Source: Armatimonadota bacterium (lineage in GTDB: Bacteria; Armatimonadota; Fimbriimonadia; Fimbriimonadales; Fimbriimonadaceae). Taken from it: a stretch of 64,000 bases of DNA. A model generated the notes under the pieces. That model did not search any database. It was not told the origin of the DNA and worked only from the letters and a program-made list of their open reading frames with translations. The stretch is taken from assembly GCA_022563855.1 (NCBI GenBank), contig JADFMN010000001.1, positions 434,001 to 498,000 of the forward strand, in the 5' to 3' direction. The position numbers were made by a program, and so were the translations under genes. Below, piece by piece: positions 1 to 64,000 of this stretch; position 1 is the stretch's first letter; each line of letters begins with the position of its first letter.

Positions 1-782
1 AGCAGCGTTGTTCCGGAATGAGCGAAAAAGTCAACCACGAGATCGCCAGGATTTGAGCTTGCCCGAATGATTCGATCAATACACTTCAAGGGCTTCTGAG
101 CATAGCAGCCGGAGACGTTCTCCTCCATCCGGTAAAATACCTGCTGGATGTCGACCCAAACGTTGCCCGCCCGAATCGTGTCCGACCGGCTTCGTTCGAG
201 ATTCTCTGTTATTTTCCCATTCACTTCCTTGTAGTACCCGCGCAGAATCTTGGGGATGTCCGTGTATTCGGCATCTACGTTGAACGTTGGCGTTCCCTTG
301 ATGTAGTACAGCAGTTCTTGCCGAACGGCCATCCAGTTCTTTTGAGTTCCATATCCGCGTTGGTTTCGCATCGTGATGAAACTTCGAGGAGCAAATGTTT
401 GATTGCGCATCATCAGCATGAAATCCGGCAAGGGCTGAAAACCGTCGTTTTGATCCGCGCCCAGCCAGACGTAGAATGAGGCGTTTGAATCCAGCACGGC
501 GTCCGTAACCCGCACCCATTTCTGGCACCAGTCGATATACTCGGTGATTGATCGACGTTCGAAGGCCGCGAGATTGTATGGGGGATCGTGAATGGCCAAT
601 TGGGCTCGCTGGCCGGCCATCACGTCTTGGATCGCACGGCCATCCGTAGCGTCGAGACAACCGACGCGGTGCCCGCACACATTATCTTTCCAAATGTCAC
701 CGGGTTGGAGTCGGCAGTGCGGAAGTAATTGCTCTCTGACATGCGGCGCTGCGTCAAGTCGCGGAAGTGGGTTGTTCTTCAT
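1..782 (-). CDS. Site-specific DNA methyltransferase, beta-class N4/N6 type (C-terminus cut by window edge)
   Basis: The reading frame is open from an ATG at 782 to position 1, with no stop inside the window, so it is a partial gene of at least 260 codons. The N-terminal third carries the catalytic motif IV as DPPYN within HDPPYNLAAF. The last residues before the edge read DFFAHSGTTL, the SAM-binding motif I (FxGxGT-like). Motif IV before motif I is the beta-class order of amino-methyltransferases. GGAAGG lies about 11 nt before the start. It probably methylates adenine N6 or cytosine N4. No restriction partner is visible; it would have to lie beyond position 1. A solitary, phage or plasmid-derived enzyme is equally possible. 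Confidence 0.88.
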   Translation of the reverse strand, partial: MKNNPLPRLDAAPHVREQLLPHCRLQPGDIWKDNVCGHRVGCLDATDGRAIQDVMAGQRAQLAIHDPPYNLAAFERRSITEYIDWCQKWVRVTDAVLDSNASFYVWLGADQNDGFQPLPDFMLMMRNQTFAPRSFITMRNQRGYGTQKNWMAVRQELLYYIKGTPTFNVDAEYTDIPKILRGYYKEVNGKITENLERSRSDTIRAGNVWVDIQQVFYRMEENVSGCYAQKPLKCIDRIIRASSNPGDLVVDFFAHSGTTL

Positions 783-1172
783 ATGTATGCGGCCTTCCGA
801 GACGTGTGTTCTGTCTGGCTAACAATAGTTTGATTGAACTGCAATTAGCAGAACTGCGGTTTCCTGGGCGTATAACACGCACCTGAATCATCTGGCAGAG
901 TCGCGCCAAGTCCAGTATCTCCTGTCGGCTGCGCCCTATCTCGCGAATTGTCACGGGGTTTTATGTGGATCGGAATAACATCCTCCCTGGATTACCTCAA
1001 CGCCCGTCGATCGGACTGAGACCAACCGTGTCTGGATTACCAAGGCTTTGCTGTCCAGATCACACTCCCGCCAGGGAACTGCCTTCGTCGGGCTCCGTTG
1101 GCTAGCATGCAAAAAGCATACCCGCGAGCGGTGCCCGCTGCTACGTTGGTCTTTGCCGCAGATTAGCAGGGG
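783..1172. other. Gene-poor spacer between methyltransferase and DUF6941 gene
   Basis: This stretch of about 390 bases holds no ORF I can support. A minus-strand frame at 754-954 (66 codons) has a helix-turn-helix-like start but overlaps the methyltransferase start region and looks random further on. I see no tRNA or clear terminator. The methyltransferase promoter should lie at its left end and the DUF6941 promoter at its right end. Confidence 0.4.
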
Positions 1173-1201
1173 ATGACTCGATGACCGCGCGTCGGTATAA
1201 T
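1173..1201 (+). promoter_or_regulatory. Promoter of the DUF6941-like gene
   Basis: A perfect -10 hexamer TATAAT (1196-1201) is preceded after a 17-nt spacer by ATGACT (1173-1178, 4 of 6 matches to TTGACA). Transcription would begin near 1208, only a few bases before the GTG at 1214. This rules out the earlier in-frame ATG at 1181, which would lie inside the promoter, and implies a very short leader. Confidence 0.6.
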
Positions 1202-1213
1202 GCTTTGCGTACC

Positions 1214-1642
1214 GTGCGAGTCCTACTCAGCAAGTTCTGCGAATACGCAACCCAGCAGCGCAACGGACGGCATTCGATGATCGGCGTCTTCGACAACATC
1301 GTCGCGCCGGCCTTTCCGCTGGATCATCCACCGTTCTTCCTGTGCCTGCAGACGGAGTTTGAACCGACCGAGGCGGGGGAAGCGATGAACGTGCAGGCGA
1401 TACTGATCGACGCGGACGGCAAGCAGGTGATGGACGTCACGGCCAGCGGCACGGTTCCGGGGGATTCGCGCGGCGGCGCGACTCGCATCTTCATCCAGTT
1501 CCTGCTGCCGCCGATAAGGTTTGAGTCGCCCGGCGACTATCGGCTGGACGTGATGTTCAACGGCAAGAAGGTCGGCGAAGAGAGGTTGCCGGTCATCGAG
1601 TCTGAAACGACGAAAGAACCTCTTAGGTTCTTCAACGCTTAG
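1214..1642 (+). CDS. DUF6941-like protein
   Basis: The 142-residue protein begins VRVLLSKFCEYATQQ and continues with SMIGVFDNIVAPAFP, then a beta-rich body. The layout (short strand, spacer, then a GVFDxIxAPxFP-type segment near residue 25) is what I remember of the DUF6941 family, whose function is unknown. I chose the GTG at 1214 because a TATAAT box sits 12 nt upstream and family members start just before this strand. An in-frame ATG at 1181 would add 11 residues but lies within the promoter. No signal peptide is seen, so it is probably cytoplasmic. It stands alone, with gene-poor spacers on both sides. Confidence 0.7.
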   Translation: MRVLLSKFCEYATQQRNGRHSMIGVFDNIVAPAFPLDHPPFFLCLQTEFEPTEAGEAMNVQAILIDADGKQVMDVTASGTVPGDSRGGATRIFIQFLLPPIRFESPGDYRLDVMFNGKKVGEERLPVIESETTKEPLRFFNA

Positions 1643-2101
1643 CGCAGAGGAGCGTCGAAATCTGCCGGGACGAACAGGCCGCACCCCGGCGAATCTGCCC
1701 ACTAGCGTTAGACGCAGAGACAGCAGCCAGCAAAGCTGTTCGTCCATGCGTAGGCTGACGAACTTATCGGTTGATCCAGACTAGTACTCAGGGTCGAGTC
1801 GGGTTAGTCCACATCGAGCGGTCCTCCGTGCCTTTGTTCGCTCCTGTAACGCGATTCAGCTTCGGCAATGGCGGGAGCCTCTCTAGGTTAGACCAGGCTC
1901 AGCTGGGTCACTGGTCTTAAAAGACGTGAAGGAGACGAGGGTTGCGAAAAATAAAAGGGCACGCCTTAGGTTCTTCATGAGGGAGTAATTTTCGGAACGA
2001 TCTAGCTTGACTTCCACAAACGCATTAACACTTTTACGAAACATTGGGGCATTTTCCTGTATCAGCGCTCTGCACCGGCCTGCACGTAATTTGAGAATTT
2101 C
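1643..2101. other. Intergenic spacer upstream of the antiporter gene
   Basis: About 460 bases without a supportable gene. The right part is AT-richer and holds possible promoter elements (TTGACT near 2008; TAATTT at about 2087-2092, 9 nt before the antiporter GTG). The 13-mer CTTAGGTTCTTCA occurs near 1622 and again near 1965, which I regard as chance. No tRNA, mobile element or strong terminator is seen. Confidence 0.4.
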
Positions 2102-3817
2102 GTGGCTCCGCTACATGACATACTGACCGCAAGCATGGGCGACACTTGGGTTTACGTGCTGGACGTAGTGGTCGTCCTTGGCGCGGCGGCCGTCTTCGGG
2201 CTCATCTTCGAAAAGATCGGGCTCGGATCTGTTCCCGGGTACTTAGTGGCCGGAGTCATCGTCGGGCCCAGCATCCTCAACCTGATCGAGGGGCAAGAGG
2301 TCATCGACACCATCGCAGAGGTCGGCGTCGCGCTCCTGCTGTTCACCATCGGCCTGGAGTTCTCATGGAAGCGGCTGGTCGGATTCGGCGGGCGCGCCGT
2401 GATCGCCGGGGGAATCGCATTGGTCGCGGTGAACGCTGTCTTTACAGCCCTATGTCTGAGCTTCGGCCTTGAATGGAGAGCGGCGTTCGCGATCGGGGCG
2501 GCTGCTTCCATAGGTTCGACGGCCATGGTCCTGAGAATCCTCCGAACTCGGAACGACTTGGACTCGGCTCACGGCAGGTTCTCAGTCGCGATCCTGCTGA
2601 CCCAGGACGTCGCGCTAATCCCGCTCGTGCTCTTCGTGGCGTTCCTAGCCAATCCCTCAGGCAACTTGGCGACCTCGATCGGCAGCGCCTTGCTGAACAC
2701 GACCCTCCTCGTCCTGGGGATGACGCTGTTCATATCGCTCGTCGTTCCTAGGCTTATGGACGAGAAGGTCATCGCGAAGAACCGTGAGATCCCTATCCTC
2801 ATCGCCGTCGCGACTGCTGTCGGCGCGACTTGGGCCGCACACGCCCTCGGGATCTCTCCCGCGCTCGGCGCATTTATGGCGGGGCTCCTGCTTGCCGAGG
2901 GCCGCTTCGCTGACCAGATGCGGGCCGACGCTCTGCCTTTGCGCACGCTCTTCATGGCGGTGTTCTTCGTATCGATCGGCCTGCTGGCAGACGTTCGCTG
3001 GATCGGTGACAACGTCGGACTGGTCCTAGGCGCAACGACTGTCCTGATCATTGGCAAGGCGATCTTCACGTACTTCTCCGTCCGCCCGTTCCAGGTGAGC
3101 ATCGTCCACGCAATGGCGACGGCCATAGCCATCGCACAGGTCGGCGAGTTCTCATTCGTTCTTCTCGACGTCGCAAGGAACGGAGGTCTGATCGACCTTC
3201 CCCTGTTCAAGCTTGCGACTTCCGTCACGCTCCTGACCTTGTTCATAACGCCGTTCATGACCGGCAACGCCTACAAGATCGCGCTGCGAATAGCCAAGAC
3301 CTTCGTGCCGAAGAGAAAGCTCGCCCAAGCGGAGCGCAAGGCACACCAGACGCCGGATCGCCACGGACACGTTATCGTGATCGGGTTCGGCGCGGCTGGG
3401 AGAGCGGCTGCATTGACGCTCTTCGACGAGAACGAGTCGGTCCTCGTGCTTGATATCAGCCCGAAGCTCGTCAGGGAAGCCGAACACTGCGGGTTAGGCG
3501 GGATGGTCGGAGACGCGACACAGCACACGAACCTCGAACGGGCGAACATCGAGTCGGCCTGCGCCGTCGTCATAGCCGTCCCCGACCACATGGCCGTACG
3601 GGCGATCCTCAGTCAGTGCAAGCACGCGGCCCCAGACGTCCCGGTCATCGTGCGCTCGCGCTATCACGTGTTTTCCGACGAACTTGACGTTCTCGGTGCG
3701 GACATGGTCCTCGACGAAGAACAGACCGTAGGTCTGCTGCTCGGCCGAAAGACGCTCGCCCTCATACGCGCCGAGCCGGTCGTAGAGACTGTGACAAAAT
3801 CTAAAGAACCGTCTTGA
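2102..3817 (+). CDS. CPA2-family monovalent cation:proton antiporter, KefB type
   Basis: This 571-residue membrane protein has about a dozen hydrophobic segments in residues 15-390, including the typical GSVPGYLVAGVIVGPSIL early segment. A C-terminal cytosolic RCK/TrkA-N domain (about 420-550) has a nucleotide-binding strand ending GFGAAGRAA and an acidic residue after the second strand (VLVLD). KefB/KefC-type proteins exchange K+ or Na+ for H+ across the inner membrane, with the RCK domain sensing nucleotides or glutathione adducts; the ion here is unknown. GTG at 2102 was taken as start; ATG at 2135 is an alternative that removes 11 residues. The 3' end overlaps the dGTPase on the other strand by 17 nt. 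Confidence 0.9.
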   Translation: MAPLHDILTASMGDTWVYVLDVVVVLGAAAVFGLIFEKIGLGSVPGYLVAGVIVGPSILNLIEGQEVIDTIAEVGVALLLFTIGLEFSWKRLVGFGGRAVIAGGIALVAVNAVFTALCLSFGLEWRAAFAIGAAASIGSTAMVLRILRTRNDLDSAHGRFSVAILLTQDVALIPLVLFVAFLANPSGNLATSIGSALLNTTLLVLGMTLFISLVVPRLMDEKVIAKNREIPILIAVATAVGATWAAHALGISPALGAFMAGLLLAEGRFADQMRADALPLRTLFMAVFFVSIGLLADVRWIGDNVGLVLGATTVLIIGKAIFTYFSVRPFQVSIVHAMATAIAIAQVGEFSFVLLDVARNGGLIDLPLFKLATSVTLLTLFITPFMTGNAYKIALRIAKTFVPKRKLAQAERKAHQTPDRHGHVIVIGFGAAGRAAALTLFDENESVLVLDISPKLVREAEHCGLGGMVGDATQHTNLERANIESACAVVIAVPDHMAVRAILSQCKHAAPDVPVIVRSRYHVFSDELDVLGADMVLDEEQTVGLLLGRKTLALIRAEPVVETVTKSKEPS

Positions 3818-4835
3818 TCCGCTCTTCGAAGGCTGTCGGGATGTACAGGGCGCGGTACCGCTCGATGGCGAACCTGTCCGTCATTCCGGCTACGTAGTCG
3901 AGTGCGCCTTGCGGCCCGATAAAGCCGTCCGGCAATCGGCTGTTCTCGAGGTAGTAGAGGAACAGCTCCCGCACGACGTGCTTGGCCTTCGCGATGTCAG
4001 GATAGATCTGCGGGTACCTGAGGTACACGTTTTCGTACAGCCACTCCTTCAGGCTGTTCATCACGGCGAGCATCTCGTCCGATAGCCGGATACTCGGCTG
4101 GTCGAGGCTGGACTGAATCGCATCGCGCACCATTGCGCCAATGCGCTTGCCGTGACTCGGACCAATTCTCTTGAACTCGGGAGGAATCTCATCGATGATT
4201 CCACTACGAATCGCGTCGTCGAGGTCGTGGTTCAAATACGCTATCCGATCGCTGATCCTAACAACGGCGGCCTCAAGCGTCGAAGACTGTTCCCCATCCC
4301 GGGCGGTGAGGTCGCTGCTTCCTTTGCTATGTCCGCCGATCCCCTCCCGAACCTCGTGCGTCAGGTTCAACCGTTCCAACTCGTCGACGACCCTCAGTGA
4401 ATGCTCGTAATGCCGAAACGACTTGGGAGAGTCAGGCCGGTCCAAACTCCGCAAGACCTCATCGAGCGCGTCCTCGCCGATATGCCCGAACGGCGTGTGG
4501 CCGACGTCATGGCCCAACGCGATCGCCTCGATCAGATCCTCGTTCAGGCGAAGGGCTCGACCGATCGTACGCGCGATCTGCGCTACCTCCAGAGAGTGGG
4601 TCAGCCGCGTGCGATAGTGGTCGCCGAGCGGCGCGATGAACACTTGCGTCTTGTGATTGAGCCTGCGAAACGATTTGCAGTGCAGTATGCGGTCACGATC
4701 CCTTTGAAAGCACGTTCGGACACCGTCTTCCTCCTCATTCTGGCGTCTACCGCGGCTTTGGCTGGACCGCTGGGCGTTCGCACAAAGGCTCTCGTTTTCT
4801 CGCTCCTCAATCGCCTCTCGGATCGTTCCTGGCAT
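3801..4835 (-). CDS. dgt: Deoxyguanosinetriphosphate triphosphohydrolase-like HD protein
   Basis: A 344-residue HD-domain enzyme, close to the usual length of bacterial dGTPase-like proteins. It opens with the family signature: RTCFQRDRDRILHCKSFRRL, then NHKTQVF, RTRLTHSLEVAQIART (metal His), ALGHDVGHTPFGHIGE (HD pair) and SDRIAYLNHDLDDA (last Asp). The family hydrolyses dNTPs to deoxynucleoside plus triphosphate and helps to set dNTP pools. I chose ATG 4835 because MPGTIREAIEERE matches the family's N-terminus. The frame stays open further upstream but reads like non-coding sequence. It converges on the antiporter gene. Confidence 0.93.
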   Translation of the reverse strand: MPGTIREAIEERENESLCANAQRSSQSRGRRQNEEEDGVRTCFQRDRDRILHCKSFRRLNHKTQVFIAPLGDHYRTRLTHSLEVAQIARTIGRALRLNEDLIEAIALGHDVGHTPFGHIGEDALDEVLRSLDRPDSPKSFRHYEHSLRVVDELERLNLTHEVREGIGGHSKGSSDLTARDGEQSSTLEAAVVRISDRIAYLNHDLDDAIRSGIIDEIPPEFKRIGPSHGKRIGAMVRDAIQSSLDQPSIRLSDEMLAVMNSLKEWLYENVYLRYPQIYPDIAKAKHVVRELFLYYLENSRLPDGFIGPQGALDYVAGMTDRFAIERYRALYIPTAFEERIKTVL

Positions 4836-4970
4836 CTGAGTATGAGACGGTTGATCGACTGGATTAGCCGCCTGGTGGTCGTCGATCCATCTCTGTTCCG
4901 CATCCACGGCGCGGCACGGTGGCCCTTGGGCCATCGCTTAGTCGCCGCATCCGCTCGTTCAAACAGATCA

Positions 4971-4976
4971 TAATAT
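4971..4976 (+). promoter_or_regulatory. Likely -10 box for tRNA-Ser
   Basis: TAATAT lies 11 nt before the mature tRNA 5' end, a usual distance for a short 5' leader. No convincing -35 hexamer is seen 16-18 nt upstream. Confidence 0.4.
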
Positions 4977-4987
4977 GGCTTGGGCGC

Positions 4988-5078
4988 GGAGCGGTGTCCG
5001 AGTGGTCGAAGGAGCACGACTGGAAATCGTGTATATGGTTTTCCCATATCGTGGGTTCGAATCCCACCCGCTCCGCCA
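4988..5078 (+). tRNA. tRNA-Ser (GGA anticodon)
   Basis: A 91-nt class II cloverleaf. The 7-bp acceptor stem is GGAGCGG paired with CCGCTCC (5068-5074). The anticodon stem-loop CACGA-CTGGAAA-TCGTG carries GGA, which reads UCC/UCU serine codons. The long variable arm pairs ATATGG with CCATAT. The T arm is GTGGG-TTCGAAT-CCCAC. A G discriminator is followed by an encoded CCA at 5076-5078. It is transcribed toward the end of ftsZ, which stops 17 nt away on the other strand. Confidence 0.97.
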
Positions 5079-5095
5079 CTAATCCTCAATTAGCT

Positions 5096-6259
5096 TTAGG
5101 CTTGCTCGGTCTGACGACGCCTGTGCTCGCGCAGGAACGCCGGGATATCCACGTCTTCCTCTTCGAAGACCGTCTCCGGCTCGGGTGCCTCTCGAGACGC
5201 TCTGGCCTTTTCCTGCCGCCAGATCTCTTGCGGCGATACGCGCGTTCCGTACTGAGTAGGCGGCAAGTCCTGATCGGCCTGAACCGACGCAGTTGCCTGG
5301 CCGTTCCTCCCCATCCGCGGAACCGCGTCGAATCCGGTCGCCAATACGGTGATCCGGACTTCGTCTTTCATATCGGGCTCGATTACGGTACCGAAATAGA
5401 TGTTGGCCTCTGATTCATCGCAGAGACCGTGGATGTACTCCATAGCTTCAGTGACCTCGCTGAGCGTTAGGTCCTCGCCGCACGTAATGTTGACGAGAAG
5501 CCCCTTGGCCCCGTTGATCGTCTGCTCCAGCAACCGGCTCTGCGTCGCGCTCTGCGCCGCTTGTATGGACCGATGTTCACCGATTCCGTGTCCGATGCCC
5601 ATCAGCGCAACCCCCGCGCCGCTCATTACGGACTTGACGTCCGCAAAATCGACGTTGATCTGACCCGGCACCGTGATGATGTCGCTGATGCCCTGAACCC
5701 CCTGCCTAAGGATGTCGTCGGCGATCCGAAACGCCTCGCCTAGGCTTGTGCGCCTCTCGACGACCTCTTTGAGCCGTTCGTTCGGGATGGTGATGATCGT
5801 GTCAACTCTACCGACGAGCGACACGATGCCCTCCTCGGCATACTTCTCCCTTCGTCTCCCTTCAAATCGGAACGGCTTTGTGACGATCGCAATGACCAGG
5901 GCGCCGACTTCGCGCGCGATTTCGGCGATGACCGGCGCAGCGCCCGTTCCCGTGCCGCCGCCCATGCCAGCCGTCAAGAACACCATATCAGCCCCCTCGA
6001 GCGCCTTCCTGATTTCGTTCTTGCTCTCTTCTGCAGCGGCCCTTCCAATCTCCGGATCGCCTCCGGCTCCGAGACCTCGCGTGAGGTTTTGGCCTAGCTG
6101 GATTCGCTTGCTCGCCTGAGACCGATCTAACGCTTGAACATCGGAGTTCATGGCAATGAACTCGATGCCGCGGATACCGGTCTCAATCATGCGGTTGACG
6201 GCGTTAGAGCCGCCTCCGCCTACGCCAATGACTTTTATACTTGCGCCTTTCGCTTCCAC
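5096..6259 (-). CDS. ftsZ: Cell division protein FtsZ
   Basis: The 387-residue tubulin-like GTPase that polymerises into the Z ring. Visible are the early nucleotide-binding segment [15 protein letters not shown] (8-22), the tubulin signature GGGTGTG at 100-106 and the T7 synergy loop NVDFADV at about 202-208. A variable linker then leads to the conserved C-terminal peptide DIPAFLREH, which binds FtsA and other anchors. It is the last gene of the dcw operon, 39 nt after ftsA. The start is a GTG at 6259. The frame is open back to the ftsA stop but offers no other standard start codon there, and the ribosome-binding site is weak. Confidence 0.98.
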
Positions 6260-6298
6260 GTCGATTTGTCCAACAATAGATTCACTTTGGAACCGGTC

Positions 6299-7516
6299 TT
6301 AGCGACTGCCAATCCGCAGCCTCAGCGACCGAATCCGATCTTTCCAACTCCCCGCACCGCTCGCGGGGACAAGCTCGTCTTCTCCGTCCAAGCCGTACTC
6401 TGCCAGCCCGACCAGAGTGGCCATCTCGGGCACAGCGACCTGGCGAGAATTGGTCCCGCCAATTCTCGGTGTCGCAGTGCTGCAGCGACACCCCTCGAAC
6501 ACCGTTCCGAACACCGCGCTCATGCCAGGCAGGTGGCTCCCTCCGCCTGTCAGCAGAACGCATTTTGGGAGCTCGTCAGCCAATTCGCTGTCCTGTAGTC
6601 GGTTCTTGACCAGTTGGGCGATTTCGCGGACGCGGCTCTCGATTATTTCGCAGAGTACCTTACGTTGAAACGGCCTTGCGCTCTCTTCTGCGACTTGTTT
6701 TACACTCACGACGTCGTCTTGTTCGATCTCCTTCGGATCGGCGTTTCCCGCGCTCAGTTTCAGGGACTCTGCATCCTCTTTCGAGATCTTCAGAAGAGCG
6801 GCGATGTCGTTCGTGATGTGTTCGCTCGACACTGGCAGCGAGGCCGCAAAAGCGCTGGCCCCGCGAATAAACACCGCGATGTCCGTCGTACCCGAACCGA
6901 TATCAACGATGATGAAGGAGTCGTTCGCCGAGGACGACCGACCGGCGGCGAGACCTGAGGCGATTCCGCTGGGCAAAATCGGCCCCATCCTTAATCCTGC
7001 AGACTCGACGACCCTGCCAAGTGCATCCAAGTCGCTGCGAGGACAGGTTGTGACGTGAGTTCGAACTTCGAGCCTGCTGGCACGCTTGCCGATGGGATCT
7101 GGCACCACGTCCGAGCCGTCGAGAACGTACTCTCTGGGCAGGGCCTGGATCGTGTCCTCATCGCTGGGCAGCTGAATCTGTCGGCTGTGCGTCGCAACCT
7201 GCAAGACGTCCTCCTGCTGGATCACCTTGTCCGGCGGATAGATCGGTCGAATGCCGCGCGCCGTCTGGCTCTTCATCTTCGTCGAGCCGATGTTCACGAT
7301 CACCTCGGCCGAAGTTGGAAGATCCATGTCGATACGGGTCATGGCGACTTGAATGCACTTGGTCAAGGCGTCCTCGTCGACGATCTCGCCGCGATGCATT
7401 CCACGGCTGCCGACCGCAGCCGCATCCACGAGTTTCAGGCGGTCTTCGGACCGCTCCGCAACAAGACACGCGACTTTAGAAGAGCCAAGGTCCAATACAA
7501 ATGTGCGGTTACTCAT
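6299..7516 (-). CDS. ftsA: Cell division protein FtsA
   Basis: A 405-residue actin-fold ATPase that anchors FtsZ to the membrane and recruits later divisome proteins. The N-terminal phosphate loop is TFVLDLGSSKVACLV; the second phosphate motif is IIVDIGSGTTDIAVF; the adenosine motif is CVLLTGGGSHLPGM. The C-terminus ends in a basic amphipathic stretch (WKDRIRSLRLRIGSR), the usual membrane-targeting helix. The ATG at 7516 overlaps the sbp stop in the pattern ATGA, implying coupled translation. ftsZ follows after 39 nt. Confidence 0.97.
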   Translation of the reverse strand: MSNRTFVLDLGSSKVACLVAERSEDRLKLVDAAAVGSRGMHRGEIVDEDALTKCIQVAMTRIDMDLPTSAEVIVNIGSTKMKSQTARGIRPIYPPDKVIQQEDVLQVATHSRQIQLPSDEDTIQALPREYVLDGSDVVPDPIGKRASRLEVRTHVTTCPRSDLDALGRVVESAGLRMGPILPSGIASGLAAGRSSSANDSFIIVDIGSGTTDIAVFIRGASAFAASLPVSSEHITNDIAALLKISKEDAESLKLSAGNADPKEIEQDDVVSVKQVAEESARPFQRKVLCEIIESRVREIAQLVKNRLQDSELADELPKCVLLTGGGSHLPGMSAVFGTVFEGCRCSTATPRIGGTNSRQVAVPEMATLVGLAEYGLDGEDELVPASGAGSWKDRIRSLRLRIGSR

Positions 7517-7913
7517 GTCATGCCAACGGTACTGTCCAAATCACCGTCGTCAACCGGGTCATCCGACTGACGACAACCTCGCCAACTACTGAGCACGTGC
7601 TTCCGAAGACGGCTGAGGTACTTAAATATACGCCATCCGATCACGAGAACCACTGCCAAAAACAGGTTGATCCCAAGATAATCTCCCAGCAAAGAGAGAA
7701 AAGTTGCGATCAGCGCGTTGGCGACAAATCCACTCAAGAAGGCGTCTGTCTGAAACTTACCCTCTACAGCGTCTCGACGGCCCAAAAAATCGCAGCGAGC
7801 CCTGCTAGCACGCCGATTCCCAAGTACTGCCCAACCTTACCGTCGGCTGAAACTGCTGCGCGATAACCGATCAGAGCCCCCACGTTCAGCGCCAACAACG
7901 GGATCAGCTTCAC
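7513..7913 (-). CDS. sbp: Small basic protein Sbp (DUF1290), split by a -1 frameshift
   Basis: Two overlapping frames together make one DUF1290 protein of about 133 residues. The first half starts at GTG 7913 (MKLIPLLALNVGALIG, through LAGLAAIF) and would stop at TAG 7764-7766. The second half continues as GRRDAVEGKF, TDAFLSGFVANALIAT and LGDYLGINLFLAVVLVIGWR, ending at 7513. The join is at a T6 run (7784-7789 on this strand). Slipping back one base gives LAAIFLGRRDAVEGKF, which aligns without gaps to the family pattern. Both ends couple to neighbours (GTGA with DUF881, ATGA with ftsA), so the gene appears to be under selection. It is a membrane protein of three or four helices, often encoded beside DUF881 and ftsZ. 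Programmed slippage, a homopolymer sequencing error or a recent mutation could explain the break. Confidence 0.85.
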
Positions 7914-8662
7914 GATCGATCCTTCGTCGGCTTGGCGAATTTTGAGGCCGTAGACCCGGCAAACGCCGGCAGCACGTGCGACTCAACGATCTCGATCCGC
8001 ACCATTGCGGGGTCGACGGCCCGGATTTCGTCGAGCGGACCGCCCGGCAAGTTCATCGCGCCCATCAGCGTCTCCGGATCGCCGATGACGCGGATCGTCA
8101 CGGGCGAGGCGATTCGAACGCTGTCGACGAGAATCGTGGGGCCAACGCATCTGAAGCTCGATCGGAGACCAACGCGCAACCCGTTCACGCTTATAGACTC
8201 CGCACCCGCGCTCCAAAGCTCGTTGACGATCCTGAGGACGTCGGTATCGTGGATGATCGAACCGCTGAGGTCTATGATGTTCTCCGCCGGACGCTCCGAG
8301 TCTCGCAAGACCACTGATATGCCAGGCCCCTCGACCTCCGTCAACCCGGCGTACAGCTTCGTACTTTGAAGGCTTTCGTTCAGTTGCTTCGCGCCCTCGC
8401 TCCCTTCGGCGATGGTGTTCTCCATCCGCGTCATCTCTTCGCGCAACTTTGTTACTTCGTCCGAAAGTTCGGCGTACTCGCGCTCGTTATCGATGCTGTT
8501 GAAGCCCCGCCGGGTCTGCGTGTCCAGCGAAGGCTCGTCCAGGCCGTTCCTCGTGAGGCCGGTGACCCAAAGCATCGAACCCGCTAGGCCGATTGCGAGC
8601 GCCAGCGCGCTCACTGGCCAGAGCCAAGATTGGGATCGCGTATTCGGCTGTTTCGGGCTCAT
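7910..8662 (-). CDS. DUF881 family protein of the division cluster
   Basis: A 250-residue protein with a short cytoplasmic start, one transmembrane helix (about 14-35), a coiled coil (about 60-100) and an alpha/beta domain containing the DUF881-type segments GPGISVVLRDS, LWSAGAESISVNGLRV and CVGPTILVDSVRI. DUF881 genes usually sit next to sbp and ftsZ/ftsQ in Gram-positive-type lineages; the biochemical role is unknown, and extracytoplasmic placement beside the divisome is likely. The start overlaps the ftsQ stop by 4 nt (ATGA), and its own stop overlaps the sbp GTG by 4 nt. Confidence 0.9.
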   Translation of the reverse strand: MSPKQPNTRSQSWLWPVSALALAIGLAGSMLWVTGLTRNGLDEPSLDTQTRRGFNSIDNEREYAELSDEVTKLREEMTRMENTIAEGSEGAKQLNESLQSTKLYAGLTEVEGPGISVVLRDSERPAENIIDLSGSIIHDTDVLRIVNELWSAGAESISVNGLRVGLRSSFRCVGPTILVDSVRIASPVTIRVIGDPETLMGAMNLPGGPLDEIRAVDPAMVRIEIVESHVLPAFAGSTASKFAKPTKDRS

Positions 8663-9402
8663 TGCTTCGGCGTTCGGACCGGCTTTCCAGGCGCGATCAG
8701 GTTCAACTGTTCCGTGCTTTCAAGAAACTCCGGATCGTTGTCGAGGATTTCCTTCAGCACGTCGAGCTTCTCGTCTAGGCTCTCGGTTGAGCCGAGTCGG
8801 ACTACGAGCCCACCGGGCACGACCAAGTCGATTGAGCGATCTCCGTGCACGACGATTCTCCAAGGAATCCCAGAAAACCTTCTACTTACATTCTCGCACA
8901 AAAGTGCGATCGTTCCCGGCTGCCAATTGTCGAAAAGGCTCACATTCGGGCGAATGAAGTCCGCGGGCAGCACCAACAGCATGAGGTTCTCGGGCTCATC
9001 CTCGGTTCGGAACAACGTACCGTCGGCAGACAGCAGAAGCCCGGCTGTGTCCACGATCTGTGCAACGGGGCGGTGATGTTCGATCTTAAGCAGTCCCCGC
9101 CCGAATATGTTGACTCGGAAATCTGCGACCCGCACGTCGCTCTTTGCCACTAGGTCGCTCGCGATCTGGCTGGACGACAATTGCAACGCAGGAACACCGG
9201 CCAACGGCTCGAAATACGATTTCAGTTCGGCTTGCTCCGTGGCCGTTGCGCCGACAACCCTGACGTGAGTCAGGCTGGTGAGCGGACTGTAGTAGGCGGC
9301 GACAACCAGATTGATCAGGAGCGCCCCCCAGAAATACGGCCTGAGATCGGGCGCCGAAGCCCACCTATCGCGACCGCGGCGCCTCTTCGATCTTGATTGC
9401 AT
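8659..9402 (-). CDS. ftsQ: Cell division protein FtsQ/DivIB
   Basis: A 247-residue bitopic protein. A basic cytoplasmic tail (RSKRRRGRDR) precedes one membrane helix (about 23-42). A POTRA domain starts at LTHVRVVGATATEQAELKSY and contains VADFRVNIFGRGLLKIEHH. The C-terminal beta domain includes LIRPNV-like and LVVRLGS strands. FtsQ links FtsL to the early divisome. The ATG at 9402 lies inside the end of murC-ddl (38-nt overlap), and the stop overlaps the DUF881 start. Confidence 0.88.
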   Translation of the reverse strand: MQSRSKRRRGRDRWASAPDLRPYFWGALLINLVVAAYYSPLTSLTHVRVVGATATEQAELKSYFEPLAGVPALQLSSSQIASDLVAKSDVRVADFRVNIFGRGLLKIEHHRPVAQIVDTAGLLLSADGTLFRTEDEPENLMLLVLPADFIRPNVSLFDNWQPGTIALLCENVSRRFSGIPWRIVVHGDRSIDLVVPGGLVVRLGSTESLDEKLDVLKEILDNDPEFLESTEQLNLIAPGKPVRTPKQ

Positions 9403-11752
9403 CTCGTACCATCCACCTGACTAGGTCTTGAAAGCTCCAGCCATGCTCTACGGCGCTCCGGGGCACGAGGCTGGTCGCAGTAAACCCCGGCAGCGTGTTG
9501 ACCTCCAAGACCACGATCCCGTCCTTCGCCACGATCATGTCCGTTCGGGTCACGCCCTTGCACCCGAGGGCGCTGTGACACTCAAGCGCGAGCCGTTGCG
9601 CCTCCGCAGTCTGTTCATCCGTAATCATGGCCGGGCAGATCTCCTCTGTCGCGCCCGGCGTGTACTTGCTCTCGAAGTCGTAACGGCCGCTGGCGGGAAC
9701 GATCTCGACGACGGGAAGCGCAGTGTCGCCCGCGACCGGGACAGCGATCTCGACCCCTTTTATCCACTCCTCGACGAGCACCTTGTCGTCGTATCGGAAC
9801 GCTAACTTGATCGCGTCGTCGAGCTGATCCTGTCGCTCGACGAACGAAAGCCCGATGGTTGATCCTTGTGCGTTCGGTTTTACGATCACGGGGGGCGGAG
9901 GCATTTTCTCTGGCCGCTCGCTTTCGCTTTCGATCAGCACGCCCGGGGGGACGGCGATCCCGCGCCGCTGTAAGATCGTCTTGGTCAGGCTCTTGTCCAT
10001 GACGATCGCGCTGGCGAGGATTCCGCTGCCGGTGTACGGGATGTGCAGCAGCTCGAACAGCCCCTGGATCGCGCCGTCCTCGGCGTTCGTCCCGTGTACG
10101 CAAAGGAACGCAAGATCCGGCCTGGCGTCGCCTTGCAGGTCGGACAGATCGCCGCCGCTCAACAACAGCTCTGTTGCATCGAGAAGGCTCGCTTCGTATC
10201 CTAATTCCGTGAGCGCGGCGTGAACTTCGCGCCCGCTCAGGATGCTGACTTCCCTCTCCGCGCTGTCGCCGCCGTAGACCACGGCGATCCTTGGCTTCTC
10301 CGGTCGCTCCATCTCCTTGATCATAGCTGGTGCAAAGTCGGAGATGTTCCCCGCGCCCATGCCGACCACGACGTCCCCTGGCTGAGCGAAGTCGTTGACC
10401 TTCCTTGGAAGCAGATGGCGGCTAGGCACATACGTGACGGGTGACGTCATCAGCTCGGCGACTCGCAGGCTGCTGATGCCGGGGATCGGGTCTTCGCGCG
10501 CAGGGTAGATGTCCGTCAGGAATACGTGGTCTGCGAGGTCTAGCGCCTCTGCGAACTCGGGTATCAGGTCGTTCGTGCGCGAATAGAGGTGCGGCTGGTA
10601 GACGACGACCAGGCGGCGGTCTGGGTACTTCTCGCGCAGAGCCTGGATGGTCGCCCGGATTTCCGTCGGGTGGTGGGCGTAGTCGTCTACGATGTCGATC
10701 TCGCCGAACGCGAACGACTGAAGGCGGCGATCTGCACCACGGAACGTAATGACGGCGGCTTGGACTGCACTCACCGTACCAAGAGCCTCCTCCTCGCCAG
10801 ACATTCTCGTTGCCTCAATGATCGCTCGGAGGGCACCGCTTGCGTTCGTCCAGTTGTGTTCGCCGAAGAGAAGGAGCGGCATCGTGCGAGTTACGTAGCC
10901 GCGACCGGAACTTGCTTGGTGTTTTTCTGTGCCCGGAATCTCCTTGAGTCTCTCCTTGTGGACTTCGGGATGACCGATATTCAGCGCCATCTGTCTGTCG
11001 TAGCCTCGTGTCTCACCGTCAAATGACTCTGCGATCTCCGAGGAGCCCTCGTCTTCCTTGCAATAGACCAGCACTCCATCCTCGGGCAGCCTTTTCACGA
11101 ATCGAAGGACGGAGTCGCGAAGATCTTCCCAAGTTCCGTGAAAATCCGCGTGGTCCATCTCGAGGTTCGTCAACACCACGATCGTCGGATCGAAGTCGTG
11201 AAATGAGTCGTACGCCTCGCAAGCCTCGACAACCGCCCACTCTCCCTTGCCGTCGATCACGGATCCACCGAACTCCGGCACCTCTGCCCCGACGACGATC
11301 GTCGGGTCGAGCCCTGCGGCGCGCAAGCCAGCGGCGATCATGCCCGTCACTGTCGTCTTGCCGTGCGTGCCGGTTACGGCGATGGTCTTCTTCCCTTCCA
11401 GCATCCAGCCCAGGCACTGCGAGCGGCGGAACACTGGGCAGCCAAGCTCCTTGGCTCGCTGGTATTCAGGCGAAGAATCCAGCGGAATCGCGTCGGAGAA
11501 CACGACGGCGTCACCCTCGGCGACAACTTCTGCCGTGTGGCCGATTCTGACCTCGACTTGGAGTTCGCGAAGACCATCGATCAAGGGCGAATCGGTCAGG
11601 TCCGTCCCTTTAACCGTAAAGCCGCGATTGCAAAGCATCCGCGCCACGCCGCTCATTCCAGCGCCGCCGATACCGACGAGAACGAACGACTTGTGACCGG
11701 CCAACTCTGACCGGTCATTGAAAGCGGTGGCGTTCTCGTGCTTCGTTCTCAT
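9365..11752 (-). CDS. murC-ddl: MurC-Ddl fusion: UDP-MurNAc-L-alanine ligase and D-alanine-D-alanine ligase
   Basis: A single 795-residue frame holds two full enzymes. Residues about 20-478 are MurC, with the Rossmann loop GIGGAGMSG and the ATP loop GTHGKTT (128-134). It adds L-Ala to UDP-MurNAc. Residues about 487-795 are Ddl, beginning PRIAVVYGGDSAEREVSILS, with the ATP-grasp segments MDKSLTK, VIVKPNAQGSTIGLSF and VLEVNTLPGFT. It makes D-Ala-D-Ala. ATG 11752 is chosen because it overlaps the murG stop as ATGA; the frame also extends 19 codons further upstream. The murB normally found between murC and ddl or ftsQ in many dcw clusters is absent here. Fused MurC-Ddl is known in Chlamydia. Confidence 0.95.
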   Translation of the reverse strand: MRTKHENATAFNDRSELAGHKSFVLVGIGGAGMSGVARMLCNRGFTVKGTDLTDSPLIDGLRELQVEVRIGHTAEVVAEGDAVVFSDAIPLDSSPEYQRAKELGCPVFRRSQCLGWMLEGKKTIAVTGTHGKTTVTGMIAAGLRAAGLDPTIVVGAEVPEFGGSVIDGKGEWAVVEACEAYDSFHDFDPTIVVLTNLEMDHADFHGTWEDLRDSVLRFVKRLPEDGVLVYCKEDEGSSEIAESFDGETRGYDRQMALNIGHPEVHKERLKEIPGTEKHQASSGRGYVTRTMPLLLFGEHNWTNASGALRAIIEATRMSGEEEALGTVSAVQAAVITFRGADRRLQSFAFGEIDIVDDYAHHPTEIRATIQALREKYPDRRLVVVYQPHLYSRTNDLIPEFAEALDLADHVFLTDIYPAREDPIPGISSLRVAELMTSPVTYVPSRHLLPRKVNDFAQPGDVVVGMGAGNISDFAPAMIKEMERPEKPRIAVVYGGDSAEREVSILSGREVHAALTELGYEASLLDATELLLSGGDLSDLQGDARPDLAFLCVHGTNAEDGAIQGLFELLHIPYTGSGILASAIVMDKSLTKTILQRRGIAVPPGVLIESESERPEKMPPPPVIVKPNAQGSTIGLSFVERQDQLDDAIKLAFRYDDKVLVEEWIKGVEIAVPVAGDTALPVVEIVPASGRYDFESKYTPGATEEICPAMITDEQTAEAQRLALECHSALGCKGVTRTDMIVAKDGIVVLEVNTLPGFTATSLVPRSAVEHGWSFQDLVRWMVRDAIKIEEAPRSR

Positions 11753-12840
11753 TTCGCCGACTCTTCTAGGATGGCCAATATCTGCTTGGCGGCGTCGGGC
11801 CTGTCCCACTCAGCCAGCGCGGCTTTCGCCTGCTCGATCCGTGCCTCGTCGTTCAGCCAAGCCATGACGCGAGCTTCCAGGGATGCAGCGAGCAGGTCTT
11901 CCTGCTTCAGCAGCTCGGCAGCTTTCATGTCGGCAAACTCCTGCGCGTTGACGCGCTGGTGGTCTCCGTACGCGCGCGGGTATGGGACCAAAATCGACGG
12001 CTTGCGAAAAGCGGCGAGCTCAGCCAAGGTCCCGGCACCGCTCCGACAAATTGCGAGCGAACTCTGGAACAACGCGACGGCCATCTCGTCTGCGTCCAGA
12101 TACGCCTTGATCGTGTACCGCCCGTTGATGCCAAGCTTTTCTTGAGAGCGCATCGTGCTCTCGTAGTGGCTTTCGCCGGTGATGTGAAGCCACTGAACGT
12201 CCGCTCGAACCATGCGGACCGCAGCAGCAAGCACGGCGTCGTTCAACACGGCGCTGCCCTGTGAGCCGCCCATCACCAGCACGACCGGAGAGTCGCTGTC
12301 AAGAGCCTGATCGAGCGGCAGCCGACCCTGCGCGCTTGCGCGCAACTGCTCGCGGATCGGAAGTCCTGTTTGCACGGTCTTGCCGCCGGGAAAGAACTGT
12401 GACGCAGACTTGAATACCGTGCAAACACGGCTCGCAGACTTGGAGAAAAGTCTGTTCGTCCTGCCTGGGACCGCGTTCTGTTCGTGGATCACAAACGGAA
12501 TCCCAAGCCTCCTCGCTGCGTGTACGACCGGCGCCGACGCGTATCCGCCGGTCGAGAACAGCACGTCTGGACGCCAAATGCTTAGCTCGTGCAACGCATT
12601 TTTGGAGGCTTGCAGCATCTTCGCCGCTGTGAACCAACCGCGAGGCGTGTAAAGGCGGTAGATCGGCTCAGACGCAAATCCGACGAACTCGATCGCCGCC
12701 TTTTCGCACGCACCGCCCTCGATTCCTCGCAGCGACCCGTAGTACTTGACTTGCCAGCCAGCAGCGCGGGCCGCGCGACCGATCTCAAGCGCGGGAAATA
12801 CGTGCCCGCCTGTTCCGCCACCCGTAATGGCCAGCCTCAT
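11749..12840 (-). CDS. murG: UDP-GlcNAc:undecaprenyl-PP-MurNAc-pentapeptide GlcNAc transferase
   Basis: A 363-residue GT28 glycosyltransferase that converts lipid I to lipid II on the inner face of the membrane. The N-terminus MRLAITGGGTGGHVFPALEI has the MurG G-loop. A middle segment VIHEQNAVPGRTNR and the UDP-GlcNAc-binding parts LVMGGSQGS and CRSGAGTLAELAAF also match. Its start lies 56 nt inside the end of ftsW, and its stop overlaps murC-ddl as ATGA. Confidence 0.97.
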   Translation of the reverse strand: MRLAITGGGTGGHVFPALEIGRAARAAGWQVKYYGSLRGIEGGACEKAAIEFVGFASEPIYRLYTPRGWFTAAKMLQASKNALHELSIWRPDVLFSTGGYASAPVVHAARRLGIPFVIHEQNAVPGRTNRLFSKSASRVCTVFKSASQFFPGGKTVQTGLPIREQLRASAQGRLPLDQALDSDSPVVLVMGGSQGSAVLNDAVLAAAVRMVRADVQWLHITGESHYESTMRSQEKLGINGRYTIKAYLDADEMAVALFQSSLAICRSGAGTLAELAAFRKPSILVPYPRAYGDHQRVNAQEFADMKAAELLKQEDLLAASLEARVMAWLNDEARIEQAKAALAEWDRPDAAKQILAILEESAK

Positions 12841-14008
12841 CGGACGACACCTCCTCGTTCTTGACTCTTTGCACGACGCTCATCGCCGTACCGATTCCCA
12901 ACCAAAGCGCAACCAGGCTCGATCCGCCGGCACTCACGAACGGCAACGGTATGCCGATCGGCGGCAGGTGGGCGTTGACCATCCATATATTGACGCAAGT
13001 CTGCGCTCCGATCCAAACGCCGATGCCAATTAGGATTAGCGACGAAAACCGGTCGCTCGACCGCATGCTCAGGCATATCAGCCGCCAAGTGATCGCGGCC
13101 AGCAGCAGGATTACGGCCAGCGAACCGATTAAGCCGGTCTCCTCGCCGACGGTCGTCATCACGAAGTCGGTCGTGGCTGCGGGCAGCCGGTTCTGCTTGG
13201 CCTGCCCTTGCCCAATGCCGACGCCCGTCAGGCTGCCTCGCGCCAGCGCCCACTCCGACAACGCCGGCTGGAAACCTGAGCCGTGAATGTTCTCGGCCGA
13301 CCACCTCGCCTCGTGCCTTGCGAACCGCTCGAGTCTGTACGGCTGCGCGTATACGGCCGCCGCTCCAAAGGCGATCGCGACGACGACGATCGTTGAGATA
13401 GAGCGCCAGCTCACCCCGGCCGCGACGACTATGGCGAGCGTGCAGACCGCAATGACCGCGGCCGTGGCGAGGTCGGGCTGCCCCTCGACGAAGTACAGGA
13501 CGGGCAAGATGAGCAGCAGCGGCCAACCGCGCGCGAGCTTCGGCAGCCAGATTTTGTCAAGCCTCTGCCAGAGGCTCCTGATCGCGCGCTTCGGCTTGAC
13601 CCATTTCTCGTGCCCGGCCAACGCAGCGGCCAGGAATAGGATCACTGCCAGCTTTACGAACTCGGACGGCTGCATCGTGTGTCCAAATATGACCAGCCAC
13701 CGTCTCGCCCCGCCTTCCGAATGTCCCATAGGAGAGTATCGGACGAGCAGGAGCAGGCTGACTCCGATCCCGAACGAAACCGCGCCGATCACCGGCAGCG
13801 ACTTGCGCGAAACCAGCGGGCAGAGCAGCGCAAGCCCGACTGCGAGCAACAAGAAAATGAACTGCGTCTTCAGTTCGTGCGGCAAGAACGATCCGGCGGC
13901 GGCGGAGCGAACGTAGCCGGAGTCCCAAATGGCGATCAGCCCGACGACCGACGCGAGAAGGCAAAGGCCGAACAGGGGGCGATCCGGTATCAGCCTGCGG
14001 ACGTTCAT
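12785..14008 (-). CDS. ftsW: Peptidoglycan glycosyltransferase FtsW (SEDS family)
   Basis: A 407-residue polytopic membrane protein with about ten helices. It is the SEDS polymerase that works with FtsI at the septum. The family segment appears as SGFQPALSEWALARGSLTGV followed by GIGQGQAKQNRLPAATTDF and VGEETGLIGS. The conserved PLPFVSAGGSSLVALWLGIG motif lies near the end. ATG 14008 overlaps the murD stop as ATGA and is preferred to the in-frame GTG at 14020. Confidence 0.96.
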   Translation of the reverse strand: MNVRRLIPDRPLFGLCLLASVVGLIAIWDSGYVRSAAAGSFLPHELKTQFIFLLLAVGLALLCPLVSRKSLPVIGAVSFGIGVSLLLLVRYSPMGHSEGGARRWLVIFGHTMQPSEFVKLAVILFLAAALAGHEKWVKPKRAIRSLWQRLDKIWLPKLARGWPLLLILPVLYFVEGQPDLATAAVIAVCTLAIVVAAGVSWRSISTIVVVAIAFGAAAVYAQPYRLERFARHEARWSAENIHGSGFQPALSEWALARGSLTGVGIGQGQAKQNRLPAATTDFVMTTVGEETGLIGSLAVILLLAAITWRLICLSMRSSDRFSSLILIGIGVWIGAQTCVNIWMVNAHLPPIGIPLPFVSAGGSSLVALWLGIGTAMSVVQRVKNEEVSSDEAGHYGWRNRRARISRA

Positions 14009-15372
14009 TGGGCGATCCACTCCTCTACCAGTCGCCGAAAATCGTCGCCCCGCTCTTTGAAGTTCGCATACGGCTCTGCGCTGGCACAGCCAGGCGATAG
14101 CACGACGAAATCACCGTCGCTTGCATCGCTGGCGGCTGCTGCAAACGCCTTCGGGAGATCTTCAAAAGTCGACAAAGCCGCTCCCATCTGCGCCGACAGT
14201 TCGTCAGCCTCAGGGCCGAAGATGTACGCCGGATTTCCCGAAGTGGCGAGGAACTCTCCCAGCGGCGCGAAGTCCAGGTTCTTCCGTTTCCCTCCTATGA
14301 GCAGCCGTTGTGGACCGTCGATCCCCCGACAGCTAGCGATGATCGCCTCTGGGTTTGTGCAGACGGAGTTGTTCACGAACTTCACGCCGCCTCGCTCCCT
14401 CACTAGCTCCATGCGGTTGGCCAGCCCGGTGAACTTGAGGAGCGCAGACAGCATGGCGTCGTGCTGATCGCTCGACGGCTCCTTTAGGAATGCGTCCGCC
14501 ATCTCCCAAGCCATCATTGCGTTCGCCAAGTTGTGGTCACCGAGGAGCGGCAACGACGCGATGGCGATGTCGTCTCCGCTCAGGAACAGGCGATCTCCTG
14601 CCCTGGCCGTCACGCCCGACGTAGCGCCGAACCCGTCTGGGGCGAACTTGATCTTTCTTGGCGCTGGCGGAATGCGATCTGGGTCGACTGTGCGCTCATC
14701 TAAATTCACGATGACGACGTCGCTCGCACTCATCTTTTCCAGCAGTCGATACTTGCACGATTCGTACTCAGCGAAGCTCGCATGACGCTCCAAGTGATCC
14801 GGTGTAATGTTCGTGATCGCTGCCACGCGCGGTCGGAACCGCTGGACGAACTCTAGCTGGAAACTGCTGACTTCGGCGACCAGGACGTCCACGCTCTGCA
14901 TCGAGGCGTCGGTCAGGGTCAGCTCGTCGTACCCCGACCCTGCGATGTTGCCGCAGAGAACAGCGTCGACGCCAGCTGCACGAAGCAACAGCCACGTCAG
15001 CACCGTCGTTGTGCTCTTGCCGTTGGTGCCCGTGATCGCCAGAATCGGATCGGATGTGATTCGGTAGGCAAACTCGATCTCACCAATCACTTCCCTCTCC
15101 TTCATATCCGCGACACACGGGTGGTTCATCGGCACGCCCGGCGAGAGAACCAGCATGTCGAAGTCTTCGTCCGACAGGTGGCCGTGCCAGCCCGGCGCGG
15201 CTACAACACCGGCTGCGTTCAGAGTATCGACCGCTGGCAGGATGCTCGGATGATCGGCGGGCTTCTCGTCGAAGACGGTGACAGCCGCGCCTAGCTCTTT
15301 TGCCGCGAATCCCACAGAGATGCCGGATTTCGCCATGCCAGCGACTGCGATTCTCGTGCCGTCGAGCTTCAT
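14005..15372 (-). CDS. murD: UDP-N-acetylmuramoyl-L-alanine--D-glutamate ligase
   Basis: A 455-residue Mur ligase adding D-Glu to UDP-MurNAc-L-Ala in the cytoplasm. The N-terminal Rossmann part (RIAVAGMAKSGISVG) is followed by the ATP loop ITGTNGKSTTT, the central NITPDHLERHAS motif and the C-terminal LIGGKRKNLDFAPL and LSPGCAS motifs that are typical of MurD. Four-base overlaps join it to mraY upstream and ftsW downstream. Confidence 0.97.
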   Translation of the reverse strand: MKLDGTRIAVAGMAKSGISVGFAAKELGAAVTVFDEKPADHPSILPAVDTLNAAGVVAAPGWHGHLSDEDFDMLVLSPGVPMNHPCVADMKEREVIGEIEFAYRITSDPILAITGTNGKSTTTVLTWLLLRAAGVDAVLCGNIAGSGYDELTLTDASMQSVDVLVAEVSSFQLEFVQRFRPRVAAITNITPDHLERHASFAEYESCKYRLLEKMSASDVVIVNLDERTVDPDRIPPAPRKIKFAPDGFGATSGVTARAGDRLFLSGDDIAIASLPLLGDHNLANAMMAWEMADAFLKEPSSDQHDAMLSALLKFTGLANRMELVRERGGVKFVNNSVCTNPEAIIASCRGIDGPQRLLIGGKRKNLDFAPLGEFLATSGNPAYIFGPEADELSAQMGAALSTFEDLPKAFAAAASDASDGDFVVLSPGCASAEPYANFKERGDDFRRLVEEWIAQ

Positions 15373-16322
15373 CGGCCAACCCCCAGAACAACAGCCAGCC
15401 CAGCCAAGACCAGCACGGCTTGGACCAAGTGGAACGTCCAGACGACGCGCGTTTCAGGCCAGCCGGCCTCCTGCAAACCGTGGTGCAGCGGCGTCTTGGG
15501 GAACAGCCGCTTTCCTCCGCGCAACTTCGCGGACAGAATCTGCAGCGGCACTGGCACCAGCTCGATCGCCATCACACCGGCGATGATGCTCGCCGCCCAA
15601 AGGTTTTGGTGTGCCGGATATATTTCACTGGATCTGCCTACGACCAAGAACGCCCACCCAAGCAGGGCGCCGATCGGAAGCGCGCCTACGTCACCCATGA
15701 ACAGCTTTGCCGGTGGGGCGTTGAGGAATAGAAACGGCAGCATCGCCCCTGCCAAAGCCGCCATGAGAATTGCAGCCGGAGCGTAAGACACGAGCAGTGC
15801 GATGACGCCAAACCCCAACGCCATCAAGACCCCCAGACCCCCTGCCAGCGTGTCCATTCCATCAGAAATGTTGAATGCGTTCGCGAAGAACAGAATGAAG
15901 AACACGATAACCGCCATCGCCTGCCAGTCGCGCACCCCGCCTAGCCAGCACGCGCCAACCGTGACCAGTATCTGGAGTCCCAGCTTCTGTTTCCACCCGA
16001 GCCCCCGCGCGCCATTCGCAAGTCGAGGGACGATGAAGTCGTCGAGCAAGCCGATGAAAGCAAAACCGAGCAAGAGCACGGCGGGCACAAGTCCGTCGTG
16101 AAACGGTACCAGAATGAACACGGCCAGCAAGGCAAGCAGTACGATGAGGCCGCCCATCGTCGGAGTCCCCTCCTTGTGCGCGTGCTCGCCGATGTGCTCG
16201 CTGATCTTCTGCCGCGATCCGACCCTCTTCAACAAGCGGTAAACGCCGGGCGCAACGACCGCCGACGCAACAAACGCCAACACGCAGGCGGTCATCACGT
16301 TGGATACGTCGATTGGGATCAT
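15369..16322 (-). CDS. mraY: Phospho-N-acetylmuramoyl-pentapeptide transferase
   Basis: A 317-residue protein of about ten helices that makes lipid I from UDP-MurNAc-pentapeptide and undecaprenyl phosphate. Signatures are EGTPTMGG near residue 50, the Asp-rich LLDDFI, NAFNISDGMDTLAGG and FMGDVGALPIGALLG. The His-rich motif appears as PLHHGLQEAGWPE near the C-terminus. It is slightly short but complete. Its stop overlaps the murD start, and its start overlaps the murF stop, each by 4 nt. Confidence 0.97.
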   Translation of the reverse strand: MIPIDVSNVMTACVLAFVASAVVAPGVYRLLKRVGSRQKISEHIGEHAHKEGTPTMGGLIVLLALLAVFILVPFHDGLVPAVLLLGFAFIGLLDDFIVPRLANGARGLGWKQKLGLQILVTVGACWLGGVRDWQAMAVIVFFILFFANAFNISDGMDTLAGGLGVLMALGFGVIALLVSYAPAAILMAALAGAMLPFLFLNAPPAKLFMGDVGALPIGALLGWAFLVVGRSSEIYPAHQNLWAASIIAGVMAIELVPVPLQILSAKLRGGKRLFPKTPLHHGLQEAGWPETRVVWTFHLVQAVLVLAGLAVVLGVGR

Positions 16323-17680
16323 ACGCCCGCCTCCGTCAGCGCCCGCTCCAGCTCAAGCGCTCTGCTCCCTTTTATCAGGACGAGATCGCCGGGGTTAACG
16401 GTCTGTAGATACCTGGCGACCTCTGCCAGATCAAGACTAGACAGCGACTGAATCCGGTTTGCAGGGTATCCGCGCTTCGTCGCTTCGTCTCGTATGTAAT
16501 CAGTCGCGCCGCCTGTCAGGAGCACGCCGTCGAGATCCGCTTCTGCAACGGCCTTTCCGACCAGCCGGTGCCCCGCCTCGGTGAAATCGCCTAGCTCGAG
16601 CATCTCGCCCAGAACCGCCAGCCGGCGTCCCGTGCACGGCACTTCACACACCACTTGGATTGCTGCGACAGTCGAGTCTGGCGAGGCGTTATACGTGTCT
16701 AGAAGCACGAACGCGCCGTCTCGCTCCACCATCTCCATTCGCATCGGCGGCAGATCGACGCCCGTCAGCCCAGCGACAGCGTCCGATACGGAGACCCCCG
16801 CTGCACCGGCAGCCGCAATCGCGGCAGCGGCGTTCAACGCCTGGTGTTTACCGACGGTCGGCAGTTCCACCTCGAACGAATCAGAGTGCAGCCTTCCTCG
16901 CACCGCGCAACGGTGAAGATCGAGCGCACGATAGCCCGTGATCCGGCAGTCTGCTTCGGGCGAAAAGCCGAACGTAATCACTTCGCAGCCCGAGGCCTCG
17001 CGCAACACGGGGAGAAACTCATCATCCTGCGGTAAGACGGCGTGGCTATCGGTTGGCAGCGCCTGGAGCAACTCAGATTTTGCAGACGCTATCGCCGCGC
17101 GCGACCCGACCATTTCGATGTGCGCCGAGCCGATGTTTGTGACGACTCCGACCGTCGGGCTGGTGAAACTGCACAGATGAGCGATCTGCCCGGCGCCGCG
17201 CATCCCCATCTCGATGACGACCGACTTGTGCTCCGGCGACAGCTCCGCCCAAACGAGGGGCGACGAGTACTCCGAGTTGCGGTTGCCCTCGTTCTTCAGC
17301 ACAGAGCCTGACACGCTCATCGCCGCAGCAATGAACTCTTTGGTCGTCGTCTTCCCTACGCTTCCGGTCACGGCGATCACCGGGCCGCTGAAACCTCGCC
17401 GAGCGTGGCGCGCGAACTTTGCCAGCGCATCGACGAGATCCGCAACCAGGATGTGTGGGCAATCGACTGATCGCTCGACGAGCGCACCGACTGCGCCGCC
17501 TGCCATCGCCCCCTGACAGTAGTCGTGCCCATCGACGCGCTCGCCCTTGATCGCTAGAAAGAGGTCGCCCGGTTTTGCATCGCGGCTGTCGAAAGCGAAT
17601 CCTTCTATCTTTGCGCCGCTAGAGAATCCGTGCGGCACGCCGCCGCATCGGCGCGCGAAATCGTCAACGGAGATGGGCAT
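16319..17680 (-). CDS. murF: UDP-MurNAc-tripeptide--D-alanyl-D-alanine ligase
   Basis: A 453-residue Mur ligase that adds D-Ala-D-Ala to the UDP-MurNAc-tripeptide. It shows DSRDAKPGDLFLAIKGERVDG in the N-terminal domain, the ATP loop VTGSVGKTTTKEF, then KNEGNRNSEYSSPL and VVIEMGMRGAGQI, all MurF hallmarks, and the C-terminal VLLTGG and VLIKGSRALELE. Either ATG 17680 (TGATG junction with murE) or GTG 17683 (GTGA overlap) may start it; the difference is one residue. mraY follows with a 4-nt overlap. Confidence 0.97.
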   Translation of the reverse strand: MPISVDDFARRCGGVPHGFSSGAKIEGFAFDSRDAKPGDLFLAIKGERVDGHDYCQGAMAGGAVGALVERSVDCPHILVADLVDALAKFARHARRGFSGPVIAVTGSVGKTTTKEFIAAAMSVSGSVLKNEGNRNSEYSSPLVWAELSPEHKSVVIEMGMRGAGQIAHLCSFTSPTVGVVTNIGSAHIEMVGSRAAIASAKSELLQALPTDSHAVLPQDDEFLPVLREASGCEVITFGFSPEADCRITGYRALDLHRCAVRGRLHSDSFEVELPTVGKHQALNAAAAIAAAGAAGVSVSDAVAGLTGVDLPPMRMEMVERDGAFVLLDTYNASPDSTVAAIQVVCEVPCTGRRLAVLGEMLELGDFTEAGHRLVGKAVAEADLDGVLLTGGATDYIRDEATKRGYPANRIQSLSSLDLAEVARYLQTVNPGDLVLIKGSRALELERALTEAGV

Positions 17681-19167
17681 CACGGTCCTCGCTCCTCCAA
17701 CGCCTTGCGTGCCAGCACGCGGTCATCCATCGGGAGTTTTTCACGCCCGACGATCTGATAATCCTCGTGCCCCTTGCCGGCTATCACGACGATGTCGCCT
17801 GGCTGCGCCTCTCGCACAGCGACCGCGATGGCTTCTTTGCGATCGATGATCGATTGCGTCGGCTTCCCCGCAAGCAAGCCCTGCTCGATGTCTCGTATGA
17901 TCTGGGCGGGGTCCTCGGTCCGCGGGTTGTCGCTCGTCACGATCGTGATGTCGCTCAGCTCGCTGGCGACTGCGGCCACCTTCGGACGCTTCGCCCGGTC
18001 CCTGTCGCCGCCGCAGCCGAACACGGTGATCACCCGCTTGTGCTCCAGGCCCTGAACGGAGAGCAACAGGCTCTTCATCGCGTCGTCTGTGTGCGCGTAG
18101 TCGACGATCACGCTAAACCCGAACTCGCTCTGGACCGCTTCAAAGCGGCCAGGAACAGGGCTAACCTGCCCAAGCGCGTAGGTGGACCGGGACAATGACT
18201 CACCCATCGCCAAGAGCGCGGCCAAGGCTGCCGTTGCGTTCCATACGTTGAACAGCCCGCCGACCGGAACACCGAACGATTCCTCGTCACCGCCGAACGA
18301 CGCTTTCAATCGCAAGCGGTCGGCGAGAACCTCCAACGGTTCTGCGACCAAGTCCGCGTCGTCTAATCCAAACGTTACCGTCGCTCCAAAGTCCTCGCGC
18401 AACGACCGCCCGAACTCGTCGCCGATGTTGATCGCCGACCGAAAGCCCGTGGCTTGATGCTCTGCGAACATGAGCCGCTTCGCCTCGGCGTACGACCCCA
18501 TGTCGCCGTGATAATCGAGGTGGTCCTGCGTCAAATTAGTGAACACTCCAATGTCGAAATCCAGCCCCGCGACGCGTCGCTCCTGCAGCGAGTGGCTGCT
18601 GACCTCCATGCAGAAATCTTCGCTGCCTGCGTCTGCGGCCTCCGCCAGCAGCGACCACATCTCCGCCGGAAACGGCGTCGTGTTGGCCAACTCTCGATGG
18701 TCGCCCAGTACGTCGATCCCCAGCGTGCCGAGATAAGTCGCCTTCCGCCCCATCTCGACCAAGGCGTCCCTGATCATCCATGCGGTGGTCGTCTTGCCGT
18801 TGGTGCCCGTGACTCCAATCATCCGCATCTTCGCCGACGGATCACCGTACGCGAGCTTCACGATCGCAGCGACCGAGACGTTGAAGTCCGGCTGTTTGGG
18901 ATCGATCCACGCCGATGCGACACCAAAGCCTACCGCTCTCTGAAATCCTTCCTGGGAATGAGCGAGAACCGCGACCGCACCGCTTGAAACGGCCTGCTCG
19001 ATGAACTGGTGGCTGTCGCGGTTTTCGCTCGGCATGCAGACGAACAGCGCCCCGGCCTGAACGGTGCGCGAATCTGCCGTCGCAGACTGAACTTCGGCGT
19101 TGCCCCACGATTCACGTACGGCAACGCCCGTTTCCGAGAACAGGGCATGCGCAGTGGGGTGGCTCAT
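17680..19167 (-). CDS. murE: UDP-MurNAc-L-Ala-D-Glu--meso-diaminopimelate ligase
   Basis: A 495-residue Mur ligase. The N-terminal segment ADSRTVQAGALFVCMP, ATP loop GVTGTNGKTTTAWM and VFTNLTQDHLDYHGDM are visible. The motif DNPRTEDP near the C-terminus is the signature of enzymes that add meso-diaminopimelate; lysine-adding enzymes carry a different motif here. This implies an A1-gamma, Gram-negative-type stem peptide. It is joined to ftsI by ATGA and overlaps the start of murF. Confidence 0.97.
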   Translation of the reverse strand: MSHPTAHALFSETGVAVRESWGNAEVQSATADSRTVQAGALFVCMPSENRDSHQFIEQAVSSGAVAVLAHSQEGFQRAVGFGVASAWIDPKQPDFNVSVAAIVKLAYGDPSAKMRMIGVTGTNGKTTTAWMIRDALVEMGRKATYLGTLGIDVLGDHRELANTTPFPAEMWSLLAEAADAGSEDFCMEVSSHSLQERRVAGLDFDIGVFTNLTQDHLDYHGDMGSYAEAKRLMFAEHQATGFRSAINIGDEFGRSLREDFGATVTFGLDDADLVAEPLEVLADRLRLKASFGGDEESFGVPVGGLFNVWNATAALAALLAMGESLSRSTYALGQVSPVPGRFEAVQSEFGFSVIVDYAHTDDAMKSLLLSVQGLEHKRVITVFGCGGDRDRAKRPKVAAVASELSDITIVTSDNPRTEDPAQIIRDIEQGLLAGKPTQSIIDRKEAIAVAVREAQPGDIVVIAGKGHEDYQIVGREKLPMDDRVLARKALEERGP

Positions 19168-20804
19168 TCTTGACTATCCGACGTTTCAGCAGGTTGAGGT
19201 GAACGGGGAATCTCAAGCTGGTCGATGACGGCTAGGGCTATTTCCCTGAACGCCGGCCCAGCAACGATGCCGCCATAGATCTGGCCTGCTCTAGGGTTGT
19301 CGATAACGACGTAGATCACCGCGCGCGGCTTTCCAGCCGGAACGAATCCGACGAAGTTCGAGATGTTGCCCCCGACCGCCGTGCCGATCTTCTGCGAAGT
19401 GCCCGTCTTTCCAGCGATCCGGTATCCCGGGATCATGAGCTGATCGGCGGTGCCGTACTCCTCGTGAATCACCGATTCCATGAGTTTGCGAACGTACGCT
19501 GCCGCCTCCGCAGACACGATGCGCTCTGCTGATTCGACAGGCGTCTCGCGTTTGCCGACTGACTTGATCAGCCGAAGTTTCATTCGGAGTCCGTCGTTCG
19601 CCAACGCGGCAAATGCGTTCGCCATCAAGATAGCCGGTACGCCGATCGACTGGCCGAATCCAAGCTCGGCGATCTGCCTGGTCGCGTTGCCGGGATTCTG
19701 TTTGAAACGCGAACCCTTCTCGGAAGGTAGTCCGATCCCCGGCGGGGCGAGAATGCCGAGGGTTGCAATGAAGTCTCGCATTCCATCAACTCCGACCGCC
19801 ATCGACCACTGCGCTGCGCTGATGTTGCAGCTCCGGGCGATCGCCTTCTCGTTGTCGACAGTTCCGTGCGCGCGTGAGCCGCCGTGTTCGTCGCACCGCA
19901 ACGCCTGGCCGCCGACCGTGATTCTCCCGTCGCAGACCAGGCTGTTGTCTCTTCTGATCGCACCCGAGTCGATCGCCTTGGCCAGCGTAAGAATCTTGAA
20001 CGTGGACCCCGGCTCAAACTGCGCCATGTACGCGGTGTTGTAGTCCAGTGACGGATCTGTTACGGATTCCGGGTTGAACGACGGCCAATTCACCATCGCC
20101 AGAACGTCGCCGGTCGTAGGATCGATCACGATCGCGGTGCCTGAGTCCGCCTTGTTGATCTCGACCGCATGCCGGACGGCGGTGTGAGCGGCAACCTGCA
20201 GCTCCGAGTTGATCGTGAGCGTGATGTCGTTCGTTCGCAGCGCCGCTGCCTGTTCAAGCTCGATCCCGTTCACCGGACCGTCCGCCCCAACCCTTCCGAT
20301 GACTCCGCTGGCGGCTTCCAGCAGCGGATAGTATCTCGAACCGATGGCAAGCAGGGACACACCGTCCGCTCGCCACTTGGTAGCGATCCGGCGGACCATC
20401 GACTTCTGGCCGTTGTTCAGCAGGCGGTCCGCGCGCCAGCTCTTTCGACTCGACCACGCTCCTGACTGCAGGTCCGACGCCGAGAAACCGGTCGCCTCAG
20501 ACAGTTCCATGAAAAACGTCGGGCTGTGCGGCAGGCGGTCATAGAACAGTGAGAACTCATAGACGTTTTCGGTTTCTGCGAGAATCTGTCCATCAGATGA
20601 GATGATCGCTCCGATCTGCGGCGTAGTCGGGGCGCTGCTCCTCTTCCCCGACCACGGGCTGTCTCGAGAGAGCACGTCGTCGCGGAGAATCAGCTGCGCC
20701 CTGGCCTGAGAGAACATCGCCCCGCCAAACGCAAGCGTGACGACTGCCGCGCATACGTAAATGCGCGCTTTGCTGTCCGGGTTAGCGCGTTTCCGCTTCG
20801 GCAT
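19164..20804 (-). CDS. ftsI: Septal penicillin-binding protein 3 (FtsI), class B transpeptidase
   Basis: A 546-residue monofunctional transpeptidase that crosslinks septal peptidoglycan together with FtsW. A basic start is followed by one membrane helix (about 15-36), then a pedestal domain and the catalytic domain. Active-site motifs are STFK (Ser about 267), SCN (about 325) and KTGTS near residue 460. No C-terminal PASTA repeats are present. ATG 20804 is preferred; a GTG at 20810 would add two residues. It overlaps ftsL by 23 nt and murE by 4 nt. Confidence 0.96.
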   Translation of the reverse strand: MPKRKRANPDSKARIYVCAAVVTLAFGGAMFSQARAQLILRDDVLSRDSPWSGKRSSAPTTPQIGAIISSDGQILAETENVYEFSLFYDRLPHSPTFFMELSEATGFSASDLQSGAWSSRKSWRADRLLNNGQKSMVRRIATKWRADGVSLLAIGSRYYPLLEAASGVIGRVGADGPVNGIELEQAAALRTNDITLTINSELQVAAHTAVRHAVEINKADSGTAIVIDPTTGDVLAMVNWPSFNPESVTDPSLDYNTAYMAQFEPGSTFKILTLAKAIDSGAIRRDNSLVCDGRITVGGQALRCDEHGGSRAHGTVDNEKAIARSCNISAAQWSMAVGVDGMRDFIATLGILAPPGIGLPSEKGSRFKQNPGNATRQIAELGFGQSIGVPAILMANAFAALANDGLRMKLRLIKSVGKRETPVESAERIVSAEAAAYVRKLMESVIHEEYGTADQLMIPGYRIAGKTGTSQKIGTAVGGNISNFVGFVPAGKPRAVIYVVIDNPRAGQIYGGIVAGPAFREIALAVIDQLEIPRSPQPAETSDSQE

Positions 20805-21180
20805 TCTCACCGCCGCTCATCAACATGATGTCGCTAGGCTGATACAGTCCGTTGGCCATCGCCCACCGCTCTATTGACTGCCGCGCCGTGAGCGCTGAAA
20901 CTTGTTTCTGCAGCTTCTCAACGTCGCGCTGGGCTGATTCGATCCGACTTACGGCAGCCATCCGATCGCGGTAGGCAGTCTCGGTCTTCGAGTGCCCGAG
21001 CAGAGACGAAATCCCGTACGAGGCCGCAGCGAGCACCGCGAACGCCAAGATGCGGGCGAGCCCAACCGCGATCACGTTGACTCGCGGCGCCGTATTCACG
21101 ACTGTGCGCGTGGTTTGGTTGCGCCTCCTCGCACGGGGATACGACGACGATTTACCTTGAATCCATGGTACTGCGCTCAT
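20782..21180 (-). CDS. ftsL: FtsL-like septum formation protein
   Basis: A 132-residue protein with an FtsL layout: a basic N-terminal tail, one membrane helix (RILAFAVLAAASYGISSLL, about 43-61) and a coiled coil rich in Glu, Gln and Arg (YRDRMAAVSRIESAQRDVEK onward), then a short tail with WAMANGLYQP. Sequence conservation of FtsL is always low, so the call rests on this architecture and on its place between rsmH and ftsI. Its start overlaps the rsmH stop by 4 nt. Confidence 0.85.
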   Translation of the reverse strand: MSAVPWIQGKSSSYPRARRRNQTTRTVVNTAPRVNVIAVGLARILAFAVLAAASYGISSLLGHSKTETAYRDRMAAVSRIESAQRDVEKLQKQVSALTARQSIERWAMANGLYQPSDIMLMSGGENAEAETR

Positions 21181-22097
21181 GCTGCCTCCTGTGATATGCG
21201 TACTCTGTGTATTGCGCGAAGCTTCGCGCTTCGACTTTTGGGATTGCTGGCTACTTCCGACTGCGACGGAATCAGCGGCTTCTTGAACGGCAATGAAAAC
21301 TCGTCGCTCTCAGAGAGCGATCTGAACGCGCGCTTGACCGCTCGATCTTCGCCGGAGTGGTAGGTCAGCACGACCATGCGCCCACCAAGGCTTAGGCATT
21401 GCGCAGCCTGTTCGACGGCTTCGATCAGCCCTTCCAGCTCACCGTTGACCGCGATACGAATCGCCTGGAACGTCCGCGTCGCCGGGTGAATCCCACGTTG
21501 CCGTTTTGCAGCAGGGATCGCTGCCAGAACGCAATCCACGAGCTGGTCGGTCGTTTCGAGCCTGTTCAGCTTGCGCCGGTCGACGATTACCTGCGCGATC
21601 TTCTTTGCCCAGTTTTCGTCGCCGTAGTCGTGCAAGACGGTCTCGATCTCTGCGGCGCTCCATTCATTCACCAAGTCGCTCGCGGGCTGGCCAGACGATC
21701 TGTCCATTCTCATGTCGAGCGGCCCTGAGCGACGGAAGCTCATCCCTCGACTGTCGTCCTCGATCTGCGCGTTGTTCAAGCCCATGTCGAGCAGAATCGC
21801 ATCGACTCTGGTCAGCCCAACATCCGTCACGACTTGCGGTATCCGTCGGTAGTCGCAATGGAAGAAGCGAACCTCCACGTGCTCGATCTTGCTCAGGCGC
21901 TCCTTCGCCACATCGAGCATCTGCTCGTCCCAGTCGAAAGCCAGCAGGATTCCTTCGGGGGCGATCCGAGCCGCCATTTCCAAGCTGTGTCCTCCCAGGC
22001 CGACGGTGCCGTCGACGACGACCGCTCCTGGCTTGAGGCTCAGATGCTCCATGACCTCCTCGGTCATCACAGGCTCGTGCGTTCGCTGGTCGATCAA
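21177..22097 (-). CDS. rsmH: 16S rRNA (cytosine-1402-N4)-methyltransferase RsmH (MraW)
   Basis: A 306-residue SAM-dependent methyltransferase that modifies C1402 of 16S rRNA. The N-terminal THEPVMTEEVMEHL, the SAM loop VDGTVGLGGHS, the DxGLN-type LLDMGLNNAQIED and the C-terminal LTYHSGEDRAVKRAF are characteristic. The likely start is a TTG at 22097 that overlaps the mraZ stop. The next ATG lies after the conserved HxPVM motif and would truncate it. Confidence 0.96.
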   Translation of the reverse strand: MIDQRTHEPVMTEEVMEHLSLKPGAVVVDGTVGLGGHSLEMAARIAPEGILLAFDWDEQMLDVAKERLSKIEHVEVRFFHCDYRRIPQVVTDVGLTRVDAILLDMGLNNAQIEDDSRGMSFRRSGPLDMRMDRSSGQPASDLVNEWSAAEIETVLHDYGDENWAKKIAQVIVDRRKLNRLETTDQLVDCVLAAIPAAKRQRGIHPATRTFQAIRIAVNGELEGLIEAVEQAAQCLSLGGRMVVLTYHSGEDRAVKRAFRSLSESDEFSLPFKKPLIPSQSEVASNPKSRSAKLRAIHRVRISQEAA

Positions 22098-22585
22098 ATC
22101 GCGTCCCTCCCGGTCATCTTCATGTACGCCCGCTCGATGGCCTCGCGCCGCTCCTTGCCGTAGCCGTCGGGATCAGCGTGGAACCTCTCATACTCCTCCT
22201 TCGCCCAAATCTCCATGCGGTCCAACAACCCGACCAGAACGACCTTGCCCCGCAACTTCGCTGCTTCGCGCAATTTGATCGGCACGACGATCCTGCCCTG
22301 CCGGTCGAAGTTGAGCTCGTCCTCAGCGTTGCCGACGACGAGCCTCGTGTACTGCTGCCGCCCTTGATTGATGCTCGAGTTCGAGAGGATCTCCGTGACC
22401 ATCTCCTTCCAGGTCTCGGCTGGATAAGCGACCAGGCATCCGGTGTCGCCGAGAGAGATCACGAACCCTTCTCCGAGGCGTTCACGCTTCTTCTTGCCGA
22501 CAAGGAGCCTTCCTTTGTCGTCAATAGTCGCCTCGTCGGTGCCAACAAGGTATCTTTTCGTAGCGTCATCGGTCTCGCCTGGCAT
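22094..22585 (-). CDS. mraZ: MraZ transcriptional regulator of the dcw operon
   Basis: A 163-residue protein with two tandem AbrB-like half-domains: DEATIDDKGRLLVGKKKRER (about 18-37) and AEDELNFDRQGRIVVPIKLR. MraZ rings bind TGG-rich repeats just upstream of mraZ and set dcw expression; it also occurs on the nucleoid. The N-terminus is about a dozen residues longer than in typical members, and a tail of about 20 residues follows the second domain. It is the first gene of the operon. The Shine-Dalgarno before ATG 22585 is poor. Confidence 0.95.
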   Translation of the reverse strand: MPGETDDATKRYLVGTDEATIDDKGRLLVGKKKRERLGEGFVISLGDTGCLVAYPAETWKEMVTEILSNSSINQGRQQYTRLVVGNAEDELNFDRQGRIVVPIKLREAAKLRGKVVLVGLLDRMEIWAKEEYERFHADPDGYGKERREAIERAYMKMTGRDAI

Positions 22586-22798
22586 TGCTTATTGGTCTGA
22601 GCCGACTGCGGCCAGCACCTTCCGTGGCACCGGCCGCCGTCTTCAAGATTTCCGGACACCCCGCCCGGAGGGTCAGGTCTCCACAATCCATGTATCAACC
22701 ATCCACCCAGCAACCATTTTACTGGGACACCAATTCATAATTGCGCATGATTTGTGGACGAATTTTCCCTTTTGCACTGAGTGTAAACATGACAGTAG
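22586..22798 (-). promoter_or_regulatory. Upstream region of the dcw operon
   Basis: This stretch must hold the operon promoter. Read on the minus strand, about 100-150 nt before mraZ, it contains five TGG units in some 40 bases (TGGTT, TGGGT, TGGTT, TGGAT, TGGAG). Their spacing is 7-11 bases rather than a strict 10-bp repeat, so they are only a tentative MraZ box. No clear -35/-10 pair could be fixed. Confidence 0.35.
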
Positions 22799-23068
22799 TT
22801 ATATGTCTACATAAATACTGAAGGAAGCATAAGGGTACTTGCACTGTTTGGCGGTTTGGACGAAGACGGCGTTCGCCAAAAAGTCGGAGAGCTACGCTCG
22901 CGATGCTGGCAAAACGCTCTTCGCGCTGATGCCTAGGCCGATTCCGACGTCGATCGCATGCTGGAACAGATTTGGCCAGACGGTCTGCAAGCCTTTTGCC
23001 GGTACGAAGAAGGTGGTCCACAGCGCCGCGCACGATCCATTTGGCCTGAGGAGTATAAAGAGCGTTGA
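22799..23068 (+). pseudogene. Possible decayed ORF with one in-frame stop
   Basis: This plus-strand frame reads like coding sequence on both sides of a TAG at 22934-22936. Before it is VLALFGGLDEDGVRQKVGEL. After it is VDRMLEQIWPDGLQAF, then ARSIWPEEYKER, ending at TGA 23066-23068. No standard start codon precedes the first part. The composition (charged, few oddities) suggests a remnant of a roughly 85-residue helical protein, but I recognise no family. It may also be chance. Confidence 0.3.
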
Positions 23069-23104
23069 AACGAGCTGCCCGTTTGGACGTCGCGCTTAAA
23101 AATT

Positions 23105-23133
23105 AGCGGCCCCCGGGGTCTCCGGGGGCCGCT
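23105..23133 (-). terminator. Strong intrinsic terminator hairpin
   Basis: A perfect 12-bp stem, AGCGGCCCCCGG against CCGGGGGCCGCT, with a 5-nt loop. On the minus strand the hairpin is followed by AATTTTTAAG, so it terminates minus-strand transcription coming from the 32-aa gene. On the plus strand no T tract follows. Confidence 0.8.
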
Positions 23134-23192
23134 ACCAAGGACTAACGTTTCGAATAGATGAGGAAACTTTGACAGAGACCACCTAAGCGGTT

Positions 23193-23291
23193 CTAACCTT
23201 CAGACTCTCGCTTGAGAGCCTCCTTAGTCAAACTCCACGCTCCGAATATTGAAGCCAGCGCAATAGCGACGGCAACGAGTGAATAAACCAT
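23193..23291 (-). CDS. 32-residue single-span membrane miniprotein
   Basis: An ATG at 23291 opens a 32-codon frame ending at TAG 23193. The product begins MVYSLVAVAIALASIFGAWS, a near-ideal transmembrane helix, and ends with the charged tail LTKEALKRESEG. It is followed about 60 nt later by a strong terminator in the same orientation, so it looks like an independent small transcription unit. An AGG lies 12 nt before the start, which is a weak ribosome-binding site. I know of no named family. It could be a small regulatory or divisome-associated peptide, given its place upstream of the dcw operon, but that is a guess. Confidence 0.55.
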   Translation of the reverse strand: MVYSLVAVAIALASIFGAWSLTKEALKRESEG

Positions 23292-23565
23292 AACAACCAA
23301 CCTGAATTAAGCTCTCCCATAGAACCTCATACCACCATCAGGAAGCCATTGGAGATCGGTTTCCCCCTACGTTTGCCAGTGTTTCACCGAACTCCAGCAG
23401 GGCTACCGATGGAACAATTCCTGGCAGGGTTTTTACCAGCACAGCATTTGCTGGCGGCATTCCTACTGGGTAATAGCACGGCGAGACCTGGGCTTTTCCG
23501 CTCGGCGTTTGGCAGCGCAGCCCTAAGCTGCCCAATTTAGGGACCGCTTGCACGATCTAGGCTGA
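23292..23565. other. Spacer between the miniprotein and the 930-aa gene
   Basis: No gene is supported. Overlapping frames of 60-70 codons on both strands compete, with no homology I recognise. The region is rich in short complementary segments and could be a structured leader of the minus-strand miniprotein, but I could not match it to a known riboswitch. Confidence 0.35.
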
Positions 23566-23571
23566 TAGAAT
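23566..23571 (+). promoter_or_regulatory. -10 box 7 nt before the start of the 930-aa gene
   Basis: TAGAAT followed by seven bases and then the GTG start. With no Shine-Dalgarno this suggests a leaderless message. No convincing -35 is seen. Confidence 0.45.
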
Positions 23572-23578
23572 ACGTCCT

Positions 23579-26371
23579 GTGATCTCAATCGCCCTCATTG
23601 CTCTTGCGAACGTCTCGCGGAGCGACGTAGTACTAGAGCTGTTCGGCGCCGACGCCGGAGTCAGGATCGTCCGCACCGACGGCAAACTGCACGAGGAGTA
23701 CTACCTCGGCAGTCGCGAGACCGGTTCGCTGATCGCCACCTCTCTTAGCCACCCTTCTGCCCTGGCCAAAGAGCCGGCGAGATCGCGCGGTATCGCGCAG
23801 TCTCTGTTCTTCATCGTCCGGTCAGAGGGCAACGACATTCTGCTTCGCGGCCAGAACGTGCAGCGAACAATCTCCGTCCCGTCCGAGGGGACCGTGTTCA
23901 GAGTCGATTCTCGATTGCAGCTCGGGCCAACGCCGAAACGGATATCTGAGTTCATGAGCGGCTACGCTTTCCTGCCTCCCGGCGGCGGACGGCTGCCAGC
24001 GGAGGCGTTCACCGCGTTTGGGTCGGCGAAGAAAGCCGTCATCCCCGACGTGATGTTCTCTGCGCCCCACGCTATTTTGAGCCGGGGCGAATTTGGCATG
24101 GCGGTCATCCCCGACCTCACTTACTTGGCGCGGTATCGGCCAATGCCCTCTGCGCTTGAGATCGACGCCTCAGGCGGACTCGCAGCGGGCGCAGTTATCG
24201 CGGTCGGCTACGCCTGGACCAATAGAGCTGATGACGGAACGTACGCGATCGACCAAAGACCGAGGTCTGTACCCGGCGAACTGCGACTCTCCTTCGACCT
24301 GATCCTAACGCCCCGCTCCGTCGACCCGGTCGCGTTCGTCGGAGATTTCCTGTGGGAGACGTATGGCCGCAAGCGGCTAGACCTACCGCTTCCTCAGACC
24401 GCTCCATTCCAGTTCTATTCGAAGCGGGCAATGGGATTCCCGATCTTCCCTGACGAGACGATGCCAAACCTCGAATCCGGTGCGACGGACGCCTGGTGGA
24501 CCGCTGAGATCGACGGAGTTCAGATGCGCGCCCTGGTTTCGAGCACGGGAAATGCGACTCTTTCCGTTGATGCGAACTCGGTTCGCGTCGCATGGGGAGT
24601 CCGTTGGTGGGGCGTCAATTTGCTCCAAGGGTCTTGGGTGACGATGGCAGACGAGATGGTGAATCTCGCACTTTCGGCTCCGATCGGCGCCGATCAAGCG
24701 GCGACGGTGTTCAACATGACGTCAAAGTCCTGGAGGCAAGAGGAGTGGGACGTCGACGGTCTTGCTCAGACCGGGATTTGGCTGAACAGAATTGCTGAGG
24801 ACTTTCCTGATGCGCCGCGAATCGACGAAATACAGAGGCGAGTCGAGCTAATCCAGGAGGGCCTGAGGTCACGGCGCGCAACCGCGCTGAGTGCGCTGTT
24901 CATGAGCGAGCGACTGATCGGCATCGGCGCCGGCCCATCGGTTGAAATGGCGAGAATCATGACCTGGCAGTTGAACAACGCCGAAACGCTCGAGTCGCTC
25001 GCAGAGGAGGCGTTGCAGCAAGTCGTGGAGCCTAGCACCGAGAACTTCGCTCTCGCGCTAGCCCTCTTGAGGAGCGACTTTGGCGACAAAGAGCTGGCTC
25101 GGCGACTGCTCCAGCGAGCTTTGCTGCGCCAAAGCGTGTGGTCCGTGCCCGGCGCTGAGAGCTACGACCCGTTCGGGGCTTTCATGAGCTCTACGGCGAT
25201 CGCTGAGTCGCGGCAAGCAGTCTTCGCGCCGACGATTCTCTATGCTGCGGCTGGTTTGGGAGATCGCGTTCTTTTCGAGCGCGGAGTTGCTGCCGTCCGC
25301 GCCAATCTCGGCCTCATGTACTTTGGGACGAATATGCTGAACGGCTTTACTTTGCCGGGGCAGTATCGCGGTGGTCGAGTTGTGTCAAGCGTTTTCCCTG
25401 ACTTCTCGGCGGGCATAGGCGACTGGCGAGGTCCTTCCACCGGTGCGGGCCAACTGATCGCGTGCCTTGCGGATGTTGCCGCAGAGTACGGCGCGTTCTA
25501 TATCCATAGCAGTGGCTGGGGCGTGGGAATCGACGGCCTCGCCGCAGAACGCAATGGCATCGTCAGCGCCTTGACCCGCAATCCTAGATCGTATCAAGCT
25601 TCGTTCATCGTCGAGCTGGTGGACGACTTGATGGGCGTCCGAACGCCGATTGTGACCCCGCCGCCGTCTATCGGAATCAGGTCGATTAAAGTAGCGGCGC
25701 ACGAGGGACAGCCTGTCGTGATCGCCACGCCGACGTTCGTGGCAGTTGGCGGAGCGTCAGATTTACGCGGGACGTTCACGTTCGGCGACGGCAGCGTGCT
25801 AGCGGCGCAGCTTTTGCCTATTGGCTTCGGCGCATTCGTCGACGCAAAGTTGCTCTCTTCTGGCCCGGTATTGTTTGAAGGCAGCTACAAGGACACGCAG
25901 TTGGCTTACGGGCCGGTAAACGTCTACATCGACGCTCCGAGCGAGCTTCTTGCTCCGCCGCCCAGCGGTTGGCGGCGAACCGGCGACCTTGCGACCACTA
26001 CCGTCGGCGGTGCGTTCCTTAACGATCAGCCGCTCTTGAGCACGGCGGACGATGGCTTCGGCGGGCAAGCAGACTCTCTGCAGGGCACCATCGAAAGCAG
26101 GCCGTTCCTTGTCCAAGCTGACGCTGTTCAATACGATCTCCTGGGAAGTTTGAACACCAAGCTGTACGTTGAGATAGTCGACGTATCGACCGACGAACCG
26201 CTGCTGCTTGCGAAGAAGGTGAGCAACAGTCCTGAGGCAGTGACGTGGGACATGACGGAATACAGGGGCAGGATCGTCGTGTTTAGGCTCGTGGACTTGA
26301 CGAGCGAAGGCTGGATTGGCTTGCAGAATCTACGCACGGTTGAAAGCAGTCGCGTTGCACGCTCGAACTAG
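23579..26371 (+). CDS. Large protein of unknown function (930 aa), probably exported
   Basis: A long intact frame of 930 codons from GTG 23579. The N-terminal stretch ISIALIALANVSRSD is hydrophobic and may be a short signal sequence. The body alternates beta-rich sections (residues 15-330 and 700-925) with a helical middle (about 350-640) containing repeats of helices such as ALFMSERLIGIG and LALALLRSDFGDKELARRLL, which recall alpha/alpha-toroid or TPR-like folds. The last part, with WDMTEYRGRIVVFRLVD, resembles a carbohydrate-binding-like beta sandwich. A cell-surface carbohydrate-active protein is possible, but no catalytic motif is certain. It converges on the outer-membrane protein gene with a 6-nt gap. 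Confidence 0.7.
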   Translation: MISIALIALANVSRSDVVLELFGADAGVRIVRTDGKLHEEYYLGSRETGSLIATSLSHPSALAKEPARSRGIAQSLFFIVRSEGNDILLRGQNVQRTISVPSEGTVFRVDSRLQLGPTPKRISEFMSGYAFLPPGGGRLPAEAFTAFGSAKKAVIPDVMFSAPHAILSRGEFGMAVIPDLTYLARYRPMPSALEIDASGGLAAGAVIAVGYAWTNRADDGTYAIDQRPRSVPGELRLSFDLILTPRSVDPVAFVGDFLWETYGRKRLDLPLPQTAPFQFYSKRAMGFPIFPDETMPNLESGATDAWWTAEIDGVQMRALVSSTGNATLSVDANSVRVAWGVRWWGVNLLQGSWVTMADEMVNLALSAPIGADQAATVFNMTSKSWRQEEWDVDGLAQTGIWLNRIAEDFPDAPRIDEIQRRVELIQEGLRSRRATALSALFMSERLIGIGAGPSVEMARIMTWQLNNAETLESLAEEALQQVVEPSTENFALALALLRSDFGDKELARRLLQRALLRQSVWSVPGAESYDPFGAFMSSTAIAESRQAVFAPTILYAAAGLGDRVLFERGVAAVRANLGLMYFGTNMLNGFTLPGQYRGGRVVSSVFPDFSAGIGDWRGPSTGAGQLIACLADVAAEYGAFYIHSSGWGVGIDGLAAERNGIVSALTRNPRSYQASFIVELVDDLMGVRTPIVTPPPSIGIRSIKVAAHEGQPVVIATPTFVAVGGASDLRGTFTFGDGSVLAAQLLPIGFGAFVDAKLLSSGPVLFEGSYKDTQLAYGPVNVYIDAPSELLAPPPSGWRRTGDLATTTVGGAFLNDQPLLSTADDGFGGQADSLQGTIESRPFLVQADAVQYDLLGSLNTKLYVEIVDVSTDEPLLLAKKVSNSPEAVTWDMTEYRGRIVVFRLVDLTSEGWIGLQNLRTVESSRVARSN

Positions 26372-26377
26372 CGAGGC

Positions 26378-29300
26378 TTAAAACCGCAGCGAATAGTCCA
26401 GTCGAAGACGCCAATTGCGCAACGGTCCGTTGCTCGGTCGGCCATCGCTCCAGTTCTCGTTGCCGACGAACAGACTGAGCGTCTGATTCTCACCAGGATG
26501 CTGATCGAACTGGAGTGAGATCAGGTGCCGCGTCGTCCGCTGCCCCTTGTCGCGCTGCGATACTCTGTAGCTAAGCTTGAGCGGGGACGGGTTGTTGGCG
26601 AAGAGCGTCAGGTCGACGCCGATGTCGCGACTCAACTGCTGAGTGCGATCGTTGCGGATCTCCTCGAATACAAAACTGCTCTTGAGCGAATCCGATCCGA
26701 TGTAGCCGATCTTCCACTTGTTGACTCGCGTGTCCTGCGCGATCGACCCCAACACCGCGTTCTTCTGCTGCTTGAGCGGGTTCGTGATGATCTCGTTCTC
26801 CAAAACCCAGTCCTTGTGCGGCCTGACCGTAAACTTGAAGTCGCGAATCATCACGTTCTTGTTATCCGGCTGGGTGCGAAGATCGTAGTTGAACTCGAAG
26901 CTCAGCAATGCACCCTCGGCAACGCCGCTCGACAGCGACATCACGCGGTCGATCGACCGCTCGCTGGTCGCTGGATTGATAACGCTCAAGTAGGCGTAGC
27001 CGATGTCGAGGCCGAAAAGGCTTCCTTCAAAGCCGAACGTCTTGCGTTCGCGCTTCCAACGGTTCATGTCGCGCTCGGTGTCCGCCGAATAGTAAAAGTT
27101 CACGTTCGACATCGGGCCGATCGTCAGCGGCGCGACGTTGGCGAGGTTGACGCCACCGACGTAGTGATCGCGTTGGCCGTCCCAGCCCTCGTGCAGATAC
27201 TTCAGCTGTCCGACCTTGATGCCGGCCAGCTCTCCCGGCGTCATGCTGAAGTTGGTCTTCTTCGTACCGTCCGAAGCGCTCTTGAGGTTTCGGTTGTAGG
27301 CGTAGCTGACTTCGATATCGTTGCCGAGGTCGATTTTGATTCCGTAGTCCTGCTTGGAACTGTCGACTTCTTCGCCTGGCCGGTTGACCTTCGTATCGCT
27401 TACCTGCACGCTGACGCCCCTGGCGACCTCTGTCTCCAGCGTATTGATCATCGACGTCTCGCGCGATCCGTCATCGAATTTGGTCTCGCTGTGCACGGTC
27501 TGCAGAGTCGAGTTGTTCGTCAGTTTGGTCTTGTAAATAAGCTTGTTCTTGATAGAGTTCGACTGCTCTTCCTCTTCGCCGTCGTATCTGCGCTCCTCGT
27601 TGATCAACGTCAACGAGCCGAAACGGCCTAGGCGACGGGAGAGCCTGTACTGGTTGAACATCTGATCGACGGTCATGCTCTCCGGATCAGCGACATTCGC
27701 TTCGTTTCTGAAAACTGAGAACTCCGTGTTGCCATCGACGCTCCAGTCCAACTTTGACTCGCGGAAGCCCTGGCTCAGGCCGTCTTCCTCGTTCGACGCA
27801 GACGTCCAATTCAAGCTCAGGTTGAGCGATGAGAGCACTTGCCACTTTGCGATGAAGCTCGTCTGGTCGTAACCCATGAGGCTGCGCAACAGGTTGCGCT
27901 CGGGATCCATCAGGGTTCCAACAGCGTCGAAGTCGCTACCTACGTTTCTTCTAACGTAGGCGAGTTCAAACCCCTTGTCTTTGTACGCCAAAGACTCGCG
28001 AGAGGCTCCGCCGGTCAAGTCCTCCGCATTCATTCGATTAAAGCTCAATGAACGGTTGGCGTCAAGCTCCGCTGCAAAGCTGAAATCGCTCTTGCCCAAC
28101 CCAGGAGTGACACCAACGACAGCTTGCTCGCTGAACGTCAGGTCGCGAACGGCGTCAAAGCCGATCCCGACGCCAGTGCTCCGATAGTTCAGAGTGTACT
28201 TGCCGTTTGCAAAATGGACCCCGTCGCTCACTGCGCCGCCGCCGCCTCCTGCAATCGCCACTCGGTCGAGCCTCAGGCTCGTGTCTCCAACGGTGTAAGA
28301 CAAGCGGCTTAAACGCCGATTCAGACCGAGGCCTCGCAAGAAAGCGTTCTTGTCCTTCCTGTTCGGCTTGGCGCCTGGCTTGAGCATATCCGCGATCATG
28401 TTCAGCGACGCTTGTTGCTCCAGCGCAGTCAACGCACGCATGTTACTGAAGCCGTCATCGACGGTAAGCCTGTTGTGCCGGAACTCCCAGGGGCCGCTCT
28501 TGACGGCGAGCGACTGGGTCTCAAGGCTTCCCTCACCGGTGCCCAGCTTGCTCTGCTGGAAGTTGAACGGCGCTCCGAAGGCGGGACTGCTGAGGGAGAG
28601 CGCCTCTCTGCTGACACCCCGCTCCTTTCCGAGTTGCCCTGGGTTGGTGCCGAACTCCTTGAAATCGCCGGGACGCAAGCTTGAGAAGCGCGTAAACGCA
28701 GAACCCACGCTTTGCGAGGTGTAGGTTAGGTTTGCCCAAGGTGAGACGAGCGACAGCGCCTGGTCGAAGACGCCGCCCAAACCCTGGTCATCATCGACCG
28801 TGAACCGTCGGTATGTTAGCTCGCCGGAACCGAAGCCCAGCGCCATATTCATCGCCTGGCGGTCCAAGCCCGCTTCCTTCTTGAGCTGCTTCCAGTCGCC
28901 CTCACGACCTTTAATATCCGCAAACCGCTCAAATCCACGATCGACCTTCTGACCGCTCCAGCTGAAGCTGAAATCACCGGACTTCAACCCGTAGCTTCGC
29001 CAGTCGATGGAACCGTTAGCGTCCCCCACGGTGCGAAAACCGGAGCTGAAGCTCAGCGCTCCAAAATCGATGTCCGAAAGGCTTAAGCCGTTGCGCTTGA
29101 GGCCGCGCTCCCTCTTGAACGCATCGATCGCCTTGGCATCGAACCCTCCGCCGGCGAACGACTGGAAGCCAGCGAACTGTCTGTCGATGTCTTGGTAGTT
29201 AGCGGTGATCTTGCCGCCGAGCGCGTTCATCTGAAGGTTTTGGACGATCGCCCGCCCTTGCCCTTCATCGGTCTGTTGCCGACCGTCCCCGTAGTTGCCC

Positions 29301-29902
29301 ATCATGCTCGTGCCGTTGGACCTTAGGCGCTCTCCGATCATCATCAGGCCGCTGATAGTCGATCCACCGCCGAAGGAGAACGAATTGGACAGGCCGTACA
29401 CGTTCGATGTGAGAACCGTCCCGTCTTTGAGGCGCTCGGTGAATCCTAGTCCGAGCAAGAATGCGTTGTTGGGCGCAAACTCGATCCTCATCCCTTGCAA
29501 GCCGTCCTGAGACCGTGCGCCAGAGAACATGCCGGACTGCTTCGCCTTGTGATCGTAGCGGTAGTACACCGACACTGTCTGTCCAATCGAGCCAGGCCGC
29601 ATCAGCATGATCGTGCCAGCAGCGTAATCGATGGAGTAATCCTTGTTCCGAATCAAGACTTGGCTGCCGAAAATCACGCGCTCCGATCCGGCCTTCACAA
29701 ATGCGTAGCGGAGGGGGTACAGGACTCGCCCAGCACTGAGCGGAATCAAGTCCATGGAGTTGCGTCCGCCTAATTCAAACGGAACTCGCAGACCAGGATC
29801 GGCGCCGTTGCCAGGCATGCCTACCTGGGCGATCGCCAAAATCGGCGAAGCCAGTACGGCCAATGCGATAGCCCGGACGGAGGTGTACCAAGCCACGTTC
29901 AA
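26378..29902 (-). CDS. Large outer-membrane beta-barrel protein (1174 aa)
   Basis: A signal peptide (SVRAIALAVLASPILAIAQ) is followed by a small beta domain (about 55-115: FVKAGSERVIFGSQVLIRN, DYSIDYAAGTIML), like the ligand-type repeats seen in some large outer-membrane translocon proteins. The remaining thousand residues alternate polar and aromatic positions in hairpin-like strands, many with SLSSPAFG- or DFSFSWSG-type patterns. The chain ends WRLRLDYSLRF, with a terminal Phe as expected for BAM-assembled barrels. TTG 29902 is preceded by AGGAAG at 5 nt; GTG 29896 is an alternative. The cell therefore has an outer membrane. The specific role is unknown. Confidence 0.8.
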   Translation of the reverse strand: MNVAWYTSVRAIALAVLASPILAIAQVGMPGNGADPGLRVPFELGGRNSMDLIPLSAGRVLYPLRYAFVKAGSERVIFGSQVLIRNKDYSIDYAAGTIMLMRPGSIGQTVSVYYRYDHKAKQSGMFSGARSQDGLQGMRIEFAPNNAFLLGLGFTERLKDGTVLTSNVYGLSNSFSFGGGSTISGLMMIGERLRSNGTSMMGNYGDGRQQTDEGQGRAIVQNLQMNALGGKITANYQDIDRQFAGFQSFAGGGFDAKAIDAFKRERGLKRNGLSLSDIDFGALSFSSGFRTVGDANGSIDWRSYGLKSGDFSFSWSGQKVDRGFERFADIKGREGDWKQLKKEAGLDRQAMNMALGFGSGELTYRRFTVDDDQGLGGVFDQALSLVSPWANLTYTSQSVGSAFTRFSSLRPGDFKEFGTNPGQLGKERGVSREALSLSSPAFGAPFNFQQSKLGTGEGSLETQSLAVKSGPWEFRHNRLTVDDGFSNMRALTALEQQASLNMIADMLKPGAKPNRKDKNAFLRGLGLNRRLSRLSYTVGDTSLRLDRVAIAGGGGGAVSDGVHFANGKYTLNYRSTGVGIGFDAVRDLTFSEQAVVGVTPGLGKSDFSFAAELDANRSLSFNRMNAEDLTGGASRESLAYKDKGFELAYVRRNVGSDFDAVGTLMDPERNLLRSLMGYDQTSFIAKWQVLSSLNLSLNWTSASNEEDGLSQGFRESKLDWSVDGNTEFSVFRNEANVADPESMTVDQMFNQYRLSRRLGRFGSLTLINEERRYDGEEEEQSNSIKNKLIYKTKLTNNSTLQTVHSETKFDDGSRETSMINTLETEVARGVSVQVSDTKVNRPGEEVDSSKQDYGIKIDLGNDIEVSYAYNRNLKSASDGTKKTNFSMTPGELAGIKVGQLKYLHEGWDGQRDHYVGGVNLANVAPLTIGPMSNVNFYYSADTERDMNRWKRERKTFGFEGSLFGLDIGYAYLSVINPATSERSIDRVMSLSSGVAEGALLSFEFNYDLRTQPDNKNVMIRDFKFTVRPHKDWVLENEIITNPLKQQKNAVLGSIAQDTRVNKWKIGYIGSDSLKSSFVFEEIRNDRTQQLSRDIGVDLTLFANNPSPLKLSYRVSQRDKGQRTTRHLISLQFDQHPGENQTLSLFVGNENWSDGRPSNGPLRNWRLRLDYSLRF

Positions 29903-30096
29903 CGACGCTTCCTACCCATATTATGTCCGATTTTCAACCAATACACAGCCTGAATCGGCAGTTTGTCCCTGCTCGCCAAAACCCGCTGAACCTGCGGGAC
30001 GGTGGCGGTACTCCCAATGGCAAAGACGCACGTATTCTTGCTGGGTTTCAGTAAATCGTACAGGCAACTCACAATTCTGCCGAGAATGGGGTTGCG

Positions 30097-30267
30097 ATGG
30101 ACGGCGATCAACGAAGGGTACTCATAGATTTTTCACACGAAGAAGCGTTTGAAATCCTGATGCGGTGCCTTGAGAGCACAGAGCACGATACGCCTGTGTT
30201 CCGCAATGCGATCCGGATTCTGGCGTGCGCAATCCGACAGCCAAAGCAAGAGAAGGACGTCGCCTAG
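30097..30267 (+). CDS. Small 56-residue protein of unknown function
   Basis: An ATG at 30097 opens a 56-codon frame ending at TAG 30265-30267. The product contains [20 protein letters not shown] and [14 protein letters not shown], an amphipathic helical composition rich in Glu and Leu that looks genuinely coded. A GGGG run lies just upstream as a possible ribosome-binding site. It converges on the oxidoreductase gene with a 4-nt overlap. I cannot assign a function. The preceding 190 bases (29903-30096) hold only the upstream regions of this gene and of the divergent outer-membrane protein, including a TAATAT -10-like box near 29915. Confidence 0.55.
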
Positions 30268-31427
30268 CTGCCCTGCAGCTTCACCCAGCTTCTGGTGGCG
30301 TGGCTCCTCTCGACGGCGTCTAGTACGCGCTGATTCTCGTACCCGTCGACGAAGTTGGGCGAGATTTCCGTGCCAGAGTCGATCGACGCCAAAGCGTCCG
30401 CAATTAGGTTCACAAACGTGTGCTCGTAGCCGGTGATATGGCCGACCGGCCAGTAGTTGCCGGCGTACGGGTGATGCGCTTCCGTCGTCTGGATCAGTGA
30501 GAACCCGCGGCGGTCTTCGTCGGCAGTATTGTCGAAATACTCCAGCTCGTTCATCCGTTCGAGGTTGAATACGATCGACCCTTTGCTGCCGTTGATCTCA
30601 AATCTGTTGTGGTTCTTCCGACCGACCGCGAACCGGCTCGCCTCAAACGTTCCTTGTACCCCGTTGACAAACCTCGCCAAGAACATCGCGCTGTCATCGA
30701 CCGTGACTTCTCCCATCTCATCGCTTGCTCGAGCACCCATGTGGTCGTCGATCTGTCCAACTTTAGGCCGTTTCCTTACAAACGTGTGCATGCTGCTAAC
30801 GACTTCGTCAATCTCGCCGACCAAGTATCGAGCGAGGTCAACGGTGTGGCTGCCGATGTCGCCAAGAGCACCGCTGCCGGCTACATCTCGCTGCAATCGC
30901 CACACCAGCGGGAAGCTCGGATCCGCAATCCAGTCCTGGAGGTAGACGCCCCTGAAGTGGTGCAACTCACCTAAGACGCCGTCTTCGATCATGCTCTTGG
31001 CCAGCGCTATCGCCGGAACCTTGCGGTAGGTGTGGAAAACGGAGTGTTGGACACCGGCCTTCTGGACCGCATTGAGCATGCGTTCGGCGTCGGCAAGCGT
31101 GTTTCCAAGCGGTTTCTCACAGAAGACGATCTTCCCTGCCTCAGCGGCGGCAACGGCTATTTCGCAGTGGGAGTTGCCTGGCGTAGCGATATCGATCACG
31201 TCGATTTCCGCGCTTTCCACAACTTTCTCCCAACTTGTCCCCCAGTTTTCCCAACCTAGCGCACCCGCGGCCGCACTGACACCCGACTCTGACCTGCCGC
31301 ACAGAGTGTGCATCCTGATTTGGATCGGAAGGTCGAAGAACCGATTGACCTGCCGGTAGGCGTTGCTGTGCGCCTTGCCCATGAACTGGTAACCGATCAG
31401 CCCAACGTTGAGTGTCTTCTTGCTCAT
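30264..31427 (-). CDS. Gfo/Idh/MocA family NAD(P)-dependent oxidoreductase
   Basis: A 387-residue enzyme. The N-terminal Rossmann fold starts [20 protein letters not shown]. The family's EKPL motif is present as [17 protein letters not shown], followed by the C-terminal alpha/beta domain with [19 protein letters not shown], where the His/Asp pair is catalytic in relatives. Members oxidise or reduce sugars, inositols and related polyols. Substrate cannot be read from sequence. It stands alone between a small convergent gene and the divergent dus gene. Confidence 0.93.
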
Positions 31428-31566
31428 GCTCGCTCTAGGATCGGATTCTGCGCGGCCTTGGGGGCGCAGGTCAACCCAAAAGCGAGAATGGCACGTCGAA
31501 TCAGGGCTGAGGGAGAGATTCTGGCGGTCCCGCCACGCGGAACTTGGTGCTCAGACCTGTGGCACC

Positions 31567-32658
31567 ATGAGTGAGCAGCGCATGCCGAACAGCAGACAAA
31601 CCGCGTACAAGCCGTTTACCGTCGGCGACATCACCGTCGATCCGCCGCTGTTGCTCGCACCGATGGAGGACGTCACCAACCAGCCGTTCAGGCGGATCGC
31701 CAAGCGCATCGGTCGTCCTGGCCTGATGTTCACGGAGTTCATCTCGGCGATGGCGATCCACCACGGAGCGCTCAAGACTCGCGACAAGATGCAAGTCGCC
31801 GACGACGAGCGGCCGTTGGGGATTCAGATCTTCGGAGGAGTGCCGGACGTCATGGCGGAGACAGCGCGAGTGGCCGTCGAGATGGGGGCCGATCTTGTCG
31901 ACATCAATATGGGCTGCTGGGTGCCGAAGGTCTGTCGCACGGGCTCCGGCGCTGCGCTCATGAAAGACCCTGACCTCGCGACTCAGATCGTTAGCGCGGT
32001 GGTCGCGGCAGTGTCGGTCCCGGTCACCGTCAAAGTTCGCGCTGGCTGGGACTGGTCGCTGTTCGCGGCGCCCGATCTGTGCAGCCGTTTTCAGGATGCC
32101 GGGGCGCAGATGATCACTCTGCACGCGAGGTTTGCAAAGCAGGGGTTCGAGGGGCAAGCCGACTGGAAGCTCATTGAGCAGCTTCGCAAGGCCGTGGACG
32201 TTCCGCTCATCGGCAACGGCGACATCAAGACGCCCGAAGATGCCGCGAAGATGCTGGATCAGACCGGGTGCGACGGCGTCATGGTCGGGCGCGCGGCGAT
32301 CAGCAACCCGTGGCGACTTGCGCAGATCCGCACTGGATTGACGGGCGATAGCCCTCCGGTCGAGCCATCGCTTGAAGAGCGCACGGACGTCGCCATCGAG
32401 CACGCGAAGTCGATGGTCGCTCATCGCGCGGGCCTTGGATCGTACGACGACGTGCTCGCGCTGCCGAACGCGGAGCGAACGGAGTGCGAGCTGAGAGGCG
32501 TGCGCGCGCTTCGCGGTCAACTTCCGCTCTATATCAAGGGCGTTCGCGGTGCGGCGGAGATACGGGGAAAACTGAGTCGGTGCAGCAGCATCGCGGAAAT
32601 CGAGGAGATACTTCGATCGTTCGCCCTGACCGTCGCGGCGGCTGGCCCAGCGAGTTGA
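31567..32658 (+). CDS. dus: tRNA-dihydrouridine synthase
   Basis: A 363-residue FMN-dependent TIM-barrel enzyme that reduces uridines in tRNA to dihydrouridine. The start of the barrel is LLLAPMEDVTNQPFRRIAKR, followed by PLGIQIFGG, DINMGCWVPKV with the catalytic Cys, MKDP, VTVKVRAGWD, ITLHARF, PLIGNGDI and GVMVGRAAISNPW. The residue after the catalytic Cys is Trp, where Pro is nearly universal (NMGCP). ATG 31567 is chosen; ATG 31582 is possible. Sequence further upstream in the frame reads as non-coding and overlaps the divergent gene. Confidence 0.95.
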   Translation: MSEQRMPNSRQTAYKPFTVGDITVDPPLLLAPMEDVTNQPFRRIAKRIGRPGLMFTEFISAMAIHHGALKTRDKMQVADDERPLGIQIFGGVPDVMAETARVAVEMGADLVDINMGCWVPKVCRTGSGAALMKDPDLATQIVSAVVAAVSVPVTVKVRAGWDWSLFAAPDLCSRFQDAGAQMITLHARFAKQGFEGQADWKLIEQLRKAVDVPLIGNGDIKTPEDAAKMLDQTGCDGVMVGRAAISNPWRLAQIRTGLTGDSPPVEPSLEERTDVAIEHAKSMVAHRAGLGSYDDVLALPNAERTECELRGVRALRGQLPLYIKGVRGAAEIRGKLSRCSSIAEIEEILRSFALTVAAAGPAS

Positions 32659-32695
32659 ACAGTCGCCGTAGTACAATCGCGGCGCGAATCAAATC

Positions 32696-33613
32696 ATGTT
32701 CCGCGCCCTAGTCCTCAAACTCGCCGGGTGGAGCCCGATCGAGCGGCTCGTGACAAGATCGTTCCTCTTTCGTTCCCTGGTCAAGCGGTTCATCGCCGGC
32801 GAAGACTTGGACACAGCGTTGCGCATCGGCGAAGAGTACGTTGACAAGGGGTTCCTCGTATCGATGGATCTGCTCGGAGAAAACGTGGAGACAACCGAAG
32901 AGGCTGACCGTGAAACTAACACTTACCTCAAGATGGCCGAGATGATCGCAGCCTCTCCATCGAAAGACAGGATGAACATCTCGGTGAAGCTCACCGCGCT
33001 TGGATTGGACTTGAGCGACGAGGTCGCGGAAGCGAACTACCGTAAAATCCTCACTGCGACGAAGGACAGCGACATCTTTGTGCGAGCCGACATGGAGGCC
33101 AGCGAGTACACGCAACGAACCGTTGACATCATCGATCGGCTGTTCAAGGAATTTAAGAACTGCGGAACGGTCTTGCAGAGCTATTTGCTGCGCACTTCGG
33201 AGGACGTCGCGCACATGATCGAGCTCGGGGCGCGCGTGCGCATTGTCAAGGGCGCATACCTTGAGCCGGCCGAGGTAGCGCATCAAGAGAAGTATAGAGT
33301 CGACGAGCAGTACGTCGAGCAAGCTAAGACGCTGTTACGACACGGCAACTACCCGGCAATCGCAACGCACGACTTGCGGATCGTGGAGCAGCTCAAGCAG
33401 TTCATAAAGGAGGAGAACATCGCAAGCGAACGGTTCGAGTGGCAGATGATCTACGGCGTCCGGCGCGACTTGCAGAGACAGCTGCTCGAGGAGGGGTACA
33501 ACGTCCGAATCTACATCCCGTACGGCGCGGCCTGGTACCCGTACTTCAGCAGGCGTTTGGCTGAGCGCCCGGCCAACCTGTTCTTTATCCTCAAATCACT
33601 GTTTCAGAAGTGA
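32696..33613 (+). CDS. Proline dehydrogenase (monofunctional PRODH)
   Basis: A 305-residue FAD-dependent TIM barrel that oxidises proline to pyrroline-5-carboxylate, as in Deinococcus- and Bacillus-type monofunctional enzymes. Motifs visible are VSMDLLGENVETTEEAD, ISVKLTALGLDLS, IFVRADMEASEYTQRT, VRIVKGAYLEP, ATHDLRIVEQL, EWQMIYGVRRDLQ and the substrate-binding YIPYGAAWYPYFSRRLAER. The partner P5C dehydrogenase is not in the window. TACAAT lies 18 nt before the ATG as a likely -10 box. Confidence 0.95.
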   Translation: MFRALVLKLAGWSPIERLVTRSFLFRSLVKRFIAGEDLDTALRIGEEYVDKGFLVSMDLLGENVETTEEADRETNTYLKMAEMIAASPSKDRMNISVKLTALGLDLSDEVAEANYRKILTATKDSDIFVRADMEASEYTQRTVDIIDRLFKEFKNCGTVLQSYLLRTSEDVAHMIELGARVRIVKGAYLEPAEVAHQEKYRVDEQYVEQAKTLLRHGNYPAIATHDLRIVEQLKQFIKEENIASERFEWQMIYGVRRDLQRQLLEEGYNVRIYIPYGAAWYPYFSRRLAERPANLFFILKSLFQK

Positions 33614-33659
33614 GATTCGCACCCCTCGGTGGTACATTCTCTTTTGACGCCGGTCCACC

Positions 33660-34103
33660 ATGAATAACTTCGACATCTTGAAAGGAAGCTATCTGACCAA
33701 CGACCTCAGCGACGAGCAGGTGAACAGGGTCGCTGAGGTTTCAGAGCAGATGACCTTTGCTGATCTTCAAGAGGTACTGCGGGAGTTCGACGACGCCTGC
33801 GACGTGTACATTCTCATCGAGGGCAAGGCGCGCGTAACGACCGACTCGGGCGACCTCATTGCTCGGCTCAAGCCGGGCGACATCGTCGGTGAGATGGGCC
33901 TTTTCGAGATGCAAGCACGCACAGCCTCGGTCATCAGCGACGGCGATTCGCGATTCCTCTGCCTTTGTGGCGAGAAACTGAACGCTCTTCTCGACGAAGA
34001 TTCGACGATCGGAGTGAAGATACTGCGCAATGTCGGAAGGTCGCTGTGCGCGCACCTGCGATCTTCGAACATCCAGTTAGAAGCGGTACTCGGAAACCTC
34101 TAA
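33660..34103 (+). CDS. Cyclic-nucleotide-binding-domain protein without HTH
   Basis: A 147-residue protein that is essentially one Crp-type sensor domain: DVYILIEGKARVTTDSGDLI, then LKPGDIVGEMGLFEMQARTA, the phosphate-binding cassette region with GEMGLF and R-T-A, and a C-terminal helix. There is no DNA-binding domain, so it is a stand-alone sensor or scaffold rather than a Crp/Fnr regulator. The start of the domain is unusually short. Ligand unknown. It converges on the next gene with a 4-nt overlap. Confidence 0.85.
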   Translation: MNNFDILKGSYLTNDLSDEQVNRVAEVSEQMTFADLQEVLREFDDACDVYILIEGKARVTTDSGDLIARLKPGDIVGEMGLFEMQARTASVISDGDSRFLCLCGEKLNALLDEDSTIGVKILRNVGRSLCAHLRSSNIQLEAVLGNL

Positions 34104-34846
34104 TCGCGCGTGCGGTCTTGACGAATCTCTGCCCTCTTTGCGGGCGCAGTTTCGCCCTTCTCCGCCAGGTTTACCCTCAACGTATCGACCTCTTCCTCGA
34201 CGACTTCCACGATCTGGCCGGTCAGCTTCTTTGCCGCACGCTTGCCAGCGTTGATGAGCGACTTGAAGACGCTCCCGCCGATTGTCATCAGGCCGACAGC
34301 AATTGCGAAACCCAGCCACGGTCTGCCAGCATCTATGTTGAACATCAGCGCAAGAAAGCTCCCGATCAACGGTCCGTGGAGAGCAATGAAGTACGCCGTC
34401 AGCGGCGAGGACCGAACCTTGATCCTCGTCCTCCCTTTGCGGCTCTCGACGTCTACGTGTACTACATGAACACCGACATAACCCATTCCCGTTAGAGTGC
34501 GTCCGACCTGCGACATACCGCCCTTGCCGCTCCGGCGCACGAGGTGTAGAATCTGGTCGAAATCCTCGGGATCTATCTCGCCCTCGACGACGCGCTCAAA
34601 CTCCTCCGATAGGTTGAATACTCCTTGGGTCGACTTCTCCTCGGTATCGACGCCGCTCGCCGCCCTTTCGAGGAACTTCGGGTCGATGCCTGCCTCTTCG
34701 GCGATACGAACCAGCTCGTCCATCGTGACGCCGGGCGTGTAGCCCTCACCGGTGCTGGACGACTCCTGCAAGCGCACGGCGCGCTGCATGATCTCGCTGG
34801 CTTCCTGCTCACTGAATACGCGATTCTTCGACATTTTCTCCGGCAT
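34100..34846 (-). CDS. Two-helix membrane protein with N-terminal FSEQEA-type domain
   Basis: A 248-residue protein. A soluble helical N-terminal domain contains RVFSEQEASEIMQRAVRLQE and VTMDELVRIAEEAGIDPKFL, a pattern seen in many uncharacterised membrane proteins. Two transmembrane helices follow near residues 155-200 (TAYFIALHGPLIGSFLALMF and WLGFAIAVGLMTIGG). A charged C-terminal tail with a predicted coiled coil ends the chain. I cannot name the function. ATG 34846 or ATG 34834 may be the start. It probably forms an operon with the 51-aa ORF and accC upstream. Confidence 0.7.
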   Translation of the reverse strand: MPEKMSKNRVFSEQEASEIMQRAVRLQESSSTGEGYTPGVTMDELVRIAEEAGIDPKFLERAASGVDTEEKSTQGVFNLSEEFERVVEGEIDPEDFDQILHLVRRSGKGGMSQVGRTLTGMGYVGVHVVHVDVESRKGRTRIKVRSSPLTAYFIALHGPLIGSFLALMFNIDAGRPWLGFAIAVGLMTIGGSVFKSLINAGKRAAKKLTGQIVEVVEEEVDTLRVNLAEKGETAPAKRAEIRQDRTRD

Positions 34847-34875
34847 CCGGCAACGGTATCCCCGATTTCGCAAGC

Positions 34876-35031
34876 CTACCGCGAAGGTGGTCGGCCTGGC
34901 GTGCCCGCCCGTCGATGGCGCGCTTGGTTCTCCGCCGCCATGCGGATTATCTCACCGACCTGTTCCTCGCTAAAGTACCGCTCCATCTGTGCTCCATCCA
35001 GGTACGAGGGAAACCGCAGTACCGTTGCCAT
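34876..35031 (-). CDS. 51-residue ORF coupled to accC
   Basis: The ATG at 35031 shares its A with the accC stop (TGATG), the arrangement of translationally coupled genes. The 51-codon product contains RYFSEEQVGEIIRMAAENQ, which matches the N-terminal RVFSEQEASEIMQRAVRLQ of the next protein in the operon (R-x-FSE-x4-EI-x3-A-x2-Q), followed by a basic Pro/Arg-rich tail. It could be a small partner, a truncated duplicate of that domain, or a leader. The frame ends at TAG 34876-34878. Confidence 0.55.
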   Translation of the reverse strand: MATVLRFPSYLDGAQMERYFSEEQVGEIIRMAAENQARHRRAGTPGRPPSR

Positions 35032-36527
35032 CAAGTATGCGCAATCCGGAACGAGTCCGTAGTTTCCCAGGCTTTTGACTTCGACTCCGCATCCTTACCG
35101 TTCGTGGAAACAGCGGCCATGGCAGCGATGTTGCCTAGCTCTTCTGGAACGTCACATCCGCCTGACCACTCGCCGAACTCCCGCGAGAGGAACCCTGTGT
35201 CGAATCGGCCCGCGACAAAGCCCTCGTGATCGATTACATCGAGCAAAAGCGCGATGTTCGTGGTCACGCCGAGGACGTGGAAGTCTTGCAGGGCCGCGTC
35301 GAGTTTCGCAATTGCGCCGGCTCTGTCGTTTGAATGCGCGATCACCTTCGCGAGCAACGAGTCGTAGAACTGTGACACCTCGGCGCCAGCCTCGAACCCC
35401 GTGTCCACCCGCACGCCGTCGGTCAGCGGCTCGGCCCAGCCGACGATCTTGCCGATGCTCGGCATGAACCCTTTCGCTGGGTCTTCGCTGATGATCCGCG
35501 CCTCGATCGCGTGGCCGCTGATCGCGCTGCGGTCGCCTTTCATCAGCTTCTCGGAAAGGGCAAGCTCTTCCCCGCTTGCGATCTTGATCTGCCACTGAAC
35601 GAGGTCGACGCCCGTGATCGCTTCTGTAACCGGGTGCTCGACTTGCAGCCGCGCGTTGACCTCGAGGAAGTAGAACTCGCCGCTCGACTCGTCGAACATG
35701 AACTCGACCGTCCCCGCGCCGACGTAGCCGCTCGCTTTCACAAGCCGCTCGGAGGCGCTGCGCATCCCCTGCCAAAGCTCGTTCGTCATCACCGGCGACG
35801 GGGATTCCTCGACGACTTTCTGGTGGCGGCGTTGTAGCGAGCACTCCCGTTCAAAGAGACACGCGACGTTGCCGTGTGAATCAGCCAGGAATTGCACCTC
35901 GATGTGGCGCGGTCGGTCGATCAGCTTCTCGACCATCATCGCGCCGTCGCCAAACCCCTTAAGAGCCTCGTCGCTCGCGAGCTTCAACTCACTGTCGAAC
36001 TCCGCTGGGTCGCGGACGATCCGCATGCCGCGCCCACCGCCGCCCGCGCTAGCCTTGAGCATCACCGGGTAGCCGATCTCCTTCGCCGCCTTCTTTAGCT
36101 GCTTGTCAGATGCGCCCGACTTGAAGAAACCCGGCACGATCGGCACGTCGTTCGCGACCGCAAGCTTCTTGGCATCGATCTTAGCGCCGAGCTTCCGCAT
36201 CGCGCTTGCGGAAGGGCCGATGAAGACGATCCCTGCCTTCTCACATGCCCCGGAAAAACCCGCTCGCTCGCTCAGGAAACCGTACCCCGGGTGGATCGCG
36301 TCCGCGCCGGCCTCTTTTGCGACGGCGATTATCTTGTCCATGTCCAAGTAGCTCGCTGAAGGTTTCGAGTCGCCGATGTGCACCGCCTCATCAGCTAGCC
36401 TCGTGTGCATCGCGTCCGCGTCCGCGTCGGAAAAAACCGCGACCGTCAGCACGCCCATCTCCCGAGCGGCGCGGATCACGCGCACGGCGATCTCGCCTCG
36501 GTTCGCGATCAGAATCTTCTTGATCAT
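35031..36527 (-). CDS. accC: Biotin carboxylase (acyl-CoA carboxylase subunit)
   Basis: A 498-residue ATP-grasp enzyme that carboxylates biotin on BCCP. Signatures are KKILIANRGEIAVRVIRAAR, the ATP loop KASAGGGGRGMRIV, FLADSHGNVACLFERECSLQ, RRHQKVVEESPSP and EVNARLQVEHPVTEAITGVD. There is no fused biotinyl domain. The C-terminus is about 45 residues longer than E. coli AccC (Ser/Lys-rich tail). BCCP is encoded separately at 50962. It could serve acetyl-CoA carboxylase or another acyl-CoA carboxylase, and the neighbouring crotonase gene would fit either fatty-acid or amino-acid catabolism. Confidence 0.95.
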   Translation of the reverse strand: MIKKILIANRGEIAVRVIRAAREMGVLTVAVFSDADADAMHTRLADEAVHIGDSKPSASYLDMDKIIAVAKEAGADAIHPGYGFLSERAGFSGACEKAGIVFIGPSASAMRKLGAKIDAKKLAVANDVPIVPGFFKSGASDKQLKKAAKEIGYPVMLKASAGGGGRGMRIVRDPAEFDSELKLASDEALKGFGDGAMMVEKLIDRPRHIEVQFLADSHGNVACLFERECSLQRRHQKVVEESPSPVMTNELWQGMRSASERLVKASGYVGAGTVEFMFDESSGEFYFLEVNARLQVEHPVTEAITGVDLVQWQIKIASGEELALSEKLMKGDRSAISGHAIEARIISEDPAKGFMPSIGKIVGWAEPLTDGVRVDTGFEAGAEVSQFYDSLLAKVIAHSNDRAGAIAKLDAALQDFHVLGVTTNIALLLDVIDHEGFVAGRFDTGFLSREFGEWSGGCDVPEELGNIAAMAAVSTNGKDAESKSKAWETTDSFRIAHT

Positions 36528-36553
36528 GGTCTTGGCGCACCCATTCTACTGTC

Positions 36554-36597
36554 GTGGACTGAGAGTCCACCATCCTGGATGCGGACTAAGAGTCTGC
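36554..36597. repeat. Two tandem short hairpins
   Basis: GTGGACT-GAG-AGTCCAC (36554-36570) is a perfect 7-bp stem with a 3-nt loop. It is followed by GCGGACT-AAG-AGTCTGC (36581-36597), the same design with one G-T pair. They lie between accC and the crotonase gene and belong to the same style of mini-hairpin as those at 47874-47994 and 52669. Confidence 0.7.
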
Positions 36598-36612
36598 GCT
36601 CCGTTACGGCTG

Positions 36613-37368
36613 TCATTCGTCGACCACGAACGACGCCTTGCGCTTTTCCAAGAACGCGGCGACTCCCTCCTTCCCTTCTTCGCTCGATCGCGCTTTCGCT
36701 AGCAGTCGCGCCGACTTCTCCATTTCATAAGGGCCGTGTAGCGCGACGTGCTTCGCGCTCGCAACCGATTCTGGTCCATTGCGCAATACGCTCTTGACGA
36801 CCGCATCTACGGTCTCATCGAGGTCATCTGCCCCAACAACCTTATGCACCAGTCCAATGCGTAACGCGTGGTCGGCCTCGAAAGCCTCGCCGGTCGTGAA
36901 CAGATGCCGGGCGTGGCCGCTGCCGATCTTGGGGATCACGAACGGCGAGATCGTCGCAGGAATCAGCCCCAGCCGCACTTCGCTGAAGCTGAACTTCGTT
37001 CTCTCCACCGCGACCGCCACATCGCTCGCCGCGACCAATCCGCAACCCCCGCCGAACGCCGCACCTTGTACCTTCGCGACGACAACTGCCGGACACTCCG
37101 CGATAGCCTCAAAAAGACGCCCGAGCTTGAGCGCATCCTCGTAGTTCTCGTCTTCGGTGTAGTTCGCGGCCTCGCCCATCCAGTTCAGGTCGCCGCCTGC
37201 GCTGAACACCTTGCCCTCACCCGACAGCACCACGACCCTGGTGCCCTCGGGCATATTCTTGAAGGCGTCGCGGAGCGCCTGGATCAGTACGTCGTTGAAC
37301 GCGTTGAGGACTTCCGGCCGGTCCATCGTGATCCTTAGCACCGGCCCATCAGGCTCGACTATGAGCAT
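36613..37368 (-). CDS. Enoyl-CoA hydratase/isomerase family protein (crotonase)
   Basis: A 251-residue crotonase-fold enzyme. The opening MLIVEPDGPVLRITMDRPEVLNAF is typical. The oxyanion-hole segments are GKVFSAGGDL and VQGAAFGGGCGLVAASD. The FSFSEVRLGLIPATISPFVI region follows, and the C-terminal trimerisation helix ends KEGVAAFLEKRKASFVVD. Hydratase versus isomerase or methylglutaconyl-CoA hydratase activity is not decided by the motifs. ATG 37368 is used; an upstream TTG in frame reads like non-coding sequence. Confidence 0.93.
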   Translation of the reverse strand: MLIVEPDGPVLRITMDRPEVLNAFNDVLIQALRDAFKNMPEGTRVVVLSGEGKVFSAGGDLNWMGEAANYTEDENYEDALKLGRLFEAIAECPAVVVAKVQGAAFGGGCGLVAASDVAVAVERTKFSFSEVRLGLIPATISPFVIPKIGSGHARHLFTTGEAFEADHALRIGLVHKVVGADDLDETVDAVVKSVLRNGPESVASAKHVALHGPYEMEKSARLLAKARSSEEGKEGVAAFLEKRKASFVVDE

Positions 37369-37374
37369 GCGACC

Positions 37375-37380
37375 AGTATG
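37375..37380 (-). promoter_or_regulatory. -10-like box 6 nt before the crotonase start
   Basis: CATACT, then six bases, then ATG. No Shine-Dalgarno and no good -35 hexamer are seen. It matches the spacing found at several other genes in this window. Confidence 0.35.
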
Positions 37381-37417
37381 ACAGGGAGCAACCAGGTTAC
37401 AGTGAGTCGGATTCAAT

Positions 37418-37571
37418 CCCTCTCCCGCTCTACGAACCTGCTGATCATGGTCTGCCGTCGCGAGTGGGAGAGGTTAGGTGAGGGCATATCGAAGGCGTTG
37501 ACCTGGCCCTCACCTTGCCTCTCCCGGCCGCAAAGTCTGCGCCTGATGAAAGCCAGAGGGCCGGGAGAGGG
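37418..37571. repeat. Interspersed palindromic CCCTCTCCC-type repeats
   Basis: Two inverted pairs: CCCTCTCCC (37418) against GGGAGAGGTTAGGTGAGGG (37466-37484), and CCCTCACCTTGCCTCTCCC (37507) against GGCCGGGAGAGGG (ending near 37571). Such CTCTCCC/GGGAGAGG palindromes are common intergenic repeats in many genomes. A related set occurs at 39121-39280. Confidence 0.6.
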
Positions 37572-37639
37572 ACTCGGACGTCAGACAAATTGAACGATCC
37601 AACCTCGCGAGGACACACAGAATCAACCGGAGCGAATTA

Positions 37640-39112
37640 ATGAGACAGAAACGAATTCCAACTTTCATCATTCTTGCTGGCCTGACCGGCGTCGCAGCCT
37701 GGGGCACGGCCTCAGCTAACCAGGACAAGGGCTGGTCGCCGATCGAGAAGTTCTCGACCGTGCGGACCGCATCCCACGTGATGACCCCACGCGAGAGAGC
37801 GAACTACATCGAGACGGTGCGAAAGACCGCCAACATGGTCCGCGACAGCTACGCCCGAAGGCTCGTCAGCAAGACGGGCCTGCAGCTCATGAACCTGACT
37901 TGGGAGGACACCGGGCGGTTCAAGAACTCCGCCGTCGGCCCGAACATCAGCGACATGACGATCCAGGTCACTGTGCAGGACGGGAGACAGATCCGCACCG
38001 AGCTGATGCCGGTCATCCGGTTCCCGAACTTCAGCGACAGAACCGGCGACATCGACCCGAGCGCGTTCACCCTGCTCGTCGGGAACGAAGACGGCAAGCC
38101 GCTGAAGCGCGTGTCGCTCTACGACTTCCTCGACGACCCATCCCGCTATCTGCACGACCCGAAGAGTTGGGACGGAAGAGCGCGCGACAAGACGCTGCTC
38201 GCGCTGCGCGATAGCAAGGTGCTCGTCAGCGCGCAGGCGTGCTTCCTTCCTGTGCCGAAGAGCGGCATAGCGACGTTCAACCCCGTGCTGTTCAACTACC
38301 AGTCTTACGAGGGCAACCCGGCTGTCTTGACGATCCTCGCGACCCGCGAGGGCACCAGCGTCACGATCATCGACAACAAGCGCGACGCGGTCCACGGCCA
38401 ATGGATGTGGGGGCAGAGGCTGTTCCACAACTCCGACGGCGAGCGAGCAAGCCTCACCGGTCAGCGGTTGACGGACTTTATCAAAGATGGCAGGCCGACG
38501 GACAACCCCGGCGGCGTCGAGGCCAGCGACGAAGCGCTCAACATGGTGCTCCTGATCCAAGTTCCGCTGAAGCAGAAGCGCCCAATGCGGTTCGGCGGTG
38601 GGACGACCGGAGGGGGAGGCTTTGGCGGTGGCGGTGCTGCTGATGCCGTCGCGGAGGACTCTAAGGCTTTGAGGGGTTTGCGCAGCGATGTCGAAGCGGC
38701 AGTCATCGGACACGGCGAGCTCGAAGGCCCGTTCACGGAGATCGACGGACTGAAGATCGAGCGCGACCCGCGCTTCCCGATTCGCGTCACGGTGCAGTTC
38801 TACCTCGCGACGTCGAACGGCGTGATAAGCCAGCAGAACGTCGCTAAGATCAAGCGCGACATCGACCGCGTCTACGACGCGACCGAGAACGTCGGCTCGC
38901 TCGTCACGGGCGGGCACACCGGCCGCGTCACCGAGTACTACGGCATCAAAGTTCAGCCGCGTTACTGGTGGAACGCGTTCTGGAACCGGTACGAGCGCAA
39001 CACCGGCTACTCACGCTACGACGCGATCCGTCGACTGCGACAGCAGCTCGGCAGCAACTATATGCAACGCCCAGTCTGCGACCTGTATCTGCGCGACATC
39101 CTGCGAAAGTAA
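37640..39112 (+). CDS. Exported protein of unknown function (490 aa) with Gly-rich linker
   Basis: A signal peptide at the start (TFIILAGLTGVAAWGTASA, residues 8-26) is followed by a mixed domain of about 290 residues with MTIQVTVQDGRQIRTELMPV and VLVSAQACFLPVPKSG. A glycine linker (GGGTTGGGGFGGGG, about 318-331) leads to a second domain with FPIRVTVQFYLATSNGVIS. It is likely periplasmic or surface-located. No known catalytic motif is evident. GGAG lies 7 nt before ATG 37640. It stands alone between repeat-filled spacers. Confidence 0.75.
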   Translation: MRQKRIPTFIILAGLTGVAAWGTASANQDKGWSPIEKFSTVRTASHVMTPRERANYIETVRKTANMVRDSYARRLVSKTGLQLMNLTWEDTGRFKNSAVGPNISDMTIQVTVQDGRQIRTELMPVIRFPNFSDRTGDIDPSAFTLLVGNEDGKPLKRVSLYDFLDDPSRYLHDPKSWDGRARDKTLLALRDSKVLVSAQACFLPVPKSGIATFNPVLFNYQSYEGNPAVLTILATREGTSVTIIDNKRDAVHGQWMWGQRLFHNSDGERASLTGQRLTDFIKDGRPTDNPGGVEASDEALNMVLLIQVPLKQKRPMRFGGGTTGGGGFGGGGAADAVAEDSKALRGLRSDVEAAVIGHGELEGPFTEIDGLKIERDPRFPIRVTVQFYLATSNGVISQQNVAKIKRDIDRVYDATENVGSLVTGGHTGRVTEYYGIKVQPRYWWNAFWNRYERNTGYSRYDAIRRLRQQLGSNYMQRPVCDLYLRDILRK

Positions 39113-39120
39113 CCTCAAAT

Positions 39121-39280
39121 CCCCTCCCCCTTGGGGGAGGGTTAGGGAGGGGGTCCAACAGCAACAGTCCTTTCCGCAAGTCCCTTCTCCCTAGGCCTAG
39201 GGAGAAGGTTAGGATGAGGGAGCTGACGGAAAAAAGTCCTTTCCGATTCCGACATCCCTCCACACTCGAAGTGTGGAGGG
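39121..39280. repeat. Cluster of three perfect hairpins
   Basis: CCCTCCCCC-TT-GGGGGAGGG near 39121-39141 is the first. A 26-bp uninterrupted palindrome at 39183-39208 (half-site CCTTCTCCCTAGG) is the second. CCCTCCACAC-TCGAA-GTGTGGAGGG at 39256-39280 is the third. The 11-mer AGTCCTTTCCG occurs twice between them (near 39166 and 39235). One of them may act as the terminator of the 490-aa gene, although T tracts are lacking. Confidence 0.65.
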
Positions 39281-39360
39281 TTCAATCTTCGGCCATCGGC
39301 ACAAAGCAGTCTCCGGCCGCACTATAGGTATAACGCCAAGTGCGGTCGCAGGCGGGACGG

Positions 39361-40041
39361 ATGATCAAACCGAAAGCACTCTTCGTCGCAGCGCTCTTCG
39401 TCTACTTGATAGGAGCGGGGATGACTTTCTACACGCTCTATGTGATGAGCACGGCGGTTCCGGTTGGGGCCGTGGTGTTTCGCCATGAAGTGGTGCGGCG
39501 CGACAGAACGGACGACGATGACACCTACACGCCGCGTGTTCATTTCCGGTTCCAATATGATGGCGGAGTCGCTGAGGCCCACAACATCCGTCCTGGCGTA
39601 AGCGAGAGCTACGGCTCGCGCTCCATGGCCCAAGGGGCTGTTAACGAGTTTCCCGTCGGCTCTACGGTGACGGCGTACGTTCCTAAGGGCGACCCTGGCA
39701 AGGCGTACTTGATCCCCGAGCCGAGCTTCATTCCTGTGGCGTTCGTTCTCTTTGGCGTTGCGATCCTGTGCGGAGCGCTGTATATGCGCATGCTGTCGAG
39801 CGACGGGCCGACAGCGCGGTCGCGTAGGGCGTACTACGTTCTCTGGCCCATGCTGATCCTCGCCGTCCTGTGTGCGATCGCCGTTCCCTGGACTCTGACT
39901 GTCGAGGGGTCGATGCTCTCGACGAAAATGCTCTGGGGGTTCACCGCGCTGCTGACGATCACCCCTCCCCTGCTCGTACTCGTGGTCAAGAACCGTTACG
40001 AGACGATCGATCCCTTTCGGGATGACGAGTCACTCGACTAG
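39361..40041 (+). CDS. DUF3592-type membrane protein
   Basis: A 226-residue protein. One membrane helix (about 8-28), an extracytoplasmic beta domain with HFRFQYDGGVAEAHNI and GSTVTAYVPKGDPGKAYLIP, and then two or three further helices (IPVAFVLFGVAILCGALYM, VLWPMLILAVLCAIAVPW, and a last one). The pattern of a hydrophobic helix plus the GSTVxAYVxPxDPxxAxL segment is the hallmark of DUF3592. Function unknown. ATG 39361 is preceded by a GGCGGGACGG stretch. It overlaps the convergent tautomerase gene by 12 nt. Confidence 0.82.
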   Translation: MIKPKALFVAALFVYLIGAGMTFYTLYVMSTAVPVGAVVFRHEVVRRDRTDDDDTYTPRVHFRFQYDGGVAEAHNIRPGVSESYGSRSMAQGAVNEFPVGSTVTAYVPKGDPGKAYLIPEPSFIPVAFVLFGVAILCGALYMRMLSSDGPTARSRRAYYVLWPMLILAVLCAIAVPWTLTVEGSMLSTKMLWGFTALLTITPPLLVLVVKNRYETIDPFRDDESLD

Positions 40042-40392
40042 TTTGCCGCCGAACGCGATGCGCCTGGTCGCGCTGGGCTCGTAGATGACGTGGACGTTCT
40101 CGGCAGGCCGACCGACCGCCTCCGCGACCGCCCTTGTCAACTGTTCTGCTTCGACCCGCAGCTCCTCGACGTCTTGCAGGACGCCTTTGGTCACCGTGAT
40201 GAACACCGGCTGGTCCGGGCACGGGTCGCCGCGCCCGTTCTCCGCATAGCGCTCGCGCGGAACGTGCCTGAGCTTCACCCAAACCTGGCCTATGTCAGCC
40301 TTAAGCACGACAGCCGCACGGTCGGCGATCTTGAGCGCAACCCCGTGATCCGGGTCGTAGTCGCCCACGATTTCAACGTCTAGAATCGGCAT
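40030..40392 (-). CDS. Tautomerase-superfamily protein
   Basis: A 120-residue protein beginning MPILDVEIVG. After Met removal the N-terminal proline would be the catalytic base, as in 4-oxalocrotonate tautomerase and MIF relatives. Two beta-alpha-beta-like units are visible: the second contains VFITVTKGVL and LTRAVAEAVGRPAENVHVIY. Substrate unknown. It lies directly before an AT-richer three-gene cassette and converges on the DUF3592 gene. Confidence 0.85.
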   Translation of the reverse strand: MPILDVEIVGDYDPDHGVALKIADRAAVVLKADIGQVWVKLRHVPRERYAENGRGDPCPDQPVFITVTKGVLQDVEELRVEAEQLTRAVAEAVGRPAENVHVIYEPSATRRIAFGGKLVE

Positions 40393-40457
40393 ACCGATAT
40401 TCTCGCACAGCTACGTTTTCTTTCCTCGCGTGATCGTCTAAGGGTCGTCAAGCGTTG

Positions 40458-40709
40458 CTAGTCCAACGCAACATCCGCCAAATCCCATTTCATGAGATTT
40501 GCAATCTTGAAACAAACGATATAGCCACACTTATTACACACGCACTCATAATTCTCGGGCTTTGGAGGGTCGCTTGGACCAGAATATTTCAGCTTTTCTG
40601 GATCATAAATTCTGCCGAATTCCCAGTGGTTTGACTCACAAACTGGGCAATCCGGAGAACCCATCCTCATTGCTCGTTGTGCTTGATCCTGAACTTTGGA
40701 CATGTCCAT
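40458..40709 (-). CDS. Small zinc-ribbon protein of the 40.4-42.0 kb cassette
   Basis: An 83-residue protein with two CxxC pairs, CPVCESNHW (about 21-29) and CVCNKCGYIVCF (about 56-67), spaced as in a zinc ribbon. The rest is short and charged. It is the third gene of a minus-strand cassette, 61 nt after the nuclease gene, and shares its lower GC. The role is unknown; a nucleic-acid-binding accessory is the obvious guess. ATG 40709 is used; ATG 40703 is also possible. Confidence 0.65.
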   Translation of the reverse strand: MDMSKVQDQAQRAMRMGSPDCPVCESNHWEFGRIYDPEKLKYSGPSDPPKPENYECVCNKCGYIVCFKIANLMKWDLADVALD

Positions 40710-40770
40710 TTCATAAGTATGCTCTGTTGAGGATGTGGATGCATCTCAATTGCCACAAGACGCCGATTCT

Positions 40771-41316
40771 CTACTTTGGCTGGACAATTAGCCGAGCTGT
40801 GACTCGTCGACCGTCCAATGTACGATCTCGTTCTATCGCCTTTCGCATCGCTTCTGCGTCTGCGATATGATTGTGCGGGTCATATACGTAGAACCAAATC
40901 TCATTACAGTCCTGGGAATGGGCGTACTGCTCAATGTCCGTTTGCATTTCCCGCTGAACGCTCTTTGCGTGGCTCTTAGAATTGACAAATTTAGCCTCAA
41001 AGAACGCCTTCGCAGCTCGCGATGTGAAGTCAGGTCGAGACGAAATAATCCCTGCCTTCGGCTGCGGATTTTCATCATAGAGATCTGGCAAGATAGGCTT
41101 CAGGATGCTGTACATGAGATCTTGGACTTCGGCCTCGCTGCTGACAGCAAACTTCCCTCTGCCCTTGAGATGTACGGCGATACCGTGAAAGGCCTGAAGC
41201 ACTTGCGTGATAGAACCAACCTCCGATTGCCGACCAGTAGTTAGCTCTGCGCGGCCTGACACAACCTTGGCCAGTGTTTTTGCTAAGCCTACTATTCTCG
41301 CAACACGATTGTCCAA
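40771..41316 (-). CDS. PD-(D/E)XK nuclease, DpnII/MboI-like fold
   Basis: A 181-residue protein. After a helical start, EAEVQDLMYSILKPILPDLY precedes SSRPDFTSRAAKAFFEAKFV, which supplies the PD...ExK catalytic set (Asp in RPDF, Glu and Lys in FFEAKF). IEQYAHSQDCNEIWFYVYDP follows. The order matches small restriction-endonuclease-like proteins of the DpnII/MboI type that occur in defence loci and as restriction-like modules. No methyltransferase partner is adjacent. The start is TTG 41316 with GGGG 8 nt upstream. It lies 15 nt after the winged-helix-like gene, and the two are surely co-transcribed. Confidence 0.8.
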   Translation of the reverse strand: MDNRVARIVGLAKTLAKVVSGRAELTTGRQSEVGSITQVLQAFHGIAVHLKGRGKFAVSSEAEVQDLMYSILKPILPDLYDENPQPKAGIISSRPDFTSRAAKAFFEAKFVNSKSHAKSVQREMQTDIEQYAHSQDCNEIWFYVYDPHNHIADAEAMRKAIERDRTLDGRRVTARLIVQPK

Positions 41317-41331
41317 TCGTTAAGCCCCGGA

Positions 41332-42045
41332 CTACTTTCGGTAAATGTGCTCGCCCATACTCTTGAAGATTTGATCGATCTGCTCAGCTGACATCTCGTG
41401 TGAGATATGGACCTGGATGTCGATATGCACTTCAGGTTCTTTAACGGTCTGTGGTTCGACCTCAGGATCGGCTGGCGGCTTGATATCAGTCTGCACAGGT
41501 GGAGTAGGATTCTCATTCTTAGCCGTTTGTTGGCCCTTTCCGGACTCTTTCAACCCACTGAGTCCCCGATCTCGCGGCACAATGCGATCGGCACCGCCTA
41601 CGCTCTGCAGAAGATTCCAATCACGCATATTGTTGATGATTCCATCAAATACGCCCTTCGCTTGCGCATCTGCAACTCCCCCCTCCTTCTTTAGGAAATC
41701 TAGAACAGCCTGCTCTACAGGCGCAGCATTCTTATATCTATCATGAACCTTCGCGAACAAATCATGGCCAAACAAGATGTCGTAAATTTTGTCAAAATCG
41801 TTACTGACAGCCGCTCGAGCATTGTCACCGAGATCAATATTCTCCGCGTTGTAACTACCTTTCGTAAGCCCGTATTGCCCACCAGCTGTAATCAACTGTC
41901 TGAAAATCTCTGACGAAGATGTAAAGCCCAGATTGTCAGCCAATGTCGGACGGTACATCGGATGACCGGCATTTGCTTCGAGAATTTTCTTGGGAAGCTT
42001 CAGAGCTTCCTTAAGGCTCTTAGGTGGATAGTAGCTTTTTGGCAT
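41332..42045 (-). CDS. Winged-helix-like protein, first gene of the putative defence cassette
   Basis: A 237-residue protein. The N-terminal part (LKEALKLPKKILEANAGHPM, then LADNLGFTSSSEIFRQLITA and QYGLTKGSYNAENIDL) has the repeated-helix, wing-like pattern of DUF5343-type domains found in defence islands. A Pro-rich linker (about 170-205) leads to a short C-terminal motif VHIDIQVHISHEMSAEQIDQ, IFKSMGEHIY, which I remember as a recurring tail of such proteins. It may sense or bind DNA and control the downstream nuclease. TAAAAT lies 8 nt before the ATG as a likely -10 box. The AT-richer composition differs from the flanking tautomerase and fumarase genes. Confidence 0.65.
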   Translation of the reverse strand: MPKSYYPPKSLKEALKLPKKILEANAGHPMYRPTLADNLGFTSSSEIFRQLITAGGQYGLTKGSYNAENIDLGDNARAAVSNDFDKIYDILFGHDLFAKVHDRYKNAAPVEQAVLDFLKKEGGVADAQAKGVFDGIINNMRDWNLLQSVGGADRIVPRDRGLSGLKESGKGQQTAKNENPTPPVQTDIKPPADPEVEPQTVKEPEVHIDIQVHISHEMSAEQIDQIFKSMGEHIYRK

Positions 42046-42053
42046 ATCGCTGT

Positions 42054-42059
42054 ATTTTA
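42054..42059 (-). promoter_or_regulatory. -10 box of the putative defence cassette
   Basis: TAAAAT, eight bases, then ATG 42045. It lies in the 63-nt gap after fumC and suggests that the cassette has its own promoter and an almost leaderless message. Confidence 0.4.
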
Positions 42060-42108
42060 CCTTGCTGCAAGCCAGCTAAATAGACACTGCATCACCTTCA
42101 CGCTTGTT

Positions 42109-43506
42109 TTACGACCCAGGAATTCCCGGCTCGGTGAGGTTCGCGGGGTCGAGGGCTTTCTTTAGGGTCTCTTCGTCGAGCAAACCCATTTCGCGCACGA
42201 CTTCGGGGATGGACTTGCCTTCGGCCAGGGCGATCTTGACGACCTCGGCGGCCTTCTTGTAGCCGATGAAGACGTTCAGCGCGGTCGCCAGAGAAGGCGA
42301 TGTTTCGGCGTACCGCTTGCACGTCTCTTCGTTCGCCGTGATGCCGACGATGCAGTTGTCGGTGTAGGTGTTCAGAGCGTTGGTCAGGATCTGCAGGGAG
42401 AACTGCGCGGAGAACGCCATCGACGGCATCATCACGTTCAGCTCGAGCTGCCCCGCCTGCACGCAGTAGTCGAGCGACTGGCACTGGCCGAGCACCTGGA
42501 ACAGCACGAGGTTCATGTTCTCCGCCATCGAGGGGTTCACCTTCCCCGGCATGATCGAAGAGCCCGGCTGCACCGCAGGAAGATTGATCTCCGCAAGGCC
42601 GGTCAGGGGGCCGGAAGCAAGCAGCCTCAAGTCGTTCGTGATGCGCGTCAGCTCTAGACAGAAAACCCTCAGGCCGCTAGAGAGAGCAGACATACAGAGC
42701 TGCGACTGCATCGCCTCGCGCATGTCGTCGGCAGGCTTAAAGTCGACCCCCGTATAAGACGACAGATTGTCGATGACTTTGAAACGGTATTCGGGGTGCG
42801 TGTTCAGCCCCGTGCCGACCGCGCTGCCGCCGATTCCTAGAACTTCCAGTTCCGAAGCCGCGTACGCCAGCCACTTGCGAGACCGCCGCACTGCCGCGCC
42901 GTACGCAGCAAACTCCTGACCCAGTCGGATGGGCACCGCGTCCTGCAAGTGCGTACGACCCGACTTGAGAACCCCGTCGAACTCCTCGCCCTTCGCCTCC
43001 AAAGCGTCAGCCAGTTTATCGACGGCGGCGAAAAGGTCCGTCATCATCGTGCGCGCCATGATCCGCATCGCCGTCGGAAACGTGTCGTTGGTGGACTGGC
43101 CGTAGTTCGGGTGGTCGTTCGGGCTGACCTTCTTGTACTCGCCTTTGGCCCCGCCCAGGATCTCTTCCGCACGGTTGGCGAGCACCTCGTTGCAGTTCAT
43201 GTTGAGCGAAGTCCCCGCGCCCATGTGGAACACATCCACCGGGAACTGGTCGCGCATCTTCCCTTCCAGAATCTCGTCGCAAGCCTGGATGATCGCCTCG
43301 CCGATCTCCTTGTCGAGCAGCCCGAGATCGGTGTTCGCGCGCGCGCACGCCTTCTTCAGCATGATGTACGCGTCGATCATCTTCGGGTGCGATGTCAGCC
43401 CGCTTATTTGGAACAGCTGGCGGCTGCGCTCGGCCTGGCTGCCCCAGTAGGCGTCGGCTGGCACCTGGACGTCGCCCAAGGAGTCCTTCTCGATCCGAAA
43501 GTCCAT
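42109..43506 (-). CDS. fumC: Class II fumarate hydratase
   Basis: A 465-residue enzyme of the fumarase/aspartase superfamily that converts fumarate to malate in the TCA cycle. It starts FRIEKDSLGDVQVPADAYWG. The conserved segments are SPNDHPNYGQSTNDTFPTAM, GRTHLQDAVPIRLGQEF and the superfamily signature PGSSIMPGKVNPSMAE, with GSAVGTGLNTHPEY in between. It lacks iron-sulfur motifs, as expected of class II. An aspartase is the main alternative; length and motifs favour fumarase. TAACCT lies 6 nt before ATG 43506. Confidence 0.94.
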   Translation of the reverse strand: MDFRIEKDSLGDVQVPADAYWGSQAERSRQLFQISGLTSHPKMIDAYIMLKKACARANTDLGLLDKEIGEAIIQACDEILEGKMRDQFPVDVFHMGAGTSLNMNCNEVLANRAEEILGGAKGEYKKVSPNDHPNYGQSTNDTFPTAMRIMARTMMTDLFAAVDKLADALEAKGEEFDGVLKSGRTHLQDAVPIRLGQEFAAYGAAVRRSRKWLAYAASELEVLGIGGSAVGTGLNTHPEYRFKVIDNLSSYTGVDFKPADDMREAMQSQLCMSALSSGLRVFCLELTRITNDLRLLASGPLTGLAEINLPAVQPGSSIMPGKVNPSMAENMNLVLFQVLGQCQSLDYCVQAGQLELNVMMPSMAFSAQFSLQILTNALNTYTDNCIVGITANEETCKRYAETSPSLATALNVFIGYKKAAEVVKIALAEGKSIPEVVREMGLLDEETLKKALDPANLTEPGIPGS

Positions 43507-43537
43507 GCCTCTAGGTTACCGGCACAGCGCATTCGTT

Positions 43538-43720
43538 GGGAGGGCGAGCGTCCCCGCGAGCCGCCGACACCGCAATGCTCACTTGCAAGGGAGGGCGAGC
43601 GTCCCCGCGAGCCGCCATCAGCGGCAACCTCCCTAGAAGCGGGGAGGGCGAGAGTCCCCGCGAGCCGCCGCCAGCGCCAGCATCCCTAGAAGCGGGAGGG
43701 CGAGAGTCCCCGCGAGCCGC
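43538..43720 (+). repeat. REP-like repeat array, four copies
   Basis: Four copies of a 27-base unit (starts 43538, 43589, 43642 and 43694, about 52 bp apart). The 5' half is GGGAGGGCGAG(C/A)GTCC and the 3' half CCGCGAGCCGC. The core GGC-GA-GCG-TCCC-CGC-GA-GCC folds as a hairpin with a symmetric G-A internal loop. The first two copies carry GAGCG, the last two GAGAG. The array sits at the 3' end of a RAYT gene and is matched by inverted copies on the other side. Confidence 0.85.
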
Positions 43721-43762
43721 CGACAGCGCAACGCCTGAATATATGGCAACTGCCTCGCTAGC

Positions 43763-44233
43763 CTAAGGCCCAAACCAACGTAATTCGTTCAGCTCTCCTT
43801 GATACGGCCACTCCTCCGGAACGACGGCAAGACCTTTGCGAACCGGATTGTGACGCACATACTGCCACTTCTCCTCGTACGCTCTTCCCGTCCTAATCTG
43901 GGTATCCCAAAATCCGCTCTGCCAGAATCCCCTCGCCTCAGAACCGTCGCTCTGGGTGACCAGGCGATTCCAATATGCGATCCAAGCCTTAAGATTTGGG
44001 TCGGTCGTGTTCGGCGAGCAGAAGAAATGTATGTGGTCGGGCATGATCACGTACCGTCCTACCAGCCAGTGAACTGCCGCCGCCCACGCTTCGGTAATCA
44101 GGATGCACATATCGTCGTTTGCGAGCAGTGGTCCTCGATTGCGCGTGCAAACGGTGACAAACAGAATATCGGAGCGATTCGTCAACGTCAGGATCGAGTT
44201 TTCAGATGGCTTTCTGCGGACGGTTTTCTCCAT
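43763..44233 (-). CDS. REP-associated tyrosine transposase (RAYT, Y1 family)
   Basis: A 156-residue Y1-type HUH enzyme. FVTVCTRNRGPLLAN begins the fold; VIMPDHIHFFCSPN carries the HxH metal motif; KWQYVRHNPVRKGLAV carries the catalytic tyrosine in the Y-x3-NP context typical of RAYTs. RAYTs cut and join single-stranded REP palindromes and are thought to spread them; most are domesticated single-copy genes. Two inverted repeats upstream and four downstream share one consensus, so this enzyme and its REPs form a complete unit. AGGA precedes the ATG at 44233. Confidence 0.92.
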   Translation of the reverse strand: MEKTVRRKPSENSILTLTNRSDILFVTVCTRNRGPLLANDDMCILITEAWAAAVHWLVGRYVIMPDHIHFFCSPNTTDPNLKAWIAYWNRLVTQSDGSEARGFWQSGFWDTQIRTGRAYEEKWQYVRHNPVRKGLAVVPEEWPYQGELNELRWFGP

Positions 44234-44288
44234 TTCCTGAAGACCTTCGAGGCAATCACATTACCTTGCAGAGCGAAACTGCGCGACA

Positions 44289-44357
44289 GCGGCTCGCGGG
44301 GACGCTCGCCCTCCCGAAATTGCACGTTTAGCGGCTCGCGGGGACGCTCGCCCTCCC
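44289..44357 (-). repeat. REP-like repeats, two inverted copies upstream of RAYT
   Basis: Two copies of the same 27-base unit as at 43538-43720 but on the opposite strand (44289-44315 and 44331-44357), 42 bp apart. Both carry the GAGCG version. The second ends 8 bases before the stop codon of the TPR gene. With the downstream copies, they flank the transposase in inverted orientation. Confidence 0.85.
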
Positions 44358-44364
44358 GACTGTC

Positions 44365-45972
44365 CTACTTCCCCTGCGAATCCGTCAGCTGGACGTCGGA
44401 GAACTGCCACGCTTGGCTGTAGCGCAACATGCACTCAGCAGACTCGGCCTGTTTTCCCTGCAGCTTCAACACGGCGGCCAGCCCGTGCAGAGACCAGCCG
44501 TTCTCCGGCGATTCCTTGAGGTTTTCTCGGTAAGCGGCTTCTGCCTCGTCCAATCTTCCGGCCAGCATGAGCACCCGGCCCAGGGTGATCTGCACTGGGT
44601 GTGGCCACACGCGCGTCTCGCGGTAGGTCAGGCCTTCTTCGACATCGCGCGCGTCTTGCAGAGCGGCGATCGCCGCGTCGTAGTCCTTCGCCGCGACTGC
44701 GATCTCAGCCTCGACCATGCCGAGCGCGATCTTCGTCATGCTGTTCGCCTGACGCACGCGCCACGCTCGGATGTTCTCGGCGTCTGCCAACGTTCGCATT
44801 TCAATCAGGTGGTCGGATGCAGCGGTGGTGTTGCCGCCACTGACCATTGCCATCGCCTGGCCGTAGTGCCAGACGAACTGCAGATACCCGTACTCGTCCG
44901 ACGGCTCGGGAGTATCCAGAATCTCTTCCCACCGCATGAACTGGATCATCGTGTACATCGGCAGGGCGTGCTGCCGCTGGGAATTGACGCGCAAGCGGAC
45001 GAAGCTGGCGAGTTTCTCCGCAGCCTCCAGCGCCAGGTCGCCGCGCCCCTCCCACCGCGCGCAGTGCCAAAGGAAGTCCCAGTTGTGCGCCTTGTACCCT
45101 CCGATCGGGCTCAGGCCCATGTCGGTGCACAGCATCGCGTATCTGTCGTACGCGGCGGTCGCTCCGATGTTCGCTATCGAGCCTTCGTGGTACCGCCCGG
45201 TCAGCAAATAGATGTGCGAAGGCATGTGCTGAAGATGCGAGACACCCGGCACCAAACCGAGCAGTCTGTCGGCGGCGGGCTCAGCAACCTCGGGCGTCTT
45301 CGAGCCTTCCCAAGAGTGGATTGTGAAGTGATTCGCGCCGGGGTTCCAAGGGTTGATCACCAGCGCGCGCGCCAGCAGATCGGTGATCTCCGTCGTCCAC
45401 TCTTTCGGCGTGCCGTCTCTGTTCCAGTAGTTCCACTTGTGCAAGTTCATCAACGATTCCGCGGTCATGGTCAGAACGTCGTCGTCGTCTGGGTACTGCT
45501 TGGCGACTTCGCCCATCGCTTCGGCGTAAGCGCGATCCAGGGTGCTGCGCTTGGCGTCCTCATCCAGGCTGTACCGTTCATCTAGAGCGACGATCAGTGC
45601 CTGTTCCCTGGGCGTCGCGGTGTCAAGTCGCTTCATCGCCTCTGCGATAAGCTCAGCGGCCTTCTTGCCCTTAGTCTTCGACATGCCTGAGTTGAGGTTC
45701 GGGCCTAGCGCCAGCGCTGCGCCCCAGTACGCCATCGCGCAGTCGGGGTCGAGCTTGGTGGCGTACATGAACGAGCGGTGCGCCTCCTGATTGTTGAACC
45801 CGTAGCAGAGCACGAAGCCTTGATCGAAGTACTGCTGCGCCAACCGGCTGTCGGTGCTGACCGGGAACTTGTGCGTGCCCATTCCGTCGAGCAACGGCGC
45901 CGGCGCGTCGTCCTGAGAGAGCGAGAGAGCTGGGATCAGGATCAGTGCGGCAAATAGCAATGACACGCGCAT
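44365..45972 (-). CDS. Exported TPR-repeat protein
   Basis: A 535-residue protein with a signal peptide (SLLFAALILIPALSLSQ). The first half has two TPR-like units (FDQGFVLCYGFNNQEAHRSF, YATKLDPDCAMAYWGAALAL) and motif-rich segments such as HFTIHSWEGSK and HMPSHIYLLTGRYHEG. The C-terminal third has more TPRs (GRLDEAEAAYRENLKESPEN). The His-rich HMPSHIY segment is conserved in a group of tetratricopeptide proteins of unknown function that I recognise by pattern only. It is likely periplasmic and involved in protein interaction. It is divergent from rhaA. Confidence 0.82.
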   Translation of the reverse strand: MRVSLLFAALILIPALSLSQDDAPAPLLDGMGTHKFPVSTDSRLAQQYFDQGFVLCYGFNNQEAHRSFMYATKLDPDCAMAYWGAALALGPNLNSGMSKTKGKKAAELIAEAMKRLDTATPREQALIVALDERYSLDEDAKRSTLDRAYAEAMGEVAKQYPDDDDVLTMTAESLMNLHKWNYWNRDGTPKEWTTEITDLLARALVINPWNPGANHFTIHSWEGSKTPEVAEPAADRLLGLVPGVSHLQHMPSHIYLLTGRYHEGSIANIGATAAYDRYAMLCTDMGLSPIGGYKAHNWDFLWHCARWEGRGDLALEAAEKLASFVRLRVNSQRQHALPMYTMIQFMRWEEILDTPEPSDEYGYLQFVWHYGQAMAMVSGGNTTAASDHLIEMRTLADAENIRAWRVRQANSMTKIALGMVEAEIAVAAKDYDAAIAALQDARDVEEGLTYRETRVWPHPVQITLGRVLMLAGRLDEAEAAYRENLKESPENGWSLHGLAAVLKLQGKQAESAECMLRYSQAWQFSDVQLTDSQGK

Positions 45973-46025
45973 GATATGATGTTCTACCTCGCGTTGGGCG
46001 CTAGGGGTTTCCTTCGTCGCTCAAG

Positions 46026-46031
46026 TAGACT
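46026..46031 (+). promoter_or_regulatory. -10 box 6 nt before rhaA
   Basis: TAGACT, then CGAAGA, then ATG. The same hexamer at the same distance precedes the nitrilase gene. No Shine-Dalgarno is seen, so a leaderless message is likely. Confidence 0.5.
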
Positions 46032-46037
46032 CGAAGA

Positions 46038-47276
46038 ATGTCCGTGTTTGAGACTGCTGTGGAGCGTTACGGCGAGCTGGAAGTCGATGTCGACGCCGCG
46101 CTTTCGGCCCTCCTTGACATTCCGATCTCCGTTCACTGCTGGCAGGGGGACGACGTCGGTGGTTTCGAGGTCGACTCGGGCGCGCTGGGCGGGGGGTTGG
46201 CGGTCACGGGCAACTACCTCGGCAAGGCGCGGACTCCGTCTGAGTTGCGCAGCGATCTTTCGATGGTTTTTAGTCTGATCCCCGGTTCGCACCGCCTCAA
46301 CCTGCACGCGATGTACGGCGAGTTCTCCGGGCGCGTCGATCGGGACGAGATCGAGACTTCGCACTTTGCCGGCTGGGTGGAATGGGCGCGAGCCGAGAGC
46401 ATCGGTATGGACTTCAATCCGACTTGCTTCAGCCACCCGAAGGCCGAGGATGGGTTCACGCTCTCGCACCAGGACAAGGGCGTGCGGGATTTCTGGGTCG
46501 AGCACTGCCAGCGGTGCCGCGTGATTGGCGATTACTTCGGACGAGAGCTTGGGACTAAGTGCGTGACGAACGTGTGGATCCCGGACGGCTACAAAGATAC
46601 GCCCGCCGACCGCCGTTCTCCGCGGGATCGTTTGCAGTCTTCTCTTGACGAGGTGTTTGCGAAGAAGTTCGACGACAACCTCGACTCGGTGGAGTCGAAG
46701 CTGTTCGGGATCGGCAGCGAGTCGTACGTCGTCGGCTCGCACGAGTTCTACTTGGGCTATGCGATCAAGAACGGCACGCTTCTGACGCTCGATTCAGGCC
46801 ACTACCACCCGACGGAGAGCATCGCCGACAAGATCTCGTCGTGCCTGATGTTCGTCGATGAGATGATGCTGCACGTCAGCCGCGGCGTGCGCTGGGACAG
46901 CGACCACGTCGTCACCCTGAACGACGACTTGCTGATGATCGCGCGCGAGATCGTTTGCAACGGCTACCTCGACCGTGTGCGCATCGGGCTCGACTATTTC
47001 GACGCCTCGATCAACCGAGTAGGGGCGTGGGTCATCGGCATGCGCAACATGCAGAAGGCATTGCTGATCGCGCTGCTGGAGCCGACCGCGCTTCTCAAGG
47101 ATGCGGAAAGGGACGGCGACTTCACGAAACGACTCGCGCTGCAAGAGGACGCCAAGTCGCTCCCCTGGGGCGCGGTTTGGGACGTACATTGCGACCGGCT
47201 CAGCGTACCGCTCGGCGGCGCTTGGCTCAATGAAGTCAGCGATTACGAAAGGAAGGTTCTGTCAAAGCGCTGCTAA
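46038..47276 (+). CDS. rhaA: L-rhamnose isomerase
   Basis: A 412-residue Mn-dependent TIM-barrel isomerase converting L-rhamnose to L-rhamnulose. Clear segments are VHCWQGDDVGGFEV near residue 33, LNLHAMYGEF, GMDFNPTCFSHPKAEDGFTL, KCVTNVWIPDGYKDTPADR, LDSGHYHPTESIADKISS and HVSRGVRWDSDHVV, which carry the metal and substrate ligands. No rhamnulokinase or aldolase gene is adjacent, so the pathway genes are scattered. It overlaps the ankyrin gene at the 3' end by 4 nt (convergent). Confidence 0.95.
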   Translation: MSVFETAVERYGELEVDVDAALSALLDIPISVHCWQGDDVGGFEVDSGALGGGLAVTGNYLGKARTPSELRSDLSMVFSLIPGSHRLNLHAMYGEFSGRVDRDEIETSHFAGWVEWARAESIGMDFNPTCFSHPKAEDGFTLSHQDKGVRDFWVEHCQRCRVIGDYFGRELGTKCVTNVWIPDGYKDTPADRRSPRDRLQSSLDEVFAKKFDDNLDSVESKLFGIGSESYVVGSHEFYLGYAIKNGTLLTLDSGHYHPTESIADKISSCLMFVDEMMLHVSRGVRWDSDHVVTLNDDLLMIAREIVCNGYLDRVRIGLDYFDASINRVGAWVIGMRNMQKALLIALLEPTALLKDAERDGDFTKRLALQEDAKSLPWGAVWDVHCDRLSVPLGGAWLNEVSDYERKVLSKRC

Positions 47277-47725
47277 TCCAGAAGGCTGTTGATGTACTTC
47301 TTGATCTCTGGCGAGCTTACATGGTTCGCCAGATTCTTGACGTCTTGCAATTCGACGGCATCAGTTGGCATTGCCCCGTTCTCGACTAGAATCTTGACAA
47401 CATCCAGCTGACGAAATATGATGGCGTCTTCGAGCGGTGATACGCCCGGACCACTTCTTTGAGTAACGTCGGCTCCTCTTGCGATCAGTAGCTCGACACA
47501 GGCCATGTGGCCGAATTTCGCCGCCCCCTTAATCGGAGTCCCACGTCCGTCCGGATTTGTCGCGTTGACGTCGACGCCGGAGTCGAGGTATTCGCGGAGC
47601 GCGTCTACGTCTCCAAAGTCGGCGGCCTCCCAGATGTTCGTCGGTTCAACGCGCGAGCCGCATGAACACACGACCAGCAGCGCAGCGATCGCAACGGAAA
47701 AGAAAGTCAGCCTGCATTTAGTCAC
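47273..47725 (-). CDS. Ankyrin-repeat lipoprotein
   Basis: A 150-residue protein. A lipoprotein-like signal (FFSVAIAALLVVCSCGS, Cys near residue 20-22) is followed by about three ankyrin repeats: ADFGDVDALREYLDSGVDVN, GHMACVELLIARGADVTQ and RQLDVVKILVENGAMPTD. It is probably anchored on the periplasmic side and binds a partner protein. The start is GTG 47725 with CGGAG upstream. An isolated gene, convergent with rhaA. Confidence 0.82.
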   Translation of the reverse strand: MTKCRLTFFSVAIAALLVVCSCGSRVEPTNIWEAADFGDVDALREYLDSGVDVNATNPDGRGTPIKGAAKFGHMACVELLIARGADVTQRSGPGVSPLEDAIIFRQLDVVKILVENGAMPTDAVELQDVKNLANHVSSPEIKKYINSLLD

Positions 47726-47768
47726 GGGTCAATCTCCGGTCGAGCATCCATTCTAGCCTACCCATCGG

Positions 47769-47834
47769 TTACCGCGCGGTTGAGTCCTCCAACTGATCCA
47801 GCACGTCGCGCGGGTGGTTCGTGATGATGAAGTT
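47769..47834 (-). pseudogene. Remnant of a second GDPD gene (last 21 codons)
   Basis: The minus strand reads NFIITNHPRDVLDQLEDSTA, then R and a stop. This matches the C-terminus of the intact phosphodiesterase 700 bp away (NFIITNHPRDVLAQLSEHTT), at both protein and DNA level. Upstream of it the frame runs into the hairpin-rich spacer, so only the very end of the gene survives. It is either a decayed tandem duplicate or a recombination scar. Confidence 0.7.
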
Positions 47835-47873
47835 TCATCCCTCCACACTCGCACCGTGTAGCGCTCAAAGTAG

Positions 47874-47994
47874 CACGGGCTTCCAGCCCGTGAGTGGTTC
47901 GGGCATCTTGCCCGAAGGACGCGCCGAACGAGCCTGACCGCGAGGCAGGAACATTGGCTGGAAGCCAATGCCACTCACGGCCAGGATGGCCGTG
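47874..47994. repeat. Array of four short perfect hairpins
   Basis: Four 19-base palindromes with 8-bp stems and 3-nt loops: CACGGGCTTCCAGCCCGTG (47874), TTCGGGCATCTTGCCCGAA (47898), CATTGGCTGGAAGCCAATG (47952) and CACGGCCAGGATGGCCGTG (47976). The first two have pyrimidine loops, the last two GGA, so the array is itself arranged as an inverted pair. TGAGTGG (47892) and CCACTCA (47971) add outer complementary arms. The hairpin at 52669-52687 is a fifth relative. No gene is seen in the surrounding spacer (47835-48056). Confidence 0.8.
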
Positions 47995-48056
47995 CCACGT
48001 TTTCACACGATCACCCCCAGCTCTCCGCACTCGCAGTGTCGAGGCGTCGTCTGCGG

Positions 48057-48419
48057 CTACACTTTCTTCGTCTCGCCAGGTGCCGTGTCCAAGAAGACGC
48101 TGTAACCGTCAGGGTCGCGCAGAATTGCGGACCATCCCCCGCTCTTGCCCTCTTTCGGCCCCATCTCAAACTCGAGGCCCTTTGACACAAGCGCCTCAGC
48201 GTTGGCCTTGACATCGCCGCCACGAAAGTTGAGGGTAAGCGTGCCTTCACCGCAGTGCTGCGGTTCATAAAGTCCGAGCCGCACGTCGTCGTTGGTCACG
48301 ACCGCCCACCCTTCTTCGTCTTTGCCTTCGACTCTTCTGAAACCGAGATGCTCGTAAAACTCCCGCGACGCCTTTGCGCTCGCGACTTTGAGACAAACGT
48401 CGCACCAACCAAGGTCCAT
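48057..48419 (-). CDS. VOC-fold (glyoxalase/bleomycin-resistance-like) protein
   Basis: A 120-residue protein with the two beta-alpha-beta-beta-beta modules of the vicinal-oxygen-chelate fold: VASAKASREFYEHLGFRRVE, then GWAVVTNDDVRLGLYEPQHC, and later ALVSKGLEFEMGPKEGKSGG, WSAILRDPDGYSVFLD. The C-terminal DPDGxxxxL signature is typical of the family. Metal ligands and substrate cannot be fixed. It lies 39 nt downstream of the phosphodiesterase gene, perhaps co-transcribed. Confidence 0.88.
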   Translation of the reverse strand: MDLGWCDVCLKVASAKASREFYEHLGFRRVEGKDEEGWAVVTNDDVRLGLYEPQHCGEGTLTLNFRGGDVKANAEALVSKGLEFEMGPKEGKSGGWSAILRDPDGYSVFLDTAPGETKKV

Positions 48420-48458
48420 TGCGATGTTTTACCGTGAAAACGTCAACCTTAACCGTCG

Positions 48459-49241
48459 TCATCGCTGGGTTGTGTGTTCGCTCAGCTGCGCGAGGACGTC
48501 GCGCGGGTGGTTGGTGATGATGAAGTTGACACGCAGCGATTGCAATTGCGCGACCCCTGGGCCGGGCGGGATCGTCCACACGAACAGCGGGATCTTCTCG
48601 CCGCGAAGGTACGTCGTCAGCACCTTGTTCACCCCGTAGAAACTAAACCCGACGGCGTCGGCTTGGAACTGGTCTAGCTTTGAACGCAACGCTCCCTCAG
48701 GCTCCTTTGAAAGAGCGTTGTCGCCGACCAGCCAAACGCAGTACAAGCGCGGCTCTAGCGACTTCACCCGCGCTACAGAGTCCCCACTGAACGAGAACAC
48801 GATCGACGAATCCAGCATCTCGTACTCCGCCAGGGAATCGACGACAAGTTGCTCGATGCCGTCGCCGCCCTTTATTTCGACGACCAAGATCAATCGGCCC
48901 TTGACCGCGTCGCACAGCTGGTCCAGCGTCGGCACTCCGGCTTCGATCATCTCCCAGCTAGGCGTCTGTGCCACAGCTCCGGTCAGCGAAGTCGTGCGAT
49001 CCAGCGTGCTGTCGTGGATCACCATCACGTCGCCGTTGGCGCTCACGTGGACGTCGCACTCGGCGGCTCTGACGCCGCTGTCGATCGCCGCCGCAAAGCT
49101 CTCCAAACTGTTCTCCGGAGCGTACGCAGCCGCGCCGCGATGACCGACGACCTGCGTCGACGTCCAAGAGTCGGCAACGAATGCGGTGGTCGGCCCGAGT
49201 GGCATCATCCCGAGTATGGCGGCAACAACCACATCAAGCAA
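48459..49241 (-). CDS. Glycerophosphodiester phosphodiesterase
   Basis: A 260-residue GDPD with a TIM-barrel core. Catalytic signature VVGHRGAAAYAPENSLESF (His-Arg, Glu-Asn) is followed by AECDVHVSANGDVMVIHDST with the metal ligands and second His. LVVEIKGG supplies a further Glu. It releases sn-glycerol-3-phosphate from deacylated phospholipids. A hydrophobic N-terminus (VVVAAILGMMPLGPTTAFVA) points to export. The start is TTG 49241 or GTG 49232. The C-terminal NFIITNHPRDVL is duplicated as a remnant at 47769-47834. Confidence 0.93.
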   Translation of the reverse strand: MLDVVVAAILGMMPLGPTTAFVADSWTSTQVVGHRGAAAYAPENSLESFAAAIDSGVRAAECDVHVSANGDVMVIHDSTLDRTTSLTGAVAQTPSWEMIEAGVPTLDQLCDAVKGRLILVVEIKGGDGIEQLVVDSLAEYEMLDSSIVFSFSGDSVARVKSLEPRLYCVWLVGDNALSKEPEGALRSKLDQFQADAVGFSFYGVNKVLTTYLRGEKIPLFVWTIPPGPGVAQLQSLRVNFIITNHPRDVLAQLSEHTTQR

Positions 49242-49299
49242 GATCGAACACGATCACCTCGGCGTCGAAGCCGATAGCCAGCAACAAAGCTGAATGTAA

Positions 49300-49327
49300 A
49301 GAGCCCTAGCCGGTGGGCTAGGGCTCT
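49300..49327 (-). terminator. Intrinsic terminator of the PEP-CTERM gene
   Basis: A perfect 12-bp stem, AGAGCCCTAGCC with GGCTAGGGCTCT, and a 4-nt loop. On the minus strand it lies 23 nt after the PEP-CTERM stop and runs into TTTACATT, a short T tract. Confidence 0.75.
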
Positions 49328-49350
49328 TAGTCGTTCCGATGCTTTAAGAG

Positions 49351-49983
49351 CTACGCTTTCTTGTTGCGTCGGCGTCGCAGGAAAGGCAGAATGCCAAGTC
49401 CGAGGATCGCCATCGTTGCCGGCTCTGGGACAGGTGTGTAGTACATCTCGCCGTTCCAAACGCGCGGGTTGAAGACTCCACCGGTGAACGGCACGTTCGT
49501 CGCAGAACCGAGATCCAGCTGAATGTCGGCGTTCGAGAAGGTCTGGTTCCCACCGCCGCCATACCCGCTGCCAGCGGTGCCGTTCGTGTAACGGTGCTCC
49601 GCCGCGGGCCCCATGACTAGCGCCATGCCTGTCGTGGCGTTCGCGGCCAGGATGAACGAGGGTAAAGTGACAGGACTGGGGTTGTTATTGCCCATGCCCA
49701 TGCCTGTGCCTGTGGCCATTTGAGTCCACCCAGCTGCCGTATTCTCAAATCCAGCAGCGCTGCCAGGCCTGGTCCACACGGTAAATCCGAATGGAGTCAA
49801 CTGGCTAGTGTTCGTGTCGAACGAAGTCACGATCAGGGCGGTTGCGCCAACCGTAGCGTCCAAGTAGGCGGCGTTGCCAAGGTTGCCGAAGTTGTTCCAA
49901 GCGTACAGCGTCTGTATCGATTGCGCGCTCGCCATCGGCGCGAACGCAGCCAAAAGTAAAATTGCTCCAAAAAGCCTCTTCAT
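49351..49983 (-). CDS. PEP-CTERM-anchored exported protein
   Basis: A 210-residue protein. Signal peptide (MKRLFGAILLLAAFAPMASA) is followed by a small Asn/Gly/Thr-rich beta domain. The C-terminus has the complete sorting signal VPEPATMAILGLGILPFL and RRRRNKK: a PEP motif, a hydrophobic helix and a basic tail. PEP-CTERM proteins are processed by exosortase in bacteria with outer membranes and exopolysaccharide. No exosortase gene is in the window. GGAGAGGTG precedes ATG 49983 at 8 nt. The frame continues further upstream but the signal peptide fixes the start. Confidence 0.9.
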   Translation of the reverse strand: MKRLFGAILLLAAFAPMASAQSIQTLYAWNNFGNLGNAAYLDATVGATALIVTSFDTNTSQLTPFGFTVWTRPGSAAGFENTAAGWTQMATGTGMGMGNNNPSPVTLPSFILAANATTGMALVMGPAAEHRYTNGTAGSGYGGGGNQTFSNADIQLDLGSATNVPFTGGVFNPRVWNGEMYYTPVPEPATMAILGLGILPFLRRRRNKKA

Positions 49984-50210
49984 GTATAAAACACCTCTCC
50001 GGCCAACACGGTACCACGAACGATTCGAGCATTTCAGATTACGAGGCGTGAACTGGCGAATACTGGTGTTTTTACCTGTGGTCCGTTCGAGTCGGTTTTG
50101 AACCTGGAGACGGCCCAGCCCAAGCGTGATCACGCGAGTCTAATCGACCGCTCCTGCATCAGCCTCCCTTTTCAGATCAGCTGCACCACACCGAGCGCAT
50201 CGCTCCCGTT

Positions 50211-50903
50211 TCAAGCCAGATCGAACATAATCAATTCGGCGTCGAACTCCGCCGTGAACTGAAGCCCGCTCTCCTCCTCGACCTGCACCGCGTCGCCGGC
50301 GCGCAGCTCGTTTCCGTGCAGGCGGATCATGCCCTTGGCGACGTAAAGGAACCCCGCTCGCGAAGGGTCAAACTCGACGCTTCGCGACTGGCCAGTGCGG
50401 ACGATCGTGGTCGCAATGATCGCGTCTTGGCTAATCGTGACCAGTCCTCCTTCAGGCGCTGCCAGCACGACCCACTCTTCCGACGCCTTGGCTAAATCGA
50501 ACGGCTCTTGCTGATAAGAGGGATCGCCGCCGGAGTGATCGGGAAGTATCCAAATCTGCAGGAAGTGAAGCGGCTTGGTGTCGCTGTCGTTCCACTCGCT
50601 GTGCTGAATACCGCTCCCCGCAGACATCCGAAGAACTTCGCCGTGACGAATCACCGAGCCGTTTCCGAGGCTGTCCTTGTGCGCCATCTCGCCGCTGAGC
50701 ACATAGGAAACGATCTCCATATCGCGGTGCCCGTGCATGCCGAACCCCTTTCCAGGCTGTACCGTGTCGTCGTTCAAAACCCGAAGGGTGCGGAACCCGA
50801 CTCGCTCCGGATCGAAGTACTGGCCGAACGAGAAACTGTGGTAGCTATCCAGCCAATCGAACTCAGTCTTGCCCCGGTCATCGCCGTTGAGGATCGTAAT
50901 CAT
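50211..50903 (-). CDS. Pirin-family protein (bicupin)
   Basis: A 230-residue bicupin of the pirin/YhaK group. The N-terminal cupin contains FGMHGHRDMEIVSYVLSGEM and RMSAGSGIQHSEWNDSD, providing the His and Glu metal ligands. The C-terminal cupin has GFLYVAKGMIRLHGNELRAG. Some relatives are quercetinases, others are regulators, so the role is open. ATG 50903 is preferred (ITILNGDDRGKTEFDWLDSY is the usual start); an upstream TTG adds ten residues. It is divergent from accB. Confidence 0.9.
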   Translation of the reverse strand: MITILNGDDRGKTEFDWLDSYHSFSFGQYFDPERVGFRTLRVLNDDTVQPGKGFGMHGHRDMEIVSYVLSGEMAHKDSLGNGSVIRHGEVLRMSAGSGIQHSEWNDSDTKPLHFLQIWILPDHSGGDPSYQQEPFDLAKASEEWVVLAAPEGGLVTISQDAIIATTIVRTGQSRSVEFDPSRAGFLYVAKGMIRLHGNELRAGDAVQVEEESGLQFTAEFDAELIMFDLA

Positions 50904-50948
50904 GTCTAGCCGCCCACTAGCATAACCCGTCAACAGCTAGCAAAGCGT

Positions 50949-50954
50949 CATAAT
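50949..50954 (+). promoter_or_regulatory. -10 box 7 nt before accB
   Basis: CATAAT, seven bases, then GTG 50962. If this is the -10 element, the in-frame ATG at 50953 would lie inside it and could not start translation. Confidence 0.45.
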
Positions 50955-50961
50955 GGGGGCC

Positions 50962-51384
50962 GTGGGCGACCTCAAAGCGCGCATCGACGAACTCGCCGAG
51001 ATGATGGACGAGCACGGGCTCGAGCAGGCCGAGATCAAGGGCGATGGCTGGGCAGTGGAATTCGACCGCCGCGGGCCGACCGGCGAATCCACGAACCAGG
51101 TCGCCGCGGCGCCGCTTCCGGCCAAAAAGGTGCAACCCGAGCCCCCGACCGGGACGCCGGTGACGTCTCCCATGATCGGAATCTTCTATACGGCCCCGAA
51201 TCCGGGCGCGGAGGATTACGTAGCGGTGGGGGACGACGTGACCGCCGGCCAAGTCGTCGGCCTGATCGAGGCGATGAAGGTGTACAACGAGATCACCGCC
51301 CCGGTGGCAGGCAGGGTCTCATCCTTCGCCGCCGAAAGCGGCCAACTCGTGCAGCCAGGAGACGCCCTGATCTACATTGGCTGA
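50962..51384 (+). CDS. accB: Biotin carboxyl carrier protein (BCCP)
   Basis: A 140-residue BCCP. A helical N-terminal part (LKARIDELAEMMDEHGLEQA) and a Pro/Ala linker lead to the biotinyl domain with TSPMIGIFYTAPNPGAEDYV and the biotinylated lysine in GLIEAMKVYNEI. The thumb loop of Gram-negative-type BCCPs is present. It carries CO2 between AccC (encoded at 35031-36527) and a carboxyltransferase. GTG 50962 fits a -10 box at 50949-50954; ATG 50953 is three codons longer. It overlaps the homoserine dehydrogenase gene by 8 nt. Confidence 0.93.
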   Translation: MGDLKARIDELAEMMDEHGLEQAEIKGDGWAVEFDRRGPTGESTNQVAAAPLPAKKVQPEPPTGTPVTSPMIGIFYTAPNPGAEDYVAVGDDVTAGQVVGLIEAMKVYNEITAPVAGRVSSFAAESGQLVQPGDALIYIG

Positions 51385-52663
51385 TCAACCTCCCGTCCGC
51401 GTAGGTCTGCTCGGCTTTGGCACGGTCGGCGCTGGCACATACCAGATGCTCGCCGACAACGACGACGAGATTCAGCGAAAAATCGGCCGATCCATCGTCG
51501 TGCAGAGAATCGGCGTGCGAGATCTCGGCAAGAAGCGGGATCTTCCATCTGATCGGTTTAGTGAAGATCTTGTTGGCATTGTTTCTGATCCTTCTGTCGA
51601 CGTCGTCCTGGAGCTGATCGGCGGAGAATCGCCAGCCGCAGAGTTGGTCGAGAAGGCGCTCGAATCTGGCAAGCACGTGGTGACGGCGAACAAGGAGCTG
51701 ATCGCAAAGCACGGGTCGCGGCTTATAACTTTAGCGCACTCTCGCGGACTCGATCTGCACTTCGAGGCGGCGGTCGGCGGCGGAATCCCGATCGTCCAGC
51801 CGCTGAAGCACCAACTCGCCGGCAACGACATCGAAAAGATGATGGGCGTGCTGAACGGAACGTCGAACTTCGTGCTGACGAAGATGCACCGCGACGGCAT
51901 GGCCTTTGACGAAGCTCTTGAAGAAGCACAAGAGAAAGGGTACGCGGAAGCCGACCCGTCCGGCGACGTCGACGGCCTCGACACGAAATACAAGATCGCG
52001 ATCCTGGCGGCGATCGCGTTCGGCAAGCAGGCGCCGCTGGACGCAATCCATTGCGAAGGGATCAGGTCGGTCGGCGCACTCGACATGCACTACGCCGATG
52101 TGCTCGGCTACCGAATCAAACTGCTCGGCATTTGTGAGGAGACCAGGGCGGGCAAGATCATAATCCGCGTTCACCCGACTCTCGTGCCTAATGATCACCC
52201 GCTTGCGAACGTGGAAGACGTCTACAACGCGCTGTGGGTGCACGGCGACTTTGCGGGCGACGTGATGTTCAGCGGCAAAGGCGCGGGATCTTTTCCGACG
52301 GCGTCGGCGGTCGTCGGCGATCTGATCGACTGCGCCAGGAACATGACGGCTGCAGGCTCGGGCTCGGCGATCCCGTACGGAATCGGCATGAACTGCGCGC
52401 CGATCTCTGAGCTTGAGACGCGATACTACATCCGCATGGTCGTGGTGGACAAGCCGAACACGCTGGGCGCGATCTCTACTCTGTTCGGCGAGGCCGCGGT
52501 CGGTCTTGCAGCCATGGAGATGCGCACGTTGGAGAACGACCAGGGCGAGATCGTCTTCTTAACGCATCGGTGCCTGGAGTCGGACTTCGTGCGCGCGCTC
52601 GCGGATGTGCGAAAGCTGCCGGTCGTGCACTCCGTCGAGAGCTGGTTCCGCGTCGAGGAGTGA
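51377..52663 (+). CDS. hom: Homoserine dehydrogenase
   Basis: A 428-residue enzyme reducing aspartate semialdehyde to homoserine for threonine and methionine. The Rossmann start is VRVGLLGFGTVGAGTYQML, followed by VVTANKELIAKHG, FEAAVGGGIPIVQPLKHQLA, VLNGTSNFVLTKM and the substrate segment KGYAEADPSGDVDGLDTKYK with the catalytic Lys/Asp residues. A C-terminal ACT domain (about 345-428: RMVVVDKPNTLGAISTLFGE) suggests feedback control. The start is TTG 51377, overlapping the accB stop; expression is probably coupled to accB. Confidence 0.96.
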   Translation: MADQPPVRVGLLGFGTVGAGTYQMLADNDDEIQRKIGRSIVVQRIGVRDLGKKRDLPSDRFSEDLVGIVSDPSVDVVLELIGGESPAAELVEKALESGKHVVTANKELIAKHGSRLITLAHSRGLDLHFEAAVGGGIPIVQPLKHQLAGNDIEKMMGVLNGTSNFVLTKMHRDGMAFDEALEEAQEKGYAEADPSGDVDGLDTKYKIAILAAIAFGKQAPLDAIHCEGIRSVGALDMHYADVLGYRIKLLGICEETRAGKIIIRVHPTLVPNDHPLANVEDVYNALWVHGDFAGDVMFSGKGAGSFPTASAVVGDLIDCARNMTAAGSGSAIPYGIGMNCAPISELETRYYIRMVVVDKPNTLGAISTLFGEAAVGLAAMEMRTLENDQGEIVFLTHRCLESDFVRALADVRKLPVVHSVESWFRVEE

Positions 52664-52668
52664 CACGG

Positions 52669-52687
52669 CACGGGCTGGAAGCCCGTG
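52669..52687. repeat. Isolated mini-hairpin CACGGGCTGGAAGCCCGTG
   Basis: A perfect 8-bp stem with loop GGA, the same design as the array at 47874-47994. It lies 5 nt after the hom stop and 20 nt before the nitrilase start, between a terminator-less gene end and a promoter. Confidence 0.75.
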
Positions 52688-52694
52688 CTACGGA

Positions 52695-52700
52695 TAGACT
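52695..52700 (+). promoter_or_regulatory. -10 box 6 nt before the nitrilase gene
   Basis: TAGACT, ATCGAT, then ATG. Identical hexamer and spacing to the box before rhaA. There is no Shine-Dalgarno. Confidence 0.5.
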
Positions 52701-52706
52701 ATCGAT

Positions 52707-53558
52707 ATGACCATCAAAGTCGCGTGTGTGCAGACCGACGTCGTGTTCAACGATCCGCAGACGAACGCGACTGCCGCCATCGCGCATCTGACGCAACTCA
52801 AAGACCAAGGCATCGATCTGGCCGTGTTCCCGGAGGCGTACTTGACCGGCTACGTCGTCGGAAGCGGCGAAGAGGCGATGAAGATCGCGCTGCATCTGGA
52901 GAACGACAAGCTGCTCCGAATCATAAAGGCGAACGAACCGGTCGCGGAGATCCAAAAAGCGTGTCAAGAGCTGAAGATGCACGCGGTGGTCGGGCTCATC
53001 GCGACCGACGGGACCGACGTTTTCAACGCCGCTGTGCTGTTCGAGCCGGACGGCACGATGAGGCGGTACTACAAGACCCACCTCCCGTTTCTCGGCGTTG
53101 ATCGGTTCGTCGTCCCCGGGTGGGACCTGCCGGTGTTTGAGACGGAGATCGGCAACATCGGCATCGGCATCTGCTACGACCTTCGTGTACCCGAGGCGCT
53201 GCGAGTCCTCGCGTTGGAGGGCGCAGACCTCATCGTTCTTCCGACCAACTGGCCGGTCGGCGCGGAGACCAGCGCGGATCACACAGTGATCACGCGAGCT
53301 GCCGAGAACCGCGTCTACCTCGCCGCCTCAAACCGCGTCGGCACAGAGAACGGCACGACGTTCATAGGCCGCAGCGGCATCTACGACGTGGTCGGCGGAA
53401 CGATGGCGAAGGCGGGAGACGGCGAGGAGGTCATCACCGCCGAGCTCGACCTCGATCAAGCCCGAGAGAAACGCACGATCAACATCCCTGGTGAGTACGA
53501 GCTGGACGTCTTCGGGTCGCGCCGCCCGACGCTGTACGACCGGATCACCAAGACGTAG
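52707..53558 (+). CDS. Carbon-nitrogen hydrolase (nitrilase/amidase superfamily)
   Basis: A 283-residue enzyme with the Glu-Lys-Cys triad: AVFPEAYLTGY, MRRYYKTHLPFLGVDRF and GIGICYDLRVPEALRVLALE. The cysteine in GICYD is the nucleophile. Later, DLIVLPTNWPVGAE and NRVYLAASNRVGTENGTTFI are typical. It hydrolyses an amide or carbamoyl bond. Candidates include omega-amidase, N-carbamoylputrescine amidase and similar; the substrate is not readable from sequence. Its -10 box and neighbour spacing point to a separate transcription unit. Confidence 0.92.
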   Translation: MTIKVACVQTDVVFNDPQTNATAAIAHLTQLKDQGIDLAVFPEAYLTGYVVGSGEEAMKIALHLENDKLLRIIKANEPVAEIQKACQELKMHAVVGLIATDGTDVFNAAVLFEPDGTMRRYYKTHLPFLGVDRFVVPGWDLPVFETEIGNIGIGICYDLRVPEALRVLALEGADLIVLPTNWPVGAETSADHTVITRAAENRVYLAASNRVGTENGTTFIGRSGIYDVVGGTMAKAGDGEEVITAELDLDQAREKRTINIPGEYELDVFGSRRPTLYDRITKT

Positions 53559-53562
53559 CGGA

Positions 53563-53568
53563 TACAAT
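53563..53568 (+). promoter_or_regulatory. -10 box 6 nt before the 143-aa membrane protein
   Basis: TACAAT, GGCCGC, then ATG 53575, immediately after the nitrilase stop. No Shine-Dalgarno is seen. Confidence 0.45.
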
Positions 53569-53574
53569 GGCCGC

Positions 53575-54006
53575 ATGGAAGTACCAGGCCGTCAAAGCCG
53601 GAAGTCTGCTACTAATACTCTGCCAATCCTCTGCATTGCGTTCATCGTCATTATCGTTATCTTGACGGTCGTCTTTCAGCAGAAACGGGAGTTCCGTAGC
53701 GATGTGCAAGATTTTGAAATCCTGACGGTCGTCGGATTCACCGGCCTTCTAGCAGGGCTCGGGTTCGCACAGTCCAAGCTCAGGCCGAGGAGTGACAGCA
53801 ACTGGATCGAGGACGTTTCGCCGGCCAAATTCCAGCAAGACATGATTATTTCACTTGCACTTATCGAACTCTGCGCGCTCTTGGGGATATTCGTCGTGCA
53901 AAACCAGACTATGTCCACGGTGATGCCTGTCGCTGCAATCGTCGCCATGTCGCTCTTCGTCCTACCGCTTGTGCTCCAGTACACGAAGGTAGTGAAAGGT
54001 CACTGA
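53575..54006 (+). CDS. Multi-span membrane protein of unknown function (143 aa)
   Basis: A short basic start is followed by four hydrophobic segments: TLPILCIAFIVIIVILTVVF (about 16-35), ILTVVGFTGLLAGLGFA, MIISLALIELCALLGIFVV and STVMPVAAIVAMSLFVLPLV. No domain is recognised. The frame is open upstream in the nitrilase end but ATG 53575 agrees with the -10 box. The TPR lipoprotein gene begins 3 nt after its stop, so the two are probably one operon. Confidence 0.75.
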   Translation: MEVPGRQSRKSATNTLPILCIAFIVIIVILTVVFQQKREFRSDVQDFEILTVVGFTGLLAGLGFAQSKLRPRSDSNWIEDVSPAKFQQDMIISLALIELCALLGIFVVQNQTMSTVMPVAAIVAMSLFVLPLVLQYTKVVKGH

Positions 54007-54009
54007 CCG

Positions 54010-54984
54010 ATGAGGAAAACTGTAGCGATATTCGCGGCGATCGCCCTCCTCGGATGCAACAATGAAACGGAGGAGCGATCGGCAACGAACGAAAGGACAA
54101 TGGAAACTTTGCTCGCTATCGACGACTTTTGGGACTTCAGCGACCCTGCGGGGACGGAGATCAAGTTCCGCGAGGCGCTCGACCATGCGCCCGAGGACGC
54201 CGAGGACTACCGCGCAGAGCTGATTACACAGATTGCGCGCACCTTCGGCCTGCGCGGGAAGTTCGAGGAGGCGCACGAGCTGCTCGACCAAGTCGCCGAG
54301 ATGCTGCCTCGAACCGGCGACTACGTCGAGACGCGCTACCTCCTCGAGCGCGGGCGTGCCTTCAACTCCGCTGGCGAGAAGCAGAAGGCGAAGGAGCTGT
54401 TCCTGCAGGCGGTCGATACCAGCAGACGAGCAAAAGACGACTATCTGACAGTCGATGTGATGCATATGCTCGCGATAGTCGAAGATCCAGAGAGCGCGCT
54501 CGAATGGAACCTGCAAGCGATTCAGATCCTGGAAGAAACGAAACAAGAGAAGGCTAAGAGCTGGATCGGGCCGCTCAGCAACAACGTTGCCTGGACGTAC
54601 CACGACATAGGCGAGTACGAGACCGCGCTCAGCTACTTTGAAAAGGGCCGCGACTACCGCGCTATCGAGGCCAAGGAGCCCGGTTACCGGATTGCGAAAT
54701 GGGCCGTCGCGCGATGCAAGCGATCGCTCGGTCGCCTCGATGAAGCTCTAGCCGAGCAGTTGGCGAGCGCGGCCGAGTACTACCCGGAGTTCGATGCCCA
54801 AAGCGAGGCGGCCGATATCGACGGGTACATCGCCGAGGAGATCGCGGAGTGCCTGCTCGCCCTGGAAAAAAATGACGAAGCCAAGCTGTATTTCTCAGCA
54901 GCGTACAAAACGCTGAGCAAAGACGACTGGCTGGTCGAGAACGAGCCCGACAGAATCGCGCGGCTAAAGGACCTCGGTTCGTAG
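54010..54984 (+). CDS. TPR-repeat lipoprotein
   Basis: A 324-residue protein. The signal ends at lipobox LLGC (Cys about 16; the start is MRKTVAIFAAIALLGCNNET). The rest is helical with TPR units (FREALDHAPEDAEDYRAELI, GKFEEAHELLDQVAEMLPRT, GEKQKAKELFLQAVDTSRRA, GEYETALSYFEKGRDYRAIE). Likely a periplasm-facing adaptor. It converges on the metallopeptidase gene with a 21-nt overlap. Confidence 0.85.
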   Translation: MRKTVAIFAAIALLGCNNETEERSATNERTMETLLAIDDFWDFSDPAGTEIKFREALDHAPEDAEDYRAELITQIARTFGLRGKFEEAHELLDQVAEMLPRTGDYVETRYLLERGRAFNSAGEKQKAKELFLQAVDTSRRAKDDYLTVDVMHMLAIVEDPESALEWNLQAIQILEETKQEKAKSWIGPLSNNVAWTYHDIGEYETALSYFEKGRDYRAIEAKEPGYRIAKWAVARCKRSLGRLDEALAEQLASAAEYYPEFDAQSEAADIDGYIAEEIAECLLALEKNDEAKLYFSAAYKTLSKDDWLVENEPDRIARLKDLGS

Positions 54985-55902
54985 CCACTCAAGCGAACCC
55001 TCGAACAGCTCTGCGATCCCGAAGCCGTACACCTCTTTCAGCGCCTCGTCCGTCGGCTCCGCGCCTCTGATCCGCATCATGAGGTCCACGAGCAACGGGT
55101 TGTTCGTGTAGCCGCGCATCAGATCTCCGAGCCCCTGGTCGCCCTTGAGAGACGACAAGTAAAACCCGATGGCGGCGGACTGCTGATACGCGAGCCACAC
55201 GGAGCTTCTCTCTCGCTCGTCCTCGCGGTTCATCAGATACGCAGCGCCTAGATCGTGAGGAGGCAACCACGGGGCGGCGCCGCTTGCAAGCGCGCGCCAA
55301 GCACGACGGTCCACGCCGCCGCCGGCTACCATCGCGACCGCTTCATCGAGCCACAGAGGACACTGCCCGTTCGAGAGGTTCAGCGTGATCACGTGCGCGT
55401 ACTCGTGCAAGATAACGTGCTCGAGGTCAGCAGAATCTCGCAAGCTCGACGCCGGGATGCAGATCTTGTCGTACGGAAATTTGTCCATGCAGTAACCGTG
55501 TCGCCCCGGCATCCAAGGCACGTTCGTCTCGTCGGTAAGCACCGAGATGAGGGTCTTCGGCCCGTGCTCAAACTCGATGCGCTTTGCGGCGTGATCGCAC
55601 GAACTGATCAGCGAGCGTTCAAGGCTGCTCCACGCCATCGGCAGCGTCGATTCCACGGCTTCTACGTCGAGCCAGTCCGTAGCAGCGCGGGTTGTGCTTT
55701 GGCTGCGGGTGACGTACTCGCCTTCGATCATTCTGAAACCGACGAGCCCGCTGGCGACCGACCCGGCGCCCAACGTCTTGGCCGCCTGGTACGCCTGCTC
55801 AACCCTGTCCCAGTAGTAGTGGTCGAAAATGACTCGCCAGTGCGCGTTTTCGCCTGCCGCGCCGTACTTTGCCGCCAGCCCGGCCCAAGGTCGTTTCCGC
55901 AT
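54964..55902 (-). CDS. Peptidase-MA-like zinc metallopeptidase
   Basis: A 312-residue protein. The zinc site HVILHEYAHVITLNLS (HExxH) near residue 165, followed by CPLWLDEAVAMVAGG with the third Glu ligand about 20 residues later, is gluzincin-like. No clear signal peptide at this start (MRKRPWAGLAAKYGAAGENA). The N-terminal half is a helical domain with WSSLERSLISSCDHAAKRIE. The ATG directly follows the stop of the next gene upstream (TAG-ATG), so it is the last gene of a dnaE-led operon. The natural substrate is unknown. Confidence 0.85.
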   Translation of the reverse strand: MRKRPWAGLAAKYGAAGENAHWRVIFDHYYWDRVEQAYQAAKTLGAGSVASGLVGFRMIEGEYVTRSQSTTRAATDWLDVEAVESTLPMAWSSLERSLISSCDHAAKRIEFEHGPKTLISVLTDETNVPWMPGRHGYCMDKFPYDKICIPASSLRDSADLEHVILHEYAHVITLNLSNGQCPLWLDEAVAMVAGGGVDRRAWRALASGAAPWLPPHDLGAAYLMNREDERERSSVWLAYQQSAAIGFYLSSLKGDQGLGDLMRGYTNNPLLVDLMMRIRGAEPTDEALKEVYGFGIAELFEGSLEWLRTEVL

Positions 55903-56622
55903 CTACTCCGAGCCTGTTTTCGGCTTGAAAACCTTGCCTTTCAGCTTCTTGTAACTCTCGATCTGCCCTTTCGTCATCACGGCTTCCACTGCTTTGTCGA
56001 ACTCGGTTGCCAGAGCGATCAACTTCGGAAGAATCTCCTTTTGCTTCGCCGTTCGCTCCGTCACGAACTGCTCTTGGAGCTTGCGCGCCTCCTCTTCGTT
56101 GGCTGGCTTCATTCTCTTGTACTTTTCGTCGATCGGGCCGAAGGCGTCTCCTTTGATTTTTTGTGCTTGCGCGTTGTGCTCGACGTACTTTGCTCGAATC
56201 AGGTCGGTTTGCGCCTTCGACATGCCGATCTTAGTGCCGACCACCGGATCCAAGAGTGCCAGCGCCCCAGCTTGCTGGAGCGATATTTCTCGAAGCCTGA
56301 TGATCTGCGCCGAATTTAGCTCGCCTACCACCCTCTTCTTCAGCTCGGAACGCAACCTACCAACACGGATTGTCGCATCGGCAATCGTAATCTTATTGCT
56401 GCTAACTAAACGGTCTATCTCCATGCCTTGCGCGTTGTTCCGATCCGCATGGACGTTCATCTTGGCGCGCTGCGTCTCAGTAATACCGAGCTCCTTCTGA
56501 ACGGATTTCGCTTGCAGCAGGGTGACGTTGCAGGCGTGCTTGTCGAATGCATCCGCAGCCAAGGCCGAACCGCCCAGCGAACAGATAACAGCCAACATCA
56601 GAGTCGGTCGGAGCAAGTCCAT
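55903..56622 (-). CDS. Exported all-helical protein, Spy/CpxP-like layout
   Basis: A signal peptide (MDLLRPTLMLAVICSLGGSA, cleaved near LAAD) is followed by about 215 mostly helical residues rich in Lys, Gln and Glu, with SVQKELGITETQRAKMNVHA and LNSAQIIRLREISLQQAGAL. The repeating LxxxQ/LxEIxLQQ pattern recalls Spy/CpxP-type periplasmic helical proteins, but there is no LTxxQ signature strong enough to call it. It lies 41 nt downstream of dnaE and directly upstream of the peptidase gene, suggesting one operon. Confidence 0.75.
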   Translation of the reverse strand: MDLLRPTLMLAVICSLGGSALAADAFDKHACNVTLLQAKSVQKELGITETQRAKMNVHADRNNAQGMEIDRLVSSNKITIADATIRVGRLRSELKKRVVGELNSAQIIRLREISLQQAGALALLDPVVGTKIGMSKAQTDLIRAKYVEHNAQAQKIKGDAFGPIDEKYKRMKPANEEEARKLQEQFVTERTAKQKEILPKLIALATEFDKAVEAVMTKGQIESYKKLKGKVFKPKTGSE

Positions 56623-56663
56623 AGATATCCTTCTCAGTATGCACGTCTCGCGCGCCTATGAGT

Positions 56664-59600
56664 TTAACGAACCGCCCCGCCGACCAGTTCCGCCGAGTCG
56701 GACCTTCCTCCGTCAAAAAAACCGTTGTCGACGACCTCAATGGTGCACTCGGCGATGGCCCGGCGCACTGCGGATATGAACTCCTTCGTCGGATCGACGC
56801 GGTGCAGCAAGACCAACGGAGTGGGGTCGCGCTGCCCGAACAGCAACACGACTTCGTGATTGCCGGAAGTGCTCGCAACGATCTGTTTGAGCGACTCCAG
56901 CTCCTCGCGAGTCGCACCGAGCACGCGCACGAAAACGGTTCCGGCGACGCTCGGGTCCGGCGTCAAGTCTTCGCAGCCAGCGTCCAACGGCTCGATGCTC
57001 TCGACGCGGACCTCGATCGACACCTCGCCCGTGCCCATGCGCTGACGGTGCTGAACAACGCCTTTGACAGCGACGACGCGATCCTTCTCGACATCTTGGT
57101 CGTACTTCGCAAGCGTTTGCGCGAACACGACGCAGCCCGCCTGGCCGCCCAAATCCTCGATCACGATGTTCGCCATCTTGTCGCCTTTCTTCGTGACGAA
57201 TCTTCGGACGCTCGCGATCACTCCGGCGAGTTCAACGCGCTGGCCGTCGGCAACCTCTTCGACGTCGCTGCAGCGGTGCGTGCCCCTGGCAGCCAGCACC
57301 CTCTCATACCCCCGCAGCGGGTGGTCGGAAACGTACACGCCGAGAACCTCCTTTTCCCAGGCGAGCATGTCGCGTCGATCGGGCTTCTGCTCGTCCGGAA
57401 GCGCCGGGTATCCGCTGGCTGAGCCCGAGTCGTCATCCCCGAACAGCGAGTCCTGCCCAATCCGATGTTCGCGGATGGACCGGTCGGCGAAGACGAGCGC
57501 TGCTTCCGCGTTCGCGAGCAAAACGTTGCGGTTCGGCTCGATCTCATCCATCGTCCCCGCCTTGATGAGCGAATCGAGCGCCAAGCGGTTCAGTCCGTGT
57601 TCGCGCACGCGTTCGCAAAAGTCGAACAGGTGGTGATACGGCTCATCTTCTCGCTGCGCGATGATCGCCTCGACCAAGCCGTCTCCAACGTTCTTGATCG
57701 CGCCAAGGCCGAACCTGATCGCCCGCTTGGCATCGACGCCTTCGACCGTGAAGTCTGCGCTAGAACGGTTGACGGACGGCGGCTGCACCGGAATCTTCTG
57801 CCGTCGGCACTCTTCGATGAACTTGGTGACCCGATCCTCCTTCGTCCTGTAAACCGCGAGAAGGGCGGCCATGTATTCGTAGGGGTAGTTGGCCTTTAAG
57901 TACGCGGTCTGATAGGCGATGATCGCGTAGCAGACCGCGTGCGCCTTGTTGAACGCGTATCCGGCGAAAGGCTCGAGCAAAACCCAGACGCGCTCGGCCA
58001 CTTTCTCGTCGACTCCGTTCGCGGCGCACCCCTCCAGGTACTCGCCCTTCATCTGACTCATAATGGCCCGCTTCTTCTTGCCCATCGCCCGGCGGAGTAC
58101 GTCTGCCTTTCCGAGGCTGAAACCCGCGAGCGCCTGGACGAGCAGCATCACCTGATCTTGGTAGACGATCACGCCGTACGTCTCCTCCAGAATCGGTTTC
58201 ATCCTGTCGTCGAGAAACTCGGGGGTCCTGCGCCCAAACTTGTTGTCGATAAAGCGCGGAATGTGCTCGACCGGGCCAGGCCGGTACAGCGCGACCATCG
58301 CCGCAAGCTCGCGCACGTTCTGCGGTTTGAGGCTCATGATGTACCGCCGCATGCCGCTCGATTCCAGTTGGAACACGCCGACCGTCTCGCCACGCTCCAG
58401 CAGCGCATACGTCTTCTCGTCGTCGAGCGGTATGGCCGGAACGCCGCCTGACAAGATCGGATGTTTCTCCTTTTCTGCTTCTGAGGCCGCGGCAAAAGAT
58501 TTGCGGATGTTCTTTTCAGCGCGTGCCAAGACCGTGAGGTTCGACAGGCCTAGGAAGTCCATCTTGAGCAGGCCGATCTGCTCGAGCACGCCCATTTTGT
58601 ACGCCGTGATCGGCATGCCGTCGCCCGAGCGGTAGAGCGGGATGTGGTCGCTCAGAGGGTCGGCCGAGATGACGACGCCAGCCGCGTGAACGCCGCAGTG
58701 CCGGGACAGCCCTTCGACGTTCTTGGCGGTATCGACGAGCTTCCGCATCGTCCGATCCCTTTCGTAAATATCCCGAAACTCCGACACGTCTCTCAAGGCC
58801 CTGTCGATGCTCCAGCCTGGTCCCGTCGGAATCTTCTTGCAGATTCGATCTACATCCTGCGGCACAATCCCCATGACCCTGCCTGCATCGCGGATTGCGG
58901 CCTTGGGGCCGAGCGTCCCGAACGTCACGATCTGGGCCACACGGTCTCGGCCGTACTTCTCCGTCACCCAGGCGATGATCTCGTCGCGCCGCTCGTCCTC
59001 GAAGTCGAGGTCGATGTCCGGCATCGAGAGCCGCTCGGGGTTCAAGAACCGCTCGAACGTCACGTTGTACTCGATCGGGTCGATGTCGGTGATCCCGATC
59101 GAGAACGACACGAGCGATCCGGCGACCGAGCCCCTGGCCCCGGTCATGATTCCCTGGCTGCGGCTGAAGTTCGTGAACTCGCGCACCAGCAGGAAGTACG
59201 ACTCGAAACCGGTCTGGCGGATGACGTCAAGCTCGTACTTCAACCGCTCCCAGTGTTCGTCGGTCGCGCCCTCCAGGCGATCGGTCAGCCCTTTCTCCGC
59301 CAGCGTTCGAAGGTAGCTTCCGCAATCTTCGCCCTCGGGCAAGTCCGGCTGCGGCATGTGCGTCGTCCCCGTTTCGATCTCCAGGTCGCACAGCTCTGCG
59401 AACTGCGCGGAATTCTCGATCGCCTCCGGCTGGTCCGGAAAAATCCGCGCCATCTCGTCCTGCGATTTAACGTAGAACTCGTTGGTCTCGAACTTGAGCC
59501 GGTCTTTCTGTTCGAGCAGAGAGCCTGTCCCGATGCACAGCAGCACGTCGTGCGACTCGGCGTCGCCTTTGCAAAGGTAGTGTGCGTCGTTCGTCGCCAC

Positions 59601-60206
59601 AAGCGGCAGATTGAGGTCGCCCGCGATCTTGATGAGCTGTTCGTTGACCTGCTTCTGCTCGGCCAGACCGTGATCCTGCAGCTCAATGAAGTAGCTGCCC
59701 TCATCGAACATCTCCTTGTACATGCCAGCCGTGTACTGGGCCTTGTCGTATTCACCGGCGAGCAGGTACTGGTTGATCTCGCTGCCGAGGCAGGTGCTGG
59801 AGCTGATCAGGCCCTTGCAGTACTTTCTAAGCAGCTCGTGATCGACTCTCGGCTTGTAGTAGAACCCCTCAAGCGCCGCGATGCTGTGCAGCTTGCAGAG
59901 GTTCTTGTACCCCTGGTCGTTCTTGGCCAGCAGCAACAGGTGGAATGTGCTGCCCTTCTCGTTGCCGGCCTTGACCTCGATCCCGCTGGGCGCGACGTAC
60001 GCCTCCATGCCGATGATCGGCTTGATCCCCTGCTTGCGGCACTCGAAGTAGAACTCCATCGCGCCGAACATCACGCCGTGGTCGGTGATCGCCAGCGCCG
60101 ACATGTCCATCTCCTTGGCGCGCCGAACCATATCGGTGATCCGGGTAGCGCCGTCCAGGAGGCTGTACTCCGTGTGGTTGTGCAGATGGACGAACGACTG
60201 ACTCAT
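56664..60206 (-). CDS. dnaE: DNA polymerase III alpha subunit
   Basis: An 1180-residue C-family polymerase, full length for DnaE. The PHP domain starts FVHLHNHTEYSLLDGATRIT with HxH and continues ALAITDHGVMFGAMEFY. The polymerase palm has GSVAGSLVSFSIGITDIDPI, then MPDIDLDFEDERRDEIIAWV with two catalytic acidic residues. VFQLESSGMRRYIMSLKP, ALYRPGPVEHIPRFI, NKAHAVCYAIIAYQTAYLKA and PPSVNRSSADFTV follow. The C-terminal OB domain includes ELAGVIASVRRFVTKKGDKM, and a tau-binding tail ends the chain. It replicates the chromosome; no exonuclease domain is fused. It heads an operon with two exported or peptidase genes. Confidence 0.97.
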   Translation of the reverse strand: MSQSFVHLHNHTEYSLLDGATRITDMVRRAKEMDMSALAITDHGVMFGAMEFYFECRKQGIKPIIGMEAYVAPSGIEVKAGNEKGSTFHLLLLAKNDQGYKNLCKLHSIAALEGFYYKPRVDHELLRKYCKGLISSSTCLGSEINQYLLAGEYDKAQYTAGMYKEMFDEGSYFIELQDHGLAEQKQVNEQLIKIAGDLNLPLVATNDAHYLCKGDAESHDVLLCIGTGSLLEQKDRLKFETNEFYVKSQDEMARIFPDQPEAIENSAQFAELCDLEIETGTTHMPQPDLPEGEDCGSYLRTLAEKGLTDRLEGATDEHWERLKYELDVIRQTGFESYFLLVREFTNFSRSQGIMTGARGSVAGSLVSFSIGITDIDPIEYNVTFERFLNPERLSMPDIDLDFEDERRDEIIAWVTEKYGRDRVAQIVTFGTLGPKAAIRDAGRVMGIVPQDVDRICKKIPTGPGWSIDRALRDVSEFRDIYERDRTMRKLVDTAKNVEGLSRHCGVHAAGVVISADPLSDHIPLYRSGDGMPITAYKMGVLEQIGLLKMDFLGLSNLTVLARAEKNIRKSFAAASEAEKEKHPILSGGVPAIPLDDEKTYALLERGETVGVFQLESSGMRRYIMSLKPQNVRELAAMVALYRPGPVEHIPRFIDNKFGRRTPEFLDDRMKPILEETYGVIVYQDQVMLLVQALAGFSLGKADVLRRAMGKKKRAIMSQMKGEYLEGCAANGVDEKVAERVWVLLEPFAGYAFNKAHAVCYAIIAYQTAYLKANYPYEYMAALLAVYRTKEDRVTKFIEECRRQKIPVQPPSVNRSSADFTVEGVDAKRAIRFGLGAIKNVGDGLVEAIIAQREDEPYHHLFDFCERVREHGLNRLALDSLIKAGTMDEIEPNRNVLLANAEAALVFADRSIREHRIGQDSLFGDDDSGSASGYPALPDEQKPDRRDMLAWEKEVLGVYVSDHPLRGYERVLAARGTHRCSDVEEVADGQRVELAGVIASVRRFVTKKGDKMANIVIEDLGGQAGCVVFAQTLAKYDQDVEKDRVVAVKGVVQHRQRMGTGEVSIEVRVESIEPLDAGCEDLTPDPSVAGTVFVRVLGATREELESLKQIVASTSGNHEVVLLFGQRDPTPLVLLHRVDPTKEFISAVRRAIAECTIEVVDNGFFDGGRSDSAELVGGAVR

Positions 60207-60413
60207 GAACCTTAGACCTGGCAGGCCCAGGTGTCATTTTAGACGGAAACGGGGTCTGGTTCGCCGCTTGGTTTTCCGCTAGTTATCCGGGTTGGGGTAG
60301 GCGCCCACAGCTAGGGCTACTGACTCTATCCATGCCGACTCGCGTTCAAGAAAGACGCGCAGGCCGCTCTTCCTGCATCTGCACTCCCTCTAGCTCCTCC
60401 TTTGGAACCTGAA

Positions 60414-61376
60414 CTATTTGTCCAGTTTGATCTTCGACCTGTCCGGGCTGAACGAGGGCTGGTAGTCGATCGCCGCGTTGATCGTGAGCCTCACCTGATT
60501 CGTGCCGTCGGCGTTCATCACGTAAACGTCGCCGTTGCCATCGCGATGCGAGCCGAAGGCGATCTTGGACCCATCCGGGCTGAACGAGGGGCCGGAGTCG
60601 TCCACCGCGTTGTTCGTGAGCCTCACCTTATTCGTGCCGTCGACGTTCATCACGTAGATCTCCCAGTCGTCGCCGTCGCGGTCCGAGATGAAGGCGATTT
60701 TCGTCCCGTCCGGGCTGAACGCTGGATCGCCGTCGGTCGCCGCGTTGTTTGTGAAGTTCACCTGGTCCGTGCCGTCGGCATTCATCACGTAGACCTCCCT
60801 GTTGCCGTCGCGGTACGAGGTGAAGGCGATCTTCGACCCGTCCAGGCTGGACGAGGGATCGTAGTCGAACGCCGCGTTGTTCGTCAGGTTCACCGGATTC
60901 GTGCCGTCGGCGTTCATCAGGTAGACCTCGAAATTGCCGTCGCGGGTCGAGAGGAAGGCGATTTTCGACCCGTCCAGGCTGTACGTGGGATAGCCGTTGC
61001 GCACCGTGTTGTGCGTGAGCCTCACCTGGTCCGTTCCGTCTGCGTTCATCACGTAGACCTCTTCGGTGCCGTCGCGCTCCGAGACGAAGGCGATCTTCGA
61101 CCCGTCCGGGCTGAACGCGGGCTGCCAGTCGGTCGCGGGGTCGTTCGTGAGTCTCACCTTGTTCGTGCCGTCGGCGTTCATCACGTAGACCTCGAAGTTG
61201 CCGTCGCGATCCGATGTGAAGGCGATCTTCCCGGGCAGCGCGGCGGAACCGCCCCCGCCGTCAGTGCTGTTGCCGCCCCCGACATCACCGCTGTTGCTGC
61301 CCTCGCCGCCGTCGCCGCATCCGGTGGCGGTCAGGGCGATCACGAGCAGTCCGGATATCCACGCCACTTGCCTCAT
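60414..61376 (-). CDS. PD40/TolB-like beta-propeller lipoprotein
   Basis: A 320-residue lipoprotein (signal [20 protein letters not shown], Cys about 20). A low-complexity Gly/Ser linker leads to seven tandem units of about 41 residues with the consensus [18 protein letters not shown], then (N/D).VRLTNN.A.D..P.FSPDGS. The units are PD40 blades of a TolB-like propeller. Repeats are also near-identical at the DNA level (period about 123 bp). ATG 61376 is preceded by TATAAT at 6 nt. It is most likely a secreted binding or scaffold protein. Confidence 0.88.
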
Positions 61377-61382
61377 GCCTTC

Positions 61383-61388
61383 ATTATA
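61383..61388 (-). promoter_or_regulatory. -10 box 6 nt before the PD40 lipoprotein
   Basis: A perfect TATAAT, GAAGGC, then ATG. The GAAGG could also serve as a ribosome-binding site, but its distance of 1 nt from the ATG is too short, so a leaderless message is likely. Confidence 0.5.
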
Positions 61389-61401
61389 AACGGAGTTCTG
61401 A

Positions 61402-61566
61402 TCTTCGACCGATTGCAAAGGCCACAATCTGAACGAGGGCAAGGGGTTCGACCTGCCGGTGCCGCTGCTGATCGAACACGCGACATCCCCGCTCGAGCTT
61501 GGCTACCTGACGTCGGTCGAAGCCGACGGCGGCGAACTGTTCGGACGGGTGGCATGGTTGTTCTGA
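61402..61566 (+). pseudogene. Possible C-terminal gene remnant
   Basis: The plus strand is open for 54 codons and reads [20 protein letters not shown], then [20 protein letters not shown] and ELFGRVAWLF before TGA. The pattern (LPVPLxxEH, then [19 protein letters not shown]) resembles the core of phage-type prohead proteases or Mu protein I, but no start codon or upstream domain is present. If real, it is a truncated prophage relic. Confidence 0.3.
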
Positions 61567-61616
61567 TTCTGCGAGAACTGCGCTGCCACCTATCCCCTCA
61601 GGTCTTTCTGTTGTCA

Positions 61617-61700
61617 AAAGCCGTCTTTTTGCGTCTTCAAGCCGTCTTTTAGCGCCTTCAAGCCGTCTTTTTGCGCCTTCAAGCTGGCTTTTTGCTCCAG
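61617..61700. repeat. 21-bp tandem repeat
   Basis: About four units of CAAGCCGTCTTTTTGCGCCT plus T, starting near 61617, 61638, 61659 and 61680, the last diverged. On the minus strand the repeat would encode an EGAKRRL heptad, but I do not think this frame is a gene. Related fragments (GCTTTTTGCTCC) recur at 61687 and 61729. The following 61701-61894 holds no gene I can support. Confidence 0.6.
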
Positions 61701-61894
61701 AAAGAAGCCTTCCCACCGCGTCAAGAGGGCTTTTTGCTCCCAAAAAAGACGTCTTTCCGCAGCATCTTCAGCCGAGAAAGGTGTTCAAATCATGCTCGAC
61801 GAACCTGCAACCCTTGGGCACTGTATTCATGGCTGCCCCGCACGGTCATCGGGACAACCATGCCACCCGCCGAACCCCCGAACTTCCGAACCCT

Positions 61895-63787
61895 CTAGCC
61901 CCCGTTCTTGCCATTTGTAAATGCCCGCAGCTCGTAGCACGCCCGCAGCGCCTCAGACACCGACCACGCGTACCACGGAAGCCCGGCTTCGCCGTGGGGG
62001 TCGTCACCGTCGTACAGTTGGGCGATCCCTCCCATGCCGTAGCTCTCCATCTGATCCGCAAGACGATCCAGGGTCGTCGCGGCGTGCTGCCCGTCGCCGG
62101 AGACGCGCAGCACAGCCGAAATGTAGAATCCGATCAGGAAAGGCCACACCGAGCCTTGGTGCAGCGCGCTGACAGGTTCGTAAAAAGGTGCAAGGTACGT
62201 TCCCTGGTACCGACTGTCATCCGGTGCGAGCGTCCGAAGGCCGTACGGCGTCAGCAGCTTCTTCCGAACCAGATCGAGAGCCCGCCGGGCCTGCTCGCCG
62301 GACAGGCATGAGAACGGCAGCCCCATGGCGATGACCTGGTTGGGACGGAACGACGCATCGTCCGGCTCGATCGTGTCCAGATAGTGCCCCAACGACTCGC
62401 GCCAGAACTTGGACTTCAGCGAATCCTCTGCTAATAGCGCAAGCTCAGAGAACCGTGCTGTGTTCTGGCCGAGCTTCTCGCCGATCCACTCCGCACAGCG
62501 CAGCGCGTTCGCCCACAGCGCGTTCACCTCGATCGGTTTGCCGTGCCGAGGGGTTACCGCGCTGTCCTCGATGACGACGTTCATCCACGTCAGCGGTACG
62601 TCGGTGTATTCGAGCTGCAGCAGACCGTCTTCGTCGTCAAGGCGCACGCGATTGATCGAGCCCTCGATTTGGTGACCCAGGCTGTCGGCGACCCACTCGA
62701 ACGCCTCGCTCGCGAAGTCCGCCTCCCAATCGCGCTTCAGCGAATCGTACACGGCGTTGATGAACCAGAGCGTCGCGTCGGCAGATGCGTAGTCCTCGTC
62801 GAGCGTCATGGCGACGACCCCGTCCTTTCTGTGTTGGGCGTGCCTGCGCAGGATCTCCCTGGACTGTTCGGGCGCCATGGCCAATCCCAGCCCCGGCAGA
62901 GCCAGCATAGAATCGCGGCCTGTTGCGCCTTCGGCCGGATAGCCGGCCAGCACCATCGTCTTCCCGTCAATGGTCACGACGAACTTTCGAGCAGCCTCTA
63001 TGAGCGTATCGACGAGCACGGGCGTCTGTGGAGCCGTCTCGACAAACCGGTACCGCTGGGCGCCCTGCTCCGTGGCCGCCACTATCACTGCAGACTCTCC
63101 AGGCTCCAGCCGGTACTGAAGCTCGCAAGGGCAGAACAGATCGTCCATCGACTGCATGCCGCGCTCCGTCTCTCGTGGAAACTCGAAGCGGTAGTACCAG
63201 CCGAACGTTGCGATGCGGTCCGCGCCGTCGTGGTGCAGATGCAGCGCGACGCCCCCGTGCTCGACCACGGTCCTGTCTTGCTCATAGGCAAGGTTTTCGG
63301 GATACGAATCCTGCGCGGAGAAGACCCGGTGCGCCGACTTGTGCGCGACCAGCGGCCTCAGTGAGAGCTTCATCATGACGTCACCGAGATTTGTGTACTC
63401 GACTGTGCAGGCGTTCTGTGCGACGTGCACTCCCAGTCTCTTGCGCAAGGTTTGACGCCCGACCGAGAACGTCCACTCCGCGAACTCTGAAACGGAGAAC
63501 GACGCGAGGCGCGTGTAGCCTTGCGGATGCACCTTTCCGGCGTATTGGTTGGTCGAAACGCCGTACGACGTCGCCCCGACCTCGGCGTACGCCTCGATCT
63601 GGCTGAGCAGCAGCATGGCCCCCTCGCTCGGGCCCGTTGCGGCGATGAGGTGTCCGTGGAACCTGCGCGTATTCGCACCGCTGACGGTGCTTGCCGCGTA
63701 TCCACTGATACCGTTTGCCAGCAGCCACTCCCGGCGAGATGAGACCGAGAAGTCCCTGCACTCTTTGGAGTCGAGGGTATACCGCAT
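61895..63787 (-). CDS. Glycogen-debranching enzyme (amylo-alpha-1,6-glucosidase family)
   Basis: A 630-residue GH133-type debranching enzyme. The N-terminal beta domain opens EWLLANGISGYAASTVSGAN with RRFHGHLIA, a typical start. The (alpha/alpha)6 catalytic domain has GYPAEGATGRDSMLALPGLG, with the first acidic residue in the GRD region, DYASADATLWFINAVYDSLK and, near the end, LHQGSVWPFLIGFYI. It would trim branches of glycogen or related glucans. Downstream of an outer-membrane protein gene, with an 8-nt gap, so the two are likely one operon. Confidence 0.93.
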   Translation of the reverse strand: MRYTLDSKECRDFSVSSRREWLLANGISGYAASTVSGANTRRFHGHLIAATGPSEGAMLLLSQIEAYAEVGATSYGVSTNQYAGKVHPQGYTRLASFSVSEFAEWTFSVGRQTLRKRLGVHVAQNACTVEYTNLGDVMMKLSLRPLVAHKSAHRVFSAQDSYPENLAYEQDRTVVEHGGVALHLHHDGADRIATFGWYYRFEFPRETERGMQSMDDLFCPCELQYRLEPGESAVIVAATEQGAQRYRFVETAPQTPVLVDTLIEAARKFVVTIDGKTMVLAGYPAEGATGRDSMLALPGLGLAMAPEQSREILRRHAQHRKDGVVAMTLDEDYASADATLWFINAVYDSLKRDWEADFASEAFEWVADSLGHQIEGSINRVRLDDEDGLLQLEYTDVPLTWMNVVIEDSAVTPRHGKPIEVNALWANALRCAEWIGEKLGQNTARFSELALLAEDSLKSKFWRESLGHYLDTIEPDDASFRPNQVIAMGLPFSCLSGEQARRALDLVRKKLLTPYGLRTLAPDDSRYQGTYLAPFYEPVSALHQGSVWPFLIGFYISAVLRVSGDGQHAATTLDRLADQMESYGMGGIAQLYDGDDPHGEAGLPWYAWSVSEALRACYELRAFTNGKNGG

Positions 63788-63795
63788 GCGCTCAG

Positions 63796-64000
63796 CTAGT
63801 TGATGACCCTCACGTCGCGCTCGGTCTTGCGCCGGCTGAGTCGGTCGCGCAACGGGCCAAGCCGGAATCGAATGCCCATCCGAAAGTCCGACGGGAACTC
63901 TCGGAACAAGATGTACGGCTCAAAGCTCTCCGCGGCCAGCGCGATCTCATACTCCGTATCGAACACGGTTTGGGATGTCGGATCGTACCGCACCAGATAC
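63796..64000 (-). CDS. C-terminus of a probable outer-membrane barrel protein (cut by window edge)
   Basis: The last 67 codons of a frame that enters from beyond 64000. The segment reads VRYDPTSQTVFDTEYEIALA, then FEPYILFREFPSDFRMGIRF and a basic tail. The alternating polar/aromatic strands with a final ...FRMGIRFRLGP resemble the C-terminal strands of LptD-like or related outer-membrane proteins. The gene name cannot be fixed from this piece. Confidence 0.6.
   Translation of the reverse strand, partial: YLVRYDPTSQTVFDTEYEIALAAESFEPYILFREFPSDFRMGIRFRLGPLRDRLSRRKTERDVRVIN

What the first reader, a model, noticed from the sequence alone, without database searches (positions are those of the whole stretch)
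40458..42059. Candidate uncharacterised defence cassette: winged-helix-like protein, PD-(D/E)XK nuclease, zinc ribbon
Three minus-strand genes with gaps of 15 and 61 nt form an AT-richer block between housekeeping genes (tautomerase, fumarase), with their own -10 box at 42054-42059. Seen in the sequence: RPDF...FFEAKF catalytic set in the middle gene, two CxxC pairs in the small gene, and a repeated-helix N-terminus with a conserved-looking C-terminal HIS...QIDQIF motif in the first. Family knowledge: small DpnII/MboI-fold nucleases and DUF5343-like proteins recur in defence islands. There is no methyltransferase partner, so self-protection would need another mechanism. That this trio is a system is inference.
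Basis: partly seen in the sequence, partly recalled or inferred. Interest (0 to 1): 0.75.

Follow-up and report, generated by a model that had tools for sequence, protein, structure and literature searches.

The report
Winged-helix sensor with swapped nuclease toxin
Two adjacent bacterial genes look like a small anti-virus suicide switch: a sensor protein whose short tail is elsewhere always followed by an RNA-cutting toxin gene is here followed by a DNA-cutting enzyme gene, which suggests that such switches plug different toxins into one socket.

Summary
Three minus-strand genes lie in the most AT-rich 1.6 kb of the window (GC 0.485 against 0.599, sd 0.022). Gene A (237 aa) has a winged helix (residues 9-82), a disordered linker and a conserved C-terminal tail. 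Gene B (181 aa) is a DpnII/MboI-type PD-(D/E)XK nuclease (Pfam E 4.6e-24) with D96, E107 and K109 intact. Gene C is a lone zinc ribbon with no relatives found.

New finding: A's tail (VHIDIQVHIS..EQIDQIFKSMGEHIY) ends otherwise different sensor proteins (DUF5343 in many). In 15 of 15 complete cases elsewhere the next gene encodes a HEPN-type protein of one of two families. Six of the 15 pairs lie in restriction-modification loci. Here the partner is a DNase instead. B and the HEPN proteins share a weak N-terminal helix motif (0 of 365 control N-termini score as high as B), a candidate docking site for the tail. A's N-domain is elsewhere fused to TIR-like effectors.

Best reading: a two-gene abortive-defence module, A sensing and B killing, acquired horizontally. 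The zinc ribbon's membership is unsupported. It is a new variant of a computationally listed candidate (PADLOC PDC-M34A). Nothing was tested at the bench, and the tail-plus-nuclease pairing rests on one genome.

The parts
41332..42045 (-). Gene A: 237-aa sensor/adaptor (winged helix, helical domain, disordered linker, conserved tail)
41800..42021 (-). Winged-helix domain of A, residues 9-82
   Evidence: VIA-align Z 8-9 to MarR-family and RuvB winged helices; the N-domain is fused to TIR-like effectors in L032 and L036
41440..41595 (-). Predicted disordered linker of A, residues 151-202
   Evidence: pLDDT under 50
41335..41439 (-). C-terminal tail of A, residues 203-237 (candidate effector-docking or oligomerisation element)
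   Evidence: shared with 15 complete proteins elsewhere, each followed by a HEPN-type gene
40771..41316 (-). Gene B: 181-aa DpnII/MboI-like nuclease effector, TTG start 15 nt after A
   Evidence: PF18742 4.6e-24; Aga_Helical-REase 7.5e-20; PDB 23wq EcbAgaN 1.5e-6
41248..41310 (-). N-terminal helix of B, residues 3-23 (candidate docking helix)
   Evidence: helix in model (low pLDDT there); resembles N-termini of the 15 HEPN partners
40822..41211 (-). PD-(D/E)XK nuclease domain of B, residues 36-165
40990..41031 (-). Catalytic D96...E107-x-K109 of B
   Evidence: invariant in A3 alignment, with E61
40458..40709 (-). Gene C: 83-aa zinc ribbon, CPVC...CNKC; co-oriented, membership not supported
   Evidence: no relatives in 290 other phylum genomes, plasmids or phages

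Best explanation
A and B form a two-gene abortive-infection module. A is a winged-helix sensor or adaptor that holds its effector through its C-terminal strand-helix tail; B is a PD-(D/E)XK DNase that docks through its N-terminal helix and stays inactive until A is triggered (by phage DNA, a nucleoprotein or a replication intermediate) and clusters B, whereupon B cuts DNA without sequence preference and the infected cell dies or stalls. Shown by computation: folds, intact catalytic residues, the tail's link to effector genes elsewhere, foreign base composition. Inferred: the physical tail-helix contact, the trigger, the target and the defence function.
For: Tail-bearing genes elsewhere are followed by a HEPN-type gene in 15 of 15 complete cases, starting from -23 to +8 nt of the tail's stop in the 10 measured (families). 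Six of the 15 lie in R-M-type loci. A's N-domain is fused to a CAP12/Pycsar TIR domain (2.1e-17) and to a nucleoside-deoxyribosyltransferase-like domain elsewhere. B's closest solved relative by sequence is EcbAgaN; PADLOC places B's domain with short-Argonaute helical-REase effectors. The effector nuclease of SPARDA is inactive alone and works after tetramerisation (PMC12205087). A profile of DUF4145-HEPN N-termini ranks 4 of 5 Ymh-HEPN N-termini above all but at most 1 of 365 controls; with a profile of all 15, none of 365 controls scores as high as B. Low GC and absence from relatives.
Against: No second example of tail-sensor plus DpnII/MboI nuclease was found. B's helix match is weak: 8 of 365 controls with the DUF4145 profile alone, 60 of 5000 shuffles with the full profile, and the Ymh windows were placed by hand. 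The window pair lies in no defence island. AlphaFold gives the tail and B's N-helix low confidence. No complex could be modelled.
Confidence: 0.58

Rival explanations
1. A toxin-antitoxin pair: A neutralises B and represses the operon through its winged helix; the tail is the antitoxin's toxin-binding segment. Function is stabilisation of the locus rather than sensing phage.
For: Small two-gene operon, DNA-binding fold at the N-terminus, disordered linker and short C-terminal toxin-contact candidate are typical of type II antitoxins (established knowledge); folds.
Against: The same N-domain is fused to TIR-like effectors and the same tail sits behind DUF5343, a sensor-like modularity; six of 15 related pairs lie within R-M-type loci.
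Confidence: 0.22
2. A two-subunit restriction enzyme without methylase (type IV-like): A recognises a DNA sequence or modification and B cleaves it.
For: B's domain is the DpnII/MboI restriction fold; A has a winged helix.
Against: The tail's partners elsewhere are HEPN-type proteins, so the sensor is not tied to DNA cleavage; B's nearest solved relative by sequence is an Argonaute-associated effector.
Confidence: 0.12
3. Chance neighbours or decaying foreign genes with no joint function.
For: The exact trio is found nowhere else; C has no relatives.
Against: All frames intact, catalytic set intact, short A-B gap of 15 nt, close to the spacing of the related pairs, tail-effector link elsewhere without exception among complete tails.
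Confidence: 0.08

Closest known systems
PADLOC candidate PDC-M34A (DUF5343 proteins with this tail)
   Same: Same C-terminal tail; upstream gene of a two-gene unit; related proteins in L037, L038, L040 score 1e-40 to 4e-49
   Different: A matches only over residues 173-234 (E 0.0015); its N-domain is not DUF5343; its partner is a DNase, not a HEPN-type protein
Short prokaryotic Argonaute systems of the SPARDA/Aga type (effector nuclease of PDB 23wq EcbAgaN; PADLOC Aga_Helical-REase and Aga_HEPN)
   Same: B's nuclease domain is homologous; the same swap between REase and HEPN effectors is catalogued there
   Different: No Argonaute and no APAZ domain here; the sensor is a winged-helix protein
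DpnII/MboI type II restriction endonucleases (PF18742)
   Same: Domain family and catalytic motif
   Different: No methyltransferase neighbour; short protein with an extra N-terminal helix; predicted to be triggered
TIR-effector proteins with the same N-domain (L032, L036)
   Same: N-terminal 110-160 residues (phmmer 4.9e-12 and 4.9e-6)
   Different: Effector fused in the same chain instead of supplied by a second gene
PD-Lambda-3 (PADLOC PD-Lambda-3_B)
   Same: Its B protein matches the Ymh-HEPN partners of tail proteins (5e-17)
   Different: No such HEPN gene in the window

Membership tests
DpnII-MboI nuclease domain (PF18742) | Score above Pfam gathering cut-off | tested here: met
   85.1 bits against 27
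DpnII-MboI nuclease domain (PF18742) | PD-(D/E)XK catalytic residues and fold | tested here: met
   D96, E107, K109 invariant with E61; BglII Z 8.6, BamHI Z 7.5, BstYI Z 7.8
DUF5343 (PF17278) | Profile match over the N-terminal domain | tested here: not met
   No Pfam match at E 1; hhalign probability 0.3%
PADLOC PDC-M34 | PDC-M34A match along the whole protein | tested here: not met
   Only residues 173-234, E 0.0015
PADLOC PDC-M34 | Same C-terminal tail | tested here: met
   78% identity over 32 aa to L037, E about 1e-10
SPARDA/Aga short Argonaute | Homologous effector nuclease domain | tested here: met
SPARDA/Aga short Argonaute | Short Argonaute plus APAZ next to the nuclease | tested here: not met
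   Neighbours are A, C, fumC/aspA and tautomerase-like genes
Type II restriction-modification | Cognate methyltransferase nearby | tested here: not met
   None beside B; the DNA methylase ORF seen in the window is at 1-782, 40 kb away
Abortive-infection system | Phage protection with death or dormancy of infected cells | not testable with these tools
   needs plaque and survival assays

The most novel reading that the evidence does not exclude
Bacterial sensors of several folds share one plug-and-socket: a 33-residue strand-helix tail on the sensor and an amphipathic N-terminal helix on the toxin. Any toxin carrying the helix (two HEPN families, a PD-(D/E)XK DNase) can be wired to any sensor carrying the tail (DUF5343 or this winged-helix domain), so the effector gene next to a tail gene is predictable and swappable.
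Probability: 0.4. Interest if true: 0.75.

Novelty: new variant of a known kind. Interest (0 to 1): 0.55.

Why it matters
If true, it shows that a listed but, as far as I could find, untested defence candidate (the DUF5343-tail family) is one branch of a modular scheme in which sensor and toxin are exchanged independently through a short shared interface, as short-Argonaute systems exchange REase and HEPN effectors. The tail motif then becomes a search handle for new effectors, and tail-helix pairing can be tested with a handful of residues.

Tried and rejected
DUF5343 membership of A: no Pfam match, hhalign probability 0.3%. Relatives of A on plasmids, and of its tail on plasmids and phages: none; other tail proteins on plasmids: none. 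B in viral contigs: none; B's plasmid relatives that I opened (L062, L063) have longer N-termini and no tail gene next to them. Ymh-HEPN plasmid hits: the annotated proteins are mostly longer (about 210-575 aa) and were not examined for tail partners beyond the annotation. A first blind motif search locked on to the PPxEG linker of HEPN partners and did not find B; anchored profiles followed. A weak B-like hit beside fumC in L018 looks like a frame artefact, with no catalytic motif. Fold search gave no clear match for A beyond generic winged helices; the second helical domain was barely tested. Literature: no paper in the held library uses 'DUF5343' or 'PDC-M34'. Flanking repeats: no target-site duplication found; a 17-nt inverted repeat around gene C looks like chance. 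No Rfam match.

Full report
What is there. Three intact minus-strand ORFs lie between an aspartase/fumarase-family gene and a tautomerase-like gene: A (41332-42045), B (40771-41316, TTG start) and C (40458-40709), with gaps of 15 and 61 nt. The block is the most AT-rich 1.6 kb in the 64-kb window, about five standard deviations below the mean, with GC3 near 0.5 against 0.74. The proposed -10 box is present but has no -35 and sits 8 nt from the ATG; the promoter scan finds nothing above shuffles.

Gene B is a nuclease. It matches the DpnII-MboI family at 4.6e-24, PADLOC's Aga_Helical-REase at 7.5e-20 and, with a seven-sequence profile, the EcbAgaN chain of PDB 23wq at 1.5e-6. E61, D96, E107 and K109 are invariant across relatives of 21-29% identity. 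The model (pLDDT 77) aligns best to PD-(D/E)XK enzymes: CdiA-CT Z 8.9, BglII 8.6, BstYI 7.8, BamHI 7.5, Can2 and Avs4 7.0. Most Z values are middling, but most of the top rows are this one fold. An N-terminal helix (residues 3-23) precedes the domain. In the other genomes of the phylum the domain occurs behind other N-terminal regions, including ones that look QatC-like by eye.

Gene A is modular. Residues 9-82 are a winged helix (Z 8-9 to MarR and RuvB winged helices); residues 151-206 are predicted disordered; a short helix closes the protein. Its N-domain is shared with L032 and L036, where it is fused to a CAP12/Pycsar TIR domain (2.1e-17) and a nucleoside-deoxyribosyltransferase-like domain (1.6e-4, below cut-off). 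More distant copies end in other short C-terminal segments. It is not DUF5343.

The tail is the key. A's last 35 residues match the ends of proteins with other N-domains, DUF5343 in those first scanned. I collected every tail gene the tools could reach: own phylum, GTDB contigs, viral contigs and samples of two other phyla. Fifteen loci have a complete tail followed by readable sequence: L037-L043, L053-L055, L093-L095, L097, L098. In all 15 the next gene is same-strand and encodes a HEPN-type protein of roughly 170 aa: Hypoth_Ymh (PF09509, 1e-28 or better) in five, DUF4145-like in ten. The DUF4145 matches are near or below Pfam's cut-off and one (L094) has none, but the six first found align over their whole length with 60% mean column identity. 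In ten measured loci the effector starts from -23 to +8 nt of the tail's stop; in the window the gap is 15 nt. One degenerate tail (L052) is followed by a different gene and one (L096) lies at a contig end. Conversely, a DUF4145 relative without a tail gene upstream (L076) has a different N-terminus. The Ymh partners keep RNPRAH, an R-x4-H motif; in the DUF4145-like ones the SAH histidine is kept but the basic residue is displaced, so their activity is open.

Context elsewhere points to defence. Six of 15 pairs lie in R-M-type loci: inside a type III res/RhuM/mod operon (L041), behind large helicase genes (L042, with a NOV_C domain; L101, the wider stretch of L093, where the helicase is read by eye and a large further gene follows that I read as a DUF1156-type methylase), beside a methylase-Mrr gene (L038), an HsdM gene (L039) and an Eco57I-type methylase (L055). 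The HEPN survey PMC3710099 already reports DUF4145 and Ymh domains in R-M operons, and DUF4145 fused to a 'DpnII/MboI-NTD'.

A possible socket. If one tail serves unrelated toxins, these should share a feature. DUF4145-type partners align from their PPxEG linker; the 15 residues before it form an amphipathic pattern. A profile built only from these ten ranks four of five Ymh N-termini above all but at most one of 365 control N-termini; 8 of 365 controls score as high as B. With all 15 in the profile, none of 365 N-terminal controls, 11 of 2446 internal segments and 60 of 5000 shuffles of B's own N-terminus score as high as B. The Ymh windows were aligned by hand, and an earlier blind search missed the pattern. 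I treat this as suggestive, not shown.

How it most likely works. A senses infection through its winged helix and helical domain, holds B by its tail, and on triggering gathers B molecules so that the nuclease becomes active. This follows the SPARDA precedent, in which the effector nuclease alone is monomeric and inactive and tetramerisation turns on collateral cleavage (PMC12205087). Trigger, contact and target are inference. Toxin-antitoxin is the main rival.

Gene C. The zinc ribbon has no detectable relative in 290 other phylum genomes, 72,556 plasmids or 50,697 phages, and no tail locus I read carries a clear counterpart beside the pair. It may be co-transcribed, but membership is unsupported.

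Distribution. A's tail occurs in 5 of 291 phylum genomes, B-like domains in 6, never together except here; none of 29 relatives' fumC loci shows A or C, and none a credible B, within 1.5 kb. The genes are therefore sporadic and probably acquired. Absence of the tautomerase gene from 60 relatives means the insertion point cannot be compared.

Verdict. An ordinary-looking but probably real defence-type pair and a new variant of a computationally listed candidate. The sensor-effector wiring it reveals is more interesting than the window locus itself.

Noticed in passing
window 43538-44357: Compact REPtron: four head-to-tail 52-nt REP units (43538-43746), a REP-associated tyrosine transposase gene at 43763-44233 minus (NCBIfam NF047646, 3.7e-23) and two inverted REP units (44289-44357). 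All six REP copies in the window are here.
   Followed up: partly
window 42109-43506: The 'fumarase' scores best as aspartate ammonia-lyase subfamily PRK12273 (602 bits) and below the fumC_II and aspA equivalog cut-offs; its true substrate is open.
   Followed up: no
window 1-782: N6/N4 DNA methylase ORF cut by the window edge (PF01555, 3.2e-24), 40 kb from the trio.
   Followed up: no
L041 2461-10387: Type III-like res and mod genes with RhuM and a tail-HEPN pair inserted between them.
   Followed up: partly
L052 943-2368: A DUF5343 protein with a degenerate tail (VALNVQIHLPASADASFIDSVFRSLAHHVL) is followed not by a HEPN gene but by one that looks DUF3800-like by eye.
   Followed up: no
L067, L068, L069, L070: Distant copies of A's N-domain end in other short C-terminal segments, several of strand-helix look, with no obvious partner gene; possibly other docking codes.
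   Followed up: no
plasmid records H3-H40: Many enterobacterial plasmids carry a DpnII/MboI-like nuclease annotated 'malate dehydrogenase', a likely misannotation.
   Followed up: no
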